A stretch of 64,000 nucleotides of DNA from Deltaproteobacteria bacterium (GTDB lineage: Bacteria; Myxococcota_A; UBA796; GCA-2862545): positions 62,001-126,000 of the forward strand of contig SBGP01000098.1 in assembly GCA_006226595.1 (NCBI GenBank), read 5' to 3'. The notes under the pieces were generated by a model, which ran no database searches, was not told the DNA's origin, and worked only from the letters and a program-made list of their open reading frames with translations. The translations under genes were made by a program, and so were the position numbers. This document shows, one piece after another, positions 1 to 64,000 of this stretch (positions are counted from its first letter, which is position 1; every line of letters starts with the position of its first letter).

Positions 1-910
<910 letters not shown>

Positions 911-934
911 GCGTTGCCCTCGCTGCACGCACGG

Positions 935-1555
935 TCACACGGAAGACGCGTCGGATCCAGGCGGCCGCCAGCCGGCAATCCGCTCGGCCCACCCCTCGCC
1001 GGTCTCTTCGAGCACCGTGACGGTCGCGTTGTCCACGCGGTACTTGCGCCAGTGGCGCAAGGGCGCACCCGCGATCGCCGCCCGCAGCGAAGCGATGACC
1101 ATCTGATGACTGACCATCGCCGTCCTGCCCGGAGGGGCCTCGCTCAGGACGCCAAGCGCGCGCGACTGCAGGGTGCCGAGGCTCTCCCCGCCGGGCACCA
1201 CCACCGCATCCGGCTCGGAGGCGAAGTCCCGAAAGAACTCGGGCCAGCGCGCGAAAGCGGTCGGGCCGTCGAGCCCCTCGAGCAAGCCCTGGTCGAGCTC
1301 GATCAGCGCGTCGACGATCTCGGGCGAGCTTCCGAGTGCTTCCGCCGTCTGGCGCGCCCGGGACAGCGGTGAGCACCACACCCGGTCGACCTCCTCGGCC
1401 AGTCCGAACAGCCCGCGCGCCTGCGCGATCCCCACCTCGTCGAGGCCGACGTCCGTCCTGCCGAGGAAGCGCTGCTGCGCGTTCCAGGACGTTCGTCCAT
1501 GGCGAACGAGCACGACGATCCGCCCCGCATGTGACGTCCTCCACGGCCATTCCAT
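935..1555 (-). CDS. Histidine phosphatase family protein (phosphoglycerate-mutase-like)
   Basis: A 206-residue cytoplasmic protein of the histidine phosphatase superfamily. The catalytic signature LVRHGRTSWN lies near residues 17-26 with the nucleophilic His in RHG. The second family block, CSPLSRARQTAEAL, follows, and a later segment ending MVSHQMVI supplies the second conserved His. Length matches the cobC/phosphoglycerate mutase-like branch. The substrate cannot be read from the sequence; adenosylcobalamin-phosphate phosphatase and broad sugar-phosphate phosphatase are both possible and no cobalamin genes are nearby. The start ATG at 1555 faces a gene transcribed the other way from 1636. 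The NtrC-type gene follows on the same strand, so the two may be co-transcribed. Confidence 0.85.
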   Translation of the reverse strand: MEWPWRTSHAGRIVVLVRHGRTSWNAQQRFLGRTDVGLDEVGIAQARGLFGLAEEVDRVWCSPLSRARQTAEALGSSPEIVDALIELDQGLLEGLDGPTAFARWPEFFRDFASEPDAVVVPGGESLGTLQSRALGVLSEAPPGRTAMVSHQMVIASLRAAIAGAPLRHWRKYRVDNATVTVLEETGEGWAERIAGWRPPGSDASSV

Positions 1556-1635
1556 GATCCGCCCCCGAGATCGCTTCGCCCGAAGTCAGGCACGGTGTAG
1601 TCTTAGCATCCACGCCCCCCCGAACCGACGGACCG

Positions 1636-2520
1636 ATGGCAAGAAAGTCGACTGACCCGGCAAACGCCCCCCTGCCTCGCATCATCTCCTCCGACCTCGA
1701 CGACGCCGACTTCGGGGACGAGGACGACGAGGTCGTCGAGGTTCGAAGCCACGCGGAGGGCGGTGCCCCGCGCGCCCCGTGGGTTCCACCGACTCTCACC
1801 GAGGACGCGAGCGCGGCGGGCCCAGCGCCATCCGAGGACTCCCAGTCCACGCTGCGACCGGCGGACGAGAGCCAGCCGCCAGAAGAGGACGAGCCCGCAC
1901 CGAGCCGCCCCGTGGTCATCACACAGACCCGCGGCAGCAAGGCGAAGAAGGCGAAGGCTGCGCCAGCACCGGCTCCGGCTCCGACCGCAGCCGCCGCACC
2001 GGCGCCGGTAGCGAAGAAGGCGCCGCGTCCGGCACCCGCACCGGCACCGGCACCGGCGCCGGCGCCGGTCCAGCCTGCGCCAGCGGCTTCCCAGAAGCGC
2101 AAGCGCTCGCTCGCGGACCGCGCGCGTCGCCCCGTCTCCGTGCAGGAGGCGCTCGCCCAGGAGGCCGCCAAGGTCAAGGCGCGCGAGAAGGCCGCAGCAC
2201 CGCCTCCGCCGGCCGAGATCGTGCAGATGGCCTGTGCCGCCCTCGGCGAGGTGACGATCCGCAAGATCCACATCCTCGACGACCGCAAGCGGCTCGCGGA
2301 GCGCTGGCTCGCCCACCGCGCCCGCGGTGTCGTGCGTGGCGACTTCCACCTCGCGGTCACCGCCGAGGTGATCATGGACGCGGCCGCACGCATCCCGCGC
2401 GGTCGACTGTTCGGCGTCGAGCTCGACCACGAGGGACGCCTGTACGCCGCACTCGTCGATGCCGACCGCGTCGTGCTTCTCGCGTTCCTCGAGGGACCCA
2501 GCGTTTACCTGGGCAGCTAG
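1636..2520 (+). CDS. Acidic, Pro/Ala-linker protein of unknown function
   Basis: A 294-residue protein with no family I recognise. It has three visible parts: an acidic N-terminus (residues 1-60, rich in Asp and Glu); a low-complexity middle (about 95-155) dominated by Ala-Pro repeats with interspersed Lys clusters, encoded by near-tandem GCACCG/GCGCCG units; and a compact C-terminal region (about 195-294) with regular hydrophobic spacing that looks like a folded alpha/beta domain. There is no signal peptide or membrane segment. The Ala-Pro tract is typical of flexible linkers that hold a domain away from an anchor or partner. It is divergent from the histidine phosphatase and convergent with hslO, so it is probably monocistronic. 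Confidence 0.7.
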   Translation: MARKSTDPANAPLPRIISSDLDDADFGDEDDEVVEVRSHAEGGAPRAPWVPPTLTEDASAAGPAPSEDSQSTLRPADESQPPEEDEPAPSRPVVITQTRGSKAKKAKAAPAPAPAPTAAAAPAPVAKKAPRPAPAPAPAPAPAPVQPAPAASQKRKRSLADRARRPVSVQEALAQEAAKVKAREKAAAPPPPAEIVQMACAALGEVTIRKIHILDDRKRLAERWLAHRARGVVRGDFHLAVTAEVIMDAAARIPRGRLFGVELDHEGRLYAALVDADRVVLLAFLEGPSVYLGS

Positions 2521-2541
2521 TCCCGGCCCGTCGCCGCGGCG

Positions 2542-3399
2542 CTAGTTGCCCTGGACGTCCGCGAGGATCTCCGCGATCCGACGCTCGGACACGGTGTATT
2601 CCTCGTTGCAGAAGTGGCACTGCACGCTGGCGCCCTTGTCCTCGACGAGCATGTCGCGAAGCATGTTCTCGCCGAGCGCATACAGCATGGCCTCGACCTT
2701 TTCCTGGCCGCAGCGGCACTGCCACTCGATGGCCTTCTCCTCGAGGATGGCGAAACCGCTCTCCCCGAGCAGCCCCGCGCGGAGCTCGATGACCACCTCG
2801 GCGGGATCGCGCTGCAGCAGTCCACCGAAGCGGGCCTGGAACTCCTCGGGGGTGACGAAGGCATGCACCTCGTGCTCGGGGAGCCGCTCGACATAGAAGC
2901 CGCCGGCCCAGAGGATGCCGCCCTCGCTGTCCTGCTCGACGTGCAGTCGCAGGATGCAGTCGACCTGGGACGAGCGGGTCAGGTGGTTCGCGAGGGCCTC
3001 CTCGAGGCTCGCGTCCGTGATCTCCGTCATGCCGCGGTACAGCTCGCGCTTCGCGTCGGACTTCATCGCGAGCAGCATGCCGCTGAGCTTGCCCTGGGTC
3101 CGAGACGCGTTCGGCGGGGTGAGCCGCGCGCGGATGTGGCCCTCGGCGTCGACCTCGCCGGTGAACGCGACGCGGGGCTCCTCACCCTGCACCTGCAGCG
3201 ACAGGCGCTCCTCACCCTTGATGTGCGCGGCCAGCAACGCCGTGGCGGCACAGCCCTCGGCGGCCAGCGCCGCGGCGTCCGCCCACAGTCCGTGTGCGAC
3301 GCGCACGCGCTCGGCGGCGTCCGTGACGTCCACGCCGATGACCCGAACCACCTGACGCTCGTCTACGCCGCGAACCAGCCAGCCCTGCTGCTCGACCAT
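2542..3399 (-). CDS. hslO: Hsp33 redox-regulated chaperone
   Basis: A 285-residue protein matching Hsp33 in length and layout. The C-terminal zinc switch is intact: Cys228-x-Cys230 (CRC) and Cys261-x2-Cys264 (CHFC), the four thiols that bind zinc when reduced and form disulfides on oxidation. The N-terminal domain contains the family block around DAAALAAEGCAATALLAAHI. Hsp33 is a cytoplasmic holdase activated by oxidative unfolding. The DsbD-alpha-like protein next door (stop at 3421, 21 bases upstream of this gene's start) is on the same strand, so two thiol-redox genes may form an operon. The ATG at 3399 starts the conserved region directly. Confidence 0.93.
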   Translation of the reverse strand: MVEQQGWLVRGVDERQVVRVIGVDVTDAAERVRVAHGLWADAAALAAEGCAATALLAAHIKGEERLSLQVQGEEPRVAFTGEVDAEGHIRARLTPPNASRTQGKLSGMLLAMKSDAKRELYRGMTEITDASLEEALANHLTRSSQVDCILRLHVEQDSEGGILWAGGFYVERLPEHEVHAFVTPEEFQARFGGLLQRDPAEVVIELRAGLLGESGFAILEEKAIEWQCRCGQEKVEAMLYALGENMLRDMLVEDKGASVQCHFCNEEYTVSERRIAEILADVQGN

Positions 3400-3420
3400 T
3401 TGGCCTCCGAAGCCGGCGGC

Positions 3421-3867
3421 TTATCGAGGCGCGGGCCCGGGTGCACCCACCTGGACCAGGCGTTCCTGGGTGACCGGCGCAAAGCACAGCCCGCCCTTGC
3501 ATCCCTGGTGGCGCAGGGACAGCTTCACGACCCCGTCGCCTCGCTTCACAGGCAGGAACACGACGAGATCCGCCGCGTACAGCTCGCGGGGCGCGCGGCC
3601 CGCCGGATCCGGGCGGACCTCACCCTTCGGAAGGTCCGGCTTGCCGAGCACGGCCCCGCCGCCGTCGACCACGTCGATCTCGACCTGGTCGCGGTACACG
3701 GTGTGCCCCTCGGGAATGGTGAGGGTGGCGACGATGCGCGTGTGCTCGGCATCGTAGGTGGTGTGCCACGCGAACGGGTCTTCGACCGCGACCTCGGCGG
3801 GCGGCCGGTCGGGCGCCGCGTAGGGAGGCAGGGCGTGTGCGGACAGCGCGAGCAGGAGGGTGAGCAT
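3421..3867 (-). CDS. Secreted DsbD-alpha-like domain protein
   Basis: A 148-residue exported protein. Residues 1-13 form a short signal peptide ending near AHA. The rest resembles the N-terminal immunoglobulin-like domain of DsbD (also seen in ScsB): it has the beta-rich YRDQVEIDV block and the redox segment RHQGCKGGLCFAPVTQ, with candidate active cysteines Cys123 and Cys128. In DsbD this domain passes electrons from the membrane to periplasmic thiol proteins. Here it stands alone, without the eight-helix membrane domain or the C-terminal thioredoxin domain, and its cysteines are four residues apart rather than the five I remember for E. coli DsbD. It is probably co-transcribed with hslO. Confidence 0.78.
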   Translation of the reverse strand: MLTLLLALSAHALPPYAAPDRPPAEVAVEDPFAWHTTYDAEHTRIVATLTIPEGHTVYRDQVEIDVVDGGGAVLGKPDLPKGEVRPDPAGRAPRELYAADLVVFLPVKRGDGVVKLSLRHQGCKGGLCFAPVTQERLVQVGAPGPAPR

Positions 3868-3922
3868 GGCGCTGGTCTAACCCGCCCGCGGGCCCCCTTC
3901 GTCCCTCACGTCGTGCCCGAGG

Positions 3923-4774
3923 TCAGAAGTAGTCCGCGCCCCAGAAGCGTGCGCCCTCGGGTGGCAGGTTGCGGACCATGGGCAACGTCTTGTCTCGGCT
4001 CTCGGCGACGCGTGGCACACCGTCGGGCTCGCCGACGTCGACCCAGCTGACGACCGTGCGGCCGAGCACCGCCGCCAGGTCGCACACAGCCCGCACCACC
4101 GCGGAAGGGTCCTCCGCGAAGAGCTCGGCGATCTCGAGCTCGCCATCGGCATCGTTGAGCCGCAGGTAGCCACCGGGCACCGCGAACCAGGTATCGACCG
4201 GGTTGTCCTCGAGGGTGCGGAGCCAGCCCCCTTCGTCGCGGGGGCGGAACAGCCCTGCGTGCCCATGCTCGTAGGTCTCGGCGAGCATGCCGAGCTCGGC
4301 CACCGGGTCGATGGGCAGCAGCTCGGCGCGCGGGCCCTGGACGGACGCCGGCTCGCTCACCCGCCACTGCACCGCCTCGACGACGCGATAGCCCAGGCGC
4401 TCGTAGAACGCGGGGGCGACGGCCGAGAACAGCAGCCCGTGATCCGCACCCTCGGTGGCCCGGGCGTCGGCGACGGTGGTGCACAGGCGACTCGCCAGGC
4501 CCTGATGCCGATGCCCGGGGTGGGTCGCGACCGAGCCGAGGCCAAAGCCATGCATGCGCTGCGCCCCCAGCCCGAACACGATCGGGTAGTCGAGCAGCGA
4601 TGCGACGATGCCGCCGCCCGTCTCGAGCACCCACCACCTCGCGCGACGGCGCAGCGAGATCGCCAGGCGCAGGGCCGTGTACGTGGCGAGTGGGGAGCGC
4701 ACCCCGTTGGCCGCATGCGCCACGGCAATCGCTGCGCGGCGCTCGTCCTCGTTGGCGGCAATGCGGATGTCCAC
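3923..4774 (-). CDS. GNAT-family N-acetyltransferase
   Basis: A 283-residue acetyltransferase. The N-terminal half has the GNAT core: a beta strand followed by the acetyl-CoA pyrophosphate-binding segment VATHPGHRHQGLASRL (about residues 82-97), then the FYERLGYRVVE motif near residue 125 that closes the fold. The C-terminal half is longer than a minimal GNAT and may be a sterol-carrier-like or second degenerate GNAT lobe, as in Eis-type enzymes. No substrate can be assigned. It starts with ATG at 4774 and is divergent from the glycosyltransferase at 4846, sharing a 71-base gap. Confidence 0.82.
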   Translation of the reverse strand: MDIRIAANEDERRAAIAVAHAANGVRSPLATYTALRLAISLRRRARWWVLETGGGIVASLLDYPIVFGLGAQRMHGFGLGSVATHPGHRHQGLASRLCTTVADARATEGADHGLLFSAVAPAFYERLGYRVVEAVQWRVSEPASVQGPRAELLPIDPVAELGMLAETYEHGHAGLFRPRDEGGWLRTLEDNPVDTWFAVPGGYLRLNDADGELEIAELFAEDPSAVVRAVCDLAAVLGRTVVSWVDVGEPDGVPRVAESRDKTLPMVRNLPPEGARFWGADYF

Positions 4775-4845
4775 GACACCTCCCGCTTCATCCTCGCACG
4801 CGCGTTACGAACGGGCGCGTCCTGCGACCAGCCCGTGGAGGTCCC

Positions 4846-5520
4846 CTGTCCGTCGCCGTCGTCATCCCCGCGCTGAACGAGGAGCTGAGCCTGCCCGCGG
4901 TGCTCGGCGACCTTCCGGCCGAAGTGCGCGTCGTCGTCGTCGACAACGGGAGTACCGATCGCACCGCGGAGGTGGCGCGCGCGCACGGCGCCGAGGTCGT
5001 CTCGGAGCCCCGCCGCGGCTACGGAAGCGCGGTGCAGGCCGGTATGCGTCACCTTGCCGCCGACCCGCCCGCGGTGATGGTCGTGCTCGACGCGGACCAC
5101 GCCGACCGCCCAGAGCTGATCGGCCACCTCGTGGGACCGATCCTCGACGACTACGCCGATCTCGTGCTCTCCGAGCGCACGATGACCGCCGAGCGCGGCG
5201 CGCTCACTCCGCAGCAGGTGTTCGGCAACTGGCTCGCCACCCGGCTCATTCGCCGCCAGACGGGCTTTGCGTACCGCGACATGGGTCCGTTCCGCGCCAT
5301 CCGCTGGTCGTCGCTCACCACGCTGGCCATGGTGGACCCGACCTGGGGCTGGAACGTCGAGATGCAGATGAAGGCGGTGTATCGGGGTCTTCGCATCGTC
5401 GAGGTGCCACTGCCGTACCGCGCGCGGCAGGTCGGCGTGAGCAAGATCAGCGGCTCGTTGCGGGGCAGTGCCCGGGCCGGCGTGCGCATCCTCCAGGCCG
5501 TGCGGCGCTACGCCGAGTAG
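4846..5520 (+). CDS. Family 2 glycosyltransferase, probable CTG start
   Basis: A 224-residue inverting GT-A fold glycosyltransferase (dolichyl-phosphate-mannose-synthase-like). The N-terminus is the classic SVAVVIPALNEE strand, followed by VVVDNGSTDRTAEVARAHGA and the metal-binding VLDADHAD segment. There is no C-terminal membrane anchor, so it is probably a soluble enzyme using a nucleotide sugar. No ATG, GTG or TTG fits the family start; a CTG at 4846 places the N-terminus exactly where expected and follows a perfect GGAGGT at 4837-4842. Starting further upstream would add residues that overlap the divergent acetyltransferase gene. The inverted-repeat element begins 26 bases after the stop. 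Confidence 0.82.
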   Translation: MSVAVVIPALNEELSLPAVLGDLPAEVRVVVVDNGSTDRTAEVARAHGAEVVSEPRRGYGSAVQAGMRHLAADPPAVMVVLDADHADRPELIGHLVGPILDDYADLVLSERTMTAERGALTPQQVFGNWLATRLIRRQTGFAYRDMGPFRAIRWSSLTTLAMVDPTWGWNVEMQMKAVYRGLRIVEVPLPYRARQVGVSKISGSLRGSARAGVRILQAVRRYAE

Positions 5521-5546
5521 GCCCGCGCAACAAGCTCTCCCGCAAG

Positions 5547-5723
5547 CAGGCTGCTGAAAAAGTCGGACCGAGCGGTCTGAGGGCCGTTTTGCGCATTCGG
5601 CCGGTCGTGAAGGGATTCTTCGAAAGTCGAGGAGGGAGCGTGCTGAAGCACGTGACCGACGAGACGACGGGCGAAGGCGTGAAACGGGTCTAGAACGCGA
5701 CGGAAGCGTTTTTCAGCATCCTG
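5547..5723. repeat. MITE-like inverted-repeat element, copy 1 (177 bp)
   Basis: Bounded by 13-bp terminal inverted repeats CAGGCTGCTGAAA (5547-5559) and TTTCAGCATCCTG (5711-5723), with one mismatch. The interior is closely similar to the element at 33970-34145. It carries no transposase and sits between the glycosyltransferase and mpl. Flanking CTAG is present on the right but the left flank reads CAAG, so a clean target duplication is not evident here. It is probably a non-autonomous transposable element. Confidence 0.85.
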
Positions 5724-5798
5724 CTAGGGCTCCGAAGGGCTTACCATGGGGAGGAGTCGCCCGACTCCCCCTCCCCCGACGCCCTCCCCCGGTCCGCC

Positions 5799-7235
5799 AT
5801 GCCCCTCATCGACGCCCTGCCCGAGAACCTGAAGACCATCCACATCATCGGCATCGCCGGCACCGCCATGGGCGCTCTCGCGGGCATGCTCAAGGACGCG
5901 GGCTACGAGGTCACGGGCAGTGACACAGGCTGCTACCCCCCGATGTCGGACTACCTCGAGGGCCTCGGCATCGACGTGATGATCGGGTTCAACGCGTCGA
6001 ACCTCGACCACGACCCGGACCTGGTCGTCGTCGGCAACGTGGTCCGCGCCGTCTACGAAGAGGCCCAGGCGCTGATCGAGCGCGACCTCCCGTACTGCTC
6101 CCTCCCGCAGATCCTCGGCCACCGCTACCTCGACCAGGCCCACAGCGTGGTCGTCAGCGGCACCCACGGCAAGACGACGACGACCTCGATCACCGCCTGG
6201 CTGCTCGAAGCCGGCGGGCTGGAGCCCGGTTTCCTGATCGGCGGCGTGGCCAAGAACTTCGACCGCACCGCGCGGGCGGGTGCCGGCACGCACTTCGTCA
6301 TCGAGGGCGACGAGTACGACACCGCCTTCTTCGACAAGCGACCGAAGTTCCTCCACTACCGGCCGAACACCTGCATCCTGACCAGCGTCGAGTTCGACCA
6401 CGCGGACATCTACCGCGACCTCGACCACGTCAAGGAGAGCTTCCGCGCGCTGATGGACATCCTCCCCGAGGACGGGCTGCTCATCGTGCGCGGCGACGAC
6501 CCCGGCGCGATGGACGTCGCTCGCGGCGCGCAGTGCGAGGTGTGGACCTACGGCCCCGGCTTCGCGTGGGACGGTCGGATCGACAGCGTCGACACCGACC
6601 GCGGGGTGATGACGTTCACCGTGACCCGCAACGGCGAGGCCATCGGCACCTTCGAGAGCAGTCTCGTCGGCGAGCACAACCTGTACAACCAGGTCGCCGC
6701 CTGTGCGGCCGCCTTCCGCCAGGGTCTCGACGCCGAGGCGCTCGCGAAGGGCTTCGCGAGCTTCCAGGGCATTCGCCGCCGCCAGGAACTGCGCGGAACG
6801 CCTGGGGACATCGCCGTCATCGACGACTTCGCCCACCACCCGACCGCGGTCGAGCTCACGCTGCAGGCCCTGCGTCAGCGCTTCGGCGAGCGGCGCCTGT
6901 GGGCGGTCTGGGAGCCGCGCAGCGCGACCTCCCGACGCCGGGTGTTCCAGGACGCCTACGCGAGCGCGTTCGGCGAGGCCGACCTCGTGATCATCGGGGC
7001 GCCCTACGACCAGAGCCGTATCGCCGAGGACGAGCGCTTCTCCAGCGACGAGCTGGTCCAGGCCCTGACCCAGCGCGGTCTCGACGCCATGACCCTCGAA
7101 GACGCCGACCAGATCGCGGCGACCCTCATCGATCGCGCCCAGCCCCACGACGTGATCGCGGTGCTCTCCAACGGCGCCTTCGGCGGACTGCACAGCAAGC
7201 TGCTCGAAGGACTGGCCGAGCGCTTCGAGCCGTGA
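5799..7235 (+). CDS. mpl: UDP-N-acetylmuramate:L-Ala-gamma-D-Glu-meso-DAP ligase
   Basis: A 478-residue Mur ligase that reattaches recycled tripeptide to UDP-MurNAc in the cytoplasm. The N-terminus IHIIGIAGTAMGALAGML is the UDP-binding segment that separates Mpl and MurC from other Mur ligases. The ATP site is VVSGTHGKTTTTS (about residues 117-129). IEGDEYDTAFFDKRPKFLHY and the LTSVEFDHADIYRDL segment are characteristic of Mpl rather than MurC. It shows that the organism recycles DAP-type peptidoglycan. The start ATG follows the first inverted-repeat element by 75 bases. Confidence 0.93.
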   Translation: MPLIDALPENLKTIHIIGIAGTAMGALAGMLKDAGYEVTGSDTGCYPPMSDYLEGLGIDVMIGFNASNLDHDPDLVVVGNVVRAVYEEAQALIERDLPYCSLPQILGHRYLDQAHSVVVSGTHGKTTTTSITAWLLEAGGLEPGFLIGGVAKNFDRTARAGAGTHFVIEGDEYDTAFFDKRPKFLHYRPNTCILTSVEFDHADIYRDLDHVKESFRALMDILPEDGLLIVRGDDPGAMDVARGAQCEVWTYGPGFAWDGRIDSVDTDRGVMTFTVTRNGEAIGTFESSLVGEHNLYNQVAACAAAFRQGLDAEALAKGFASFQGIRRRQELRGTPGDIAVIDDFAHHPTAVELTLQALRQRFGERRLWAVWEPRSATSRRRVFQDAYASAFGEADLVIIGAPYDQSRIAEDERFSSDELVQALTQRGLDAMTLEDADQIAATLIDRAQPHDVIAVLSNGAFGGLHSKLLEGLAERFEP

Positions 7236-7291
7236 GCGCCTCGCCCGACGACATCGTCGGTCATCGCCACGCTTGCCGGCACGGTTAATCC

Positions 7292-7996
7292 GTGGCGATG
7301 GACCTTCAGAAACGACTGCAGATCTTCGTGGACGCGGGCCTCGTGACCCGCGTTCCCACGCGCTTTCAGCTTCTCCAGGGCGAGTTCGAGATGACGCCGT
7401 ACGTGCTCTCGACCGACGCGACCATGGAGGATGCGTACAACGACACACTGGCCGCCCACCCGGTGCTGCGTCAGCCCGCTCTGCTGCGCGAGATCGGCCT
7501 CGACAACCTGAAGACCGGCAGCGGCCTCGGCATGCGGCTGACGAGCATCTGCAAGCACCTGCACTTCACGTGGCACCAGGGCTTCCCGGTGTTCGACCTG
7601 CAGATCATCATGACGCACCCCGGTGGACTCGACGAGTTCGAGCGGCGCACCCACGACCTGCTCGCGGACGAGCTCCCGCACGCACAGCGCTGGAACCAGC
7701 TCGCCCGTCGCCTGTTCCCGGATCCGGCGGCCTACTACGGCCAGTTCCTCGGCGAGGACGGGTGGATCGCGCGAGCGCGTCGCTTCGAGAACCCCTCCCC
7801 CGCCGACGTGGGCTCGGACTTCCCCGAGGAGTTCTTCTCCCTCGCGAACTTCGCCCAGTACTGCGCCGACACCTTTCCCGAGCACCCGAGCGAGCTCGGC
7901 CTGCGCACGCCGGGTCGGCTGCTGTGGCTCGCCGGCCGCCGATCCCGCGAGGGGCGTAGCCAGGGCTGGGTCGACCAGCTGAGGGCGCGCGTGTGA
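7292..7996 (+). CDS. Uncharacterised 234-residue soluble protein
   Basis: I do not recognise this family. It is a soluble protein of 234 residues from a GTG at 7292, or 232 from the ATG at 7298. It has no signal peptide or membrane segment. Conserved-looking aromatic segments include HLHFTWHQGFPVFDLQII (about residues 90-107) and FFSLANFAQYCADTFPEHP. It overlaps the following oxidoreductase by four bases (GTGA), so the two are translationally coupled and probably functionally linked. It lies 56 bases after mpl on the same strand and may belong to the same transcript. Confidence 0.7.
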   Translation: MAMDLQKRLQIFVDAGLVTRVPTRFQLLQGEFEMTPYVLSTDATMEDAYNDTLAAHPVLRQPALLREIGLDNLKTGSGLGMRLTSICKHLHFTWHQGFPVFDLQIIMTHPGGLDEFERRTHDLLADELPHAQRWNQLARRLFPDPAAYYGQFLGEDGWIARARRFENPSPADVGSDFPEEFFSLANFAQYCADTFPEHPSELGLRTPGRLLWLAGRRSREGRSQGWVDQLRARV

Positions 7997-8979
7997 GCCG
8001 GGTCGTCGTCGCCCGCGAGCGCGGCGGTCCCGAAGTGCTGCGGCTCGAGGATCAGCAGGTCGCCGCCCCGGGTGCCAAGCAGTGCAAGGTGCGCGTGCAT
8101 GCCGCGGGCGTGGCCTTCGGCGACGTGATGCGCCGGCGTGGCCTGCTCACGCCGCCAGGCGCGCTCACGCCTGGCTACGACATCGCCGGCGAGGTGGTCG
8201 ACGGCGAGCTGCCCGCGGGAACCCGCGTGGCCGCGATGATGCCGAACCCCGGACACGGCGGCTATGCCGAGGAGATCGTCTTCGACACCGCCCGCCTGGT
8301 CCGCGTGCCCGACGCCGTGGATGCGGTCACCGCGGTCGCCCTGGGGCTCAACTACATCACCGCCTGGCAGCTGCTCACGCGCATGTCCACCCCCGCGGAA
8401 GGCGACGTCGTGCTCGTCCACGGCGCATCGGGCGGCGTCGGCACCGCGCTGCTCGAGCTGTGCGCCCTGCGCGGCATTCGCGCATACGGCACCGCGAGCG
8501 CCCGCAAGCACGACGTGCTCGTCGCCCGGGGGGCGACACCCATCGACTACCGCGACCAGGACTTCGTCGCCGTGCTCCGCGAGGCCGAGCCGGACGGCGT
8601 CGACGTGGTGTACGACTCGGTCGGCGGCGACAACCTCACCCGCAGCGCGGTCATCACCAAGAAGCAGGGGCGCATCGTCAGCTTCGGGGCGACCGCACAC
8701 TCCTCCGGGTGGCTGGACTTCGTACGCGCACAGATCCCCGTCGCGTGCATCAAGGCGAACCCCTTCGGTCCGTCGCTCGGCATCTACGCCATCACCGTGT
8801 CCCGCGGCTGCGGCTGGCAGGCGTGTCGCGACGACTGGCAGGCCTTGCTCGACCTCGCGGCGAACGGCGAGCTGTCACCGCTGGTGGGCGCCACCGTGCC
8901 CCTCGAAGAGGCAGCACGCGCGCATCAGCTCATGGAAGACGGCGCCGTCGCCGGCAAGATCGTGCTCACGGTGACGTGA
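7993..8979 (+). CDS. Zinc-independent MDR/quinone oxidoreductase-like protein
   Basis: A 328-residue medium-chain dehydrogenase/reductase. The nucleotide-binding Rossmann segment is DVVLVHGASGGVGTALLELC (about residues 135-154); the AxxGVxxG-type form is typical of NADPH-dependent quinone oxidoreductases. The N-terminal half has the GroES-like fold with VRVHAAGVAFGDVMRRRG. Catalytic and structural zinc cysteines of alcohol dehydrogenases are absent. Substrate unknown; quinone or enal reduction is typical of the family. Translation is coupled to the preceding unknown gene through GTGA. Its 3' end overlaps the convergent phosphoesterase gene by 14 bases. Confidence 0.87.
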   Translation: MSRVVVARERGGPEVLRLEDQQVAAPGAKQCKVRVHAAGVAFGDVMRRRGLLTPPGALTPGYDIAGEVVDGELPAGTRVAAMMPNPGHGGYAEEIVFDTARLVRVPDAVDAVTAVALGLNYITAWQLLTRMSTPAEGDVVLVHGASGGVGTALLELCALRGIRAYGTASARKHDVLVARGATPIDYRDQDFVAVLREAEPDGVDVVYDSVGGDNLTRSAVITKKQGRIVSFGATAHSSGWLDFVRAQIPVACIKANPFGPSLGIYAITVSRGCGWQACRDDWQALLDLAANGELSPLVGATVPLEEAARAHQLMEDGAVAGKIVLTVT

Positions 8980-9952
8980 GCGGCGCGTGTCCGCGCTGCC
9001 AGCGGTACAGCTCCTCTCCCGACACGTCCTTGAACACGACCTCGAGTCGCTCGGCGTCCATCGTCGCGACGGCGTAGCCCCAGCCCTCGGACCACGACCA
9101 CAGCTCGGCTTCACCGCACTTCTCGGCGGGGCAGTCCGCGATGCGACGGTGCTTGCCGCCCGCTCCGCTGGTGACGTTCGGCAGACCGCGGTCCACCGTC
9201 ATCTGCAGGTAGTGCGCGTGCCCGCTGGCCCACAGGTCGATGTCCACACCGAGGTCGTCCGCCCAGCCGCGCATCTGCATCGGCTGGTCGGTGTCGTCTC
9301 GATAGGTGCGCACCGGGTGATGCCCCGCGAACAGCACCCAACCGTCCGGGTGCGCGCCTCGATGGCGCACCACCGCCGCGCTCACCTCGTCCGCGAGCTT
9401 GCCGCGGGGCGGGCGCGTGGTGTCGACGACGACGATCAGCACCTCGCCGAGGTCGACGGTGTAGGTCAGGTCCGGCATCGCGATGCGCGGATGTTGCTCG
9501 GCATACGCGAGGTAGCAGGCCTCGGCGGCGGGGTGCCCATGCCGCTGGTGCTTGTCGTGGTTGCCGAGAGCGAGGAACACGGGCGGGCCAACCTCACCGA
9601 GGCCGGTGCCGAGCACCCGGTCCATGCGCGTCCGCGCCGACTCGGTCAGCTCGCCGCGGGGACAGACGGGGCCGGACCAGTACACCAGATCCCCGAGCGC
9701 CACGAGCGCATCGGGCTGCTCCGCGCGCATCGCATCGAGCATGCGCACGCGACAGTCGGTGGAGATGCCGTGTCCGCGCCCATGGGGGTCACAAGCCGCC
9801 GCGTCGCCGGGCAGTGCGCCCTCGACCACGCCCGTGTCCCCCACGAGCACCACGCGCACCGGCCCTTCACCGGGCAGCGCCACGGGATGTGGGAGGTGGT
9901 GCTGTCGAAGGCCCGCACAGGCGGTGAGCAGGAGCAGCGGAGCGAGTCGCAT
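8966..9952 (-). CDS. Metallophosphoesterase lipoprotein
   Basis: A 328-residue exported calcineurin-like phosphoesterase. The N-terminus ends in a lipobox LTAC at about residues 10-13, so it is predicted to be lipid-anchored. All the metal-binding motifs of the fold are present in order: VGDTG, ALGDLVY, LALGNHDKH, FAGHHP and ASGHAHYL, fitting a dinuclear metal phosphatase of the purple acid phosphatase type. It probably releases phosphate from organic esters outside the cytoplasm. ATG at 9952 is the start. Its 3' end overlaps the convergent oxidoreductase gene, and the hairpin at 9995-10016 separates it from the exported nuclease-fold gene upstream. Confidence 0.87.
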   Translation of the reverse strand: MRLAPLLLLTACAGLRQHHLPHPVALPGEGPVRVVLVGDTGVVEGALPGDAAACDPHGRGHGISTDCRVRMLDAMRAEQPDALVALGDLVYWSGPVCPRGELTESARTRMDRVLGTGLGEVGPPVFLALGNHDKHQRHGHPAAEACYLAYAEQHPRIAMPDLTYTVDLGEVLIVVVDTTRPPRGKLADEVSAAVVRHRGAHPDGWVLFAGHHPVRTYRDDTDQPMQMRGWADDLGVDIDLWASGHAHYLQMTVDRGLPNVTSGAGGKHRRIADCPAEKCGEAELWSWSEGWGYAVATMDAERLEVVFKDVSGEELYRWQRGHAPLTSP

Positions 9953-9994
9953 GCCTCCTGGGTACTCCGCGAGTGGCGCCGATCCAACGAAAAG

Positions 9995-10016
9995 AGCCCG
10001 GCCACAGGGCCGGGCT
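9995..10016 (-). terminator. Rho-independent terminator
   Basis: A perfect 9-bp stem (AGCCCGGCC / GGCCGGGCT) with a 4-base loop, followed on the minus strand by CTTTTCG. It lies 20 bases after the stop of the exported endonuclease/exonuclease/phosphatase gene, so it should end that transcript. Confidence 0.8.
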
Positions 10017-10035
10017 CCGTCGAGACGCGAGACGA

Positions 10036-11163
10036 TCAGTAGGTGATGTCCGCGACGACCGTGCCGTGGTCGGAGGGCCACAGGCCGGAAGCGGTCTTGT
10101 CGTCCTCGTCGTAGCCGATGACGTTGGCGCGCACGCGGGACGGCGCGCGGTCGGTCCAGATGAGGTCGATGCGCTCGTAGGAGCCGTCCGCCTCGTTCGC
10201 CACATCCTCGGCCTGGCAGCAGCTGTAGCCCGCGGCCTTGCCCGGCTTGTAGGCCCAGGCGTCGTGGTAGCCGGCGGCCCACATCTGCATGTACGGCGGG
10301 TAGATGGTGCCGAACGGCGTGGCGAGCGGTGCGTCGACGTCGGCGGAGTTGAAGTCGCCGGCGACCACGACACGGGAGGCCGGGTGGTTCGGGGCGCCCG
10401 CGAGGGTGGCGATCAGCTCGTAGGCCTGCGCGGACTGGATGTACGGCGCGAGCGGGTTGGTCGGGTCGGGGTAGCGGGTCTCGAGGTGGGTGGCGACGAA
10501 GCGGTAGGGCTGCGCGCCGACAGCGGCGTCGACGGCCACGAAGCCGCGGTCGAAGTCGATCGGGCCCGCCGGGGTGTTCGCCGTGGCGACGGTCGCGTAG
10601 TTCCAACCGAACGAGCCGAACAGCGCGACGTCGTCGCGAGCGAGGACCACGTCACGGTCGATGACGTTGAGCAGCGCCGGCACGCCGTTCACGTAGAACG
10701 GGATGCCGTAGAGGCCGGGGATCACCGACAGCGAGGTGGTGTCGAGGTTGGTGACCGAGCCAGCGACGACGAAGCCACCGCCCTTGGCATCGAGCGCGTC
10801 CATGGTCAGCGCGAGATGGTCGTTGAACGCACCGGCGATGCTCGGGTCGGTGCAGCCGTAGCCCGGGGGAACCGGCGCGAGGTCCGTACAGGTGTAGGCG
10901 AAGACCTCCTGCAGGGACGCGAAGTGCGGGTCCTTGGCGTGAATCTGATCCGCGAGAGCCTCGATGCGCTCCGGCGCGTTGGCCTCGGCGACGCGCTCGA
11001 GCACGGAGACGAGCTCCGCGTTGAAGGAGCCGGCGTCGGGGGCAGCCGCGAGCATGGTGAGGTCAGCGCCCAGATACTGGTTCTGCGTCATCACCACGAT
11101 GTCGCCAGCGAACGCGGGCGTCGAGAGAAGACAGGTCAGAAGCAGGGAACGCATCGGATTCAT
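10036..11163 (-). CDS. Secreted endonuclease/exonuclease/phosphatase-fold hydrolase
   Basis: A 375-residue exported enzyme. Residues 1-19 are a Sec signal peptide cleaved after AFA. The mature part has the EEP fold motifs in order: MTQNQYLGAD (Asn), ASLQEVFA (metal Glu), ATHLETR (His), AGDFNSAD (Asp and Asn) and PSDHGTVV (catalytic Asp-His). This superfamily covers secreted DNases, sphingomyelinases and inositol phosphatases; the sequence does not choose among them. Two adjacent cysteines (SCCQ) lie near residue 318. Start ATG at 11163 has GGAGG just upstream, and a candidate promoter lies at 11212-11240. Confidence 0.87.
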   Translation of the reverse strand: MNPMRSLLLTCLLSTPAFAGDIVVMTQNQYLGADLTMLAAAPDAGSFNAELVSVLERVAEANAPERIEALADQIHAKDPHFASLQEVFAYTCTDLAPVPPGYGCTDPSIAGAFNDHLALTMDALDAKGGGFVVAGSVTNLDTTSLSVIPGLYGIPFYVNGVPALLNVIDRDVVLARDDVALFGSFGWNYATVATANTPAGPIDFDRGFVAVDAAVGAQPYRFVATHLETRYPDPTNPLAPYIQSAQAYELIATLAGAPNHPASRVVVAGDFNSADVDAPLATPFGTIYPPYMQMWAAGYHDAWAYKPGKAAGYSCCQAEDVANEADGSYERIDLIWTDRAPSRVRANVIGYDEDDKTASGLWPSDHGTVVADITY

Positions 11164-11211
11164 GAGGCCTCCGGGGCTCTAGGACTTGGCACACGGAGGC
11201 TAGCAGCTTTC

Positions 11212-11240
11212 ACTATTTGGAAAACTGAAGTGCAATTCAA
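11212..11240 (-). promoter_or_regulatory. Candidate sigma-70 promoter for the secreted hydrolase
   Basis: On the minus strand TTGAAT (11240-11235) and AATAGT (11217-11212) are separated by 17 bases. Each matches four of six consensus positions. The surrounding 60 bases are clearly less GC-rich than the genome, as expected for a promoter. Confidence 0.4.
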
Positions 11241-11286
11241 CGGTGCCTGACACGCCGAGGTCATGCCGGATGCATCGGCACTTTTC

Positions 11287-11314
11287 GGCGACGATCCTTT
11301 TTTAGGGGATCGCC
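11287..11314. repeat. Imperfect inverted repeat after the aminotransferase-LuxE-LuxC operon
   Basis: GGCG(AC)GATCC and GGATCGCC flank a T-rich loop. It lies about 55 bases beyond the stop of the last operon gene. No U-tract follows the stem on either strand, so it is a weak terminator candidate or an operator. Confidence 0.35.
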
Positions 11315-11368
11315 TCTTGGAGATTTTGCATTTCGGGGCGCACACGATCCCGACGTGCAAAGTCCAGG

Positions 11369-12409
11369 TCAGGAACGGACGGTCGCGCCCACCCAATCCC
11401 GTCCATCGTGCAATCGGACGAGGTTCGGCCGCTGCATGCGTCCCAGGCCACAGACGCGCACCGCCCCGAGAGCCCGAACGGCGGACGCCGCCCCGGTCGA
11501 TTCCGTCCCCACAGTGGACAACCAGGGGGCCCAGGGTCGGAGGACCTCCATCAGGGCCTCGGCGTCCGGAACATGGAACAGAGCCGGGTGTCTCGGCAGT
11601 ACCGAAGGTTCAAATAGTCGAAGTGGCAACGCATGAACGGCACCACGTCCGGCGGGCACACAGAACCCCGTGACCGTAGCCAGTGCTCCGCGGCTCCGCG
11701 CCTGTGCCCACTCCCCCGCGCCGACCTCGCCGAGAGGCCAGCGAGCCTCGGCCCGCACCATCGCGTCGGCCAGGGCCTCGGCGGCTTCCTCCAGCGGAAG
11801 CGGTGTGAACACCGCCACCGGCGACAGACAGCCTCGGCCGTCGTGAAGGGCCAGATCCGCGGCCACGGCACCCCACGGGTCGCGGAAGCCCTCGGGAACC
11901 ACGGGGTCGACGCTGGCCTCACCCGTCACCCACGCCACCGAGAAGCGATGTCCGTGCGCATCGAACGTCTGGTGCGGCGTGAGCGAGGCGCGCAGCTGCG
12001 CCATCGTGTGGTCCGCCCCCATGGCAACGACGAGCTGGCTGTGCTCGACCGCGCGCCGATCTGGCGACGCCGTGAGCGGAAGGCCCGCGGTGCGGGCGGC
12101 TTCGACGAAGGCGTTCGCAGTCTTCTCCGCCCCCGCGGCGTACTTGAGGGTCACGGCCGTGCCGCGTCCGAGCAACACCGCGCACCACTCGATGGGCGCC
12201 GTGAACACGGTGCGGGCCGCGACGAAGGTCGCCGAGCGGTAGGGCTCGCCGGCACGCGCCGCTGCCGATGCAAGCGCCTCCGGCGTGAGCGCATCGAGCG
12301 CGACCGTCCACGCCTCCCGCGCCCCCTCGGCGGAGAGTGTCGTTCCGAGTGTGGAGGCATCCACGCTGCGCAAGGCGTCGCGCCAGGCCTGCACCTTGTC
12401 CCAGCTCAT
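11369..12409 (-). CDS. LuxC-like acyl-CoA/acyl-enzyme reductase
   Basis: A 346-residue protein resembling the LuxC acyl reductase family, a branch of the aldehyde dehydrogenase fold that reduces an acyl thioester to an aldehyde with NADPH. The candidate catalytic cysteine is Cys194 in DGRGCLSPVAVF, flanked as in aldehyde dehydrogenases. Residues 85-130 form the probable nucleotide-binding lobe. It is shorter than bioluminescence LuxC (about 480 residues), mainly at the N-terminus. Start ATG at 12409 overlaps the stop of the LuxE-like gene (ATGA). It is the third gene of a coupled aminotransferase-LuxE-LuxC operon. No luciferase genes are nearby, so light production is unlikely. The aldehyde is probably the substrate of the aminotransferase. 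Confidence 0.8.
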   Translation of the reverse strand: MSWDKVQAWRDALRSVDASTLGTTLSAEGAREAWTVALDALTPEALASAAARAGEPYRSATFVAARTVFTAPIEWCAVLLGRGTAVTLKYAAGAEKTANAFVEAARTAGLPLTASPDRRAVEHSQLVVAMGADHTMAQLRASLTPHQTFDAHGHRFSVAWVTGEASVDPVVPEGFRDPWGAVAADLALHDGRGCLSPVAVFTPLPLEEAAEALADAMVRAEARWPLGEVGAGEWAQARSRGALATVTGFCVPAGRGAVHALPLRLFEPSVLPRHPALFHVPDAEALMEVLRPWAPWLSTVGTESTGAASAVRALGAVRVCGLGRMQRPNLVRLHDGRDWVGATVRS

Positions 12410-13428
12410 CGCCCACCCCGCGCAGCCCATGCCTCTTCGGCCGTGAGGGAGCACCCGCGCGCGGGACTCCCCGGAAGCCGCCCGAACAGCGTGACGGCGC
12501 CATCTTCGCCGACGATGCCCTCGTCGAGGGTCTCGATGCCCACCGACGAGTCCAGGTTGCACAGATCGTAGAACCGCAGCTGCCCGGGCTCCCCGTCGGG
12601 CCTGGGCACGCCGGTCTCGGGATCGACGGCCACCGCGCGCAGCCAGGGCGGGGGCCGGTACGCGCTCTCCGGCGTGCCCCACAGCTGCGACGACAACTCG
12701 GTCATGCCGTACTCGGTGACGAGGTGGGTCGGGGCCAGGCAGCGCACGGTCTCGCGATACAGCTCTTCCCCTTCGAGGCGGTGCACCCGCCCCTTGAACC
12801 CGCCGGTGACCATGAGCACGGAACCCTCGGGCAGCGCGGCGGGACTCGCGTCGAGCCACTCGGCGAGCGCGAACGCGGTGGTGCCGACGAACGCCGGCCC
12901 GTCGAGGCTACGCATGCGTACCGCGAGCCCCTCCAGGTCCAGACCGGTCGCTGTCTGGTGCCAGGTCGCCTGACCTCCCCACGCCTCGAACAGCGCGACC
13001 ATGTGGGACAGCGACGAGTCCGGGTGCGTCGCCGGGTCGACGAGCAGCCCGACCACCTCCGCGGGCGTGGCCGGCAGGCAGGCCTCGGCCCAGCCGAGGG
13101 CACCGAGGTTGTACAGCTCCGCGCTGCGCATGCGATGCACGCCGCGTCCCCCGCCCGTGGTCCCGCTCGTTCGAAACACCGGACCTTCGGTGGCGGTGCC
13201 GACCGGCAGGTGCTTGAACAGCGCCACGGGCACCGCGGGGATGTCCTGCCACCGGGAGGGCATCGGGCCAGAGAGCGCACGCACCAGCGGGTCGCTGAGC
13301 GCCTGCCACTCGTGAATCGCGAGGGCGAGCGCGCCGAAGGACTCGGAGGGCTGCGCCCCTTCGAGGCTCGCGCGGACGAAGTCGCGGATGCGATCCGCGA
13401 GCAGCGCGGCGGGACCCTGCCAGCTCAC
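12406..13428 (-). CDS. LuxE-like acyl-activating enzyme (acyl-protein synthetase)
   Basis: A 340-residue member of the LuxE branch of the acyl-adenylating superfamily, which activates a carboxylic acid with ATP and holds it as an acyl thioester. The phosphate-binding motif is FRTSGTTGGGRG (85-96), and VTEYGMTELSS (238-248) matches the adenylate-contact motif YGxTE. The block PAVPVALFKHL (64-74) is typical of LuxE. The start GTG at 13428 overlaps the aminotransferase stop (GTGA) and its stop overlaps the LuxC-like start. In known pairs LuxE hands its acyl group directly to LuxC. The chain length or nature of the acid is not evident. Confidence 0.85.
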   Translation of the reverse strand: MSWQGPAALLADRIRDFVRASLEGAQPSESFGALALAIHEWQALSDPLVRALSGPMPSRWQDIPAVPVALFKHLPVGTATEGPVFRTSGTTGGGRGVHRMRSAELYNLGALGWAEACLPATPAEVVGLLVDPATHPDSSLSHMVALFEAWGGQATWHQTATGLDLEGLAVRMRSLDGPAFVGTTAFALAEWLDASPAALPEGSVLMVTGGFKGRVHRLEGEELYRETVRCLAPTHLVTEYGMTELSSQLWGTPESAYRPPPWLRAVAVDPETGVPRPDGEPGQLRFYDLCNLDSSVGIETLDEGIVGEDGAVTLFGRLPGSPARGCSLTAEEAWAARGGR

Positions 13429-14831
13429 GCGCACACCTCGACCAGCGCGTCGACGAACGCGGTCCACTGCGCCTCGGTGACGACGGCCGGAGGCGTGAGC
13501 CCGAGGGAGGTCGCGCCGGCGGGGAGCGTGATGAACCCACGCTGCAGCAGGGCTTCGCTCGTCGCCAGGCCATCGCGCCCGACCTCGACGCCGAGCATCA
13601 GGCCGCGCCCACGGGTGTCGAAGCCGCGCTCGGCAAGCAGCGCACGCACGAAACGGCTCGACTGCGCTGCCTTCGCCGGAATGTCCCCGTCGACGAGCGC
13701 CCGCAGCGAGGCGGCGGCGGCCGCACAGCTCACCGGGTGCCCGAGGAAGGTCTGCGTGTGCAGCGCTTCGCCGGTACTCGCGCCCCACGCCGCCATCACC
13801 GCTTCGGTGCCGAGGCAGGCCGACAGCGGGAAACCTCCGCCAAGCGCCTTGCCGACACACAGGAGGTCGGGCACGACGCCGAGGGCCTCACCCGCCCACC
13901 ACTCGCCGGTTCGACCGAGGCCGCACTGAATCTCGTCGAAAGCGAGCAACGCGCCGTGGGCGTGCGTCTCCTCGTCGATCATCTGCAGCCAGCCCGCGGG
14001 CGGCGCGTGCATGCCCCCGCGTCCCTGTACCGGCTCGGCGAGCACGAGTGCGACGTCTCCGGGAGCCAGAGCGGCGCGCAGCTCCTCGCGGGTGCAACCC
14101 CACGGCAGGTGGCGCACCCGGTCCGCGAGCAGACCCGCGAACGGCTCCGTGAACGCGTGCTTGTAGGCCTGGAGCGGGAGCACCCCGGTCGCGAGGCCAT
14201 GGTACGCGCGGTCGAAGGCGACGACGTGCGTGCGGCCGGTAGCGAGCACCGCGGTCTTCACCGCCGCATCCACCGCGTCGCTGCCCGAGCTGCCGAGCAG
14301 GGTCACCCGCAGCTCGCCTGGCGCGAGCTCGCCGAGTGCTTCGAGCAGCCGGATGCGAGCGGGGTCCGGCGAGGTGTCGCCCATCGCATGGACGAGCTGG
14401 TTCGCCTGGGCGGCGGCAGCCGCGACCACCGAGGGCGGGCGGTGACCGAGCAGCGCGACGCCGTAGCCAGCGATCAGGTCGACGAACACGTTGCCATCGA
14501 CGTCCTGCACGTTGGCGCCGACGGCTTCCTGCCACACCACCGGGTCCCGCTCGGACGCACCGAGCACGGCCGCACGACGCGCACGACGCGCCGTGACCGC
14601 GGGACACTCGAACCGCGCGAGACGGTCGGTCCACGCCCGCGACGCAGGGCCGGGGACGGGCGTGAGGAGCTGGGGAAGGTCGGTGCCGTGGATGGGAGCC
14701 TCCGACGGCGCCTCTATCTCGTTGCCTCGGACGCCGTGGGCGCATCGGCGGATCCCGTGAACCGGGACAGTCCCCCCGACAGCCGGCGACAATCCGGTGT
14801 CAGCTCGACGACCGGCCTGCGAAGCCGACAA
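13425..14831 (-). CDS. Class III PLP-dependent aminotransferase
   Basis: An omega-aminotransferase related to 4-aminobutyrate and ornithine aminotransferases. The PLP Asp lies in LLAFDEIQCGLGRTGEW, and the Schiff-base Lys in LCVGKALGGGFPLSA. LLGSSGSDAVDAAVKTA binds the PLP phosphate. The family-like region begins at about TDLPQLLTPVPG, so translation may start later than the ATG at 14831; no good in-frame ATG or GTG was found nearer. First gene of the coupled operon. Class III enzymes accept aldehydes and amines without an alpha-carboxylate, which fits amination of the aldehyde made by the LuxE/LuxC pair. Confidence 0.88.
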   Translation of the reverse strand: MSASQAGRRADTGLSPAVGGTVPVHGIRRCAHGVRGNEIEAPSEAPIHGTDLPQLLTPVPGPASRAWTDRLARFECPAVTARRARRAAVLGASERDPVVWQEAVGANVQDVDGNVFVDLIAGYGVALLGHRPPSVVAAAAAQANQLVHAMGDTSPDPARIRLLEALGELAPGELRVTLLGSSGSDAVDAAVKTAVLATGRTHVVAFDRAYHGLATGVLPLQAYKHAFTEPFAGLLADRVRHLPWGCTREELRAALAPGDVALVLAEPVQGRGGMHAPPAGWLQMIDEETHAHGALLAFDEIQCGLGRTGEWWAGEALGVVPDLLCVGKALGGGFPLSACLGTEAVMAAWGASTGEALHTQTFLGHPVSCAAAAASLRALVDGDIPAKAAQSSRFVRALLAERGFDTRGRGLMLGVEVGRDGLATSEALLQRGFITLPAGATSLGLTPPAVVTEAQWTAFVDALVEVCA

Positions 14832-15001
14832 TCGATGACATGGCCATTGCGAGCCTGAAACGTCACTTATCTATGCCCCCATTGCGGTGACCCAACGAAA
14901 AGACGCGAGAAAACTGCGATGTAGAGTGCGGCCGCGAGGTGGACGCCCTAAAGTGGAACCGTCAGAATGTTGACGAGTCAAGGGCACTCACTGGAGGGGA
15001 T

Positions 15002-15523
15002 ATGGTCCTCGACAACTACCGAACACTCCTGCTCGACAACGGCTACCAGCCGCTCAGCGTGCTCGGGTGGCAGCGCGCCCTGCTGCTCGACCTCTCGGAG
15101 CGGGTGGATGTGGTCGAGTACTACGACGATGTCGAGGTGCACTCACCGAGCCGTACCTTCGCGCTGCCGGCGGTCGTGCGCCTGCGGCAGTACCTGCGGA
15201 GAGTGCCGCGCGTGCTCCCCTACTCTCGCCGCAACGTGCTCGTGCGCGACGAGGGCACCTGCCAGTACTGCGGTCGCCAGCCGTCGTGGGGCAAGCTCAC
15301 CGTCGACCACGTCATGCCCCGCTCCCGCGGCGGTGGCTCCTCCTGGGAGAACGTGGTCACCGCGTGTGGGCCGTGCAACTCGGTGAAGGGGGACATGACG
15401 CCCGAAGAGGCGGGCATGCCCCTGCTCCGCGAGCCGATCCGTCCGGGCCTGTTCCGCCAGGGTCGCCTCGCGGTGCGCATCCAGGACATCCCCGAGGAGT
15501 GGCGCCTGTATCTGGCGGGCTGA
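15002..15523 (+). CDS. HNH endonuclease-domain protein
   Basis: A 173-residue protein with a C-terminal HNH domain. Zinc ligands Cys87-x2-Cys90 and Cys122-x2-Cys125 flank the active-site segment TVDHVMPRSRGGGSSWENVV (100-119), with catalytic His103 and conserved Asn117. The N-terminal 75 residues (MVLDNYRTLLLDNGYQPLSV) are the form common in stand-alone bacterial HNH proteins of unknown role, which are not restriction enzymes by context. ATG at 15002 is chosen because GGAGG lies five bases upstream; an in-frame GTG at 14939 is possible. It is divergent from the aminotransferase operon across about 170 bases. Confidence 0.87.
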   Translation: MVLDNYRTLLLDNGYQPLSVLGWQRALLLDLSERVDVVEYYDDVEVHSPSRTFALPAVVRLRQYLRRVPRVLPYSRRNVLVRDEGTCQYCGRQPSWGKLTVDHVMPRSRGGGSSWENVVTACGPCNSVKGDMTPEEAGMPLLREPIRPGLFRQGRLAVRIQDIPEEWRLYLAG

Positions 15524-15675
15524 GCGCTCGCGCCACCTTCGCGCCGGATCGAGGCACCGCCCTCGTTCCGGCGTTCGTGCATTGAAATCCCGCTGTGGAC
15601 GAGAAAACCGCGAACCAGATCCGGCCTGGGCTCACGTGGAGGGCGCAACCCTTTGGCGCTTCGCGTGGAGACCCG

Positions 15676-16302
15676 ATGACCATGGCCTTGACCCAGCACA
15701 CCCAAGGGACCGACGAGTCCCTGCTCACCGCCTGGCAAGCGGGAGACCGCAGCGCCGGCATGCAGCTCATCTCCCGCCACTACGACGCCATCGTGCGGTT
15801 CTTCCGCACCAAGGCGCCGCGGGAGGCCGAGGACCTGGTCCAGCGCACCTTCCTCGCGTGTAGCGAGTCGGCAGCGCGCTTCCAGGGCGACGGCACGTTC
15901 CGAGCCTTCCTGTTCGGTATCGCCCGGAACATCCTCTACGAGCACATTCGCCACGCGATGCGCGCCGGCCGGCACGTGGACTTCCACGCGCTCTCGGTCG
16001 CCGACATCCACCACGGCGTGTCCACCGAAGCGGCGAAGCGCGCCGAGACGCGCATCCTCCTCCGCGCGCTCCAGCTCGTGCCGATCGAGAGCCAGATGCT
16101 GCTCGAGCTGTTCTACTGGGAGGAGTTGTCGGTGAACGAGGTCGCCGAGGCCCTGGATATCCCCGTCGGAACCGTGAAGAGCCGCCTGCACCGCGCTCGG
16201 GAGCAGCTCCGGGGCGCCCTGCCCGAGGCACCGACCGATGCCGAGGACCCGCGCAGCGGCCAGTTCCTGCTCGAGCAGTGGCTCGGCAAGCTCGACGAGT
16301 AA
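15676..16302 (+). CDS. ECF-type RNA polymerase sigma factor
   Basis: A 208-residue sigma factor with only regions 2 and 4. Region 2 is around DLVQRTFLACSESAARFQGDGTFRAFLFGIARN (residues about 55-90). Region 4 carries a helix-turn-helix in LSVNEVAEALDIPVGTVKSRLHRAREQLRG. ATG at 15676 has GGAG five bases upstream; a GTG at 15595 would add a 27-residue tail. No anti-sigma gene is next to it, which is unusual for ECF factors. It is convergent with a larger sigma-70 factor; a hairpin lies between them. Confidence 0.9.
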   Translation: MTMALTQHTQGTDESLLTAWQAGDRSAGMQLISRHYDAIVRFFRTKAPREAEDLVQRTFLACSESAARFQGDGTFRAFLFGIARNILYEHIRHAMRAGRHVDFHALSVADIHHGVSTEAAKRAETRILLRALQLVPIESQMLLELFYWEELSVNEVAEALDIPVGTVKSRLHRAREQLRGALPEAPTDAEDPRSGQFLLEQWLGKLDE

Positions 16303-16315
16303 CCCGGACACGAAA

Positions 16316-16338
16316 AGGGCCGGGACTGGCCCGGCCTT
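16316..16338 (-). terminator. Rho-independent terminator between two sigma genes
   Basis: Stem GGCCGGG / CCCGGCC with a 5-base loop, extended by flanking A/T bases. On the minus strand the stem is followed by CTTTTCG, so it should terminate the sigma-70 gene, whose stop is 20 bases away. The plus strand has only a short T run. Confidence 0.78.
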
Positions 16339-16357
16339 GGTTCTCCGCGGTCCGAGA

Positions 16358-17353
16358 TCAGGCGCGGATGTTCGACTGCTCGCGCAGGCGAAGCAGGGCC
16401 TCGCGCTCGATCTGACGCACGCGCTCGCGCGACAGACCCATCTCCTTGCCGACCTCGGAGAGGGTGCGGAACTCGCCGTCCTCGAGGCCGTAGCGACGGG
16501 TCAGCACGAAGCGCTGACGGTCGGTGAGCACGAGGTCGAAGGCCGAGTGCATGCGGGCCAGCTCCTGGCTCTGCATCGCCTCGCCATCCGGGGAGGGCGC
16601 ATCGTCGTCGGAGAGGAAGCGCTCGAGCGGACGCGGGCGCGGACCGTCGTCGACCGGCTGCTCCAGGGAGATGGTGTTGCCCTGGGAGAGCAGGAGCTCG
16701 GCGCGCTCCTTGTCGATGCCGACTTCCTCGGCGAGCTCGGCGATGCCATAGGGCATCCCGGCCGCCTCGAAACGCTTTATGGCCTTGCGCAGGTTCCGGG
16801 TCTGCTCGACGGCGCAGCCGGGCAGGCGCACGGGACGACCGGTGTGGTCGATGGCGCGGGTCATCTGCGCGCGAACCCACCACCGCGCATAGGTCGAGAA
16901 GCGGATGCCACGGTCGGGGTCGAAGCGCTTCGCCGCACGGAGCAGGCCGATGTAGCCCTCCTGCACGAGGTCCTCTTCGTCCATGAACGGGCCAGCGAGC
17001 TTGCGGGCCTCACCATGAGCGATGCGGCGACCGCTCATCGCGAGACGCCAGCGCAGGTTCTCGGCCTCGGCCCAGGCGGTCTTCGCCTGGCGCGCGCGCA
17101 GCTTCAGGTCGGAGTCCTGGCGGTACTCCTTCCAGATGGCCTCGACGGCGGACTCGAGACGGTCGACGGCACCCGCACGCGTGCGCTCGGCGCGATCCGG
17201 CTTCTTCTGGAGAATGTCCTCCGCGAGCTCGAGGCCCGCGATGGCTTCCTTGGCCGCATTCTCCGCAGCGCGGATCTTGCGGGCGATGTCCTTCTCCTCT
17301 TCGGCGGTGAGGCGTTCACCCTGGCGCCGCTCGGAGCGGGAAAATCCCATCAT
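16358..17353 (-). CDS. Sigma-70 family factor (group 2/RpoH-like)
   Basis: A 331-residue sigma factor with regions 2 to 4. Region 2 is DEEDLVQEGYIGLLRAAKRF and FSTYARWWVRAQMTRAIDHT (about residues 125-180). Region 3 covers about 190-240. Region 4 is LTDRQRFVLTRRYGLEDGEF plus the helix-turn-helix LSEVGKEMGLSRERVRQIER near the C-terminus. The N-terminal 100 residues are highly charged, predicted helical, and do not carry sigma region 1.1. Length and layout fit an alternative (RpoH/RpoS-like) factor rather than the housekeeping one. trpS lies 55 bases upstream on the same strand. Confidence 0.9.
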   Translation of the reverse strand: MMGFSRSERRQGERLTAEEEKDIARKIRAAENAAKEAIAGLELAEDILQKKPDRAERTRAGAVDRLESAVEAIWKEYRQDSDLKLRARQAKTAWAEAENLRWRLAMSGRRIAHGEARKLAGPFMDEEDLVQEGYIGLLRAAKRFDPDRGIRFSTYARWWVRAQMTRAIDHTGRPVRLPGCAVEQTRNLRKAIKRFEAAGMPYGIAELAEEVGIDKERAELLLSQGNTISLEQPVDDGPRPRPLERFLSDDDAPSPDGEAMQSQELARMHSAFDLVLTDRQRFVLTRRYGLEDGEFRTLSEVGKEMGLSRERVRQIEREALLRLREQSNIRA

Positions 17354-17408
17354 GGGAATGCTTTCCTTGCGTTTCGTTCGATAGACAGAGATTGTGCCGG
17401 CGGGCAGC

Positions 17409-18377
17409 TTAGATCAGGCCGACCCGATCACGCACGCGTTCGAGCACCACATCGGCGGCGGAGCGCGCTCGGCGGGCCCCTTCGGCGAGTACCTCTTCGA
17501 GGCGCTCGGGGTGCGCCATCCACTCGTGGTAGCGCTCGCGTGGTTCTTCCAGCGTCGCATTCACGACCTGGAACAGCTCTTCCTTCGCGTGTCCATAACC
17601 CATGCCCGGCACGAGGTACCGCTCGCGGAGCGCCGCCGTCTGCTCGGGCGTCGCGAACAACTTGTACAGGCTGTACACGTTGCAGGTGTCCGGGTCCTTG
17701 ACCTCGTCCACGCCCTTGCTGTCGGTGACGATCTTCATCACGAGCTTGCGGAGCTTCTTGGGCGGCAGCCACAGCGGGATGACGTTGTTGTACGACTTCG
17801 ACATCTTCTGGCCGTCGAGGCCGACGATGGTCGCGACGTCCGGCTGGATGCTGACCTCCGGCACGACCAGGGTCCCCTCGCCGAAGCGGTGGTTCACCTT
17901 GATCGCCATGTCGCGGCACAGCTCGACGTGCTGCTTCTGGTCCGCGCCCACCGGCACGACGTGGCTGTCGTAGAGCAGGATGTCGGCGGCCATCAGCGAC
18001 GGGTAGTTGAAGATACCGGCGTTGATGTCGCCACCGCGGTCGCGCGCCTGCTTGTACGCGCCCATGCGCTCCAGCTGCCCCATGGACACCTGGCAGGTCA
18101 GGATCCACGCCAGCTCGCACACCTCGGGGATGGAGGACTGCCGGAAGAGGATGGTGCGCTCGGGGTCGAGGCCGAGGGCCATCCAGGTCGCCGCGGTCTC
18201 GAGCGTGTGGGCGCGCAGCTTCTCGCGGTCGAACACGCTGGTCAGCGCGTGGTAGTCCGCGATGAAGTAGTACGCCTCGTACTTCTCCTGCAGAGCCAGA
18301 GCCGGGCGAATCATGCCCAGGTAGTTGCCGAGGTGAACGTCACCGGTCGGCTTGATCCCGGTAAGTGCGCGTTGCAC
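17409..18377 (-). CDS. trpS: Tryptophanyl-tRNA synthetase
   Basis: A 322-residue class I synthetase that charges tRNA-Trp in the cytoplasm. The HIGH-type motif is TGDVHLGNYLG (11-21) and the KMSKS loop is GQKMSKSYNN (189-198). GAYKQARDRGGDINAGIFNYP and SHVVPVGADQKQHVEL form the tryptophan and adenylate site. The GTG at 18377 is chosen because GGAGG stands six bases upstream and the protein then begins at the expected VQRALTGIKPTG; longer reading frames add a non-homologous tail. It precedes the sigma-70 gene on the same strand. Confidence 0.93.
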   Translation of the reverse strand: MQRALTGIKPTGDVHLGNYLGMIRPALALQEKYEAYYFIADYHALTSVFDREKLRAHTLETAATWMALGLDPERTILFRQSSIPEVCELAWILTCQVSMGQLERMGAYKQARDRGGDINAGIFNYPSLMAADILLYDSHVVPVGADQKQHVELCRDMAIKVNHRFGEGTLVVPEVSIQPDVATIVGLDGQKMSKSYNNVIPLWLPPKKLRKLVMKIVTDSKGVDEVKDPDTCNVYSLYKLFATPEQTAALRERYLVPGMGYGHAKEELFQVVNATLEEPRERYHEWMAHPERLEEVLAEGARRARSAADVVLERVRDRVGLI

Positions 18378-18460
18378 GAAGTGCCTCCGAGGCGCGCATG
18401 TACACTGAGCGGACGCTGAATTCCACCTCAGTGGCGAAAGATCCAAAAACTACAAGTGCG

Positions 18461-19000
18461 TCAGTTGAGCTCGAAGTAGCCCTGGACGTTGTACGTGGAG
18501 CCGTCCTGAAGCTGGCCGGAGTACGCGTACGCCCAGCCGTTGCCGGAGGCCTCGCCGGTCGCGATGCCGTAGGTCTGCCACTGACCCTGCTGGTCCTGGT
18601 AGGCGCCGTAGATGTCCGGCACGCCGTTGTTCCACTGCAGCAGACGGTACGTCGGCGAAGTGACGCTGATGCCGCAGATGGTCTGGGGCGTGACCACGAT
18701 CTCGTAGGCGGGCGGGTCCACCTGGAACCGCGGCCCCTCTTCCTGCAGCGTGAGCGAGCCCCCGCCGCAGTCGCGTCCGGGGAACTCGAAGGTCCGATCT
18801 CCCGTCCACACCTCGGTCAGCGGGTCGGTATCCGCGTCGGTGTCACTGTCGGAGTCGGCGTCGGTGTCGCTGTCGGTGTCCGTGTCGGTGTCCGTGTCCG
18901 ACTCGACCACGCCCGAGTCCTCGGACGTGGGGTCGGAAGCCGAGCCCTCGACCACACAGCCAGCGAGCAGGAACGGGACGATCGACAGGAACGCGCGCAT
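18461..19000 (-). CDS. Lipoprotein with Asp/Ser/Thr-Asp linker
   Basis: A 179-residue exported lipoprotein. The signal peptide ends in the lipobox LLAGC (Cys about residue 15). Residues about 34-59 are an almost pure alternation of Asp with Thr, Ser or Ala. After this linker comes a beta-rich domain of about 115 residues with two cysteines (DCGGGS and TICG) and no family I recognise. Such acidic linkers probably extend a surface domain from the outer membrane and may bind calcium. The polysaccharide deacetylase at 37119 has a longer linker of the same composition. ATG at 19000 is the start. Confidence 0.78.
   Translation of the reverse strand: MRAFLSIVPFLLAGCVVEGSASDPTSEDSGVVESDTDTDTDTDSDTDADSDSDTDADTDPLTEVWTGDRTFEFPGRDCGGGSLTLQEEGPRFQVDPPAYEIVVTPQTICGISVTSPTYRLLQWNNGVPDIYGAYQDQQGQWQTYGIATGEASGNGWAYAYSGQLQDGSTYNVQGYFELN
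18823..18903 (-). repeat. Asp-rich coding repeat (GAC-NNN units)
   Basis: A run of six-base GAC-ACC/GAC-TCC/GAC-GCG-type units encoding the acidic linker of the lipoprotein. The repeat is imperfect at the third codon position, which suggests selection for the protein sequence rather than recent slippage. Confidence 0.75.
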
Positions 19001-19049
19001 GACTCTTCCCCCAGTGGGGCAGGATACGCGAGGCGAGCGCCCTCCGCGA

Positions 19050-20081
19050 CTACCAGTCGAGGATGGCGGCGCCCCAGGTGAAGCCGGAGCCGAAGCCGAC
19101 GAGCGCAACCTTCATGCCGGGCTTCAGCTTTCCGTCGCGCTCGGCCTCGGCGAGGAGGATCGGAATCGTCGCGGCGGTGGTGTTGCCGTAGCGATCGATG
19201 TTGTGCACGACCTTCTCGTCGGGCAGCCCGAGCTGCTGCTGCACGTACTGGTTGATGCGCATGTTGGCCTGGTGGCAGACGAGCAGGTCGATGTCCTTGG
19301 GACCGATGCCCTGCTCCTCGCAGACCTTCCACAGCGACACGATCATCCACTGCACCGCGTTCTTGAACACGAGGCGGCCGTTCATGTGGGCCCACATGTC
19401 CTCGGGCGGGACGACGCCGTTGCCGTCCGCGTCCACGTTCATGAACGGGCGCTTCTTGATGTCCCACACCTTCTGGCACAGCTCCTCGGCGTGGCGGCCA
19501 TCGGCCCCGAGGGTCCACGTGCGCAGGCCGCGGTCTTCGTCGGTAGCGCTGACGACCACCGCACCGGCACCGTCGCCGAACAGCGAGGACACGGTGCGAC
19601 CGGTGGTCGACAGGTCCAGCGCGGCGGAGTGGGTCTCGGCGCCGACGAGCAGCACGTGCTTGCACCCGCCCGCCTGCACCATCGACGCGGCGGTGGCGAG
19701 GCCGTAGAGGAAGCCGGAGCACTGGTTGCGCACATCGAGGGCCGGAATGAACTTCGGCGGGTCGAGCTCGGCCACGTTGAACTTGCGCTGCAGGAGCACA
19801 CCGGAGCCCGGGAAGGCGTAGTCGGGCGACAGCGTCGCGAACACGATCATGTCGATGTCGGCGATGGTCAGCCCCGCTCGCTCGAGAGCCTGGACCGACG
19901 CCTCGTAGGCCAGATCCGCGGTGCCCACACCCTCCTCGGCAAAGCGGCGGGCCTCGATGCCGGTGCGCTTCACGATCCACTCGTTGCTGGTCTCGATGCC
20001 GTAGTCGGCGACGAGGTTGTCGTTGGTGACCACGCGCGGCGGCACGTAGAAGCCGGTGCCGGAGATGTAGGCGTTGGGCAT
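19050..20081 (-). CDS. fabH: 3-oxoacyl-ACP synthase III
   Basis: A 343-residue thiolase-fold condensing enzyme. The catalytic triad is intact: Cys121 in RNQCSGF, His270 in CHQANMRI and Asn300 in YGNTTAATIP. FGDGAGAVVV and the C-terminal VALVGFGSGFTWGAAIL match FabH. It normally condenses an acyl-CoA primer with malonyl-ACP to start fatty acid synthesis. A roughly 30-residue insertion around DIKKRPFMNVDADGNG makes it longer than E. coli FabH (about 317 residues), and it is not accompanied by other fab genes, so a specialised primer or a secondary pathway is possible. Start ATG at 20081. Confidence 0.9.
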   Translation of the reverse strand: MPNAYISGTGFYVPPRVVTNDNLVADYGIETSNEWIVKRTGIEARRFAEEGVGTADLAYEASVQALERAGLTIADIDMIVFATLSPDYAFPGSGVLLQRKFNVAELDPPKFIPALDVRNQCSGFLYGLATAASMVQAGGCKHVLLVGAETHSAALDLSTTGRTVSSLFGDGAGAVVVSATDEDRGLRTWTLGADGRHAEELCQKVWDIKKRPFMNVDADGNGVVPPEDMWAHMNGRLVFKNAVQWMIVSLWKVCEEQGIGPKDIDLLVCHQANMRINQYVQQQLGLPDEKVVHNIDRYGNTTAATIPILLAEAERDGKLKPGMKVALVGFGSGFTWGAAILDW

Positions 20082-20128
20082 GGGGAACTCCAGGGTACGG
20101 TTCGGGTCCGAGCGGACGAACGGGAGGC

Positions 20129-20986
20129 TTACTGCGCTGCCTCGGAGAGGGCGAGGAACGCATCGAGAGAGGGGTCGCCCACCAGGTAGAGAGCGGGCGC
20201 CACGAAGAGCACGACCGCCGCGGTCAGCGAGCGCATGCGCGCCGACTCCGAGCGCGCCGCGAGGCCGACGGCGAGCAGCAGCGGGAGCAGCGCGACGAGA
20301 GCGGTGGCATGGTTCCAGGGCGCAAACTTGTCGACGACACCGGTCATCGCACGCTCGTAGTACACGGCGACCTTGTCCGGGCCAGGAAGCCTGAGGGTGA
20401 CACCGACGAACGCGAGCCCACGCTGCGCGAGCTCACCGCCCGCCACCAGCAAGGCAAACACCGAGGCTCCGGCCACCGCCGGGTCCTTGCCACCCTCGGC
20501 ATCCGTGCCGACCATCGCCGCGGCACACAGCAAGCCGCTCACCGCGTACAAGCCGGTGCGCAGCCCCACAGGCCAGTAGTCGACCTCGGGCAGGCCGTAG
20601 CCCCAAGGCAAGGCCATCACGAGCAGGGTCGCCGCCGCTACCGCCCCGCCGAAGGCGAGCTCGCGGCGCTCGGCACGCAGGCTCGCCGCCGCCGCCGCGC
20701 CAAGCACGATCAGCGAAGCAGGCCACAGATAGAACCACCCGAGCACGCGAGTGCCGAGGTTGAGCGCGAGGCCGTTCACCGGGTCACCAGCGAGCCCGAG
20801 CGCCCCCACGGCGAGCACGACGACCGCCGGCAGCAGCACCGGGGCGGCGAGCAGTGCGCCCGCGGTGGGCTTGCCCTGCAGCAGACGCACGGCCACGGCG
20901 ATCGCGAGCAGCACGCTCACCAGCGTCGCCGCGAGCTCGACCAGCAGGAAGGGGCCCATGAGGGCCGGGATCTCACCGAGGGTCAT
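20129..20986 (-). CDS. Multi-pass membrane protein of unknown function
   Basis: A 285-residue integral membrane protein with about eight predicted hydrophobic segments, the first at residues 11-35 and the last at about 255-272. No catalytic or transporter signature is visible. It is Ala/Leu/Val-rich, with short loops and one longer loop near PEVDYWPVGLRTG. It lies 47 bases upstream of fabH and 39 bases downstream of a glycosyltransferase on the same strand, so the three may be transcribed together. ATG at 20986. Confidence 0.72.
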   Translation of the reverse strand: MTLGEIPALMGPFLLVELAATLVSVLLAIAVAVRLLQGKPTAGALLAAPVLLPAVVVLAVGALGLAGDPVNGLALNLGTRVLGWFYLWPASLIVLGAAAAASLRAERRELAFGGAVAAATLLVMALPWGYGLPEVDYWPVGLRTGLYAVSGLLCAAAMVGTDAEGGKDPAVAGASVFALLVAGGELAQRGLAFVGVTLRLPGPDKVAVYYERAMTGVVDKFAPWNHATALVALLPLLLAVGLAARSESARMRSLTAAVVLFVAPALYLVGDPSLDAFLALSEAAQ

Positions 20987-21025
20987 GCCTTCTCCGGGTC
21001 GGCGGTTGTACGACGGATCCCGGGT

Positions 21026-21895
21026 TCAGGACAACAGCGCAGGCGGCGAGGCCGCCGCGGCCACCCCGCGCCCGTAGGCCTCCATGAGCTCGGGCACCGC
21101 CGCGGGACGTCGCCAGCTCGCCGCGAAGCGCGCCGCCACCGCCGCGAAGGTGAGCCGTCCACGCGCCACCGCGACCGGTCCGCGGTGCGTTGCCAGGAAC
21201 AGCCCCGTGTTGTGAAAGCGCCACCAGTGGTGCAGGGATTCGGGCATGCGCACGCCGCCAGACGGAGCCGAGAGGTGCTCCACCCGCACGTCTCCGACGA
21301 AGTGAAGCGCCAGACCCAGTCGTCGCACCCGCTCGCTGGCGTCGGTGTCCTCGAGGAACGCGGTGCCGCCGTACCGCCGGTCGAAGCCGCCGACGTCGCG
21401 CAAGACCTCGGTGCGAAAGGCCATCGCGCAGCCCTTGAGAGAGTGCACCGTCCCCTGCCCCGCCCCGTCGAGGTTGGTGAGCACGCGCCCGCCGGGGCCG
21501 ACGCGGTTGACGACGGGCGGGCGGTTCGGGCGGACCCGGTGCTCGTGGATGCGCGGTACGGCGCCCCCCACCCCCGCGCGGTCCAGGGTCGCGCTCAGAC
21601 CGGCGAGCACGCCGTCTCCGAGACGCACGTCATCGTCCAGGTAGATCACGTGGACACCGCGCGCGCGCGACAGCGCCAGGTTCCGAGCGTGCGGCAGCTC
21701 GCGCACCGCGGAGTGCGAGAGCAGGACCCGCGAATCGGAGGGCAGTGCCTCGGCGAGGGCCCGGTGCTGCTCGGGTGGCGACTGGTCGATGACCAGGCAC
21801 TCGGCCGCGTCCGGGAGCTGTGCCACGACGTCGGCGACCGCGTCCGCGCAAGGACCCGGTCGGCCTGCGGTGCAGATGGCGACGGTGAGCTCCAT
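21026..21895 (-). CDS. Family 2 glycosyltransferase
   Basis: A 289-residue GT-A glycosyltransferase. It begins with ELTVAICTAGRP and has the nucleotide-sugar/metal motif VIYLDDDVRLGDG (the DDD near residue 90). GGFDRRYGGTAFLEDTDASERVRRLG is the acceptor-side ED-containing block seen in rhamnosyl- and galactosyltransferases. There is no membrane anchor, though the C-terminus is amphipathic. The ATG at 21895 is chosen as it begins the conserved strand. It is divergent from the RNA methyltransferase, with a 50-base gap. Confidence 0.85.
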   Translation of the reverse strand: MELTVAICTAGRPGPCADAVADVVAQLPDAAECLVIDQSPPEQHRALAEALPSDSRVLLSHSAVRELPHARNLALSRARGVHVIYLDDDVRLGDGVLAGLSATLDRAGVGGAVPRIHEHRVRPNRPPVVNRVGPGGRVLTNLDGAGQGTVHSLKGCAMAFRTEVLRDVGGFDRRYGGTAFLEDTDASERVRRLGLALHFVGDVRVEHLSAPSGGVRMPESLHHWWRFHNTGLFLATHRGPVAVARGRLTFAAVAARFAASWRRPAAVPELMEAYGRGVAAAASPPALLS

Positions 21896-21945
21896 GTGCC
21901 GCGAGCATAGCGCCACCGCGATATCCAGGCCCGGAGGAGGTGCGG

Positions 21946-23136
21946 GTGCCCGAGGTCGATCTCGCCTGGCTGAATGCGAACGGGAGCTGCGGAGCCCGCA
22001 TGGGCAAGGGCATCGTCGAGGTGCGCGGCGGTGTGCCGGGGGACCGCGTCGCCATCGACATCACCCGCAAGCGCGGCCGCAACGCCAGCGCCGTGGTCAC
22101 CGAGGTCGTCACGCCGTCCGCGGACCGGCGAGCGCCTCCCTGCCCCTTCGACGCCGCCTGCGGTGGCTGCGATCTCGCGGCCCTCACTCCCGACGCCCAG
22201 CTCGCGGCCAAGGCGCGCATGGTCCAGCATGCCCTGCGCCTGCCGGAGACCCCGTCGATCACCGCCTCTCCGCGGCCCACCGGGCACCGGGCTCGGGTGA
22301 AGCTCGGCCTCGACGGCACGTCGCTCGGCTACCGTCGCGCTCGCTCCCACGAGCTCGTCGACATCGACGTGTGCCGTATCGCGCGTCCCGAAGTCCAGGC
22401 GGCGATGACTCGCCTGCGCGCGCACCTCGTCGAGCACGGTCCCCTGCCCTTCACCGAGGTCGAGATTCGTAGCGATGGCAGCCGCACCGTGTACGCCTTC
22501 GAGGGCAGCCGGCGCGACGCCCCCGACACCCTGCATCAGCTCGGCGACGTCGCCGTCGGCGGCAAGACGATCAGCGGCGATGCCACCCTTCAGCTCGACA
22601 TCCTCGGGCTGTCGCTGCGCGCCTCGCCTCCGTCGTTCTTCCAGGTCAACCTCGAGGGCAACGCGCTACTCGCCGACTTCGTGCGGCAGACCGTCCTCGC
22701 CACGGGCCCCTCTCACGTGCTCGACCTGTACGCGGGCATCGGCAACCTCGACCTGCCCCTCGCCGCCGAGGGCATCGCCATCACCGCCGTCGAGCTCGAG
22801 GGCGCGGCCATCCGCGATCTCGCGCACACCGCCGAGCAGCTCGGTATTGCCGACCGCGTCTCGGTGACCACCGGTCCCGCGGAGCGCTACGACCCGGGGG
22901 CCGCCTTCTTCGACGTGCTCGTCCTCGACCCGCCACGGGCCGGGGCTCCCGGCGTCCTCGCCAAGGCCGCCGTCCTGCGACCGCACACCGTCGTGTACGT
23001 GGCTTGCCACGTCGGCTCGCTGGCGCGGGACGCCAAGGAACTGCTCTCCGCCGGCTACCGCATGGAACAGGTGCGTTGCTACGACCTGTTCCCGGACACG
23101 CACCACGTCGAGACCGTCGCCGTATTCCGGCGCTGA
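21946..23136 (+). CDS. TrmA/RlmD-type RNA (uracil-5) methyltransferase
   Basis: A 396-residue SAM-dependent methyltransferase of the TrmA/RlmC/RlmD group, which makes 5-methyluridine in rRNA or tRNA. It has an N-terminal TRAM-like domain (about 1-55) and cysteines 66, 72, 75 and 143 in the spacing of the family's [4Fe-4S] cluster. The SAM-binding VLDLYAGIGNLDLPLA, VLVLDPPRAGAP and the nucleophile segment YVACHVGSLARD (Cys) follow. Whether the target is rRNA or tRNA is not clear. GTG at 21946 is preferred because GGAGGAG ends six bases before it; GTG at 21940 would touch the ribosome binding site. Confidence 0.9.
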   Translation: MPEVDLAWLNANGSCGARMGKGIVEVRGGVPGDRVAIDITRKRGRNASAVVTEVVTPSADRRAPPCPFDAACGGCDLAALTPDAQLAAKARMVQHALRLPETPSITASPRPTGHRARVKLGLDGTSLGYRRARSHELVDIDVCRIARPEVQAAMTRLRAHLVEHGPLPFTEVEIRSDGSRTVYAFEGSRRDAPDTLHQLGDVAVGGKTISGDATLQLDILGLSLRASPPSFFQVNLEGNALLADFVRQTVLATGPSHVLDLYAGIGNLDLPLAAEGIAITAVELEGAAIRDLAHTAEQLGIADRVSVTTGPAERYDPGAAFFDVLVLDPPRAGAPGVLAKAAVLRPHTVVYVACHVGSLARDAKELLSAGYRMEQVRCYDLFPDTHHVETVAVFRR

Positions 23137-23247
23137 CCGACGCTCGCCAGACCTGCCGCGTGTCGAGAGCCCGTGCGGACTCACGGGTCGGATCGGCATC
23201 CGCGCCGACAGTGCGTTAAGTCCCGCCGGCTTCAGGAGGCCCATCCC

Positions 23248-25776
23248 ATGTGCATCGCCCATCGCAACGCTGGCTCTTTCCTCGCTGCCGGGGGCGGCGG
23301 TCGAATGGCCTTCTCGGAGCCCGGCGTCGAGCCGCACTACGGGCCGTCCCGCGCGGTGCGCATCCAGCACATGGACCTCACGCTGTCCCTCGAGCCCACC
23401 GAGAACAAGTGGTCGGGCACCGCGCGCCTCACGATCAAGGCGCTGCCCCTGTTCCAGGGCGCGAGCCGCTACGACCTCGATCAGGTCGAGGTGATCTCGG
23501 TCACCGACGGCAAGGGCAAGGCGCTCGACTACACCCACGACGACGCCGAGCTCGTCGTCGAACACAGCAAGGCTACGCGCGAGATCGTCGTCGCCTTCCG
23601 CGGCGAGAACCCCATCGCCGGCCTGTACTTCACCGGCCCGACCGCCGAGCTGCCCGACCGCCAGCACATGGCGTGGACCCAGTGCCAGGACGAGGACGGC
23701 CACTTCGTCTTCCCCTGCCACGACAACCCGCGCTTCAAGCACGCGTGGAGCATCCACCTCGACGCGCCCGCCGGCTACACCCTGCTCTCGAACGGTGAGC
23801 GCGGCGAGTCGGGTGAGAAGGACGGCCGCGCCTTCGCGCACTTCGAGCAGAAGGACCCGATGCCGGCGTACCTGTTCACCGCGGTGGCCGCGAAGCTCGC
23901 GGTGACCGAGGCGACCTGGCGCGACAAGAGCGTGCGCTACCTCGTGCCCGTGGGCGAGGAAGAGGCCGTGCTCCGCTCGATGGGCAAGACCCCGCTGATG
24001 ATGGAGCACTTCTCCGACATCACCGGGCACGACTACGCGTGGCCTCGCTACGACCAGGTGGTCGTCCACGAGTTCATCTTCGGCGGCATGGAGAACACCG
24101 GCTGCACGACGATGACCGACGTGCTGCTCGTCGACGAGAAGGCCATCCTCGAGTGGGACCCGGACGGACTCGTCGCCCACGAGCTCGCTCACCAGTGGTT
24201 CGGTGACCTGGTCACCTGCCAGGACTGGAGCCAGGCGTGGCTCAACGAGTCGTGGGCCACGTTCATGGAGCTCGTGTGGTGGGAGCACGACCGCGACGAG
24301 GCCGAGGCAACCTGGTACCGCTGGGACCTGCAGCGCGCGTACATGGCCGAGGATGGGGGCCGCTACCGCCGCCCGATCGTCAGCTACCAGTTCCGCGAGC
24401 CGATCGACGTCTTCGACCGGCACCTCTACCAGAAGGGCGCGTGCGTGCTCGGCACCCTGCGCACCATGCTCGGTGACAAGGCGTTCTGGGCCGGCGTGAA
24501 GGCCTACCTCAAGGCGAACCGCCACGGCACCGTGCACACCCGCCTGTTCCAGCGCTCGCTGGAAGAGACCACGGGCGCGAACCTCGACCGCTTCTTCGAC
24601 CAGTGGATTCACGGCGCCGGCCACCCCGACGTCACCGTGAAGCTGTCGTGGGACAACAACCAGCTCACCGCCGTGGTCAGCCAGGCGCAGAGCGGCGACG
24701 ACACCGCCAAGGCCTTTGCCTTCCCGCTGAACATCGAGGTCGTGTCGACCACCGGCAAGACCACCGCGGTGACCCTCGACATCACCGAGCGCGACCGCGC
24801 CTTCGTGATCCCGACCCGCGGCAAGGTCGCGACCGTGCGCGTCGATCCCGGCCTGAAGGTGCTCGCCGACATCAAGATCGAGGCGCCCCGCGGCTGGCTC
24901 GTGAAGCTGCTCTCCGACGACTGCCCCGTCCTCGCCCTGCGCGCCGCCCAGGCCCTGGCCAAGGAAGGCACCCCGGCCGCCTTCGACGCACTGCACGAGG
25001 CGCTCGCCAGCGACGCCTTCCACGGCGTGCGCGAGGAGATCGCCGGGCTGGTGGCCAAGCGTGGCGGCGTCGAGGCCCTCGAGGTGCTCACCACGCGCCT
25101 CGCCGAGGAGAGCGACCCGCGCGTGCGCCGCGCCATCGCCGCCGGCCTCGGCGCGTTCAAGCGCAAGGAAGCCGCCGACGCACTCATCGCCGTCATCGAC
25201 GAGGAAGAGCCCCAGTCCTGGCACCTGCTCGGCAGCGCGCTGACCTCGCTCGCCAAGACCCAGGACGCGCGGGCCATCGACGCGATTCGCCCGCACCTCG
25301 ACACGGCGTCGTGGGCCGATCTCGTGCGTCAGCGCGCGGTCGTCGCCCTCGGGTTCACCCGCAGCGAGGCGGTGGTCGACACGCTGATCGAGCGCAGCCG
25401 TGTGGGCGTCAACGACCGCCTGCGCAGCGGTGCCGCAGCGGCCCTCGGCCAGCTCGCCAACGACGTGCCCGATCTGCGCAAGCGCTGCGTCGAGCGCCTG
25501 GTCCACATGCTTCGCGAGCCCGGTTTCCGCGCACAGCTCGCCGCCATCGCAGCCCTCGAGACGGCCGGCGATGCCTCGGCCATGGGCGCCCTGTCCCAGG
25601 TGCACCGCTCGGCGCCCGACGGACGTACGCGCCGCGCCGCCTACGAGGCGCTGCACAGCCTGCGTCAGGGCCGCACCTCCGAGGAAGGCCTGCAGAGCCT
25701 GCGCGACGAGGTGTCCAAGCTCCAGGAAGAGCACGCCAAGCTGCGCACGCGCCTCGACAAGCTCGGCAAGGCGTGA
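23248..25776 (+). CDS. M1-family aminopeptidase with HEAT-like C-terminal domain
   Basis: An 842-residue zinc metallopeptidase. The exopeptidase motif GGMENTG is near residue 280. The zinc site is HELAH (311-315) with the third ligand Glu334 in WLNESWA, and YQKG carries the catalytic Tyr. It should remove N-terminal residues from peptides. The C-terminal 280 residues (about 555 onward) are a series of helical pairs such as RAAQALAKEGTPAAFDALHE and VRRAIAAGLGAFKRKEAADA, resembling HEAT repeats, and the chain ends in a short coiled coil. There is no signal peptide, so it is probably cytoplasmic. ATG at 23248 follows AGGAGG at eight bases; a second ATG occurs 19 codons later. Confidence 0.9.
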   Translation: MCIAHRNAGSFLAAGGGGRMAFSEPGVEPHYGPSRAVRIQHMDLTLSLEPTENKWSGTARLTIKALPLFQGASRYDLDQVEVISVTDGKGKALDYTHDDAELVVEHSKATREIVVAFRGENPIAGLYFTGPTAELPDRQHMAWTQCQDEDGHFVFPCHDNPRFKHAWSIHLDAPAGYTLLSNGERGESGEKDGRAFAHFEQKDPMPAYLFTAVAAKLAVTEATWRDKSVRYLVPVGEEEAVLRSMGKTPLMMEHFSDITGHDYAWPRYDQVVVHEFIFGGMENTGCTTMTDVLLVDEKAILEWDPDGLVAHELAHQWFGDLVTCQDWSQAWLNESWATFMELVWWEHDRDEAEATWYRWDLQRAYMAEDGGRYRRPIVSYQFREPIDVFDRHLYQKGACVLGTLRTMLGDKAFWAGVKAYLKANRHGTVHTRLFQRSLEETTGANLDRFFDQWIHGAGHPDVTVKLSWDNNQLTAVVSQAQSGDDTAKAFAFPLNIEVVSTTGKTTAVTLDITERDRAFVIPTRGKVATVRVDPGLKVLADIKIEAPRGWLVKLLSDDCPVLALRAAQALAKEGTPAAFDALHEALASDAFHGVREEIAGLVAKRGGVEALEVLTTRLAEESDPRVRRAIAAGLGAFKRKEAADALIAVIDEEEPQSWHLLGSALTSLAKTQDARAIDAIRPHLDTASWADLVRQRAVVALGFTRSEAVVDTLIERSRVGVNDRLRSGAAAALGQLANDVPDLRKRCVERLVHMLREPGFRAQLAAIAALETAGDASAMGALSQVHRSAPDGRTRRAAYEALHSLRQGRTSEEGLQSLRDEVSKLQEEHAKLRTRLDKLGKA

Positions 25777-25885
25777 GCCCGACGGGTCGTCATGCGAACT
25801 GAGTCACCATTCAGTTACGCGTGATGACCGAGCGATGCCGACGAAACGGGCGTACGATACGTGCCGTCCACACGGAGACGCCCCT

Positions 25886-26221
25886 ATGCGCAAGCTCGCT
25901 CTGATTCCCGCTCTGCTCCTGATCTTCCCCGCCTGTGGCATCGACGAAGACAACTTCGCCGACAGCATGGCTCGCGCCTGGTGTAGCAAGCAGCGCGAGT
26001 GCTACCGGGCGAACTACGACGAGAACTACGACAACCTCGACGACTGCACCGAGGACGTCAACGACTCCTACGAGGGCGTGCAGAACACGGCCGAGAACCT
26101 CGGGTGCGAGCTCAACGGCGATGCCGCCGCCGAGTACCGCAGCGAGCTGCTCAACGCCGAGTGCACCGAGTTCAACGACTCGTTCTGGCTCGCCGCCGAC
26201 GACGCGATCTGGGACTGCTGA
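25886..26221 (+). CDS. Small cysteine-containing lipoprotein
   Basis: A 111-residue lipoprotein with lipobox FPAC (Cys17). The mature part has six further cysteines (33, 39, 54, 74, 93, 111), acidic and helical, starting with WCSKQRECY. Even spacing and an even number of cysteines suggest three disulfides holding helical hairpins. I do not recognise the family. The Cys-x5-Cys pair resembles, but does not equal, the CX6C units of the large repeat lipoprotein at 34152. ATG at 25886 has a GGAG upstream. The VOC gene begins 29 bases downstream. Confidence 0.75.
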   Translation: MRKLALIPALLLIFPACGIDEDNFADSMARAWCSKQRECYRANYDENYDNLDDCTEDVNDSYEGVQNTAENLGCELNGDAAAEYRSELLNAECTEFNDSFWLAADDAIWDC

Positions 26222-26250
26222 TAGGCTCTCCCTCCAACGAGGGAGACCCC

Positions 26251-26643
26251 GTGCAGCTCGGCGCATTCTCGGTCAGCCTGTCCGTCAAGGACCTCGCGAC
26301 GTCGCGGTCCTTCTACGAGACGCTCGGCTTCGCCGTCACCGGCGGCAACGCCGAACACGGCTGGCTCGTGCTCAGGAACGGGGACGCCACGATCGGCCTG
26401 TTCCAGGGCATGTTCGAGGGCAACATCCTCACCTTCGCGCCGGGCCTCGACCGGGTCACCGCCGGCCCCATGGACGCGTTCCAGGACGTGCGCGACATCC
26501 AGGCGGCGCTACGCGAGGCCGGCATCGAGCCCCAGGACGGGGGCACGGACCCCGCGGCCACCGGCCCCGCGCACATCCGGCTCGTCGACCCGGACGGCAA
26601 CGCCATCCTCATCGACCAGTTCTTCCCGCGGCCGGGCGCGTGA
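26251..26643 (+). CDS. VOC-superfamily (glyoxalase-like) protein
   Basis: A 130-residue single-module vicinal oxygen chelate protein. The start FSVSLSVKDLATSRSFYETLGF is the classic first beta-alpha unit, and the end IRLVDPDGNAILIDQFFP is the second metal-side strand. Proteins of this size dimerise and serve as lyases, dioxygenases or resistance proteins; this one shows no specific substrate. GTG at 26251 follows GAGGGAG at five bases. It overlaps the next gene by GTGA, so the two are co-translated. Confidence 0.85.
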   Translation: MQLGAFSVSLSVKDLATSRSFYETLGFAVTGGNAEHGWLVLRNGDATIGLFQGMFEGNILTFAPGLDRVTAGPMDAFQDVRDIQAALREAGIEPQDGGTDPAATGPAHIRLVDPDGNAILIDQFFPRPGA

Positions 26644-27773
26644 GCCAGCCCGTCGAGATCGTCGAGGTCAGCTCCGCCGCCGACCGGGATGCCCTTCTCC
26701 ACCTGCCGATGGTGATCCAGGGCGGTGACCCGAACTTCGTGCCCGCCCTCGACCTGTGGATGAAGCGGCGGCTCGACCCCTCGAACCCGTTCTTCGACGA
26801 GTGCACCCTCAAGCTGTTCCTCGCCCGTCGCGGCGGCGCGGTCGTGGGCAGCATCTCCGCCCTGCTCGACCCGCGCTTCGTCGAGCATCGCGGCGAGAAG
26901 ACCTGCTTTTTCGGCTTCTTCGAGTGCATCGACGACCACGAGGTTGCCGAGGCGCTGATCGCGCGGGTTCGCGAGCAGGCCCGCGCGTGGGGCATGGAGC
27001 GGGTCCGTGGGCCCCGCAACCTCACCCGGGTCGAGGACGTGGGCCTGACGGTCGAGGGCTTCGACACCCGCCCACCGTTCATGGTGCTGCAGCACCCGCC
27101 CTACTACCAGCGGCTGCTCGAGGCCGCGGGCTTCGCGAAGCACCACGACGTGCTCGCCTACGACATCGATCTCTTCGACGCCGAGGGCCACCCCAAGCCG
27201 CTGCCGCCGAAGCTCGCGTCCAAGGCCGCCGCCTGCGACATCCCGGGGCTCGAGGTGCGACGGGTGCGCTATCGCAGCGTGAACCACGACCTTCGCCTGG
27301 CTCACACCTGCTTCGTCGAGGCGTACCGCTCGGTGCCCGAGACCACGCCCATGCCGCTCGACCAGTTCGTGTCCCTGGGCAAGGCCTTCCTGCTCATCGC
27401 ACAGCGCGACATGATCCAGCTCGCGACCGTGAACGGCGAAGCCGCCGGATTCACGGTGTGCGTACCCGAGCTCAACGAGGCCTTCGCCGAGGTCGGTGGC
27501 AAGGTCCTCCCCCTCGGGTGGGCGCGCTTCCTGCGGGGGATGCGCCACGTGCGCACGGCGAGCTTCAAGCTGATCGGCGTGCTGCCCGAGTACAAGGGCA
27601 CGGGTCTACACGCGAAGCTGATCGAAGGCACGATTGCGGGGGTCCGACGCGCCGGGTTCACCCGCCTCGAGGGCAGCGTCATCGACGAGCGAAACGGCCC
27701 GATGCGCGCGGTCGTCGAGGGAGCCGGCCTCGAGGTGTACCGCCGCTACCGGTTCTACGACCTCGAGCTGTGA
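26640..27773 (+). CDS. GNAT-like acetyltransferase-fold protein
   Basis: A 377-residue protein with a C-terminal GNAT-like region: SFKLIGVLPEYKGTGLHAKLIEGTI (about 301-325) matches the acetyl-CoA loop, followed by EGSVIDERNGPMRAVVEGAG. The N-terminal half (VIQGGDPNFVPALDLWMKRRLDPSNPFF and GPRNLTRVEDVGL) belongs to a large family of bacterial proteins of about 370-390 residues with no established reaction. It is co-translated with the VOC protein by GTGA. No signal peptide. The start GTG at 26640 is fixed by the overlap. Confidence 0.78.
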   Translation: MSQPVEIVEVSSAADRDALLHLPMVIQGGDPNFVPALDLWMKRRLDPSNPFFDECTLKLFLARRGGAVVGSISALLDPRFVEHRGEKTCFFGFFECIDDHEVAEALIARVREQARAWGMERVRGPRNLTRVEDVGLTVEGFDTRPPFMVLQHPPYYQRLLEAAGFAKHHDVLAYDIDLFDAEGHPKPLPPKLASKAAACDIPGLEVRRVRYRSVNHDLRLAHTCFVEAYRSVPETTPMPLDQFVSLGKAFLLIAQRDMIQLATVNGEAAGFTVCVPELNEAFAEVGGKVLPLGWARFLRGMRHVRTASFKLIGVLPEYKGTGLHAKLIEGTIAGVRRAGFTRLEGSVIDERNGPMRAVVEGAGLEVYRRYRFYDLEL

Positions 27774-28042
27774 CGAGATGCGTGGCCTGCCCCGCTCTGG
27801 TGATCCCGCGCCATGAGGTTCCCAACTCGAGCGGCACGGGCCGACCTGCCGAAACAGCGAGCGAGGCAGGCCACACGCGCGCAGCGATGCACGACGCGTG
27901 CCACCGCGAGCCCAGGTCCGACGAGCCGCATCGCAACCTGATCGAGCGGGATGCGCGCCCGCTCCACCGCATTCACGGCCTGCACTTTCGGCAGGCAGCA
28001 CGCAGACACCGCAGCGACGGGCACCCGTGCTACACCGCGTCC

Positions 28043-28318
28043 ATGGCTCACGTGCACTTCACCCACCACCTGAGGCGCTTCTTCCCGGCTCTCGGCGACC
28101 CCGAGCCCGTGGATGCGGCGACGGCGGCCGAGCTCGTGGCGGCTCTCGACGCTCGCCACCCCGGGCTCGCGGCGTACCTCGTCGACGACGCTGGCCGCAT
28201 GCGCAAGCACGTGAACCTGTTCGTGGACGGCGAGATGGTCGCCGACCGCGAGCGCCTCTCCGACGCCCTCTCCCCCACGGCCGAGGTCTATGTGATCCAG
28301 GCCCTCTCCGGAGGATGA
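28043..28318 (+). CDS. MoaD/ThiS-like ubiquitin-fold protein
   Basis: A 91-residue protein of the MoaD/ThiS sulfur-carrier fold. It begins VHFTHHLRRFF, has the central segment RMRKHVNLFVDGEMV, and ends ALSGG, with the terminal Gly-Gly that is adenylated or thiocarboxylated in this family. No ThiF/MoeB activating gene, and no other molybdopterin or thiamine gene, lies nearby. The stop overlaps the start of the beta-propeller gene (ATGA), so the pair is co-translated and probably works together. Preceded by a 269-base region in which I see no gene. Confidence 0.82.
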   Translation: MAHVHFTHHLRRFFPALGDPEPVDAATAAELVAALDARHPGLAAYLVDDAGRMRKHVNLFVDGEMVADRERLSDALSPTAEVYVIQALSGG

Positions 28319-29403
28319 CCTTGTCCGAAACCCTGCTCCTCGGCACCCGCAAGGGCCTGTTCACCCTTGTCGACGACGGCAGAGGCTACGCGGTGACCGA
28401 CCTCGCGCACGCCGGCATTCCCGTGCAGTACGCCATGCGCGATGCCCGCGACGGCACGATCTGGGCGGCGCTGGACCACGGACACTGGGGAGCCAAGCTC
28501 GCCCGCAAGCGCGTGGACGGTGCGTGGGAGGAGGTGCAGGCCCCCGCCTATCCCGACGGCGAGGTGCTCAAGACCGGCGCGCCGGCGACGCTCGAGCAGA
28601 TCTGGATCATCGCCGAGGGCGGCGAGGACAACCCGGACCGGCTGTACATCGGCACCAACCCGGGCGGACTCTTCGTCAGCGAGGACCGTGGCGATACCTG
28701 GGAGCTCGTGCGCGGCTTGTGGGACCACCCGACGCGGCTCGGCGGCATGGGGTGGTTCGGCGGCGGACGCGACACGCCGGGTATCCACAGCATCCTCGTC
28801 GACCCGCGCTACAACGAGCGCGTGCTCGTCGGCATCTCGTGTGCGGGCGTCTTCGAGACCGCAGACGGCGGCGCGACGTGGATCCCGCGCAACCACGGGG
28901 TCACGGCGGACTTCCTCCCCGACCCCACCTCCGAGGTCGGCGTCGACCCGCACTTCGTGGCCATGTCCCCCACCGACCCCGAGGTGCTGTGGCAGCAGAA
29001 CCACTGCGGCATCTGGGTCAGCCGGGACGGCGCGACCCGGTGGACCGCCGTACACGAGCCCGAAGGCCCGGCGAAGTTCGGCTTCCCGATCTGCGTGCAT
29101 CCCGACAAGCCCGGCACCGCCTGGGTGATCCCCGGGATCAGCGACGGAAAGCGCATGGCCATCGATGGCAAGCTCATGGTGCTGCGCACCGACGACTTCG
29201 GCGAGACATGGACCTCGACGAGTGAGGGCCTGCCCCAGGAAAACGCCTGGGACATCGTGTTCCGCCACGCCTTCGACAACCGCGGAGAGCGACTCGCCTT
29301 CGGCAGCACCACTGGCAATGCCTTCGTGTCGACCGACGGCGGCTCCCGGTGGACCAGCCTCGGCAACCACTTCCCTCCCGTGTACTCGGTGCGGTTCGCG
29401 TAG
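28315..29403 (+). CDS. BNR/sialidase-like beta-propeller protein
   Basis: A 362-residue protein made of beta-propeller blades with Asp-box (BNR) motifs: SEDRGDTWELV, ETADGGATWIP, SRDGATRWTAV, RTDDFGETWTS and STDGGSRWTSL. The layout resembles sialidase/YCF48/VPS10-like propellers, but neither the Arg triad of true sialidases nor a signal peptide is evident, so it is probably a cytoplasmic binding or scaffold propeller. Its start ATG overlaps the stop of the MoaD/ThiS-like gene. I recall this kind of pairing from other genomes but not a demonstrated function. Confidence 0.82.
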   Translation: MTLSETLLLGTRKGLFTLVDDGRGYAVTDLAHAGIPVQYAMRDARDGTIWAALDHGHWGAKLARKRVDGAWEEVQAPAYPDGEVLKTGAPATLEQIWIIAEGGEDNPDRLYIGTNPGGLFVSEDRGDTWELVRGLWDHPTRLGGMGWFGGGRDTPGIHSILVDPRYNERVLVGISCAGVFETADGGATWIPRNHGVTADFLPDPTSEVGVDPHFVAMSPTDPEVLWQQNHCGIWVSRDGATRWTAVHEPEGPAKFGFPICVHPDKPGTAWVIPGISDGKRMAIDGKLMVLRTDDFGETWTSTSEGLPQENAWDIVFRHAFDNRGERLAFGSTTGNAFVSTDGGSRWTSLGNHFPPVYSVRFA

Positions 29404-29434
29404 CTGGTGTCGGGCGCGGGGCTCGGGTCATACT

Positions 29435-29455
29435 CGGGGCTCGAAGGGAGCCCCG
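29435..29455 (+). promoter_or_regulatory. Hairpin covering the ribosome binding site of the propeller lipoprotein
   Basis: A perfect 8-bp stem CGGGGCTC / GAGCCCCG with loop GAAGG, ending one base before the ATG at 29456. The likely Shine-Dalgarno AGGGAG (29445-29450) lies partly in the loop and partly in the 3' arm. A second copy of the 5' arm (CGGGGCTCG) occurs at 29417-29425 and could compete for pairing. Confidence 0.5.
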
Positions 29456-30475
29456 ATGCGTGCCTGGATCCTGTTGTGCCTGCCCCTCATCGCCTGTGAT
29501 CTCGGCGAGATCGTCGGCGCGAGCGGCGGAACCGACCATCCGTGCGTCGGCCATCGCACCGACACGCTGTGGGTCGACGACGACGACAGCGTGTGGGTCG
29601 GCTGCGGCACGACCACCTCCGGCACCGGGCTGTACGCGAGCGGCGACCTCGGCGAGAGCTGGGCCGCGGTCGAGGGCTTCGACAGCTTCCGGAGCACCCA
29701 CGTGCATCGCGCGAGCGACGGGCGGCTGTACATCGCGGGTACCGACACCAACGGCACGGACCGGGTGCGCAGCCTCGAGGGCGACGCGGTGACCACGGTG
29801 TTCGCGTCGCAGTCCCAGACCTGGAACAGCTTTCACGCGGGGTCCTTCGCACGCCTGGCCAGCGGGCTCGCGGTGGCCGAGTCGCTCACCGGCGCCGACC
29901 TCGCCTGGCGCGCGAGCGATGGCGACGCGTGGCAGGACGGGTACGGCTGGTGGACCGACGACAGCAGTCACCAGGTGCTCGACATGGTCGTGCACGGCGA
30001 CACCCTGGTCGCGGTGGGCAGCACGATCATCGAGCCGCCGCAGGTGTTCGTCGCCGACACGACCGCGGGCTTCGCGATGAGCCCCACCGTGCTCGCCGCG
30101 TTCTCGGGTGAGCTGTGGACGGTGGACTCCGACGGCAGCGGGCTCGTCGTCGGTGGAGTGGACCAGGATGCGGACGTGGGCTTCGTCGCATGGACGAGCG
30201 GGGACCCGGCCGACGCGATTGCGTGGACGACCCTCGAGGTGTCCGAGCTCGCGGAGGGCCCGACCTGGGTACGCGGTGTATGCCGCCGAGGCGACGTGCT
30301 CGTCGCCGCAGCCGAGTTCACCGTGTCCGGCGACGGGCTGTTGCTCGTGTCGCGCGATGGCGGAGACAGCTGGCGCGACGAGACCCCCGACGATGCGCCC
30401 TCGCTCTCGCAGTGCGTGGTCCATGGTGACCGTCTCGTGATCACCGGCGCCGAGGGCTACTTCCGTGTGCTGTGA
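29456..30475 (+). CDS. Lipoprotein with predicted beta-propeller
   Basis: A 339-residue exported lipoprotein: signal peptide with lipobox LIAC (Cys about residue 14). The mature chain has repeated strand pairs and Asp-box-like motifs such as YASGDLGESWAAV and VSRDGGDSWRDE, so it is probably a BNR/VPS10-like propeller. No catalytic residues can be named. It follows the cytoplasmic propeller gene by 52 bases, and a hairpin sits over its ribosome binding site. Four cysteines are present in the mature chain, which could form two disulfides. Confidence 0.78.
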   Translation: MRAWILLCLPLIACDLGEIVGASGGTDHPCVGHRTDTLWVDDDDSVWVGCGTTTSGTGLYASGDLGESWAAVEGFDSFRSTHVHRASDGRLYIAGTDTNGTDRVRSLEGDAVTTVFASQSQTWNSFHAGSFARLASGLAVAESLTGADLAWRASDGDAWQDGYGWWTDDSSHQVLDMVVHGDTLVAVGSTIIEPPQVFVADTTAGFAMSPTVLAAFSGELWTVDSDGSGLVVGGVDQDADVGFVAWTSGDPADAIAWTTLEVSELAEGPTWVRGVCRRGDVLVAAAEFTVSGDGLLLVSRDGGDSWRDETPDDAPSLSQCVVHGDRLVITGAEGYFRVL

Positions 30476-30521
30476 CGCACGCCGAACGGCTGGGCGCGCG
30501 ACCTCGGGTTAGCGTCTACCC

Positions 30522-31637
30522 ATGGCTCGTCCCCCGATCGTCGAGAAGCGCCCCCTGGACCGCAAGGTGTGGTTCGTGAGCGACCTGCACCTTGGCGACG
30601 GCACGCCGTCCGACGTGTTCTTCGGCAAGGACCGGCACCTGATGGCGCTGTGCGCCGCGGTCGAGCGGGAAGACGGCCTGCTCGTCATCGGTGGCGATGC
30701 GATGGACTTCCACCAGGCCTTCTCGTTCACACGCATCCTGCGGGCCCACCAGGAGCTGCTGTCGTCGATGTCGCGGCTCGCCCGCGCGAACCGCCTGGTC
30801 TACGTCGTCGGCAACCACGACTACGACATCAGCTTCTACCGCGAGATCCTCGGCTTCCCGGTGTGCGACGAGCTGCACCTCGGTGACGACATCCTCGTCA
30901 TGCACGGGCATCAGCACGACCCGTTCATCGGCGTCGAGTTCGAGAAGGGGCAGCTGGGCACCAAGGTGCACCACTTCTTCGAGCGGTACATGAACACGTG
31001 GATTCGCATCCCACTGGGCGAGTTCTACACGGTTCCGAACCGCCTCGTGTTCTACCTGATGCACAAGTTCGCCCTGTTCGCGAACGGCTGGGCCGCGCTC
31101 GCGGCGGCCGTCGGCTGGGAGACGCCCAGCGATGCGCTCAAGACCCAGCTCGACTTCTGGGCTCGCTCGAACATGGGCGACCCGATGTGCATCTTCCGGC
31201 CCGTGACCGACCACGTGCGCGAGGGCCAGTGGAAGACGGTCGTCTGTGGCCACTCGCACCTGCCCGGCATCGTGCCCATCGGCGAGCGCACCTACTGCAA
31301 CACCGGCAGCTGGACCTTCGCGAGCAGCTATTACCTGACCTGCGATCAGGGCGAGTGGCGCTGCCGCGACTGGATCACCGGCCGCGAGCTCACGCACGAG
31401 TTCTACGGCCCCCTGCTCGACGGCACCATCGACGAGAAGGACTTCTGGCAGTGGTGGCGCGAGAACTACATGGGCTTCCTGCGCTTCCGCGAAGGCGAGG
31501 AGCGCCGCGGCCGCCTGCGAGGCTGGGAGAGCTACATCCGCGACTCCCAGTACCTGGCCCAGATCGGCGAGCCGTTGGCCCCGCTGGACCTGCCGATTGC
31601 CGAGGACGACGAGGCCGTCGAGATCGCCGCCAGCTGA
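30522..31637 (+). CDS. Metallophosphoesterase (LpxH-like)
   Basis: A 371-residue calcineurin-fold phosphoesterase. All five metal motifs are visible: [37 protein letters not shown] and VCGHSHLPG. The order and the HGHxxD form resemble UDP-2,3-diacylglucosamine hydrolases of lipid A synthesis, but the protein is about 120 residues longer than LpxH and has amphipathic or hydrophobic stretches near 170-190 ([20 protein letters not shown]), suggesting membrane contact. No signal peptide. It lies 34 bases upstream of lon. Confidence 0.85.
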
Positions 31638-31671
31638 TGCGTTAAGGGTGCGGTTTCCCCGGGAGGCCTCT

Positions 31672-33969
<2,298 letters not shown>

Positions 33970-34145
33970 CAGGCTGCTGAAAGAGTCGGACCGAGTGGTC
34001 CGAGGGCCGTTTCGCGGATTCGGCCGGTCGCGCAGCGATTCACCGAAAGTCGAGGAGGAAGCCACTGAAGTACGTGACCGACGAGACGACGGACGAAGGC
34101 GTGAAACGGGTCCAGAGCGCGACGGGAGAGCATTTCAGCAGCCTG
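33970..34145. mobile_element. MITE-like inverted-repeat element, copy 2, with CTAG target duplication
   Basis: A 176-bp element with perfect 13-bp terminal inverted repeats CAGGCTGCTGAAA (33970-33982) and TTTCAGCAGCCTG (34133-34145). Both ends are flanked by CTAG (33966-33969 and 34146-34149), consistent with target-site duplication. No transposase gene. The interior closely matches the element at 5547-5723. It separates lon from a convergent lipoprotein gene, and with its palindromic ends might act as a transcription barrier. Confidence 0.88.
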
Positions 34146-34151
34146 CTAGGG

Positions 34152-35303
34152 CTAGGCGCCCGCCTGCTGCAGGCAGTAGTCGAAGCGCCGCTCGCACGCG
34201 AGCGGGTCGTTGCCCGTGGCAAGGCACTCTTCGAAGCTGCGCTCGCACACGGCGACGGGGTCGTTCGGGTCGGTGGGCGTCGTCGGATCGCCGTAGCACT
34301 CGCGGACGCGGGTCTCGCACTCGATCGGCGCCAGTCCCTCGTCCAGGCACTGCTCGTACACCCCCGCGCAGGGGTCGACGTCGGGGTCGGTGCCCCAGCA
34401 CGACGCGAGCTCCTCTTCGCACACCCTCGGGTCGATGCCGGAGGCCAGGCACGCCTCGAAGCGCAGATCGCACTCGTCGGGCGGCGGGCCCTCGCCGATG
34501 CACTCGGCGAGTTGCTGATCGCAGCGTGACGGGTCGATACCGGCGTCCAGGCACTCCGCGTACTGGCTGTCACAGCCGGGCTCGGTGGCGCCCGCGCACC
34601 ACTCGTACTCGGCGTAGCAGACGTAGGGATCCGCACCCGCCTCGATGCAGTCGACCATCTGCTCTTCGCAGGTCGCCGGGTTCATGCACGTCTCGTACTC
34701 GACCATGCACGCGCCCGGGTCGACACCCGACTCGATGCAGCCGATGAGCTCGGCCTCGCACGGGTCGACGTTCGGGTCGGGGTCGACGCCGACGCAGTCG
34801 TCGAGCATCGCCGCACACTCCTCTTCGGGAAGGCCCATGGCCAGGCACTCCTCGAAGCGAAGCTCGCAAGGATCGGGCTCGTCCCCACCTACGCACTGGT
34901 CGTACTGCCAGTGGCACTCGTCCGGCGGCAGCCAGCCGGTGCTCAGACACTGGTCCAGCTCGTCCTCGCAGGTCCACGGGTCCGGGTCGCTGATGCCCAG
35001 GCAGTCGTTGAACGCCTGGTCGCAGGTCAACGGGTCGATGCCGGCGTCGAGGCAGAGGAAGTACTCCTCCTCGCACTGCTCGGATGGAAGCGCGTCATCG
35101 GGGATGCCGTCGCCGTTCGCATCGGTCCACCCGTCGGGGTCGTCCTTCGAAGGGTCGCCCGTCGCCGGGTCTTCGCCTGGCGCGCCGTTGTCGGGCACCG
35201 TGCCGTCGGCCGTGGGCTCACCCACGACGGCACCGGTCGGCTCCCAGCATCCGCCGAGGGAGAGGAGCAACGCCGCAAGGGCGAGGCGGCTGACAACGTG
35301 CAT
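34152..35303 (-). CDS. Lipoprotein with nine CX6C-X9-CX6C repeats
   Basis: A 383-residue exported lipoprotein: lipobox LGGC (Cys about 19), then a Pro/Asp-rich linker to about residue 75 that includes a calcium-loop-like [10 protein letters not shown]. The rest is nine tandem repeats of Cys-x6-Cys-x9-Cys-x6-Cys (one repeat has x10), separated by short Asp/Pro/Gly spacers. A typical unit is [18 protein letters not shown] followed by six residues and Cys. That makes 36 evenly placed cysteines plus the lipid-bearing one. Each CX6C pair fits two turns of helix, so each unit is probably a disulfide-stapled helical hairpin. No family recognised. ATG at 35303 begins the signal peptide. Confidence 0.85.
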
Positions 35304-35410
35304 GGAAACTCCCTCTCGGACGCTCCATTGTGTGCCGTAAGTGTGTGCTTCGTCCACCCCGTGGGCGACCTTCGGCGGAGCGTGATACCCCGCCGGCCTC
35401 CGGAGGTTCC

Positions 35411-36403
35411 ATGCCGACCAAGGCCGAGATTGCCGCGATCTACGACCAGCCCTTCATGGACCTGGTGTTCGAGGCGGCGAGCGTGCACCGCGCCCACCAC
35501 GACCCGAACCAGCTCCAGTGGTCGACCCTGCTGTCGATCAAGACCGGCGCCTGCCCCGAAGACTGCACCTACTGCTCGCAGTCCGCGCGCTGGAACACGG
35601 GCCTCGAGAAGGAGCCGCTGCTCAACGTCGAGCAGGTGCTCGCCAACGCCGAGATCGCCAAGGCCAACGGCTCGACTCGCTTCTGCATGGGTGCCGCGTG
35701 GCGTCGGGTGCCGAACAAGGCGATGCCCGAGCTCGTCGAGATGGTCAAGGGCGTGCGCGCGATGGGCATGGAGACGTGCATGACCCTCGGCACGGTCGAC
35801 GCCGAGCAGGCGAAGACCCTCGCCGAGGCTGGGCTCGACTACTACAACCACAACCTCGACACCTCCGAGGAGCACTACGGCAAGGTGATCACGACGCGCA
35901 CCTACCAGGAGCGGCTCGACACCCTGCAGACCGTGCGCGACGCCGGCATGAACGTGTGCTGCGGCGGCATCCTCGGCCTCGGCGAAGAGAACAACGACCG
36001 CATCGGCCTGCTGTGGCAGCTCGCGAACCTCGAGCAGCCGCCAGAGAGCGTGCCGGTGAACTCGCTGGTCGCCATCGAGGGCACCCCGCTGGCCGATCAG
36101 GGCGTGGAGCCGGTCGACGGCATCGACATGGTGCGCTTCATCGCCACCGCGCGCATCCTGATGCCGAAGAGCTACATCCGCCTCTCGGCAGGCCGCGAGG
36201 AGATGACCGACGAGCTCCAGGCCCTGTGCCTGCTCGCTGGCGCGAACTCGATGTTCACGGGCGAGCAGCTGCTCACCACGAAGAACCCGGCCTTCGAGCG
36301 CGACAAGGCGCTGCTCAAGCGCCTCGGCATGCGCATCGAGCGCATCGAGACCGCGCCGACGACGGCGTGCTCGACCGGTGCCGCGGCCGCGCCCGCGAAG
36401 TAG
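35411..36403 (+). CDS. bioB: Biotin synthase
   Basis: A 330-residue radical-SAM enzyme that inserts sulfur into dethiobiotin. The radical [4Fe-4S] motif is [14 protein letters not shown] (Cys-x3-Cys-x2-Cys, about residues 47-60). [31 protein letters not shown] and the C-terminal [15 protein letters not shown] are BioB landmarks, including those that hold the second cluster. Length is normal. No other bio genes are adjacent, so it is probably transcribed alone. ATG at 35411 follows GGAGG at five bases. Confidence 0.95.
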
Positions 36404-36412
36404 GCGGCTGGG

Positions 36413-37003
36413 CTAGAGCAGCCCGCCGCGGACGCGCTTCATCATCTCGAGCCGGAAGGCCTCGGCCTCGTCCGGCCCGAGAATCTCCTCGACCTCGGCG
36501 CTGCACAGCTCGCGGGCAGCGGTGATGTCCTGCCGACCGTGAATCGGCGCGAGCTCGCCAGACTCGATGGCCTGGCGGGTGGCGGCGATGCTGTCCTGCA
36601 TCGTGGTGATCGACGCATGCAGGGCCGCGAACTCGTGCGGGGTGAGCTCCTCGCGATCCGCGTAGATGTCGAGCGCCTCGCCGGTGCTCTCGACCCACTC
36701 GCGGTGAGCCTCCGCGCGCTCGCCGACCCAGGCCTCGGCATCGTTCAGGGCCGGCTGGCGCGGCGTCTCGTCCCAGCCCGCGGTCTTCGTCGGGGCGTCA
36801 TCGGGAATCGGCATGCCGTTCGGTCCACGGCGCTCCCCACTCGCCGGGCCGTGGTCGTGGTCGTGGACCGGTGCCGCCGCCGGGGCCACCGTCACGGGGA
36901 CGGGCTCGATCGCGACCGTCTGCTCGGATCCGGGCCGCAGCGCGAGCGCGGCCCCTCCCGCCACGAACAGGGCGATGGCAGCGACCACAGCAGCACGACG
37001 CAT
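36413..37003 (-). CDS. Exported or membrane-anchored protein with His/Asp patch
   Basis: A 196-residue protein. Residues 1-22 are a single hydrophobic segment, either an uncleaved anchor or a signal peptide. Then comes a Pro/Val/Ala linker containing HDHDHG, a possible metal-binding patch, at about 47-52. The C-terminal half (about 85-196) is charged, helical and heptad-like (VGERAEAHREWVESTGEALD). No family recognised. It is convergent with bioB (9-base gap) and divergent from the deacetylase lipoprotein across about 115 bases. Confidence 0.72.
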   Translation of the reverse strand: MRRAAVVAAIALFVAGGAALALRPGSEQTVAIEPVPVTVAPAAAPVHDHDHGPASGERRGPNGMPIPDDAPTKTAGWDETPRQPALNDAEAWVGERAEAHREWVESTGEALDIYADREELTPHEFAALHASITTMQDSIAATRQAIESGELAPIHGRQDITAARELCSAEVEEILGPDEAEAFRLEMMKRVRGGLL

Positions 37004-37118
37004 GAACTCTCCGAGCGACCCCGCGCAGAGAAAATTGGCCAGCCGGTCAGTTTGAAGGTAGGCCTTGGGGTCGACGGTGTTCTATCTGCTCTTTCGGCCT
37101 TTTGCCGTGTGGTCGCCC

Positions 37119-38891
37119 ATGTCCCTTCTTCGCGCCTCCCTGCTCGCCCTGCCCTTCACCCTGCTCGCCTGCCAGCCGAACAGCCTGGTGGCGGACGACC
37201 CGATCGCCGACACCGGCGGTGGCGATACCGCGCTCGAGTCGGACACCGACACGGACACAGATGCGGACAGTGACAGCGACTCGGACAGCGACACCGACGC
37301 AGACAGCGACAGTGACTCGGACAGCGACACCGACGCAGACAGCGACAGCGACGCGGACAGCGACACCGACGCAGACAGCGACAGCGACTCGGACAGCGAC
37401 AGCGACGCGGACAGCGACAGTGACGCGGATGCCGACACCGACGCGGACACCGATACCGACACCGACCCCAACGCCTTCCGCGTCGACGTGGTGTGGAGCA
37501 ACAGCTCGCCGAACTCACAGATCAGCGTGACCGTCCACGACCCGCTCGGCCGCAGCAACTGGAACTTCGGCGTCGCCGAGACCGCCGCCGGCAGCGCTGG
37601 CTGGTATGGCGAGGACTGCTACCTGGGCACCGGGTCCTACGCGTTCTGCCACCCGATCTCGGGCAACTACGATCAGCTCGATCAGGTCGGCAGCATCGGC
37701 CAGATCGTCGAGGGCCAGACCACCCTGCTGTGGTCGGGCATGGAGCTCACCTACTACCTCGACGACGGCGCCGGGAACTGCTGGGTGTGGGGCCACGACA
37801 CGTCCTACTACGCAAGCCTCGGGTGCGAGCTGCTCGACGCCAGCGGCGTCGGTTGGGAGCGCCGGGCCGAGTGCAGCGGCATGGACCCTCACGATCCCGG
37901 GCCGCTCACGGGCAAGATCGCGCTCACCTTCGACGACGGGCCGCACACGACGGTCACGCCGCAGATCCTCGCCACGCTGCGGGCGCGCAACGTCCCCGCC
38001 ACCTTCTTCATGCTCGGCGAGAACGTCGCGAACAGCGCCAACGACAGCATCGTCCAGTCCATCGTCGACGACCCGCTGTTCACCGTCGCCAACCACAGCT
38101 ACGACCACGCCGACATGTCCCAGCTGTCCTTCGCGGCGGTTCGCGACGAGATCGGAGAGACCGATGTCCAGCTCGCCGCCTTCGCGAGCGACCGCCCGTG
38201 GTTCCGCTTTCCGTACGGTTCGAGCACCTGCGCGACCGCCGACATCCTCCGGGACGAGTACGGCATGACCCCCGTGGGCTGGCACATCGACACCGGCGAC
38301 TGGTGCTACGCGAGTGGCGGAACGTGCAGCGTGAGCGAGTTCTGGCGCGTGCCCCCCGCCTACGCCAACGACATGATCGGCTACACCGTGGCCCAGGCGC
38401 GGGCGTACAACGGCGGCATCGTGCTGCTCCACGACATCCACCAGTGGACCGCGGACCAGCTTCCTGCGCTGATCACCGCGCTGCAGAACGAGGGTTTCAC
38501 CTTCACCTCGATCGACGATGCCACCGCCTTCCCGCGGCTCAACGCCGACCAGCCCTTCGACTTCCCGTGGATTGGCGAGGCGTGCGACACCCGCGACGAC
38601 CTGTGCTGGCAGATCGAGTGGAACGCACACTGCGAGCCCACGGGCGACCCGGGCCAGCCCAGCTCCGCTGGGGTGTGTGTGCTGCCGTGCACGGGCAGCC
38701 TGCGGTGCACCGACCGCGACGGCACCAGCCCCCTGTTCTGCGCCGACGTCGGCCAGGGCGAGGACTACTGTCTGTCCGAGTCCACCGGGCTCAACACCTG
38801 GTGCGCCGACGTCCCCGGCACCGTGGACCAGACCGTGACCAGCCCGGGCGGCAGCCTGTCCGCGGACGCTTGCGTGCCCTACGCCTGGTAG
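37119..38891 (+). CDS. Polysaccharide deacetylase lipoprotein on a long Asp/Ser linker
   Basis: A 590-residue exported lipoprotein, lipobox LLAC (Cys18). Residues about 41-116 are a nearly pure Asp-Ser/Asp-Thr/Asp-Ala linker. A beta domain of about 140 residues follows. Then the NodB deacetylase: LTFDDGPH (about 269-276) with the metal Asp, NHSYDH (about 325-330) with two metal His, RFPYGSSTC and VLLHDIH. This family removes acetyl groups from chitin, peptidoglycan or other N-acetyl sugars. A Cys-rich tail of about 110 residues closes the protein and may bind carbohydrate. ATG at 37119 opens a good signal peptide. Confidence 0.9.
37239..37467 (+). repeat. Asp-Ser/Asp-Thr/Asp-Ala coding repeat
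   Basis: About 229 bases of GAC-AGC, GAC-ACC, GAC-GCA/GCG units encoding roughly 76 acidic residues. Larger blocks of about 30 bases (GACAGCGACACCGACGCAGA and similar) recur in register, suggesting expansion by unequal recombination. The lipoprotein at 18461 carries a shorter tract of the same kind. Confidence 0.85.
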
Positions 38892-38897
38892 GCCCGG

Positions 38898-39959
38898 CTA
38901 GCGGCGGACGCCGTCGACGTAGACCGCATCGGGACGCGCGAGGACCAGCGGATCGACGAGCGGGTCCGCGTCAAGCACGAGCAGGCTCGCGGCCTTGCCC
39001 GGGGCGATGGCGCCGTGCTGCTCGAATCCGAACCATGTCGCCGGCGCCGAGGTGCCGGCAGCGAGGATGTCCGCACCGGTGAGCCCCACATCCACCATGC
39101 GCTGGAGCTCATCCGCGGAGATGCCCGTGGCGCGGGCATTTCCAAAGTCCGTGCCGTAGAGCAGCACCGCCCCCCCCGCCCGGAGCCGCTGCACGTTGTC
39201 CGCGACGACCGGGCTCGCGCCGATCGGCGCCGAGTTGAACGCATCGATGGTGAGGATCACCGCCTCGAAGTCGTCGGCGAGCGACGGATCGATGGCATCG
39301 AGCGGGGCGTGGACGAGCAGGTCGACCCCCGCCGTCGCCGCGCGCGCCACCGCCGTCGCTGTCAGCGCGTGGGCGCCGACCTTCAGACCACGCGCGTGCG
39401 CCTGCTCGACGACCGCCGCGACGCTGGCGTCGTCGAGGACCTGCGCGCCGTCCAGCGGCACCTTGATCACCGCGGCCCCCGCGTCCGCGAGCCGGTCCAC
39501 CGCCGCCCGCGCTGCCGTGGCGTCCGCACACTCGATGCCGTAGCCGTCCGCTCCCCAGCTGGTCGTCGGGTAGCCCTCGATCGCCGTGACCATCGGGCCC
39601 GACCACCGCATCGCGATGCCGTCGGGCACGGTGCCGATGAACCGCTCGGGAGCCGCCCAGTCCACCGCCGCCACCACACCCCCGTCGCGCATCTCGGCGG
39701 TCCGAGGGTCGTAGGCGAAGTGCACGTGGCTGTCGATGAATGCCGGGACGACGTACTGCCCACTCACATCGATGCGAGCGGGGGCGTCGAGCGCGGCCCC
39801 GACAGCGACGACGAGCCCGTCACGCACCTCCACGTCGACGACCCCCTGCCCGACGACCGTTCCGCCGGCGAGCACGAAGTGGTCCGGCGAGTCCGCGAGA
39901 GCGGTCTCCGAGGCCGAGGGGGCACAGGCGGCGAGGGCGAGGGCGAACCAGGAGCGCAT
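38898..39959 (-). CDS. Amidohydrolase-family lipoprotein
   Basis: A 353-residue exported protein with lipobox LAAC (Cys12). The metal-dependent amidohydrolase fold is shown by VVPAFIDSHVHFAYD (His-x-His, about 69-83), a conserved Lys in AVIKVPLDG, His in VGAHALTATAV, His in DLLVHAPLD, and the final metal Asp in LLYGTDFG. The N- and C-terminal strands form the usual beta sandwich (AIAPGKAASLLVLDADPL). Such lipid-anchored members include imidazolonepropionase-like and prolidase-like enzymes; the substrate is unknown. ATG at 39959 begins the signal peptide. The cyclase-FHA gene ends 40 bases upstream on the same strand. Confidence 0.85.
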   Translation of the reverse strand: MRSWFALALAACAPSASETALADSPDHFVLAGGTVVGQGVVDVEVRDGLVVAVGAALDAPARIDVSGQYVVPAFIDSHVHFAYDPRTAEMRDGGVVAAVDWAAPERFIGTVPDGIAMRWSGPMVTAIEGYPTTSWGADGYGIECADATAARAAVDRLADAGAAVIKVPLDGAQVLDDASVAAVVEQAHARGLKVGAHALTATAVARAATAGVDLLVHAPLDAIDPSLADDFEAVILTIDAFNSAPIGASPVVADNVQRLRAGGAVLLYGTDFGNARATGISADELQRMVDVGLTGADILAAGTSAPATWFGFEQHGAIAPGKAASLLVLDADPLVDPLVLARPDAVYVDGVRR

Positions 39960-39999
39960 GACCACACGTCTCTCGATCCGGGTCCGGGCGCCACCTTCG

Positions 40000-41115
40000 C
40001 TACCCAAGCGCGACGAGCACGCCCCCGAGGATCAGGGCCACGAGCAGCAGTCCGCCGATCAACGCCGCCGCCATCGCGCCGCGGCTCGGTCCCGTGTGCA
40101 CATCCGAAGCCCGGAGCACGCGGGTCGCCACCGTGAACTGCTCGTCCGCCGCCCGGGCCTTCTCGGCCTTCTTCGTGCCGATCTGCAGCCTGAACTCGAC
40201 CTCTCCGATGCGCAGGCGGTCGTCCTGCTGAAGCGGCATGCCCTTCACCGGCTGGCCGTTCACGAAGGTGCCGTTGGTGCTGCCCTCGTCCCGCACCACG
40301 AAGTGGCCCTGCGGATCGACGCGCAGCGAGCAGTGCACCTTGGACACGCCGTCCTCGGCGAGCACGAGGTCGCAGGCACTGCTGCGTCCGATGGTCACCG
40401 CGCGTCGCGTGACCGGAAACGCGAAGCGCGGGCCCCCCACGCGATGCAGGAAGCCGAACACCCGCAGGCTGGCGGTGTGATCGCCGGCGGCGACCTGTGG
40501 CGGCGGCAGCGTGCGCATCGACAGCGTGGGCGGCAACACCTGCACGAGGTCGATGGCCTCGGGGATGCCCTTGAGGTGCTGGCCCTTGAAGTGCTCGACC
40601 ACGAGGCCGGGCAGCTCGCCCTGGACTCGCATCCACACCGGACCCGTGATCAGGATCTGGCCGCCGGCAGCAGCGGCGGAGACGCGAGCGGCGCGATTCA
40701 CGACCGGGCCGAAGTAGTCGGTGCGACCGGTCATGGGATTCAAGCGGGCCAGCGGCGCCCCCGTGTGCACGCCCATGCGCACGCGCAGACCCTTGAAGCC
40801 CGGCGCCTCCAGGGCCGCAGGCTCGGTGGACAGCGCCTCGGGCCAGTCCACGCGCATCAGCGACTCCTGGACCGCCATGCAGAAGGACACCGCATGACGC
40901 GCGACCTCGAACACGACCATGAACGCGTCGCCCTCGGCCTTTACCTCGTAGCCGCCGTAGGACTCGATGCACTGCCGGACCAGCGCGTCGTGGAGGCGCA
41001 ACGCCACCGCCATCTCGGACTCGTGGCGCTCCCAGAGCCCCGTCGAGCCCTCGATGTCCGTGAACACGATGCTCACCGCGCCGATCGGTGCCCCATCCTC
41101 GGGCTCCTCCGACAT
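40000..41115 (-). CDS. Class III nucleotide cyclase fused to FHA domain and C-terminal membrane anchor
   Basis: A 371-residue protein in three parts. Residues 12-190 are a class III adenylate/guanylate cyclase with metal Asp20 (VFTDIEGST) and Asp63 (AEGDAF), purine-contact Lys59 and transition-state Asn140/Arg144 (NRAAR). Residues about 235-310 are an FHA phosphothreonine-binding domain (GRSSACD, SKVH, STNGTF). Residues about 347-371 are one hydrophobic segment at the extreme C-terminus, so the protein looks tail-anchored with both domains in the cytoplasm. The full residue set predicts an active homodimeric cyclase whose location or activity may depend on a phosphorylated partner. ATG at 41115 follows GGAGG. 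Confidence 0.88.
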   Translation of the reverse strand: MSEEPEDGAPIGAVSIVFTDIEGSTGLWERHESEMAVALRLHDALVRQCIESYGGYEVKAEGDAFMVVFEVARHAVSFCMAVQESLMRVDWPEALSTEPAALEAPGFKGLRVRMGVHTGAPLARLNPMTGRTDYFGPVVNRAARVSAAAAGGQILITGPVWMRVQGELPGLVVEHFKGQHLKGIPEAIDLVQVLPPTLSMRTLPPPQVAAGDHTASLRVFGFLHRVGGPRFAFPVTRRAVTIGRSSACDLVLAEDGVSKVHCSLRVDPQGHFVVRDEGSTNGTFVNGQPVKGMPLQQDDRLRIGEVEFRLQIGTKKAEKARAADEQFTVATRVLRASDVHTGPSRGAMAAALIGGLLLVALILGGVLVALG

Positions 41116-41336
41116 GCCGCCTCCAACCGGGTCGGACGCTACCATGGGCCGGCGTCGACGAGCGCCGACGGCCAGCGGTCCACGCCACCGCACCACGCCA
41201 CCTCCCCGCTACGCGGGAGATCGTGGGGCGGCATGTCCCCGGGGCAACCCGCGGTCGACATCGCGCGACGCGGACGCGCACCACCGCGCCCCGGCCGTCC
41301 GCAATGGTTATGCTCCCGGGCTTCCCTCGGAGAGCC

Positions 41337-42848
41337 ATGCAGTCCGGACCCGACCACCTCGCCGCCTTCGCCAACCTCCTCGACCTCGCCAACGACGCGG
41401 TGGGAGGCCAGGCCCTGCTCGCCAGCGACGACTTCTTCGCCGAGAAGGAGAACCTGGTGAAGGCCGCCCCCGCCGTGTTCGACCCCGATGCGTACACGGA
41501 CCGCGGCAAGGAGATGGACGGCTGGGAGAGCCGACGTCAGCGCATCCCCGGCCACGACTGGTGCATCGTGAAGCTCGGCATTCCCGGGCGTATCCGTGGC
41601 GTCGACATCGACACCTCCCACTTCACCGGCAACCAGCCGCCGTATGGCGCCGTGTACGGCATTTGCGCCGCGGCGGACGCGGACCCGCGCGTGCTGCGCG
41701 ACCGCACGGACTGGATCCAGCTCACGCCCCAGGTCCCGCTGCGCCCGGGCTCGCACAACCTGTTCGCCACCGTCGACGGCACAGTGGTCACGCACGTGCG
41801 CCTCGACATCTACCCCGACGGCGGCGTCGCTCGGCTGCGCTGCTACGGCGAGCCCGTGCCGGACGAAGCCGCGGACACCCGCATCGACCTCGCCGCCTCC
41901 GTTCACGGGGGTCGCGCGATTGCGGCCAGCGACCAGTTCTACTCGCCCCCGGACAACCTCCTCGCCCCCGGCCTTCCCAAGAACATGGGCGGCGGCTGGG
42001 AGACGCGTCGTCGGCGCACCGCCGGCAACGACTGGGTGCTCGTCGAGCTCGGCCAGGCCGGGCTGATCGACGCGCTCGTCGTCGACACCACCCACTTCAA
42101 GGGCAACTTCCCCGACCGCGCTCGGGTCCGCGGCGTGTACTGGCCGGGAGCGCCGGTGACCGCGCTGCTCGGGTCCGAGCACTGGGAGGACGTGCTTCCC
42201 GAGTCCAAGCTGCGCGCGCACGAGTCGCACGTGTTCCCGCAGCTCAGCTCGCGTGGGCCGTTCACCCACCTGCTGCTCGACATCCTCCCCTGCGGCGGCA
42301 TCGCCCGCTTCCGGGCCATGGGTCACCCCGCGCAGCCCGAGCCGCGCGATGCCCTGCTCGACGCGGTGAACGGGCCGGAGGCCGAGGCCGCGTTCCGTCG
42401 CTGCTGCGGCTCGAATGCCTGGGTCGAGGGCATGCTCGCCGCCGGACCGTACAGGAGCCGGGCGCAGCTGTTCGGCACCGCCGAGCACGTGTGGTGGCAC
42501 CTCGGGGAGGGCCACTGGCGCGAGGCGTTCACGCATCACCCGCGCATCGGCGCCGATGTGGACAAGCTGCGCGAGAAGTTCGCCGCCACCGCTGACCTCT
42601 CCGCCGCCGAGCAGGGCGACGCCGTCGCCTCCGCCTCCGAGGAGGTCCTCCAGGCCCTCGCGGCCGGAAACCGCGCCTACGAGGAGCGCTTCGGCTACCT
42701 GTTCATCGTCAAGGCCAGTGGCAAGTCCGCCGCCGAGATGCTCGCACTGCTCGAGCAGCGCCTCGACAACCCGCCCGCGGCGGAGATCCGCATTGCTGCC
42801 GGCGAGCAGGCGAAGATCACGCGCCATCGCCTGCTGACCGCCGACTAG
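41337..42848 (+). CDS. Allantoicase-OHCU decarboxylase fusion
   Basis: A 503-residue two-enzyme fusion in purine catabolism. Residues 1-335 are a full-length allantoicase made of two related beta-sandwich halves (KEMDGWESRRQRIPGHDWCIVKLG and its echo KNMGGGWETRRRRTAGNDWVLVELG); this hydrolyses allantoate to ureidoglycolate and urea. Residues about 340-503 are an OHCU decarboxylase (UraD), recognised by HHPRIGADV and FGYLFIVKASGKSAAEML; it makes S-allantoin. The two halves act at non-consecutive steps, on either side of allantoinase. ATG at 41337 follows GGAGAG. HIU hydrolase follows 36 bases later. Confidence 0.9.
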   Translation: MQSGPDHLAAFANLLDLANDAVGGQALLASDDFFAEKENLVKAAPAVFDPDAYTDRGKEMDGWESRRQRIPGHDWCIVKLGIPGRIRGVDIDTSHFTGNQPPYGAVYGICAAADADPRVLRDRTDWIQLTPQVPLRPGSHNLFATVDGTVVTHVRLDIYPDGGVARLRCYGEPVPDEAADTRIDLAASVHGGRAIAASDQFYSPPDNLLAPGLPKNMGGGWETRRRRTAGNDWVLVELGQAGLIDALVVDTTHFKGNFPDRARVRGVYWPGAPVTALLGSEHWEDVLPESKLRAHESHVFPQLSSRGPFTHLLLDILPCGGIARFRAMGHPAQPEPRDALLDAVNGPEAEAAFRRCCGSNAWVEGMLAAGPYRSRAQLFGTAEHVWWHLGEGHWREAFTHHPRIGADVDKLREKFAATADLSAAEQGDAVASASEEVLQALAAGNRAYEERFGYLFIVKASGKSAAEMLALLEQRLDNPPAAEIRIAAGEQAKITRHRLLTAD

Positions 42849-42884
42849 CGCCTCGCGATCCCCTGCTCGACTGGAGAGCCTCGC

Positions 42885-43220
42885 ATGAGAAGCCCGATCA
42901 CTACCCACGTGCTCGACACCGCCACCGGACGCCCCGCCGAGGGCTGCCCGCTGACGCTGTTCGCCGTGCACGACGAGATCTACACCGAGCTCGCGAGCGG
43001 CGTCACCAACGCCGATGGGCGGGTCACCGACCTGCTCGCGCCGGGCAGCCTGACGCCCGGCCGCTACCGCATGACCTTCGACGTCGCGACCTACTTCGGC
43101 GACGCGCCGAGCTTCTACCCGGTGGTTCACGTGGACTTCCTCATCGTCGCGACCGACGAGCACTACCACGTGCCCCTGCTCCTCTCTCCCTACGGCTACA
43201 GCACCTACCGCGGCTCCTGA
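42885..43220 (+). CDS. uraH: 5-hydroxyisourate hydrolase (transthyretin-like)
   Basis: A 111-residue transthyretin-related protein. The start ITTHVLDTATGRPAEG and the C-terminal signature LLSPYGYSTYRGS identify HIU hydrolase, including the catalytic His near the start and the Tyr-Arg-Gly-Ser end. It hydrolyses the product of urate oxidase to OHCU, the substrate of the UraD half encoded just upstream. No signal peptide, so cytoplasmic. The spacing within the cluster (36 and 23 bases) indicates an operon. Confidence 0.95.
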   Translation: MRSPITTHVLDTATGRPAEGCPLTLFAVHDEIYTELASGVTNADGRVTDLLAPGSLTPGRYRMTFDVATYFGDAPSFYPVVHVDFLIVATDEHYHVPLLLSPYGYSTYRGS

Positions 43221-43243
43221 GCCCGGTCTTCGCGGAGTCCCCG

Positions 43244-44584
43244 ATGCCGACTTCCCTCGATCCCTCCCTCGTCGCGAGCGTGCTCGGCACGCTCACCGCC
43301 GCCAACCGCGCCTTCGAGGCCGCGTACCCCGGCGAGCCGGCGACCCGTCAGCCGCTGCACACCGTGTACGGCGGCGGGCAGCTGTTCTCCTCGGACACCA
43401 CGGTCAAGCTCGGTCAGCTGGCCATGCGCGCGCTCGACACCTACGCCCCCGACGCGGCGACCCTCGCCGAGGCGCTCGCGCTTCCGGGCGACGCCGAGCT
43501 TCACCAGGTCGTGTACGACCGCGTCGTCGCCAAGCTCGAGCGCGAGCCGGTCGAGGACTTCCGCATCGACTTCGAGGACGGCTTCGGCAACCGCCCCGAC
43601 GACGAAGAGGACATGCACGCCGAGCGCGCCGCCCGCGAGGTCGCGAAGGGCATGCGCGAGGGCACGCTGCCGCCGTTCATCGGCATCCGCATCAAGCCGT
43701 TCACCGAGGAGCTCAAGGCGCGCAGCGCGCGGACCCTCGACATCTTCGTGAGCACGCTGCTCGCGGAGACCGGTGGACAGCTGCCCGAGAACTTCGTGAT
43801 CACCCTGCCCAAGGTTCCGATCCCGGAGCAGGTCGACGCTTTCGTGGTCCTGCTCGACGCACTCGAGCAGGCGCATGGCCTCGACCACGGCACCCTGAAG
43901 ATGGAGTTCATGGTCGAGCTCACGCAGACCATCCTCGGCGAGGGCGGCTACAGCCCGCTGCCGAGCATTCTCCGGGCGTGCCAGGGACGCTGCACCGGCG
44001 CGCACTTCGGCACCTACGACTACACGGCCTCGGCGCAGATCACCGCCGCGCATCAGGTCATGGACCACCCCGCGTGCGACTTCGCGAAGCACGTCATGAA
44101 GAACACGCTCGCCGGCACTGGCGTGTTCCTCTCGGACGGCGCAACCAACGTCATGCCCGTGGGCCCCCACAAGGGCGAGCTCACCGAAGCCCAGGCCGCC
44201 GAGAACCGGGCCGTCGTCCACGGCGCGTGGCGCCTGGCGTCGAGCCACATCCGCCACAGCCTCGAGGGCGGCTTCTTCCAGGGCTGGGACCTGCACCCCG
44301 CGCAGCTTCCGGTGCGCTACGCGACCTGCTTCGCGTTCTACCTGGAAGGCCACGCCGCCGCGTCCGAGCGCCTGAAGAACTTCATCGACAAGGCGGCGCA
44401 GGCGACGCTCGTCGGCGATGTGTTCGACGACGCCGCCACCGGACAGGGACTGCTCAACACCTTCCTGCGCGCACTCAACTCGGGTGCCATCACCCTCGAC
44501 GAGGTGGCCGAGACCGGCCTCACCCTCGAGGAGATCCAGAGCCGTAGCTTCGTGCAGATCCTCAAGGGCCGGCGCAAGATCTAG
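43244..44584 (+). CDS. CitE/HpcH-like aldolase-family protein of the purine cluster
   Basis: A 446-residue protein related to the HpcH/HpaI/CitE TIM-barrel superfamily, whose members bind Mg2+ and form or break C-C bonds of 2-oxo acids. The metal-site segment DFRIDFEDGFGNRPDDE (about 104-120) and FVITLPKVP / MEFMVELTQ strands fit. I believe this long form is known from genomes next to allantoate genes, sometimes with a misleading phosphoenolpyruvate-kinase label, but I cannot check this. CitE-like enzymes can act as malate synthases, so a role in using the glyoxylate from allantoate breakdown is a reasonable inference. Last gene of the cluster. Confidence 0.75.
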   Translation: MPTSLDPSLVASVLGTLTAANRAFEAAYPGEPATRQPLHTVYGGGQLFSSDTTVKLGQLAMRALDTYAPDAATLAEALALPGDAELHQVVYDRVVAKLEREPVEDFRIDFEDGFGNRPDDEEDMHAERAAREVAKGMREGTLPPFIGIRIKPFTEELKARSARTLDIFVSTLLAETGGQLPENFVITLPKVPIPEQVDAFVVLLDALEQAHGLDHGTLKMEFMVELTQTILGEGGYSPLPSILRACQGRCTGAHFGTYDYTASAQITAAHQVMDHPACDFAKHVMKNTLAGTGVFLSDGATNVMPVGPHKGELTEAQAAENRAVVHGAWRLASSHIRHSLEGGFFQGWDLHPAQLPVRYATCFAFYLEGHAAASERLKNFIDKAAQATLVGDVFDDAATGQGLLNTFLRALNSGAITLDEVAETGLTLEEIQSRSFVQILKGRRKI

Positions 44585-44613
44585 GAAGGCCCTGGTACGC
44601 TGGGTTCGGACCC

Positions 44614-45567
44614 GTGGACGCCGAGACCAAACAACGCCTCCAGGCAGCGCTCGATGCGCGCGCGCATGACGTTCACCGCGTGATGTTCGCGCCGCTGTGC
44701 GCGTTCTACACCCTGGTCTCCGCGGCCCACACGATGCTGCTCACCCCGGAGGAGCAGGCGTACATCGTGCCGGTGGCGGTGGGCAGCGCGGTGTGGTTCG
44801 GAGTGGCGTCCATGGTGCGCACCCGGCCATGGTGGGTGGACCGCCCGCGCCTGCTCACCGCAGCCTTTGCCCTCGTGGTCGGCGCGAACAGCATCGTGCA
44901 CTTGGTGGTCACCCAGAGCCCCGTTCAGACCACGAACGTGCTGCTCGCGATGGTCGGCGCCGGCGTGCTCATCGCTGACCGAAGCGTGTATGCGCTCACC
45001 GTGGCTGGCTTGCTGGGCGGCTTCGCCCTCGGCGTCGCCGTGAGCCCGAGCGACCCGAGCTGGGTACACTTCGGGTTCGCGCTCGGTGCCTCGGCCGTGC
45101 TGTCGATGATCGCCTACGCCGCGCAGTTCCAGGCCCTGAAACGCCGCGTCGTCGCGGAGGTGGAGCGCGATCGCACCGACCTTGCGCGCCGCGTCCAGGC
45201 CTCGGAGCTGCTCGCCCAGGAGTCGCGCTACCGCGTGCTCGTGTCGATGGCGCCGACGGCGATGTTCGTGCTCCAGGGCGAGAGCATCCAGTTCGCGAAC
45301 CGCGCCGCAGCCACCCTGGTCGGCAGTGAGTCCCCCACGAGCCTGGTGGGCCAGTCCTGCGAGTGCTTCGTCGCCGAGAACGAGCGAACGACGTTCAGGG
45401 CCTGGCTCGACGGCCGACGAACCGAGGACGACCCGGGAGCGCTCGGGTGCACGCTGAACACCGTGACCTGGCCCCCTCCCAGGGTCGAGCTCACCGCGAC
45501 GCCCATCTCCTGGGAGGGCCAGCCCGCCACCCTCCTGCTCGCGTCTCGCCTGGTCGACCCGAGCTGA
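44614..45567 (+). CDS. Membrane protein with PAS-like domain
   Basis: A 317-residue protein. Residues about 22-175 contain five or six hydrophobic segments, followed by a short coiled coil (LKRRVVAEVERDRTDLARRVQASELLAQESRYR) and a PAS-like sensor domain of about 100 residues (VLVSMAPTAMFVLQGESIQFANRAAATL). It stops there: no histidine kinase, cyclase or GGDEF output follows. The layout is that of a truncated sensor kinase. It may signal through a partner, or its output domain may have been lost. GTG at 44614 follows the CitE-like gene by 29 bases. Confidence 0.78.
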   Translation: MDAETKQRLQAALDARAHDVHRVMFAPLCAFYTLVSAAHTMLLTPEEQAYIVPVAVGSAVWFGVASMVRTRPWWVDRPRLLTAAFALVVGANSIVHLVVTQSPVQTTNVLLAMVGAGVLIADRSVYALTVAGLLGGFALGVAVSPSDPSWVHFGFALGASAVLSMIAYAAQFQALKRRVVAEVERDRTDLARRVQASELLAQESRYRVLVSMAPTAMFVLQGESIQFANRAAATLVGSESPTSLVGQSCECFVAENERTTFRAWLDGRRTEDDPGALGCTLNTVTWPPPRVELTATPISWEGQPATLLLASRLVDPS

Positions 45568-45613
45568 GGCTGCGGACCTTTCCGATGCTGTCCGTGGTGG
45601 CTAGCTTCCGCCC

Positions 45614-46264
45614 ATGCTCACGCTCGCCCACGAGTTCCTGCTCCTCGCGCTCGACGACCAGCGCGGCACCTCCCTCGCGCAAGACGCATTCGTCCTCCAG
45701 GGAGGCGTGTCGGCCGCGTTCCTCGCCGAGATGATGTTCCGCGACCGCCTCGTTCCCGTCCAGGCGAACAAGTTCCAGCTTGCGGAGGGACCCCTGTCCG
45801 AGGGCGTGCTCGGCGAGGTCGAGGAGACGCTGGTCGGTCGCAAGCCAGGCTCGCTCGACAAGTGCATGGGCTGGCTGCGAGGCTTCTTCGGCAACCGCGA
45901 TCTCGAAGGCTGGCTGAAGGCGGATCTGGTCACCCGAGGCGTGCTCGATCAGACGCCGGACCGGTTCTTGTTCCTCACCTGGCGCACCCGGTTTCCCGCC
46001 GTCGACATGGCCACCGAGAATGCGCTCATCGCGCGGCTTCGCGAGCACCTGGCCACGGCCGGTCACGACGAGCCCCCTTGCCGCGACGACGCGCTGATCA
46101 GCATCCTCAGGGCGAGCAAGATGCTCGGCACCGTGTGGAGCGAGGACGAGGTCGAGACGCTTCGCCCGCAGCTGCTCGAGCGCACCCGCCGTGCGCCAAT
46201 CGGCAAGGTCGCGAAGACGTACGGCGACCAGCTGCGCATGGCCGCGACGATGGCGTCCACGTGA
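45614..46264 (+). CDS. GPP34-family (Golgi phosphoprotein 3-like) protein
   Basis: A 216-residue protein of the GPP34 family, to which eukaryotic GOLPH3/Vps74 belong. The opening LTLAHEFLLLALDDQRGT and the later DRLVPVQANKFQL and LVTRGVLDQTPDRFLFLTWRTRFPAVD fit the family pattern. GOLPH3 binds phosphatidylinositol-4-phosphate and sorts glycosyltransferases; the bacterial role is unknown. It is co-translated with the CAP-domain protein (GTGA overlap at 46261). No signal peptide or membrane helix, consistent with a peripheral membrane protein. Confidence 0.85.
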   Translation: MLTLAHEFLLLALDDQRGTSLAQDAFVLQGGVSAAFLAEMMFRDRLVPVQANKFQLAEGPLSEGVLGEVEETLVGRKPGSLDKCMGWLRGFFGNRDLEGWLKADLVTRGVLDQTPDRFLFLTWRTRFPAVDMATENALIARLREHLATAGHDEPPCRDDALISILRASKMLGTVWSEDEVETLRPQLLERTRRAPIGKVAKTYGDQLRMAATMAST

Positions 46265-46914
46265 GCCTCGAAGAGCTCGACGACTTCTACCGGCAGCAAC
46301 GGCGCGCCCGCTTCGGCACGCTGCTCCTCACCGGGACCGCGCTGGGGCTGACCGCGTGGGGCATCTCGCTGCTGCCCGACGGACCGCCCCCCACGGTGGA
46401 GTCCGTGGATGTGCCAGCGAAGCGGGCTCAGCACCTGCGCTTCGGCGAAGCCACGCCCGCGGCCGGTCCAGCAGCCTCGGCCGACCCCGAGGACACCGCC
46501 CCCCCGCCACCGCGCGACGAGGACGCCGCGGAGGCCGACGTCGTGGAGGCCGTGAACACGCTCCGGCGCGAGGGCGCCCGCTGCGCCGAGGGCGGCCTGT
46601 CGAGTCTGTCGCTGTCGCCTTCCCTCGCCGATGCCGCGCTGCTGCAGGCCGAGTGGCTCGCCCAGTCCGGGGTCAAGGCCCACGACACCCCCGGCAGTCC
46701 CCACGGCACCACGCCCCTTCAGCGCGCCGTGAACCAGGGCTTCGCCGGAGCCCAGGTCGGTGAGGTCCTCGCTTGGAACAGCGGCGAAGCCGAGGATGTC
46801 GTGGCCTGGTGGGAGGCCTCCCCGACGCACTGCGCGGTGCTCACGCAGCCGGGCGTGACCGAGGTCGGGGCCGGCGTGTCCGAGGACGTGTGGGTGGTCC
46901 TGGTCGGCGGATGA
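46261..46914 (+). CDS. Membrane-anchored CAP/SCP-domain protein
   Basis: A 217-residue protein. Residues about 18-36 form one membrane anchor (FGTLLLTGTALGLTAWGISLL). A Pro/Ala/Asp-rich stalk reaches to about residue 90, followed by a CAP domain with the typical elements VVEAVNTLRREGARC, LSLSPSLADAALLQAEWLAQ, VGEVLAWNSG, VVAWWEASPTHCAVL and VTEVGAGVS. Two cysteines (CAEGG and HCAVL) could pair. CAP proteins act outside the cytoplasm in varied roles. Co-translated with the GPP34-like gene; convergent with the kinase operon (3-base gap). Confidence 0.85.
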   Translation: MSLEELDDFYRQQRRARFGTLLLTGTALGLTAWGISLLPDGPPPTVESVDVPAKRAQHLRFGEATPAAGPAASADPEDTAPPPPRDEDAAEADVVEAVNTLRREGARCAEGGLSSLSLSPSLADAALLQAEWLAQSGVKAHDTPGSPHGTTPLQRAVNQGFAGAQVGEVLAWNSGEAEDVVAWWEASPTHCAVLTQPGVTEVGAGVSEDVWVVLVGG

Positions 46915-46917
46915 CGC

Positions 46918-47409
46918 CTACCGCGGCTGCCACCAAAGCTGAACCTCCACCAGGGGCACGAGCTCCGCGGTGAGCTCGCGATGGTTCAGGAGCCGTCCGC
47001 TGAGCGGGTGAGACGCCCCTTGTCGCGCCTCGACCTGCGCTCGGTAGTCCGGGTCCCACGTGAGCAGGCTGTCGCCCACCGTGAAGCTCACCGCCCCCGG
47101 CGGGATGTCGGCCAGCGCGATGCGATAGCTCCGCGTTCCCGGTCGCTCCCACGACGGACGCGCCCCGAGAAACGCGTAGTGCGGGTAGACGAGCTGCGGC
47201 GCCCCCCCAGCCACGACGAGCTCCGCGCGCATCCGCGCCTCCACCGCGGCCCGGCGCGGGAGGTAGTGCGGGTCCCGAAACCGTGCGAGGCCCCAGGCAT
47301 TGTCCTCGTCGAGCGCGGCCACCGCCTTGGCCCAGCCCTCCGACCCAGCCGCGGTCACCGAGCGAAACGGCTCGCCCCGGGCGTAGTGCGTCACGAAGTC
47401 CGGGATCAC
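46918..47409 (-). CDS. Unknown 163-residue protein, third gene of kinase operon
   Basis: No family recognised. A soluble alpha/beta protein of 163 residues with aromatic-rich segments (DPHYLPRRAAVEARMRAELV, PQLVYPHYAFLGARPSWERP, LVEVQLWWQP). Its GTG start at 47409 overlaps the kinase stop (GTGA), so it is made in step with the kinase and may be its partner or substrate. No signal peptide. Confidence 0.7.
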   Translation of the reverse strand: MIPDFVTHYARGEPFRSVTAAGSEGWAKAVAALDEDNAWGLARFRDPHYLPRRAAVEARMRAELVVAGGAPQLVYPHYAFLGARPSWERPGTRSYRIALADIPPGAVSFTVGDSLLTWDPDYRAQVEARQGASHPLSGRLLNHRELTAELVPLVEVQLWWQPR

Positions 47410-50400
47410 GCGGGGTCATCCAGGGTCTCGCGGACCCGGGCGATCGCGCGGGCGACGTCCGCGTGGCCCTCGGGACAGGTGCGCTCGGCGGCCTCCAGCG
47501 CCTGCCTCGCCAGGTTCGGGCGCCCCCCGGCGTGAAGGACCTCGGCTCGGAGTGCGAGCAGCTCCGCCACGTCCCCCATCGCGCCGATGGCTCGTGCCAG
47601 CGCCTCGGCCTGGTCGAGGAGTGCGAGGCCGTCGTCGGTGTCCGCGAGCCGCGCGAGCTGACCGAGCCAGTACGCCTCGAACACGCGGTCGCCGACCTCG
47701 CGGGCCACGGCCAGGGCCGCCTCCCAATGCTCGCGCGCTACGTCCACGTCGCCACCGTCGAACGCGAGGAAGCCCAGCGTGCCGAGCACCGCGCCTTCCA
47801 CTCGCCGGTCGCCCACCGATCGATTCACCGCCAGTGCCTGCTCGCCGAGCTGTCGCGCGCGATCGAGCTGGCCGAGCTCCTGGAGCAGCCCCGCGAGGTT
47901 CGCGAGCACGACCCCCTCGAAGCGGCGGTGCCCGACCTCTCGATGAAGCTTCAGCGCGGCCTCATAGGCCTCGACAGCCTCATCGCGCCGCCCCTCGTCG
48001 GCCGTGAGGTTGGCGAGGTTGCCCAGCGTGATCGCCTCGTCCCGCCGGCTGCCCGCTTCGCGAAATACCGCCACCGCGCGCTCGAGCGCGTGCCGAGCCT
48101 CGGCGAGCCGCCCCTGCTGGGCCGCGGCGATGCCCATGCCGCTGAGCGCCCGGCCCTGGCCCAGGCGGTCTCCGAATGCCCCCAGCTCCCAGGCCGCCTC
48201 GGCGAGCAGCCGCCGTCCCTCGGCGAGCTGACCCGCCTCGACCACGAGCAGACCGATGGCCGAGCGCGCCATGGCCGCACCACGGCGGTGACCGATGGCC
48301 TCGGCGGAGCGCAGAGCCGCCTCGTAGGCCTTGCGTCCGACGTCGGCCTCGCCGAGATCGCGATGCGCCATGCCCAGCGCCATCCAGCAGTCCCATTCCC
48401 CGCGACGGTCCCCGGCGGCGGCAAACGCCGCCCTGGCTTCCCCGAGCGTGGCGAGCACGCCCTCCCCGGCCCCCCCGTGGTGTTGCGCCAGTGCCTGGAG
48501 CAGGAGCACACGCGCTCGGTCGAGCCCCTCGAGCGGCAGCCCGGCCACCGCTTCCGACAAGGCACGCGCGGCCTTGGGTGGGCCCTGGATGTCGAGCACC
48601 ACTCGGGCTGCGCGCAGAGCGCCCACCGCGAGCGACGCGTCGCCCCACGCCACGGCCCTCCGGCAGGCCACCGCGAGGTTGTCGAGCTCGTTCGCGAGGC
48701 GTCGCCGGCGAGCGAGCCCGCCGTGCCCGTACAGCGACTCCCAGGCCGCATCACTGCCGAACGCCGCGAAGTAGGCCGCGTGGCGGCGCTGGACCGCGGT
48801 CTGCACCGGGTGCTGCTCGACGTAGGCCTGAACGGACAGTGGCAGCTCGAAGCGGTCGCCGACCCCGCGCACGAGCGAGTGCTCGACGAGCACGCCCACC
48901 TCGCGAACCGGGTCCGACACGTCGAGCACCGCCTCGACCGCCTCGAGCGCAAAGCCGCCAGCGAACACGCCGAGCTGGATCAACGCGCTCGCCGTCGCCG
49001 GCTCGAGCAGCTCGATCGACCACTCCAGCGCCGCGACCAGCGTGCCGTGCCGATCGTCGGTCCCCCTCCGAAGCAGGCCGAGGCCGAGCCGCTCGCGCAC
49101 GTCAGCGACCGACAGCACGCCGAGGCGACCGGCAGCCAGCTCGAGGGCGAGAGGCAGACCGTCGAGCTCGGCAGCCAGCGCGGCCAGGTCGGGATCGTCC
49201 GCGACGTCCACCCCTCGTGTCAGCGCCCGGACCGCCAGCAATCTCGCCGCGTCCTCCGGCGACAACGGCCCCAGCGGGAGCTCGGTCGCGTCGTCCCAGC
49301 CGAGCGAGCGGCGCGACGTGAGCAGCAGGCGGAGCTCGGGGGCGTGGGTCTGCAGCTCGCGGAGGACGTCGCCGTGCGCGCGCACGCGGTCGACCTGATC
49401 GAGGAGCAAGACCATCGGACCCCGACCGGCAATCGCTGCCCCCAGCTGGGCGACCGGATCCTCGCCCTCGAGGGGCACGTTCAGCGCACGCGCCATGGCG
49501 AACAGCAGTCCTTCGCGCGTCTGCGCATCCGTCAGGTCGCAGCGCCAGCCGTGTCCGTGCCCGGCGACGACCCAGTCGCGGGCGACCTCCGCGGCGAGGC
49601 GAGACTTGCCGATGCCCGCCGGTCCCTTGAGCACCACGGCCCCCGGGTTGCGCAGCGCCAGCGCCAGCGTGACGCGCTCCACCTGACGGCCGACGAACGC
49701 GTCCTCGGGCGGATGCACGCCGGGCCGTTCCTCGGGCGAGCGCGCCGCCGCCAACCCCAGCGCGTCGGCCAGCGAAGGCCCATGGACCGAGACCGCCCGC
49801 AGCGCGGCCGCGAGCGCGGCCATGCTCTCGAACCGATCCTCCGGGGACGCGGCGATGCACCGCTCGAGCACCGGCTCCAGCCAGTCCGGGCTCTCGGGCG
49901 CGGGACCGCTCGCCTCCCCTTCTCCGGACCACGAGAAGGTCGACGCCGCCGAGCGCGGGTCGCCGACGGCCAGCTCGAGGAGGGTCCGCCCCAGCGCATA
50001 CACGTCCGAGCGCGCGTCCACCGCCAGCCCACGGGTCTGCTCGGGCGACATGTAGCCCGGCGTTCCACGCACCCCCTCGTCCGCAAAGCCCTCGGCCGTC
50101 GCGATGCCGAGATCCCCCACCTTCACGGTGCCGTCCTCGGCATAGAGCAGGTTGTCGGGCTTCAGATCGAGGTGCACCAGTCCGAGCTCTTCGTGGGCAT
50201 AGCGGAGCGCGGCGCACACCTGGAGTCCGACCTCGACCACCGCGCGCGGCGGCAGGGGCAGGTGGTCCGAGAGCCGTCCGACACAGCGCTCCAGCGCGCA
50301 GAACCACACACCGTCGACCTCGCCGACCTCGTACACGTCGACGAGGTTCACGTGGCGGAGCAGTCCGCCGAGGCGCGCCTCTCGACGCAGTCCCCTCGCC

Positions 50401-50543
50401 CCTTCGCGCAGGACCTTCAGCGCGACCGGCTTGCGGAAGCCACCGGGACCGAGGAGCACCGCGTCGAACACCTGACCCGAGCCGCCCTCTCCGAGCAGCG
50501 GCCCGAGCTCGTAGCGTCCGAGGCGTGGTGGAGTCGACGGCAT
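47406..50543 (-). CDS. Ser/Thr kinase-NTPase-TPR-like signalling protein
   Basis: A 1045-residue multidomain protein. Residues 11-265 are a Hanks-type Ser/Thr kinase: Gly loop GEGGSGQVF, Lys43 (VALKVL), catalytic HLDLKPDN (124-131, Leu in place of the usual Arg) and DLG (144-146) for DFG, then GTPGYMSPEQ. Residues about 283-560 are a STAND-like NTPase with Walker A GPAGIGKS (307-314) and Walker B LLLDQVD (379-385), resembling LuxR/MalT-type or AfsR-type regulators. From about 690 to the end are helical pairs of the TPR type. There is no DNA-binding or membrane segment. The HLD form suggests activity not dependent on activation-loop phosphorylation. ATG at 50543. Confidence 0.88.
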   Translation of the reverse strand: MPSTPPRLGRYELGPLLGEGGSGQVFDAVLLGPGGFRKPVALKVLREGARGLRREARLGGLLRHVNLVDVYEVGEVDGVWFCALERCVGRLSDHLPLPPRAVVEVGLQVCAALRYAHEELGLVHLDLKPDNLLYAEDGTVKVGDLGIATAEGFADEGVRGTPGYMSPEQTRGLAVDARSDVYALGRTLLELAVGDPRSAASTFSWSGEGEASGPAPESPDWLEPVLERCIAASPEDRFESMAALAAALRAVSVHGPSLADALGLAAARSPEERPGVHPPEDAFVGRQVERVTLALALRNPGAVVLKGPAGIGKSRLAAEVARDWVVAGHGHGWRCDLTDAQTREGLLFAMARALNVPLEGEDPVAQLGAAIAGRGPMVLLLDQVDRVRAHGDVLRELQTHAPELRLLLTSRRSLGWDDATELPLGPLSPEDAARLLAVRALTRGVDVADDPDLAALAAELDGLPLALELAAGRLGVLSVADVRERLGLGLLRRGTDDRHGTLVAALEWSIELLEPATASALIQLGVFAGGFALEAVEAVLDVSDPVREVGVLVEHSLVRGVGDRFELPLSVQAYVEQHPVQTAVQRRHAAYFAAFGSDAAWESLYGHGGLARRRRLANELDNLAVACRRAVAWGDASLAVGALRAARVVLDIQGPPKAARALSEAVAGLPLEGLDRARVLLLQALAQHHGGAGEGVLATLGEARAAFAAAGDRRGEWDCWMALGMAHRDLGEADVGRKAYEAALRSAEAIGHRRGAAMARSAIGLLVVEAGQLAEGRRLLAEAAWELGAFGDRLGQGRALSGMGIAAAQQGRLAEARHALERAVAVFREAGSRRDEAITLGNLANLTADEGRRDEAVEAYEAALKLHREVGHRRFEGVVLANLAGLLQELGQLDRARQLGEQALAVNRSVGDRRVEGAVLGTLGFLAFDGGDVDVAREHWEAALAVAREVGDRVFEAYWLGQLARLADTDDGLALLDQAEALARAIGAMGDVAELLALRAEVLHAGGRPNLARQALEAAERTCPEGHADVARAIARVRETLDDPA

Positions 50544-50568
50544 CGCCGCGAGGCTACACCGACGGACG

Positions 50569-50952
50569 TCAGAGGTCGAAGCGCTCCTCGATCGCGACGC
50601 GCGCCTCGGCATCTTCGGCGCGTACGTCGACCACGTCGGCGAACAGCAGCACATCGACGAGCACGTCTCCCGACGCGGCCCCGCGCAGCACCAGCTCGCC
50701 GACGCGTCGCCACGGCAACGGCTGTGGCACCGGGAGCCCAGGCTCGATCTCGGAGGCGTGGATCTGGACCCGCACCTCGCCGCCCAGGGGATACGCGAAG
50801 CGCGCCTCGGCCTGCGTCGGCAGCGGACGGTCGGGCGCGATGAGCATGTAGATCGGCCCGTCGCCGACCTGCACGCCGATGGCCCGCGTGGGTCGTCGCT
50901 CGACGCCCGGCGCGTCCACGCCCTCTCGGTTGTCGCCTCGCTGTGCCCGCAT
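50569..50952 (-). CDS. Unknown 127-residue protein upstream of the kinase
   Basis: A beta-rich protein with no family I recognise: strands such as PIYMLIAPDRPLP, ARFAYPLGGEVRVQIHASEI and GDVLVDVLLFADVVDVRAED. No signal peptide. It stops 25 bases before the kinase start, so it is probably the first gene of a three-gene operon. ATG at 50952 is preferred; ATG at 50970 would add six residues. Confidence 0.6.
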   Translation of the reverse strand: MRAQRGDNREGVDAPGVERRPTRAIGVQVGDGPIYMLIAPDRPLPTQAEARFAYPLGGEVRVQIHASEIEPGLPVPQPLPWRRVGELVLRGAASGDVLVDVLLFADVVDVRAEDAEARVAIEERFDL

Positions 50953-51029
50953 GCCGGCACCGTACCGCATGCGACGCTCCCGCCGGGCCCCTGCCGCCGC
51001 ACGCGACGACAGGCCCGTGTTCAGCGGGA

Positions 51030-53351
51030 TCAGCGCTTGCCGATGCTTCCGAGCTTGGGCGACATGGCCAGTGCGAGCAGGTACGCGGCAATCGCCACGC
51101 CGAAGGCCTGGTGGTAGCCGTACAGGCGGCTCACGAACACCGTGCCGAGGCTCGCGACCACGCTCATCCACCCGTTGAACGCCCATGCCCAGGGCACCAT
51201 GCCGGCGGCCTCGGGGCGCAGGACGCGCAGGAACATCGGGAAGGGCATGCCCATCACGAAGCCCAGCGGCGCGAGGAACAGCGCGGTGAGGCCGATGCGG
51301 ACCACGATGGGCAGGCCGAGCGCACTCTCGTACAGCACACCCGGCACGACGAAGGCCTGGAACAGCCCGAGCGCGAGCACGGCGACGAGCACGCCCTGGA
51401 GCTTGCGGGTGAGGTCCTCGTCCGCGAGCCGCCCGACGACGATGCTGCCGAGGCCGCTGAACAGCAGCATCGTGCAGATGACCACCGTCACCGCGTACAC
51501 CGGATGGCCCACGAACAGCACCAGCTCGTGGATGAGCACGGTCTCGACGCCGAGGTAGCCGTAGCCGAGGCCGCACGCGTACAGCAGGCCGAAGGCGACG
51601 CCGTGCACGTCGGTGAGGCCAATGGGCCCGCGACGCATGAGCGGCACCAACACCAGCATCGAGCCGGCGACGACGGCGAGCAGCGCCTGGAGGATCAGCG
51701 AGTTGTAGATGATGTCGACCGGACGTGCCTCGACGGACTCTTCGTGCGCGAGGTAGCGCCACGAGCGGTCCAGCGACTCGAGGAAGCCGTCCGCGGACTC
51801 GTGGTACGGCCGGTTGTCGGTCATCACCGGGCCCTGCTCCATGTACTGGCGACGGATGCCCAGGTCGCGCTCGAGCGGGTCGGAGATGATCTCCTGCTTG
51901 CCAGGCCAGCGCTGGACGAGCGCCTTCGCACGCTGCTGCTCCTCGGGCGTGAACGGCCGCTTCTTGAGGAGCATGAAGATCTGGTTTCCGCCCACGAACA
52001 GGATGTGGTCGCCAGGACGCTCGACGCCGCGCTCCTTGAGCGCCTCGGCCGCGGCACGCACGAAGTGCCGCGTCTGGCCCTGGGCCGCGAAGCAGATGGT
52101 GCCATCCTCGGAGAGGTGGTCGAGGTAGGTGTGGAACGCTTCCTTCGTCTGCAGCAGGTTCGGCGACCACGCGTTCGCCATGAGGCCCGCGTTGCTGTGC
52201 AGGTTGGCGTGCACCATGTGGATGATGTCGTAGGGCTCCTCGGCGTGGAGGATGGCCGCGCGACCATCCGACCACACGCGGCGGGTGCCACCGTTGACGT
52301 AGGGATTCACCGGGTTGTCGGGCCAGCGAGTGGCGACGATCTCCCCGATCTCGGCGGCGATGTCGACGGCGTCGATGTCCGTGTGACCGGCGGCCTGGGC
52401 AGCTGCGACCTCGGGACCCGCGCTCGCCGCGAGGATCGCGATGCGCGAGCCCGGGGGGTGCATGCGGTACACGAAGGCGCGCGCCGCCGAGCGCGCCATG
52501 AAGTCCTTCTCCTTCTGCGTGAGCACCACGTGCGACGCCGAGGAGTTGTCGAGGAGCATGAACGTGCCGCGGTCGTCGGTGTGCACCGCGAGCCGCGTGA
52601 GCGGCGTCCACCGCGTGTACTCGACGTTGTCCTCGGAGTAGCCGGCGGCGTAGCGCACGTTGAGGATCTCGGTGCCCGTGGTCGCCACGCCGGTGAGCAG
52701 GAGGCTGGCGACGAGCGCGAGGGCGGCGACCGCGCGGCTACGTGCCTCGCCGATGACCTGGAACAGCAGCACCGCGGAAGCCGCGGTGACGCCGGTCACG
52801 ATCCACAGCACGTCGGGGGCGGGCAGCATGTAGAGGAGCGGGATGAACGCGACACCGCCGATGGCGCCGCCAATCAGGTCCGCGCCGTAGATGAGCCCGA
52901 TGTGCTCCTTGCGGCGCTGGAACACGCCCGCGAAGGACAGGCCGACGACGACGAACGGCACCGCGAGCACGGCCATGAGCGCGGTGAACCACATCGGATC
53001 GACGAGGTTCCACGCGATCGAGCTGCGCTCGCCGTAGTGCACGGGCGGCTGCTCGAACTGCACCGTGACCGGGAAGGTCAGGCACGCGAGCACCGCGATG
53101 ACGGTGGTGCCGCCCTGGATCAGGGACAGCCAGCCGAGGCGCTCCTCGAGGCCCTCGTCGGGCACGAGGTTGGGGTTGAGGTGCTGAAGCACCGCCCCGA
53201 AGCTGATGCCGAGCATGGCGAGCGCGAGTGCCAGGTGCGCGAAGCTCGCGAAGAGAATCACGCCGAACAGGCGGGTGAGCACGAGCTCGAACAGCACCAG
53301 CGCGAAGCTGAGCAGGAACATGGACGCGGCGACCGCGTGGTGGGGCTTCAT
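51030..53351 (-). CDS. Multi-pass membrane protein with spermidine-synthase-like domain
   Basis: A 773-residue protein with membrane helices at both ends and a soluble Rossmann-like middle. Residues 1-230 contain about six helices (beginning FLLSFALVLFELVLTRLFGV). Residues about 270-520 resemble a spermidine synthase/methyltransferase fold: RIAILAASAGPEVAAAQAAG, IDAVDIAAEIGEIVATRW, YDIIHMVHANLHSNAGLMAN and MTDNRPYH. Residues about 545-765 are five to seven more helices. The GxGxG nucleotide loop is altered (ASAGPE), so activity is doubtful. Members with this plan are common in deltaproteobacteria; function unknown. ATG at 53351. Confidence 0.82.
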   Translation of the reverse strand: MKPHHAVAASMFLLSFALVLFELVLTRLFGVILFASFAHLALALAMLGISFGAVLQHLNPNLVPDEGLEERLGWLSLIQGGTTVIAVLACLTFPVTVQFEQPPVHYGERSSIAWNLVDPMWFTALMAVLAVPFVVVGLSFAGVFQRRKEHIGLIYGADLIGGAIGGVAFIPLLYMLPAPDVLWIVTGVTAASAVLLFQVIGEARSRAVAALALVASLLLTGVATTGTEILNVRYAAGYSEDNVEYTRWTPLTRLAVHTDDRGTFMLLDNSSASHVVLTQKEKDFMARSAARAFVYRMHPPGSRIAILAASAGPEVAAAQAAGHTDIDAVDIAAEIGEIVATRWPDNPVNPYVNGGTRRVWSDGRAAILHAEEPYDIIHMVHANLHSNAGLMANAWSPNLLQTKEAFHTYLDHLSEDGTICFAAQGQTRHFVRAAAEALKERGVERPGDHILFVGGNQIFMLLKKRPFTPEEQQRAKALVQRWPGKQEIISDPLERDLGIRRQYMEQGPVMTDNRPYHESADGFLESLDRSWRYLAHEESVEARPVDIIYNSLILQALLAVVAGSMLVLVPLMRRGPIGLTDVHGVAFGLLYACGLGYGYLGVETVLIHELVLFVGHPVYAVTVVICTMLLFSGLGSIVVGRLADEDLTRKLQGVLVAVLALGLFQAFVVPGVLYESALGLPIVVRIGLTALFLAPLGFVMGMPFPMFLRVLRPEAAGMVPWAWAFNGWMSVVASLGTVFVSRLYGYHQAFGVAIAAYLLALAMSPKLGSIGKR

Positions 53352-53460
53352 GTGAGCCGAACCCTCCGGAGCAGCGGCCATAGCACGAAACGCCGCACGC
53401 TCCCCGTCAGCACCCGTGACCCTCGAGACCGATCCGCCCCCGAAAGGCGACAGTGATTAC

Positions 53461-53491
53461 GCTCGGTTTCACTCTGTTGCGGCAACCGAGC
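53461..53491. repeat. Inverted repeat upstream of small lipoprotein cluster
   Basis: Perfect 8-bp arms GCTCGGTT (53461-53468) and AACCGAGC (53484-53491) with a 15-base loop containing the smaller palindrome GTTGCGGCAAC. It lies about 90 bases upstream of the 60-residue lipoprotein gene and could be an operator or a leader hairpin. Confidence 0.45.
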
Positions 53492-53583
53492 CAATCGTCC
53501 TACTCAGAAGACACACACCGACCGACTGACACCGCGAGCCGATGCCCGGCACGCCGCGTGACGAAGCGGTCCTTCTTGGAGAG

Positions 53584-53766
53584 ATGATGCGTACCACTGC
53601 CCTTCTGCTGTTCCTTGCCGCTTGTGCCGCCGACGAGCCGGCGCCGACCCCCGCCGAGTCCGACAAGGTCGAGTTCGGCCTGTCCGCCGGTCCGGATGGC
53701 GCCTCGGTCGAGGTGAAGTCCGAGAAGACGGACGCCGACGTCGAGATCAACGCGAAGTCCAAGTAG
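53584..53766 (+). CDS. Small lipoprotein (60 residues)
   Basis: A very small exported lipoprotein: signal peptide with lipobox LAAC (Cys about 14), then about 46 residues that are acidic then alternating charged (VEVKSEKTDADVEINAKSK), predicted beta-strand. ATG at 53584 or 53587, with GGAG just upstream. First of three small envelope genes in tandem. Family unknown. Confidence 0.65.
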   Translation: MMRTTALLLFLAACAADEPAPTPAESDKVEFGLSAGPDGASVEVKSEKTDADVEINAKSK

Positions 53767-53816
53767 ACGCCGCGTCTCTCACCCCCTCTCCCCCAAACCT
53801 GTTGATTGGAGTTCCC

Positions 53817-53984
53817 ATGCTGTACTGGGCCCTGATGTTTCTTGTCCTTGCTCTGATTGCCGGTGCCTTCGGGCTGTCCGGCGTGGCCGGCGCGTCCACC
53901 TGGATCGCGCAGGTGCTGTTCATCGGCTTCCTGCTCTTCGCCATCGTCGGCTTCTTCGCGCGAAACGCCCCGCGCGAGATCTAG
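53817..53984 (+). CDS. DUF1328-like small membrane protein (YtjA type)
   Basis: A 55-residue protein with two hydrophobic segments joined by a Gly-rich turn: YWALMFLVLALIAGAFGLSG and ASTWIAQVLFIGFLLFAIVGFF. Size and the opening MLYWALMFLVLALIAG match the YtjA/DUF1328 family, which is found widely in envelope-stress gene sets. Precise function is unknown. Preceded by a weak ribosome site TTGGAG. Confidence 0.8.
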   Translation: MLYWALMFLVLALIAGAFGLSGVAGASTWIAQVLFIGFLLFAIVGFFARNAPREI

Positions 53985-54052
53985 CCAGCACCCACGCCGC
54001 TGCGGGCCGCCCCTCTCGGGCGGTCGCCCATCCCCCCTGCCCTGGAGCCCCC

Positions 54053-54505
54053 ATGATGCCCCGCATCCTGTTCGTCCTGTCCGCCATCGTGCTCACCACC
54101 GCCTGCGACAACTCCGTCACCGAGGAGCTGTCCGAGGTCCCGCCAGCCATGACGGACGGCGACGGCACCTGGAACGATGCACGCCGCGAGATGTCCGATG
54201 TCATCGACGAGATTGGCGACACCGTGGATCCGGGCCGCCGCGCGGAGATCGAGCTCGAGCTCGACCGTCAGCTGCAGGAGATCGACGACGTGCTCGCGAA
54301 CATGGAGGAAGACATCGAGAACTCCGACTGGGAGATCCGCATGGATGGCCTGGAGCAGGCTGCCGACAAGGCCCGCCGCGACCTCGCGAAGATCCCCGAT
54401 GCCGCGGGCGACGCCTGGAAGGACGCGTCCCACGAGGTGGCCACGGCCATCGAGGACCTCGACATGAAGGTGAAGAAGCTCAAGGTCGAGGTCGAGAACA
54501 AGTAG
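54053..54505 (+). CDS. Acidic coiled-coil lipoprotein
   Basis: A 150-residue exported lipoprotein with lipobox TTAC (Cys18). The mature chain is nearly all helix, with heptad-like hydrophobic spacing (IELELDRQLQEIDDVLANMEEDIEN) and a Lys-rich end (DMKVKKLKVEVENK). Probably an elongated periplasmic coiled coil. Third of the small envelope cluster. A GC-rich hairpin follows the stop by 16 bases. Confidence 0.75.
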   Translation: MMPRILFVLSAIVLTTACDNSVTEELSEVPPAMTDGDGTWNDARREMSDVIDEIGDTVDPGRRAEIELELDRQLQEIDDVLANMEEDIENSDWEIRMDGLEQAADKARRDLAKIPDAAGDAWKDASHEVATAIEDLDMKVKKLKVEVENK

Positions 54506-54521
54506 ACCGCTTCTCTCCCCC

Positions 54522-54559
54522 GAGCCCTGGCGCCCGCAATACCGCGGGGGCCGGGGCTC
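54522..54559. terminator. Hairpin between convergent genes, possible terminator
   Basis: GAGCCCTGGCGCCCGC and GCGGGGGCCGGGGCTC pair with a few mismatches around a 6-base loop. It lies between the coiled-coil lipoprotein and the convergent SDR gene. There is no U-tract on either strand, so termination efficiency is uncertain. Confidence 0.55.
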
Positions 54560-54565
54560 TGTGGC

Positions 54566-55522
54566 TCAGGCGGCCAGCTCGTCGACCGCCGCCTCGCGGG
54601 TCACCACCGGCTCCCACCCGAGCTCGGCCCGAGCACGGGAGGTGTTCACCGTCATGTCCGCCGACATCAGCCACGCCGCCGTTCGCGTGACGGGCGGCAG
54701 GCCGCTCCAGCCCGCCGCGACCCACCAGGTCTCGAGGGCCGCCGCGAGACCGCGGACCAGCCATCCCGGCACGGAGCGGTCGGGCAGCTCCAGCTCGACG
54801 CTGGAGGCGAGATCGCGCATGAACACGCGCATCGTCGTCTCGTCCTCGTCGGCGACGAAGTAGGCGTGCCCGCCCTGTCCTCCGACCAGCGCACACGCGA
54901 CCGCGTGCACGAGGTTGTCGATGTGGGTGGTCGACACGCGGGTACGGCCTCGGTCGACCCAGACGAACGAGCCCTCGGCCACCATGCGCTGGAGCGCCGG
55001 CACGAGGGTCGTGTCCCGCGGTCCCCAGATGAAGCACGGACGGAGCGACAGCGTGGTCATCTGGTCGTCGTTCGCGGCGAGGACCAGCGCCTCGGCGGCA
55101 GCCTTGGTGGTGCCGTAGTGGAAGTGCTTCAGCGTCGTGAGCGGCGCGGTCTCGTCCACGCCGTGCTGCCCGGACGCGTCGAAGACCGTGGCGTTCGTCG
55201 CGATGTTGACTACGCGCTTCACGCCCGCCGCCCGCGCAGCCTCGAGCACCCGTCGCGTGCCCTCGACGTTCATCGCCTCGTAGTGGGCGAGTGGCGCGAA
55301 CTCGTCGACGGCTGCCGCGACGTGGATCACCGCGTCCACGCCAGCGAGGTGCTCGGCGGTGATGTCTTCGAGGCTGCAACGCACCGCCGTCGCGCCGAAG
55401 GCCTCGACGATGGACGCACTGATGTCCGAGCGTGCCATGGCCCGAACCTCGTGAGAGCGGACGAGCCGCTCGATGACGTGACCGCCGACGAAACCCGAGC
55501 CGCCGGTGACGAAGATGCGCAT
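54566..55522 (-). CDS. Extended SDR epimerase/dehydrogenase
   Basis: A 318-residue NAD(P)-dependent enzyme of the extended short-chain dehydrogenase group. The Rossmann motif FVTGGSGFVGGHV (4-16) is TGxxGxxG, and the catalytic pair lies in HYGTTKAAAEAL (Tyr-x3-Lys). The form resembles 3-beta-hydroxysteroid dehydrogenase/isomerases and dihydroflavonol-type reductases more than sugar epimerases. No signal peptide. It is divergent from a LysR gene 85 bases away, which probably regulates it. Confidence 0.87.
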   Translation of the reverse strand: MRIFVTGGSGFVGGHVIERLVRSHEVRAMARSDISASIVEAFGATAVRCSLEDITAEHLAGVDAVIHVAAAVDEFAPLAHYEAMNVEGTRRVLEAARAAGVKRVVNIATNATVFDASGQHGVDETAPLTTLKHFHYGTTKAAAEALVLAANDDQMTTLSLRPCFIWGPRDTTLVPALQRMVAEGSFVWVDRGRTRVSTTHIDNLVHAVACALVGGQGGHAYFVADEDETTMRVFMRDLASSVELELPDRSVPGWLVRGLAAALETWWVAAGWSGLPPVTRTAAWLMSADMTVNTSRARAELGWEPVVTREAAVDELAA

Positions 55523-55589
55523 GTGGCCTCCAGTGATGCCCTCAGGTCACCCAGACGGACCATGCGTCCCAATGGATGTTTTGAATACG

Positions 55590-55612
55590 TTCATGCATGC
55601 TGCTTATATGAA
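55590..55612. promoter_or_regulatory. Possible LysR binding dyad
   Basis: TTCAT (55590-55594) and ATGAA (55608-55612) flank 13 bases that include GCATGC. It is in the unusually AT-rich spacer between the SDR and LysR genes and overlaps the LysR start codon, which would suit autorepression. Confidence 0.3.
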
Positions 55613-56504
55613 GCGAACCGACGGCCTCGACCTGAACCTGCTCAAGCTCCTCGACGTGCTGCTCGACGAGGGCTCGGTCACCGAGGCCGCGCGACGACTC
55701 GGCCGGACCCAGCCCGCAGTGAGCCAGGCTCTCGGACGCCTGCGCGAGGCCGTGGGCGACCCGCTGTTCGTGCGTCAGGGGCGTCGTCTGGTGCCGACCG
55801 CGCGCGCGGAACAGCTCGGGCACGCCGCGCGCATCGCGCTGCGAACCCTCGACCAGGCCCTGCTCAGCGCACCCGCGTTCGATCCGGCAAGCAGCCGACG
55901 CGCCTTCCGCGTATCCGCACCGGATGCCCTCGGGCCGCTGGTGCCCTCCTTGCTCGCCGCCCTCTCCGACGCCCCTGGTGTGAGCCTGGAGCTGCTCCCG
56001 CGAAGCGGCGTCGCCGGAGTGGACGAGGCGGACCTCGTGCTCGACGTGCTGCCCGACGAGGCCAGCGGGGTGGTCGCCCGCCGCCTCGGCAAGCTGCACG
56101 CCGTCGTCGCCTGCCGTCGCGGACATCCGTCCCTGGACGAGCCATGGGACGCCGCCGCGTGGTGTCGCTGGCCCCACGTGCTGGTGCGAACCGACACCGT
56201 GACCCGCTCGACCGTCGAGCTCGCCCTCGACCGCGAGGGCCTCACCCGCACCGTCGGCCTCGCCGTGCCGTCACTGCTGCTCGTGCCGCACGTGGTCGCC
56301 GCCACCGACATGCTGTTCACGGGTCAGCGCGAGATCCTCGCGCTGCTCGCGGACACCCTCGGACTCGTGCTCCGCGACACGCCCCTTCCCCAGCCGGTCG
56401 TACCGGTGGCGGCCATGTGGCACGCGCGGCACCAGCACGAGCCGGGGCATCGCTGGTTCCGCGAGCGCGTCGCGAACGTCATCGAGTCCGCGTTCAGCGC
56501 GTGA
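55608..56504 (+). CDS. LysR-family transcriptional regulator
   Basis: A 298-residue LysR regulator. The winged helix-turn-helix is NLLKLLDVLLDEGSVTEAARRLGRTQPAVSQALGRLRE (about 10-48). The effector-binding domain follows (AFRVSAPDALGPLVPSLLA onward). It resembles the NodD/PcpR-type branch. It is divergent from the SDR gene, the usual layout for LysR control of a neighbour. The ATG at 55608 begins the family pattern. The AT-rich gap contains TTCAT-N13-ATGAA overlapping the start codon, a possible LysR or autoregulatory site. Its 3' end overlaps the convergent aldo/keto reductase by 11 bases. Confidence 0.9.
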   Translation: MKRTDGLDLNLLKLLDVLLDEGSVTEAARRLGRTQPAVSQALGRLREAVGDPLFVRQGRRLVPTARAEQLGHAARIALRTLDQALLSAPAFDPASSRRAFRVSAPDALGPLVPSLLAALSDAPGVSLELLPRSGVAGVDEADLVLDVLPDEASGVVARRLGKLHAVVACRRGHPSLDEPWDAAAWCRWPHVLVRTDTVTRSTVELALDREGLTRTVGLAVPSLLLVPHVVAATDMLFTGQREILALLADTLGLVLRDTPLPQPVVPVAAMWHARHQHEPGHRWFRERVANVIESAFSA

Positions 56505-57537
56505 GCAGCCGGTCCTTGACGTAGTCGCCGCGGACCATGCCGCGCACGCCGTCGGTCTCGATGAACTGCCGCGGGAAGCCGAGCTCGACCCGGGACACGG
56601 CATCGAGGCGCGCGAGGTGCTCCTCGCCGAGGGTCACCCGCGACGCGCCGAGGCTGTCCTGGATCTGCGAGACCTTGCGCGCGCCGACGATGGGCACCTG
56701 GCCGTAGCCCTGAGCGAGCACCCACGCGATGGCCACCTGCGCCGAGGAACACCCGAGCTCGTCGGCCACCGCGTCGACCTCTCGCGCGATGGCGAGCGAG
56801 CGCTCGGACGTGCGACCGCGCGCGTCGTTGGCCGACTTTCGCAGGCTGTCGCTGCCGTCTCCGCGCGTGTACTTGCCGGAGAGCACGCCCGCCGCGAGCG
56901 GAGCCCACCCGGCCACGGAGAGACCGAAGTGCTCGGCCATCGGGAGCAGCGAGCGCTCGACGGTCCGCTGGAGCAGGCTGTACTCGACCTGCAGGCCCAC
57001 ATAGGGCGTCCAGCCACGAAGCTCCGCCATCACGTTGCTCGCCGACACCACCCACGACGGCGAGTCGGAGATGCCGATGTACAGCACGTCACCAGCACGC
57101 ACGAGGTCGTCGAGAGCACGCAGCGTCTCTTGCCACGGGGTGAGGTCGTCGTAGACGTGAACCCACAACAAGTCGATGTGGTCGGTCCCCAGGCGCTTCA
57201 GGCTGTCGCGAACCGAGCGCCGCAGGTTCTTGCGGTGGTTGCCCGAGGCGTTCGGGTCGTGGTGGTCCATCGACAGCGTGTACTTGGTCGCGAGCACGAT
57301 CTCGTCGCGGTTGTCGCGATCGGCGAGCCAGGAGCCCAGGAAGGACTCGGTCTGGCCGTTGTGGTACTTGTTCGCCGTGTCGAGGAAGTTGCCGCCCGCC
57401 TCGACGTACGCATCGAGCACCGCGTGGCTGGTCTCCTCGTCCGCGCCGAAGCCCCAGTCCTGACCGAAGGACATCGTGCCAAGGCAGATCTCCGACACGC
57501 GAAGGCCGGTGTTTCCAAAGGTCTTGTAGCGAAGCAT
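56494..57537 (-). CDS. Aldo/keto reductase
   Basis: A 347-residue NADPH-dependent reductase with the (beta/alpha)8 fold. The catalytic tetrad is visible: Asp and Tyr in NFLDTANKYHNGQTE, Lys in LATKYTLS, and His in LLWVHVYDD. GISDSPSWVVS and QVEYSLLQR are family blocks, and the C-terminal VPIVGARKVSQIQDSLGA binds the NADP phosphate. It is of the YajO/potassium-channel-beta-like branch; substrate unknown. ATG at 57537. Convergent with the LysR gene. Confidence 0.9.
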   Translation of the reverse strand: MLRYKTFGNTGLRVSEICLGTMSFGQDWGFGADEETSHAVLDAYVEAGGNFLDTANKYHNGQTESFLGSWLADRDNRDEIVLATKYTLSMDHHDPNASGNHRKNLRRSVRDSLKRLGTDHIDLLWVHVYDDLTPWQETLRALDDLVRAGDVLYIGISDSPSWVVSASNVMAELRGWTPYVGLQVEYSLLQRTVERSLLPMAEHFGLSVAGWAPLAAGVLSGKYTRGDGSDSLRKSANDARGRTSERSLAIAREVDAVADELGCSSAQVAIAWVLAQGYGQVPIVGARKVSQIQDSLGASRVTLGEEHLARLDAVSRVELGFPRQFIETDGVRGMVRGDYVKDRLLTR

Positions 57538-57597
57538 GCACCCTCCCGTGGGAGGGAAACCCTAGCGAGCGAGGCCCGCCGCGCATGCCACGAAACG

Positions 57598-58875
57598 TCA
57601 GGAACGGGCGGCCAGCGCATAGGCCACCGCGCCCACACCGAGCACCGCGCCCAGCGTGAGCAGCAGCTTGGTGGACGCCGTGACGCCGACCGCGAGCAGG
57701 AGCAACATCCACGCGGCGTACACGGCCCCCGCGACGCGTGCGGTCAGGGGTGCGGTGGGTAGCCGGACGACGCTCATCGCGGTGAGTCCGCCGAAGATCA
57801 TGAGGATGCCCCCCACGCTCTGCATCGACTCCAGCAGCGTGTGGCTCCACAGGAGCACGCCGGCGACCGCGCTCTGGAGCACCACCGATCCCAGCGGAGG
57901 ATGGCCCTCCCTGGCCGCCAGCGCCCTCGGAAGCACCCCGTCTTCGGCCATCGACGCATAGACCCGCGGCCCCACCAGCGTCATCGCGCTCATCGCCGAG
58001 AGGAACACGAGGATCATCGCCGCAGACGTGAGCTGGCCACCCACCGGGCCGACGAGCTCGGTCATCACCACGTGTCCGAGGTGAACCTGGGTGTCGTCGT
58101 GGGCAAACACCGCCTGCGCCGCCGTTGGCGTGAGGTTGGCGACGAACACCCAGTTGATGAGCAGGTACAGCACCGCGACGAGCCCGGAGCCGACGCCCAT
58201 CGCCCACGGCACGTCGCGCTTCGGGTCGCGGAACTCCCCGGCGGCGTAGATCGCGGCGTTCCAGCCCGAGAACGCGAAGGTGATCCAGTACTGGTTCGCC
58301 AGCCACGTACGTAGCTCGCCGCTCTTGCCGGGGTTCGGCGGCGTCCACGTCGGCCACGCGTGCTCCCCCACCCCGAGTCCCACCGCGAGGAAGCCCCCGA
58401 CGAGCATCAGCTTCACCGCAACGAGCGCGTTCTGCCCCGCATCCGAGACGGAGTACCGCGCCGCGTGAAGCGCAGTGAGCGCCACGAGCACGCCCGTGCC
58501 GAGCAGGCGCGGGTCCGGAGCCCCGAGCCACAGCTGCTGCGCGAGCACCCCAATCGCCAGCGCGTCGACCGCGATGGCCGCCGAGAACCCGACGAGCAGC
58601 GAGGCCCACCCCGAGAGAAAGCCGAGCGACGGGTGCACCGTGTCCGAGAGGTAGCGGTACTCGCCCCCGGAGCGGCCGATCTCGTGAGCCAGCGCGCCAT
58701 AGGCGTGCACGCCGAGCAAGGTGCCGACGATCCCGATGCCCCACGACGCGAGGATCGCCGCCGGACCGAGATCCTGAGCCATGAACCCCGCAGAGAGGAA
58801 CACGCCGGCGCCGACCATGTTCGCGACGACCAGACCGACGCCGGTCGCGCGTGTGAGGTGCCCGGAGGGGGCCAT
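57598..58875 (-). CDS. Amino-acid permease (APC superfamily)
   Basis: A 425-residue inner-membrane transporter with about 12 hydrophobic segments. The first is VGLVVANMVGAGVFLSAGFM, the GAGVF form of the APC substrate-binding unwound helix. ALAHEIGRSGGEYRYLSDTVHPSLGFLSGW is the conserved second-third helix block, and AFSGWNAAIYAAGEFRDPKRDVPWAM the cytoplasmic loop typical of this superfamily. Substrate is probably an amino acid or related amine. The methyltransferase gene upstream ends 23 bases before this start, suggesting co-transcription. ATG at 58875. Confidence 0.88.
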   Translation of the reverse strand: MAPSGHLTRATGVGLVVANMVGAGVFLSAGFMAQDLGPAAILASWGIGIVGTLLGVHAYGALAHEIGRSGGEYRYLSDTVHPSLGFLSGWASLLVGFSAAIAVDALAIGVLAQQLWLGAPDPRLLGTGVLVALTALHAARYSVSDAGQNALVAVKLMLVGGFLAVGLGVGEHAWPTWTPPNPGKSGELRTWLANQYWITFAFSGWNAAIYAAGEFRDPKRDVPWAMGVGSGLVAVLYLLINWVFVANLTPTAAQAVFAHDDTQVHLGHVVMTELVGPVGGQLTSAAMILVFLSAMSAMTLVGPRVYASMAEDGVLPRALAAREGHPPLGSVVLQSAVAGVLLWSHTLLESMQSVGGILMIFGGLTAMSVVRLPTAPLTARVAGAVYAAWMLLLLAVGVTASTKLLLTLGAVLGVGAVAYALAARS

Positions 58876-58898
58876 CGACTCTCCTGTGCCGCCAGAGC

Positions 58899-59591
58899 CT
58901 ATGGCGGGAGCACCGCACCAGCCATGCGACGCAGGGTGAGCACGAACGCGCCGTCCTCCGGCCCGAGAACGTCCATGTCCACCGCGAAGCCTCGCGCGAC
59001 TGCCATCGCCGCGAAGTCCTCGAGCCACGCCCGCCCGGGATCGGCAATCCACGCGACGCCGCCATACGCGAGGAACCGATCGACGGTGTCGAGCACGAGC
59101 GGTCCCATGGTCGCCGTGTACAGCACGTCCGAGGCCATCACCACGGCGAAGCTGCGGTCGGCGAAGGGGGCCTGCCCGCGCCAGTCGAAGCGCGCGAAGT
59201 GCACATCCAGCCCATTGCGCGCCAGGTTCCGTGCGAGCAGGGCCTCGGTGGCGGGGTGCTGGTCCGTCGCGGTGACCGCCGCTCCGCGAGCCGCGGCCGC
59301 CAGACTCGGTAGCGCGAGCCCACACCCCAGCTCGAGCACGGGGACGCCGTCGAGTGGCGTCGCTGCCACCCGCTCCGCCAGCGCGCGAGCGGCGGGCCAC
59401 ATCGCGCCGAACATCGGGCACAGGTCCTCGAACACCGCCTCGGACAGGCGCTCGCCCAGCACCCGGTCCGTGAACACGGTCACCGCCGCCTCGAAGTCCT
59501 CGATGCACTCGAGCTCGATGGCGAGCGCACCCACGCGCTCGGTGCGCGTCACCAGCGGGAGGTCGGCGAGGAGTCGAGAGGCCAGGGACAC
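58899..59591 (-). CDS. Class I SAM-dependent methyltransferase (lysine-MTase-like)
   Basis: A 230-residue methyltransferase. The SAM-binding motif I is VPVLELGCGLALPSLAAAARGAAVTATD (about 81-108), followed by FAVVMASDVLYTATMGPLVLD, the motif near the acidic post II position. The layout resembles METTL21/nicotinamide-N-methyltransferase-like enzymes that act on protein lysines. Target unknown. First gene of a probable two-gene unit with the permease and divergent from the helicase across 128 bases. Confidence 0.85.
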   Translation of the reverse strand: MSLASRLLADLPLVTRTERVGALAIELECIEDFEAAVTVFTDRVLGERLSEAVFEDLCPMFGAMWPAARALAERVAATPLDGVPVLELGCGLALPSLAAAARGAAVTATDQHPATEALLARNLARNGLDVHFARFDWRGQAPFADRSFAVVMASDVLYTATMGPLVLDTVDRFLAYGGVAWIADPGRAWLEDFAAMAVARGFAVDMDVLGPEDGAFVLTLRRMAGAVLPP

Positions 59592-59719
59592 GGAGCCCTC
59601 CGCGAGCCGCGCCGATTATCGCCGTGATGCGCAGTTGACCAGCCGCCACGCCGCGATTCGCAGGTCGACGGTCGACCGCCGGCGCGCCCGTGCGCCGCTG
59701 CCGCGTTACCGCCCGCAGG

Positions 59720-62242
59720 ATGAGCCTGTCTTCCCGCATTCCCGACGGTGGTTTTGCCGCCCCCGAAGACGCCCTCGACGCCTTCCTCGACTGGGTGTCC
59801 GAGCGCGGACTTACACTGTACGACCACCAGGAAGAGGCCATCCTCGAGCTGTTCGAGGGCAAGCACGTGCTGCTCAAGACGCCGACGGGGTCGGGCAAGT
59901 CGATGGTCGCTACCGCGATGCACTTCCGTGAGCTCGCCCTCGGCCACCGCTCCGTGTACACCGCGCCGATCAAGGCCCTCGTCTCCGAGAAGTTCCTGGC
60001 CTTGTGCGAGATCTTCGGCGCCGAGAACGTCGGCATGTCGACGGGCGACGGTGCCGTGAACCAGGACGCGCCCATCCTGTGCTGCACCGCCGAGGTGCTC
60101 GCGCAGATCGCGCTGCGCCTCGGTGAGGACACGCCCTTCGAGGGCGTCGTCATGGACGAGTTCCACTACTACGGCGACCGCGACCGCGGCATGGCCTGGC
60201 AGCTGCCGCTGCTCACCATGACCCACGCGCGCTTCCTGCTGATGAGCGCGACCCTCGGCGACACCAGCGCCATCGAGACGGACCTCGTCGAGCGCACGGG
60301 TACCGACATCGCCGTGGTGCGCAGTGCTCAGCGACCGGTCCCACTGACCTTCCTGTACAGCGAGATCCCCGTTGACGACCGGCTGTCGCAGCTGGTCCGC
60401 TCGGGCGAGTCTCCGGTGTACGCGGTGCACTTCACGCAGCGCGCCGCCACCGAGCGCGCCCAGGCGCTGCTGTCGACGGACTTCTGCTCCAAGGAGGAGA
60501 AGGAGGCGCTCAAGCATGCGGTCAAGGGCTTTCGCTTCGACAGCCCCTTCGGCGCGACCCTGCGGCGGATGATCCTGCACGGCGTCGCCGTCCACCACGC
60601 GGGACTGCTGCCCAAGTACCGGATGCTCGTCGAGAAGCTGTCGCAGCAAGGCTCGTTCAAGGTCATCTGCGGCACCGACACCCTCGGAGTCGGCATCAAC
60701 GTGCCCATCCGCTCGGTGCTGTTCACGCAGCTGTGCAAGTTCGACGGCGAGAAGACCGACCTGCTCTCCGTTCGCGACTTCCTGCAGATCGCCGGGCGCG
60801 CGGGCCGCAAGGGCTTCGACGATCACGGCACCGTCGTCGCGCAGGCGCCGGACTGGGTCATCGAGAACGCCAAGATCGAGCGCGCCATCGAAGAGGGTCG
60901 CAAGAAGCGGAACAAGGCGGTGAAGAAGAGCGCGCCGACCCGCGGGTACAAGCACTGGGACGCCGAGATCTACGAGCGGATGTACACGGGAAGGCCCGAG
61001 GCGCTCACCCCCCGATTCTCCGTCGATCACGGCTTCGTGCTCCGACTGCTCCAGAAGGCCGAGGAAACGCTGGACGACCCGATGGCCGAGCTCGATGCGC
61101 TGATCGAGCGTTCCCACGTCACTCGGCGCGAGCGCGAGGAGGCCGCCGAAGCCGGACGCCAGCGACTCGAGGAGCTGGTCACCGCCGGCGTCGTCACCGA
61201 TGCCGGCGAGGAGGCCGTGCCGCGGTATCGGGTCGACCCGAACCTCCAGGACGACTTCTCGCTGCACCACGCCCTGTCGGTGTACCTGCTGCACGTGCTG
61301 AAGAAGCTCGACCCGGCGCATCCCGCGTTCAGCTACCACGTGATCACGCTGGTCGAGTCGATCCTCGAGCATCCCCGCGCCGTGCTGAGTGCTCAGGTGA
61401 ACCGCGAGAAGACCGAGGCCGTCGCCCAGATGAAGGCGGACGGCGTGCCCTACGAGGACCGCCTCGAAGCGCTGGAAGCCATCACCTGGCCCAAGCCGAT
61501 GGCGGAGTGGATCTACGCGGACTTCAACGCGTGGCGCGAGCACTACCCGTGGATTCCCGCCGACCCGATCCGGCCCAAGTCGATCGTTCGCGAGATGCTC
61601 GAGACCCAGGCGGTGTTCTCGCAGTACGTGAAGGGGCTGCGTCTCGAGCGGTCCGAGGGCGTGCTGCTTCGCTACATCAGCCAGGTGTACAAGACCCTCG
61701 CCCAGAACGTGCCCGAAGAGCTCCGCACCCCCGAGCTCGTCGACGCCATCGCCACCCTGCGTGCCATGCTCGCCCGCGTCGACGACAGCCTGCTGCAGAC
61801 GTGGGAGGCGCTCATGGACCCGAGCGACCCCGGTGCCGAGGCGCCCCCGGTCGACATCTCCGCCGACGAGAAGTCGTTCCGCGCCCGCATCCGTGCGGAG
61901 CTCCACAACGTGCTGCGCGCACTCGCCGATGGGGACTGGGACGAGGCCGCGGCCAGTGTCCGAGACACCGACGACGCGTGGACCGCGGATGAGTTCAAGG
62001 CCGCGGTGCAGCCGTGGATCGACGAGCGTGGCCCGATCATCGCCGATGGCCGCGCGCGCCTCGGAAACCTCACGGTCATCGAGAAGGTCGGCCCCCACTT
62101 GTGGGAGGTGCAGCAGGTGTTCTTCGACGACGAGGACGAGGACAGCGACAAGGAGACCTGGTCGATCAAGGGCCGGGTCGACCTTCGCGAAGACACCGAC
62201 CCACACGGTCCCATCGTCCAGGTCTACGGCATCGGCGACTAG
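59720..62242 (+). CDS. Ski2-like DEAD/H-box helicase
   Basis: An 840-residue superfamily 2 helicase. Motif I is LLKTPTGSGKSM (about 52-63), Ia is YTAPIKALVSEKF, II is VVMDEFHYYGD (DEFH box), III is LLMSATLGD, and V-VI are GTDTLGVGINVPIR and QIAGRAGRKGFD. The overall plan, with a long C-terminal region (about 420-840) after the two RecA domains, resembles Ski2/Mtr4-like bacterial proteins (DUF3516 type) that unwind structured RNA. The C-terminal end contains an acidic loop (DDEDEDSDKE). No nuclease partner is near. ATG at 59720. Confidence 0.9.
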   Translation: MSLSSRIPDGGFAAPEDALDAFLDWVSERGLTLYDHQEEAILELFEGKHVLLKTPTGSGKSMVATAMHFRELALGHRSVYTAPIKALVSEKFLALCEIFGAENVGMSTGDGAVNQDAPILCCTAEVLAQIALRLGEDTPFEGVVMDEFHYYGDRDRGMAWQLPLLTMTHARFLLMSATLGDTSAIETDLVERTGTDIAVVRSAQRPVPLTFLYSEIPVDDRLSQLVRSGESPVYAVHFTQRAATERAQALLSTDFCSKEEKEALKHAVKGFRFDSPFGATLRRMILHGVAVHHAGLLPKYRMLVEKLSQQGSFKVICGTDTLGVGINVPIRSVLFTQLCKFDGEKTDLLSVRDFLQIAGRAGRKGFDDHGTVVAQAPDWVIENAKIERAIEEGRKKRNKAVKKSAPTRGYKHWDAEIYERMYTGRPEALTPRFSVDHGFVLRLLQKAEETLDDPMAELDALIERSHVTRREREEAAEAGRQRLEELVTAGVVTDAGEEAVPRYRVDPNLQDDFSLHHALSVYLLHVLKKLDPAHPAFSYHVITLVESILEHPRAVLSAQVNREKTEAVAQMKADGVPYEDRLEALEAITWPKPMAEWIYADFNAWREHYPWIPADPIRPKSIVREMLETQAVFSQYVKGLRLERSEGVLLRYISQVYKTLAQNVPEELRTPELVDAIATLRAMLARVDDSLLQTWEALMDPSDPGAEAPPVDISADEKSFRARIRAELHNVLRALADGDWDEAAASVRDTDDAWTADEFKAAVQPWIDERGPIIADGRARLGNLTVIEKVGPHLWEVQQVFFDDEDEDSDKETWSIKGRVDLREDTDPHGPIVQVYGIGD

Positions 62243-62256
62243 ACTTACACCTGAAG
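62242..62256 (+). repeat. Short repeat GACTTACACC-GAAG, copy A
   Basis: Fifteen bases overlapping the last base of the helicase stop codon. They match 14 of 15 positions with 63193-63207, which overlaps the stop of the next gene. A shorter CTTACACC occurs at 62269-62276. Role unknown; possibly chance. Confidence 0.35.
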
Positions 62257-62291
62257 CCCCGCCAATCGCTTACACCGTATACGGAGCCATC

Positions 62292-63194
62292 ATGCCCACC
62301 ATCGACGACCTCTGGGCACGGGCGCAGGACGCCCTCGCCGCCGGAGACCTCGACCTCGCCGAGCGCCACGGACGCATGCTCCTCGACCGCCGCCACAGCT
62401 CCGCCTTCGAAGTGCTGGCCACGGTCGCGATGCATCGCGAGGACTTCGCCGACGCCGTGGACATCCTCGAACAGGGCACCGCGGTGGCTCCCGGTGCCAT
62501 CCCGCTGTGGCAGATGCTCGGCAACACCCTCTCCGAGCTCGGGCGCACCACCGAGGCCTGGGCCGCCTACGAGTCCGCGCTCGCGAACGCCGGCGGACCG
62601 GCGCCCTCGATCCGCCTGAACCGCGCAATCTTTCAGCTGCGCATGGATCAGCCGGCGCGTGCTCTCGAAGAGCTCGACGCCGTGGACCCCGGCCCGCTCG
62701 CCGCCCTGTTCGCGGACGCGCGCATCGACGCACTCCTCGACTCGGACCGTGGTCAGGACGCGCTGACCTTCGCTGCCTCGTTCCCCGCCGACCCCTCGCT
62801 CGAGGGCATCGAGCGATTCCACGAGGCCCATGCCATTGCCGTGTGGCGCGTGCTCCAGGATCCCGTGGCTGCCGCGACCCAGCTCGGCAAGGGACGCGTC
62901 GGCAACTCGCCGCGCGCGCTGTGGCTGCTTCGCGAGATCTGGGGCGAAGACCTCCAAGAAGGCCGCGTGTTCGAGGTCGTCGGCGAAGGCCAGACCGACG
63001 ACCAGGGCTTCTTCCAGCCGATCACGGTGGTCGCCCGCGACCACGAGCAGGCGACGCACTTCGCCCGGGTACTCGGCAAGTGGCTCGGGTGGAGCGGCAT
63101 TGCCGAGGTCCTCGACCAGGGCCCTGTGGAAGCCACGCGAGCCGGCATCTACGCCGTCTCGGGACGCGTGCACTACGCGAGCGACCAGGCCTGA
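62292..63194 (+). CDS. TPR-like protein
   Basis: A 300-residue soluble protein. Residues 1-145 are TPR-like helical pairs (LWARAQDALAAGDLDLAERHGRMLLDRRHSSA, WQMLGNTLSELGRTTEAWAAYESALAN). The C-terminal half (about 190-300) is different: WLLREIWGEDLQEGRVFEVVGEG and ITVVARDHEQATHFARVLGKWL look like a small alpha/beta domain. Probably a scaffold. It follows the helicase by 49 bases and may be co-transcribed. Convergent with the Cys-repeat gene (13 bases between stops). Confidence 0.78.
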   Translation: MPTIDDLWARAQDALAAGDLDLAERHGRMLLDRRHSSAFEVLATVAMHREDFADAVDILEQGTAVAPGAIPLWQMLGNTLSELGRTTEAWAAYESALANAGGPAPSIRLNRAIFQLRMDQPARALEELDAVDPGPLAALFADARIDALLDSDRGQDALTFAASFPADPSLEGIERFHEAHAIAVWRVLQDPVAAATQLGKGRVGNSPRALWLLREIWGEDLQEGRVFEVVGEGQTDDQGFFQPITVVARDHEQATHFARVLGKWLGWSGIAEVLDQGPVEATRAGIYAVSGRVHYASDQA

Positions 63195-63207
63195 CTTACA
63201 CCGGAAG
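63193..63207 (+). repeat. Short repeat GACTTACACC-GAAG, copy B
   Basis: The second copy of the 15-base word, filling the space between the convergent stops of the TPR-like and Cys-repeat genes. Confidence 0.35.
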
Positions 63208-63915
63208 TCACTCCCTGGAGCGGTAACTCCAGCCCTCGCTGCCATAGCGCTCGCGCGACGCGTGGCCGCGATAGCCGTGCCCTCCGCGAGGGCGGTCGTA
63301 CCGCTCCCAGCTCGCCAGGCACGCGAGACGCTCGGCGCTGCCGTAGTTGGTGCGAGCGCAAGCCTCGACCCAGCTCTCCTCGCGGGCTGTGGACAGGCAG
63401 GCGAGGCGATCGTCGCTGCCATAGAACGCCGACGAGCAGGCCTCGATGACCTGTTCGTTCGCCGTCGTCGCGAGGCAGGCGAGCCGATCGTCGCTGCCAT
63501 ACAAGGCACTCGAACACGCCGCGACGCGGGCCTCCAGCGGACCGAGGCGCGTGCAGGCCAGACGGTCCTCGGTGCCGTAGAAGCCCTGGGCACAGGCCTC
63601 CACAGCCTCGGCCTGGGGCCGCGCCGCCATACACGTCAGGCGGTCATCCGTCGCATAGAAGCCCTGGGCGCAGGCGCGGACCGCGGAAGGTCGCGCGCGG
63701 GTGTCCAGGCAGGCCAGACGGTCTTCCGAGGCGTACATCGACGTGGCGCAGGCCTCGATCTTTGGCGCGCGCGCGCCGCTGACGAGGCACGCGGTGCGGT
63801 CGTCACGCGAGTAGAAGGCGTGGTGGCAGGCCTCGACGTCTTCGACGGACGGGCCGCGGCTTCGGCCTTCGTCGTGCCCAGCGCTGGCGAGCGAGGTGAG
63901 CAGGAGCAGATACAC
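63208..63915 (-). CDS. Secreted protein with a cysteine every 13 residues
   Basis: A 235-residue exported protein with a short signal peptide (residues 1-13, ending ASAG) after a GTG at 63915, which has GGAGGAA just upstream. Residues 28-201 hold seven tandem 26-residue repeats. Each has the pattern (V/I)-x-A-C-x4-Y-x2-x-(D/E)-(D/E)-R-L-x-C-L followed by a variable charged stretch. The 14 cysteines lie at 30, 43, 56 and so on to 199, always exactly 13 apart. The last 35 residues are Arg/Gly/Tyr-rich and probably disordered. No family recognised. The repeat predicts a disulfide-linked helical solenoid. Confidence 0.85.
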   Translation of the reverse strand: MYLLLLTSLASAGHDEGRSRGPSVEDVEACHHAFYSRDDRTACLVSGARAPKIEACATSMYASEDRLACLDTRARPSAVRACAQGFYATDDRLTCMAARPQAEAVEACAQGFYGTEDRLACTRLGPLEARVAACSSALYGSDDRLACLATTANEQVIEACSSAFYGSDDRLACLSTAREESWVEACARTNYGSAERLACLASWERYDRPRGGHGYRGHASRERYGSEGWSYRSRE

Positions 63916-64000
63916 GGGTTCCTCCGGGGTTGGAGCGCCGGGCGGCAGTGCGCTGGGGGGTGCACATGCAGACGCCCGGGTCTCCCCGGTCTTCACCGCG

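Follow-up and report, generated by a model that had tools for sequence, protein, structure and literature searches.

An aminotransferase-LuxE-LuxC operon in Myxococcota as a candidate nitrile-free route from CDG to the queuosine precursor preQ1

The window (the whole 64,000-nucleotide stretch of DNA that was analysed) carries, at 11369-14831 on the minus strand, homologues of a class III aminotransferase (hereafter AT), of LuxE and of LuxC, arranged as one operon. Each gene overlaps the next by four nucleotides: the GTG start of LuxE lies within the GTGA shared with the AT stop, and the ATG start of LuxC within the ATGA shared with the LuxE stop. These overlaps, and the common strand, had been noted in a sequence-only reading and are borne out by coordinates and sequence. 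The features are as follows.

13425-14831, minus strand: AT open reading frame, open up to TTG 14831
14699..14703, minus strand: Shine-Dalgarno-like GGAGG, preceding the ATC codon by 5 nt, seen in the sequence
13425..14693, minus strand: AT (class III PLP aminotransferase, LuxE-associated subfamily; PF00202, E=3.5e-78), putative start at ATC 14693
14193..14195, minus strand: AT Leu167, at the site of the substrate-carboxylate Arg (YHG-R) of canonical class III aminotransferases
14019..14021, minus strand: AT Arg225, at the site of the canonical switch Glu (QG-E-GG)
13848..13850, minus strand: AT Lys282 codon (PLP lysine)
13500..13502, minus strand: AT position 398 (Gly), at the site of the canonical C-terminal Arg
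13425..13428, minus strand: GTGA overlap, AT stop and LuxE start
12406..13428, minus strand: LuxE homologue (acyl-adenylating, acyl-protein synthetase type; 7xc6_E, E=1.7e-26)
12451..12453, minus strand: LuxE Cys326 codon (RGCSL), aligned with the C-terminal-proximal Cys (residue 364) of Photobacterium LuxE 7xc6_E
12406..12409, minus strand: ATGA overlap, LuxE stop and LuxC start, seen in the sequence
11369..12409, minus strand: short-form LuxC homologue (predicted acyl-thioester reductase with ALDH fold; PF05893, E=7.4e-17)
11828..11830, minus strand: LuxC Cys194 codon (GRGCLSP), predicted catalytic nucleophile

Translation of the AT probably does not begin at TTG 14831. We place the start at ATC (14693-14691) instead, because relatives have ATG where this genome has GGAGG-n5-ATC; the sister species (L033/L151) shows the same GGAGG/ATC arrangement, with no ATG, GTG or TTG in frame. 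Judged from its sequence, the protein is a class III aminotransferase, with a PF00202 match of 263.5 bits and a PLP lysine (Lys282) that is invariant in 93/93 family members. The LuxE-associated aminotransferases form one clade (support 99/97), whose predicted active site carries a signature of its own. Position 167 is Leu in 90 of the 93 and Met or Val in the other three, position 225 is Arg in all, and Arg is found at position 398 in none, so that the carboxylate-binding R-E-R set, present in most other class III aminotransferases compared, is replaced throughout by L(M,V)/R/non-R. The closest solved relatives, E. coli putrescine aminotransferase (4uox) and the GABA and acetylornithine aminotransferases, have K/R, E and R at these three sites, in contrast to Leu, Arg and non-Arg here.

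The LuxE homologue matches NF052244 at E=5.5e-6, and profile A2 finds Photobacterium LuxE. Since its 25.6 bits fall far under the NCBIfam equivalog cut-off of 550 for long-chain fatty acid LuxE, we regard it as a homologue rather than an isofunctional LuxE. The ANL-type core motifs SGTTG and YGMTEL are fully or almost fully conserved across 42 sequences, and Cys326, invariant in the same 42, lies close to the C-terminus, as expected of an acyl-accepting Cys. The genome holds no second good match to LuxC. The LuxC homologue scores 61.8 bits against PF05893 (cut-off 21), and its AlphaFold2 model (pLDDT 96.5) has 7xc6_A as top fold match. A Cys194 out of line with the family nucleophile would have spoken against the sequence-only reading; it falls instead on the segment of 7xc6_A that holds the nucleophile (DvalyDgrGClSP / DICFYDQQACFST, E=2.6e-27) and is invariant in 38 homologues. 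Its LuxE and LuxC thus make the operon homologous to the fatty acid reductase of luminous bacteria (7xc6), down to both cysteines, but its LuxC is short, an aminotransferase takes the place of luxD, luxA and luxB, and its substrate is probably a deazapurine acid rather than a fatty acid. As already remarked from the sequence, there is no luciferase gene (luxA/luxB), and likewise no luxD, in the annotated surroundings of the trio, which is not a bacterial bioluminescence (lux) operon.

The trio recurs across Myxococcota, where the AT adjoins LuxE in 34 of 40 loci sampled over many families. Most LuxE relatives retain the AT-LuxE-LuxC order, and 32 of 45 loci retain the 4-bp overlap of AT and LuxE; the arrangement is therefore more than chance, and the doubt whether relatives keep the three genes together is settled in favour of linkage. 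In eight Myxococcota genomes with LuxE the AT and LuxE lie apart and the AT is found elsewhere in the genome; ATs unlinked in this way co-occur with LuxE-LuxC all the same, and do so in Acidobacteria, Gemmatimonadota and Verrucomicrobia too. Fourteen LuxE-negative Myxococcota genomes contained no member of the AT subfamily (best 322 bits versus 448-654) and no true LuxC except a 45-residue contig-end fragment in one of them (G069). Among Gemmatimonadota, LuxE occurred together with the AT subfamily in 26 genomes, LuxE alone in 3, the AT alone in 2 and neither in 30 (p about 1e-11). Exceptions to co-occurrence are G251 and G248 (AT without LuxE) and G196, G206 and G225, along with G190 and G192 (LuxE without AT). 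One locus with LuxE, LuxC, an AT and 2-oxoacid oxidoreductase genes (L092) was set aside, its AT being canonical. Overall, the distribution is housekeeping-like and mostly single-copy.

In queuosine synthesis the product of QueE is a carboxylic acid, 7-carboxy-7-deazaguanine (CDG), which QueC converts to the nitrile preQ0; the nitrile reductase QueF then yields preQ1, the base that Tgt puts into tRNA. QueE or QueD adjoins genes of the trio in eight loci, all in other phyla, with QueD observed in some loci only. In four Gemmatimonadota loci (L081, L083, L088, L093) QueE immediately precedes LuxE-LuxC, and in two Verrucomicrobia-type genomes (L171, L173) it immediately precedes the AT. These same two genomes also contain the loci L090 and L085, in which the gene immediately after LuxC is QueD, scoring above the TIGR03367 cut-off. 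No Que gene was seen beside the trio in the window's own order and none is adjacent to it in the window, and an Rfam search found no preQ1 riboswitch near the trio at the gathering threshold. Because QueE and QueD adjoin trio genes elsewhere, CDG suggests itself as the substrate.

In a chosen genome set, searched with one concatenated four-row profile for QueC, QueF, Tgt and QueE rather than with each curated family, QueE and Tgt were found in 22/22 trio genomes, QueC in 1/22 and QueF in 2/22. The corresponding trio-less genomes had QueC in 19/21 and QueF in 17/21, with one or both kept in 20 of the 21 and a weak QueC in the remaining one. Both enzymes are absent from 19/22 genomes with the trio versus 0-1/21 without (p 2e-9 to 4e-8), so that these 19 have nothing of the pair between CDG and preQ1 despite possessing QueE and Tgt. 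Twelve of the trio genomes consist of a single contig, so gaps in assembly do not account for the missing genes. G197 has a QueF and G030 a divergent one, and neither has QueC. The genome of the window itself has QueE, Tgt and QueA and no QueF; its two copies of QueC belong to a FolE2-QueE-QueC cluster that is separate from the trio.

Building on what was directly observed (the protein families with their catalytic residues, the signature of the AT subfamily, linkage and co-occurrence of the three genes, QueE and QueD as neighbours, and the absence of QueC and QueF), we suggest that the operon very probably provides a nitrile-free step from CDG to preQ1 for queuosine, standing in for QueC and QueF. 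preQ1 is the primary amine that corresponds to the acid CDG (PMC5372724). We infer the substrate, the step order, the acyl transfer between the two Lux homologues, the cofactor and the amino donor. LuxE would adenylate the CDG carboxylate using ATP and accept the acyl group on Cys326; from there it would move to LuxC Cys194 and be reduced with NADPH to 7-formyl-7-deazaguanine, an aldehyde which the AT, free of both canonical carboxylate-binding arginines, would transaminate to 7-aminomethyl-7-deazaguanine (preQ1). The trio would thereby supplant QueC, which acts on CDG to give preQ0, and QueF.

An acid-to-amine operon had also been proposed in the sequence-only reading, with a fatty amine or a terminal amine on a natural product as examples of what it might make. 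Its logic of acid activation, thioester reduction and transamination to a primary amine appears sound, strongly supported by catalytic residues, phylum-wide linkage and co-occurrence; its choice of substrate is probably wrong, because the QueE/QueD neighbours and the loss of QueC/QueF favour CDG to preQ1, a housekeeping tRNA-modification step. Conversion of a fatty acid or another hydrophobic free acid to a primary amine destined for a lipid or a natural product is nevertheless what the characterised LuxE and LuxC, which act on fatty acids, would lead one to expect; an AT lacking carboxylate arginines is what an aliphatic aldehyde would need, and some Gemmatimonadota have a patatin-like gene ahead of QueE-LuxE-LuxC. 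There is precedent in PtTamA/PtTamH, which convert fatty acids to amines in tambjamine synthesis and, like PigE of prodigiosin, run acid to aldehyde to amine with a class III aminotransferase last (PMC9594044), but with an ACP-bound acyl chain, another reductase family, fused domains and a role in secondary metabolism. We consider this improbable: no biosynthetic cluster or lipid gene recurs near the trio, the genes flanking it (Mpl, trpS, sigma-70, the SUF operon, M19 dipeptidase) have unrelated housekeeping roles and differ between families, the distribution is that of a housekeeping function, and the QueE/QueD operons and QueC/QueF loss would go unexplained. In one family (L061, L063, L066, L071, L086) KAS III adjoins LuxE; it was rejected as a fourth partner because it is otherwise flanked by lpx/fab housekeeping genes and most families do not retain it there.

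The QueE/QueD operons would equally tie the trio to CDG if it made some other product, such as a formyl- or aminomethyl-deazaguanine derivative for DNA or signalling, with queuosine precursors being salvaged, as is known to happen (PMC5372724). Tgt in every trio genome, and an anticorrelation with exactly the two enzymes between CDG and preQ1, make this more doubtful still. Replacement of an amino-acid step (ArgB/C/D, lysine, beta-alanine) is very improbable: the AT is distantly related to ArgD/LysJ, and ArgB-ArgC-ArgD and LysZ-LysY-LysJ follow the same activate, reduce and transaminate scheme with a class III aminotransferase, but they use acyl phosphate chemistry and a canonical-type AT, and the window's own genome has argC adjoining a canonical ArgD-type AT (contig C40), as well as PanD, which speaks against the arginine and beta-alanine versions.

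The proposed CDG-to-preQ1 operon thus has the same start and end as the QueC and QueF route, would likewise use ATP and NADPH and feed Tgt and QueA, and is nearly mutually exclusive with that route in the genomes scored; it differs in its enzyme families and in replacing nitrile and nitrile reductase with thioester, aldehyde and PLP transamination. With good confidence, again from sequence comparison, we propose a second, nitrile-independent preQ1 route in Myxococcota, Gemmatimonadota, Acidobacteriota and Verrucomicrobiota, in which relatives of the bioluminescence reductase and a purpose-built AT clade would displace QueC and QueF wholesale. In the paper library searched, among other things for LuxE/LuxC with an aminotransferase, for 7-formyl-7-deazaguanine and for alternative preQ1 synthesis, no description of it turned up. 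Such a route would explain how CDG becomes preQ1 in many bacteria that have QueE and Tgt but neither QueC nor QueF, which a presence/absence survey of known queuosine genes would score as incomplete or salvaging. It would also define a new aminotransferase subfamily, make a carboxylate-to-amine cascade available for a heteroaromatic acid, and give LuxE/LuxC homologues a housekeeping role; other contexts of these families include flagellar glycosylation islands (PMC7874193, PMC4875605).

The operon of three genes with GTGA and ATGA overlaps described in the sequence-only reading is borne out, and the family assignments are clear:

11369-14831, minus strand: class III PLP aminotransferase (AT), LuxE homologue, LuxC homologue

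The same reading named alignment of LuxC Cys194 with the family nucleophile as a check, and this residue indeed lines up with the Photobacterium LuxC nucleophile segment in the LuxC-LuxE complex 7xc6 and is invariant in 38 homologues. The predicted LuxC structure (pLDDT 96.5) has 7xc6_A as its top fold match, LuxE Cys326 aligns with residue 364 of LuxE in that complex (invariant in 42 homologues), and the AT retains its PLP lysine. The apparent AT start is ATC (AUC), following a GGAGG motif (14691-14703, minus strand). In the sister species (L033, about 4726; L151) the AT frame is without any ATG, GTG or TTG upstream of the ATC, and ATG occupies the position in the remaining close relatives compared; the ATC would be a conserved, non-canonical start codon with a possible regulatory role.

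The three genes had been expected to stay together in relatives, and most of the 62 loci from a LuxE scan of GTDB species genomes do retain the AT-LuxE-LuxC order. LuxE is present in 166/189 Myxococcota genomes. The AT adjoins LuxE in 34 of 40 loci sampled across many families, usually with LuxC next, and of the loci from the LuxE scan 32/45 show a 4-bp overlap of AT and LuxE; the trio is constant while flanking genes vary between families. Pairwise protein distances of AT, LuxE and LuxC are correlated (r 0.82-0.90, 64 loci), as expected under joint descent. Single-frame LuxE-LuxC fusions also occur naturally, as would suit an acyl group handed directly from one protein to the other:

L051:5728-8100, LuxE-LuxC fusion
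L095:6554-9709 (same as L015), LuxE-LuxC fusion

Families with the AT apart from LuxE carry it elsewhere in the same genome, and the unlinked AT subfamily was found in several LuxE-bearing genomes of Acidobacteria, Gemmatimonadota and Verrucomicrobia. Among 61 Gemmatimonadota-class genomes, 26 have LuxE and AT (one counted on a truncated AT), 3 LuxE only, 2 AT only and 30 neither. Fourteen LuxE-negative Myxococcota genomes showed no AT of the subfamily and no true LuxC, except in G069, which has a LuxC fragment of 45 residues at the end of a contig.

Loss of the arginines that bind the substrate carboxylate in the class III AT fold fits an aldehyde substrate without a carboxylate. The LuxE-associated ATs form a single group (support 99/97, tree of 71 ATs) in which the canonical switch Glu is replaced by Arg (QG-R-GG) in 93/93, the YHG-Arg position is Leu in 90/93 (otherwise Met or Val) and the C-terminal carboxylate Arg is found in 0/93; most other class III ATs compared have R/E/R at these positions. 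Amino-donor binding may fall to the relocated Arg.

The substrate is suggested by neighbouring queuosine genes. In two Verrucomicrobia-type genomes QueE lies directly upstream of the unlinked AT (L171, L173) and QueD (TIGR03367, above cut-off) directly downstream of LuxC (L090, L085), so that each half of the trio is independently tied to queuosine genes; in one Myxococcota locus (L119) QueE is 3 kb from the trio. QueE in trio genomes adjoins LuxE, AT or QueD, or stands alone, and it sits beside QueC in three trio-less genomes (L256-L258). QueE yields the carboxylic acid 7-carboxy-7-deazaguanine (CDG), normally converted by QueC and QueF via the nitrile preQ0 to the primary amine preQ1 (PMC5372724), and LuxE, LuxC and AT are predicted to offer the same net change via an aldehyde. 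LuxE would convert CDG and ATP to an acyl-AMP and then to acyl-Cys326, the acyl group would move to LuxC Cys194, NADPH reduction would release 7-formyl-7-deazaguanine, and the AT would transaminate this to preQ1. The genetics and the residues are direct observations; substrate, acyl transfer, cofactors and donor are inferred, and the trio very probably constitutes this nitrile-free route. Acid-aldehyde-amine cascades have precedents (PtTamA/PtTamH, PMC9594044) and the queuosine pathway itself is already known; the literature searched, mostly without subscription papers, held no description of a nitrile-free preQ1 route via LuxE/LuxC relatives, and one may exist elsewhere.

We predicted beforehand that trio genomes would lack QueC and QueF and possess QueE and Tgt, and searched 45 genomes once with a concatenated profile of all four. 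Trio genomes (12/22 single contigs) had Tgt in 22/22, QueE in 22/22, QueC in 1/22 and QueF in 2/22 (one weak), whereas trio-less genomes had Tgt in 21/21, QueC in 19/21 and QueF in 17/21. Both QueC and QueF were absent in 19/22 of the former and in 0 or 1 of 21 of the latter (G009, weak QueC); the p-values (2e-9 to 4e-8) are a rough guide only, because related genomes are not independent. The contrast also holds within Myxococcota alone and within Gemmatimonadota alone. Counted against the model are G000 (QueC), G197 and G030 (QueF), G251, G248, G225, G206, G196, G190, G192 and L092. A partial trio only was seen in G251 (L229), G225, G206 and G248; G251 and G225 have Tgt and QueE and no QueC or QueF, which may point to one more variant enzyme or to an overlooked gene. 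At L092 (2167-9091) the genes after LuxE-LuxC encode a canonical class III AT and 2-oxoacid:ferredoxin oxidoreductase subunits, possibly a different LuxE/LuxC pathway.

A KAS III-like protein follows LuxE in L061, L063, L066, L071 and L086 and lies near the AT in L142, L144, L145 and L146; it recurs in two distant families and is probably a lipid housekeeping protein. Records of five MAG loci (L047, L056, L069, L085, L086) are titled Klebsiella pneumoniae, Akkermansia muciniphila or Bifidobacterium breve, titles that look wrong for their content.

The window's own genome (7.2 Mb, ~70% GC; window at 62001-126000 of contig C94) yielded no QueF in the profile search for QueC, QueF, Tgt and QueE. 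Its 7-deazaguanine genes are:

C87: QueE
C81: QueA-Tgt
C25: second Tgt
C41, 84.7-88.0 kb (L239:6716-9970): second cluster, QueC, FolE2, QueE, QueC

The separate C41 cluster, with two QueC copies and another QueE type (TIGR04508), presumably serves another preQ0 product, perhaps a metabolite or a DNA modification built on preQ0. Its FolE2 carries a C-terminal helix-turn-helix domain, its QueE is of the Cx14CxxC type, and it has an adjacent Exo_endo_phos protein and no QueF.
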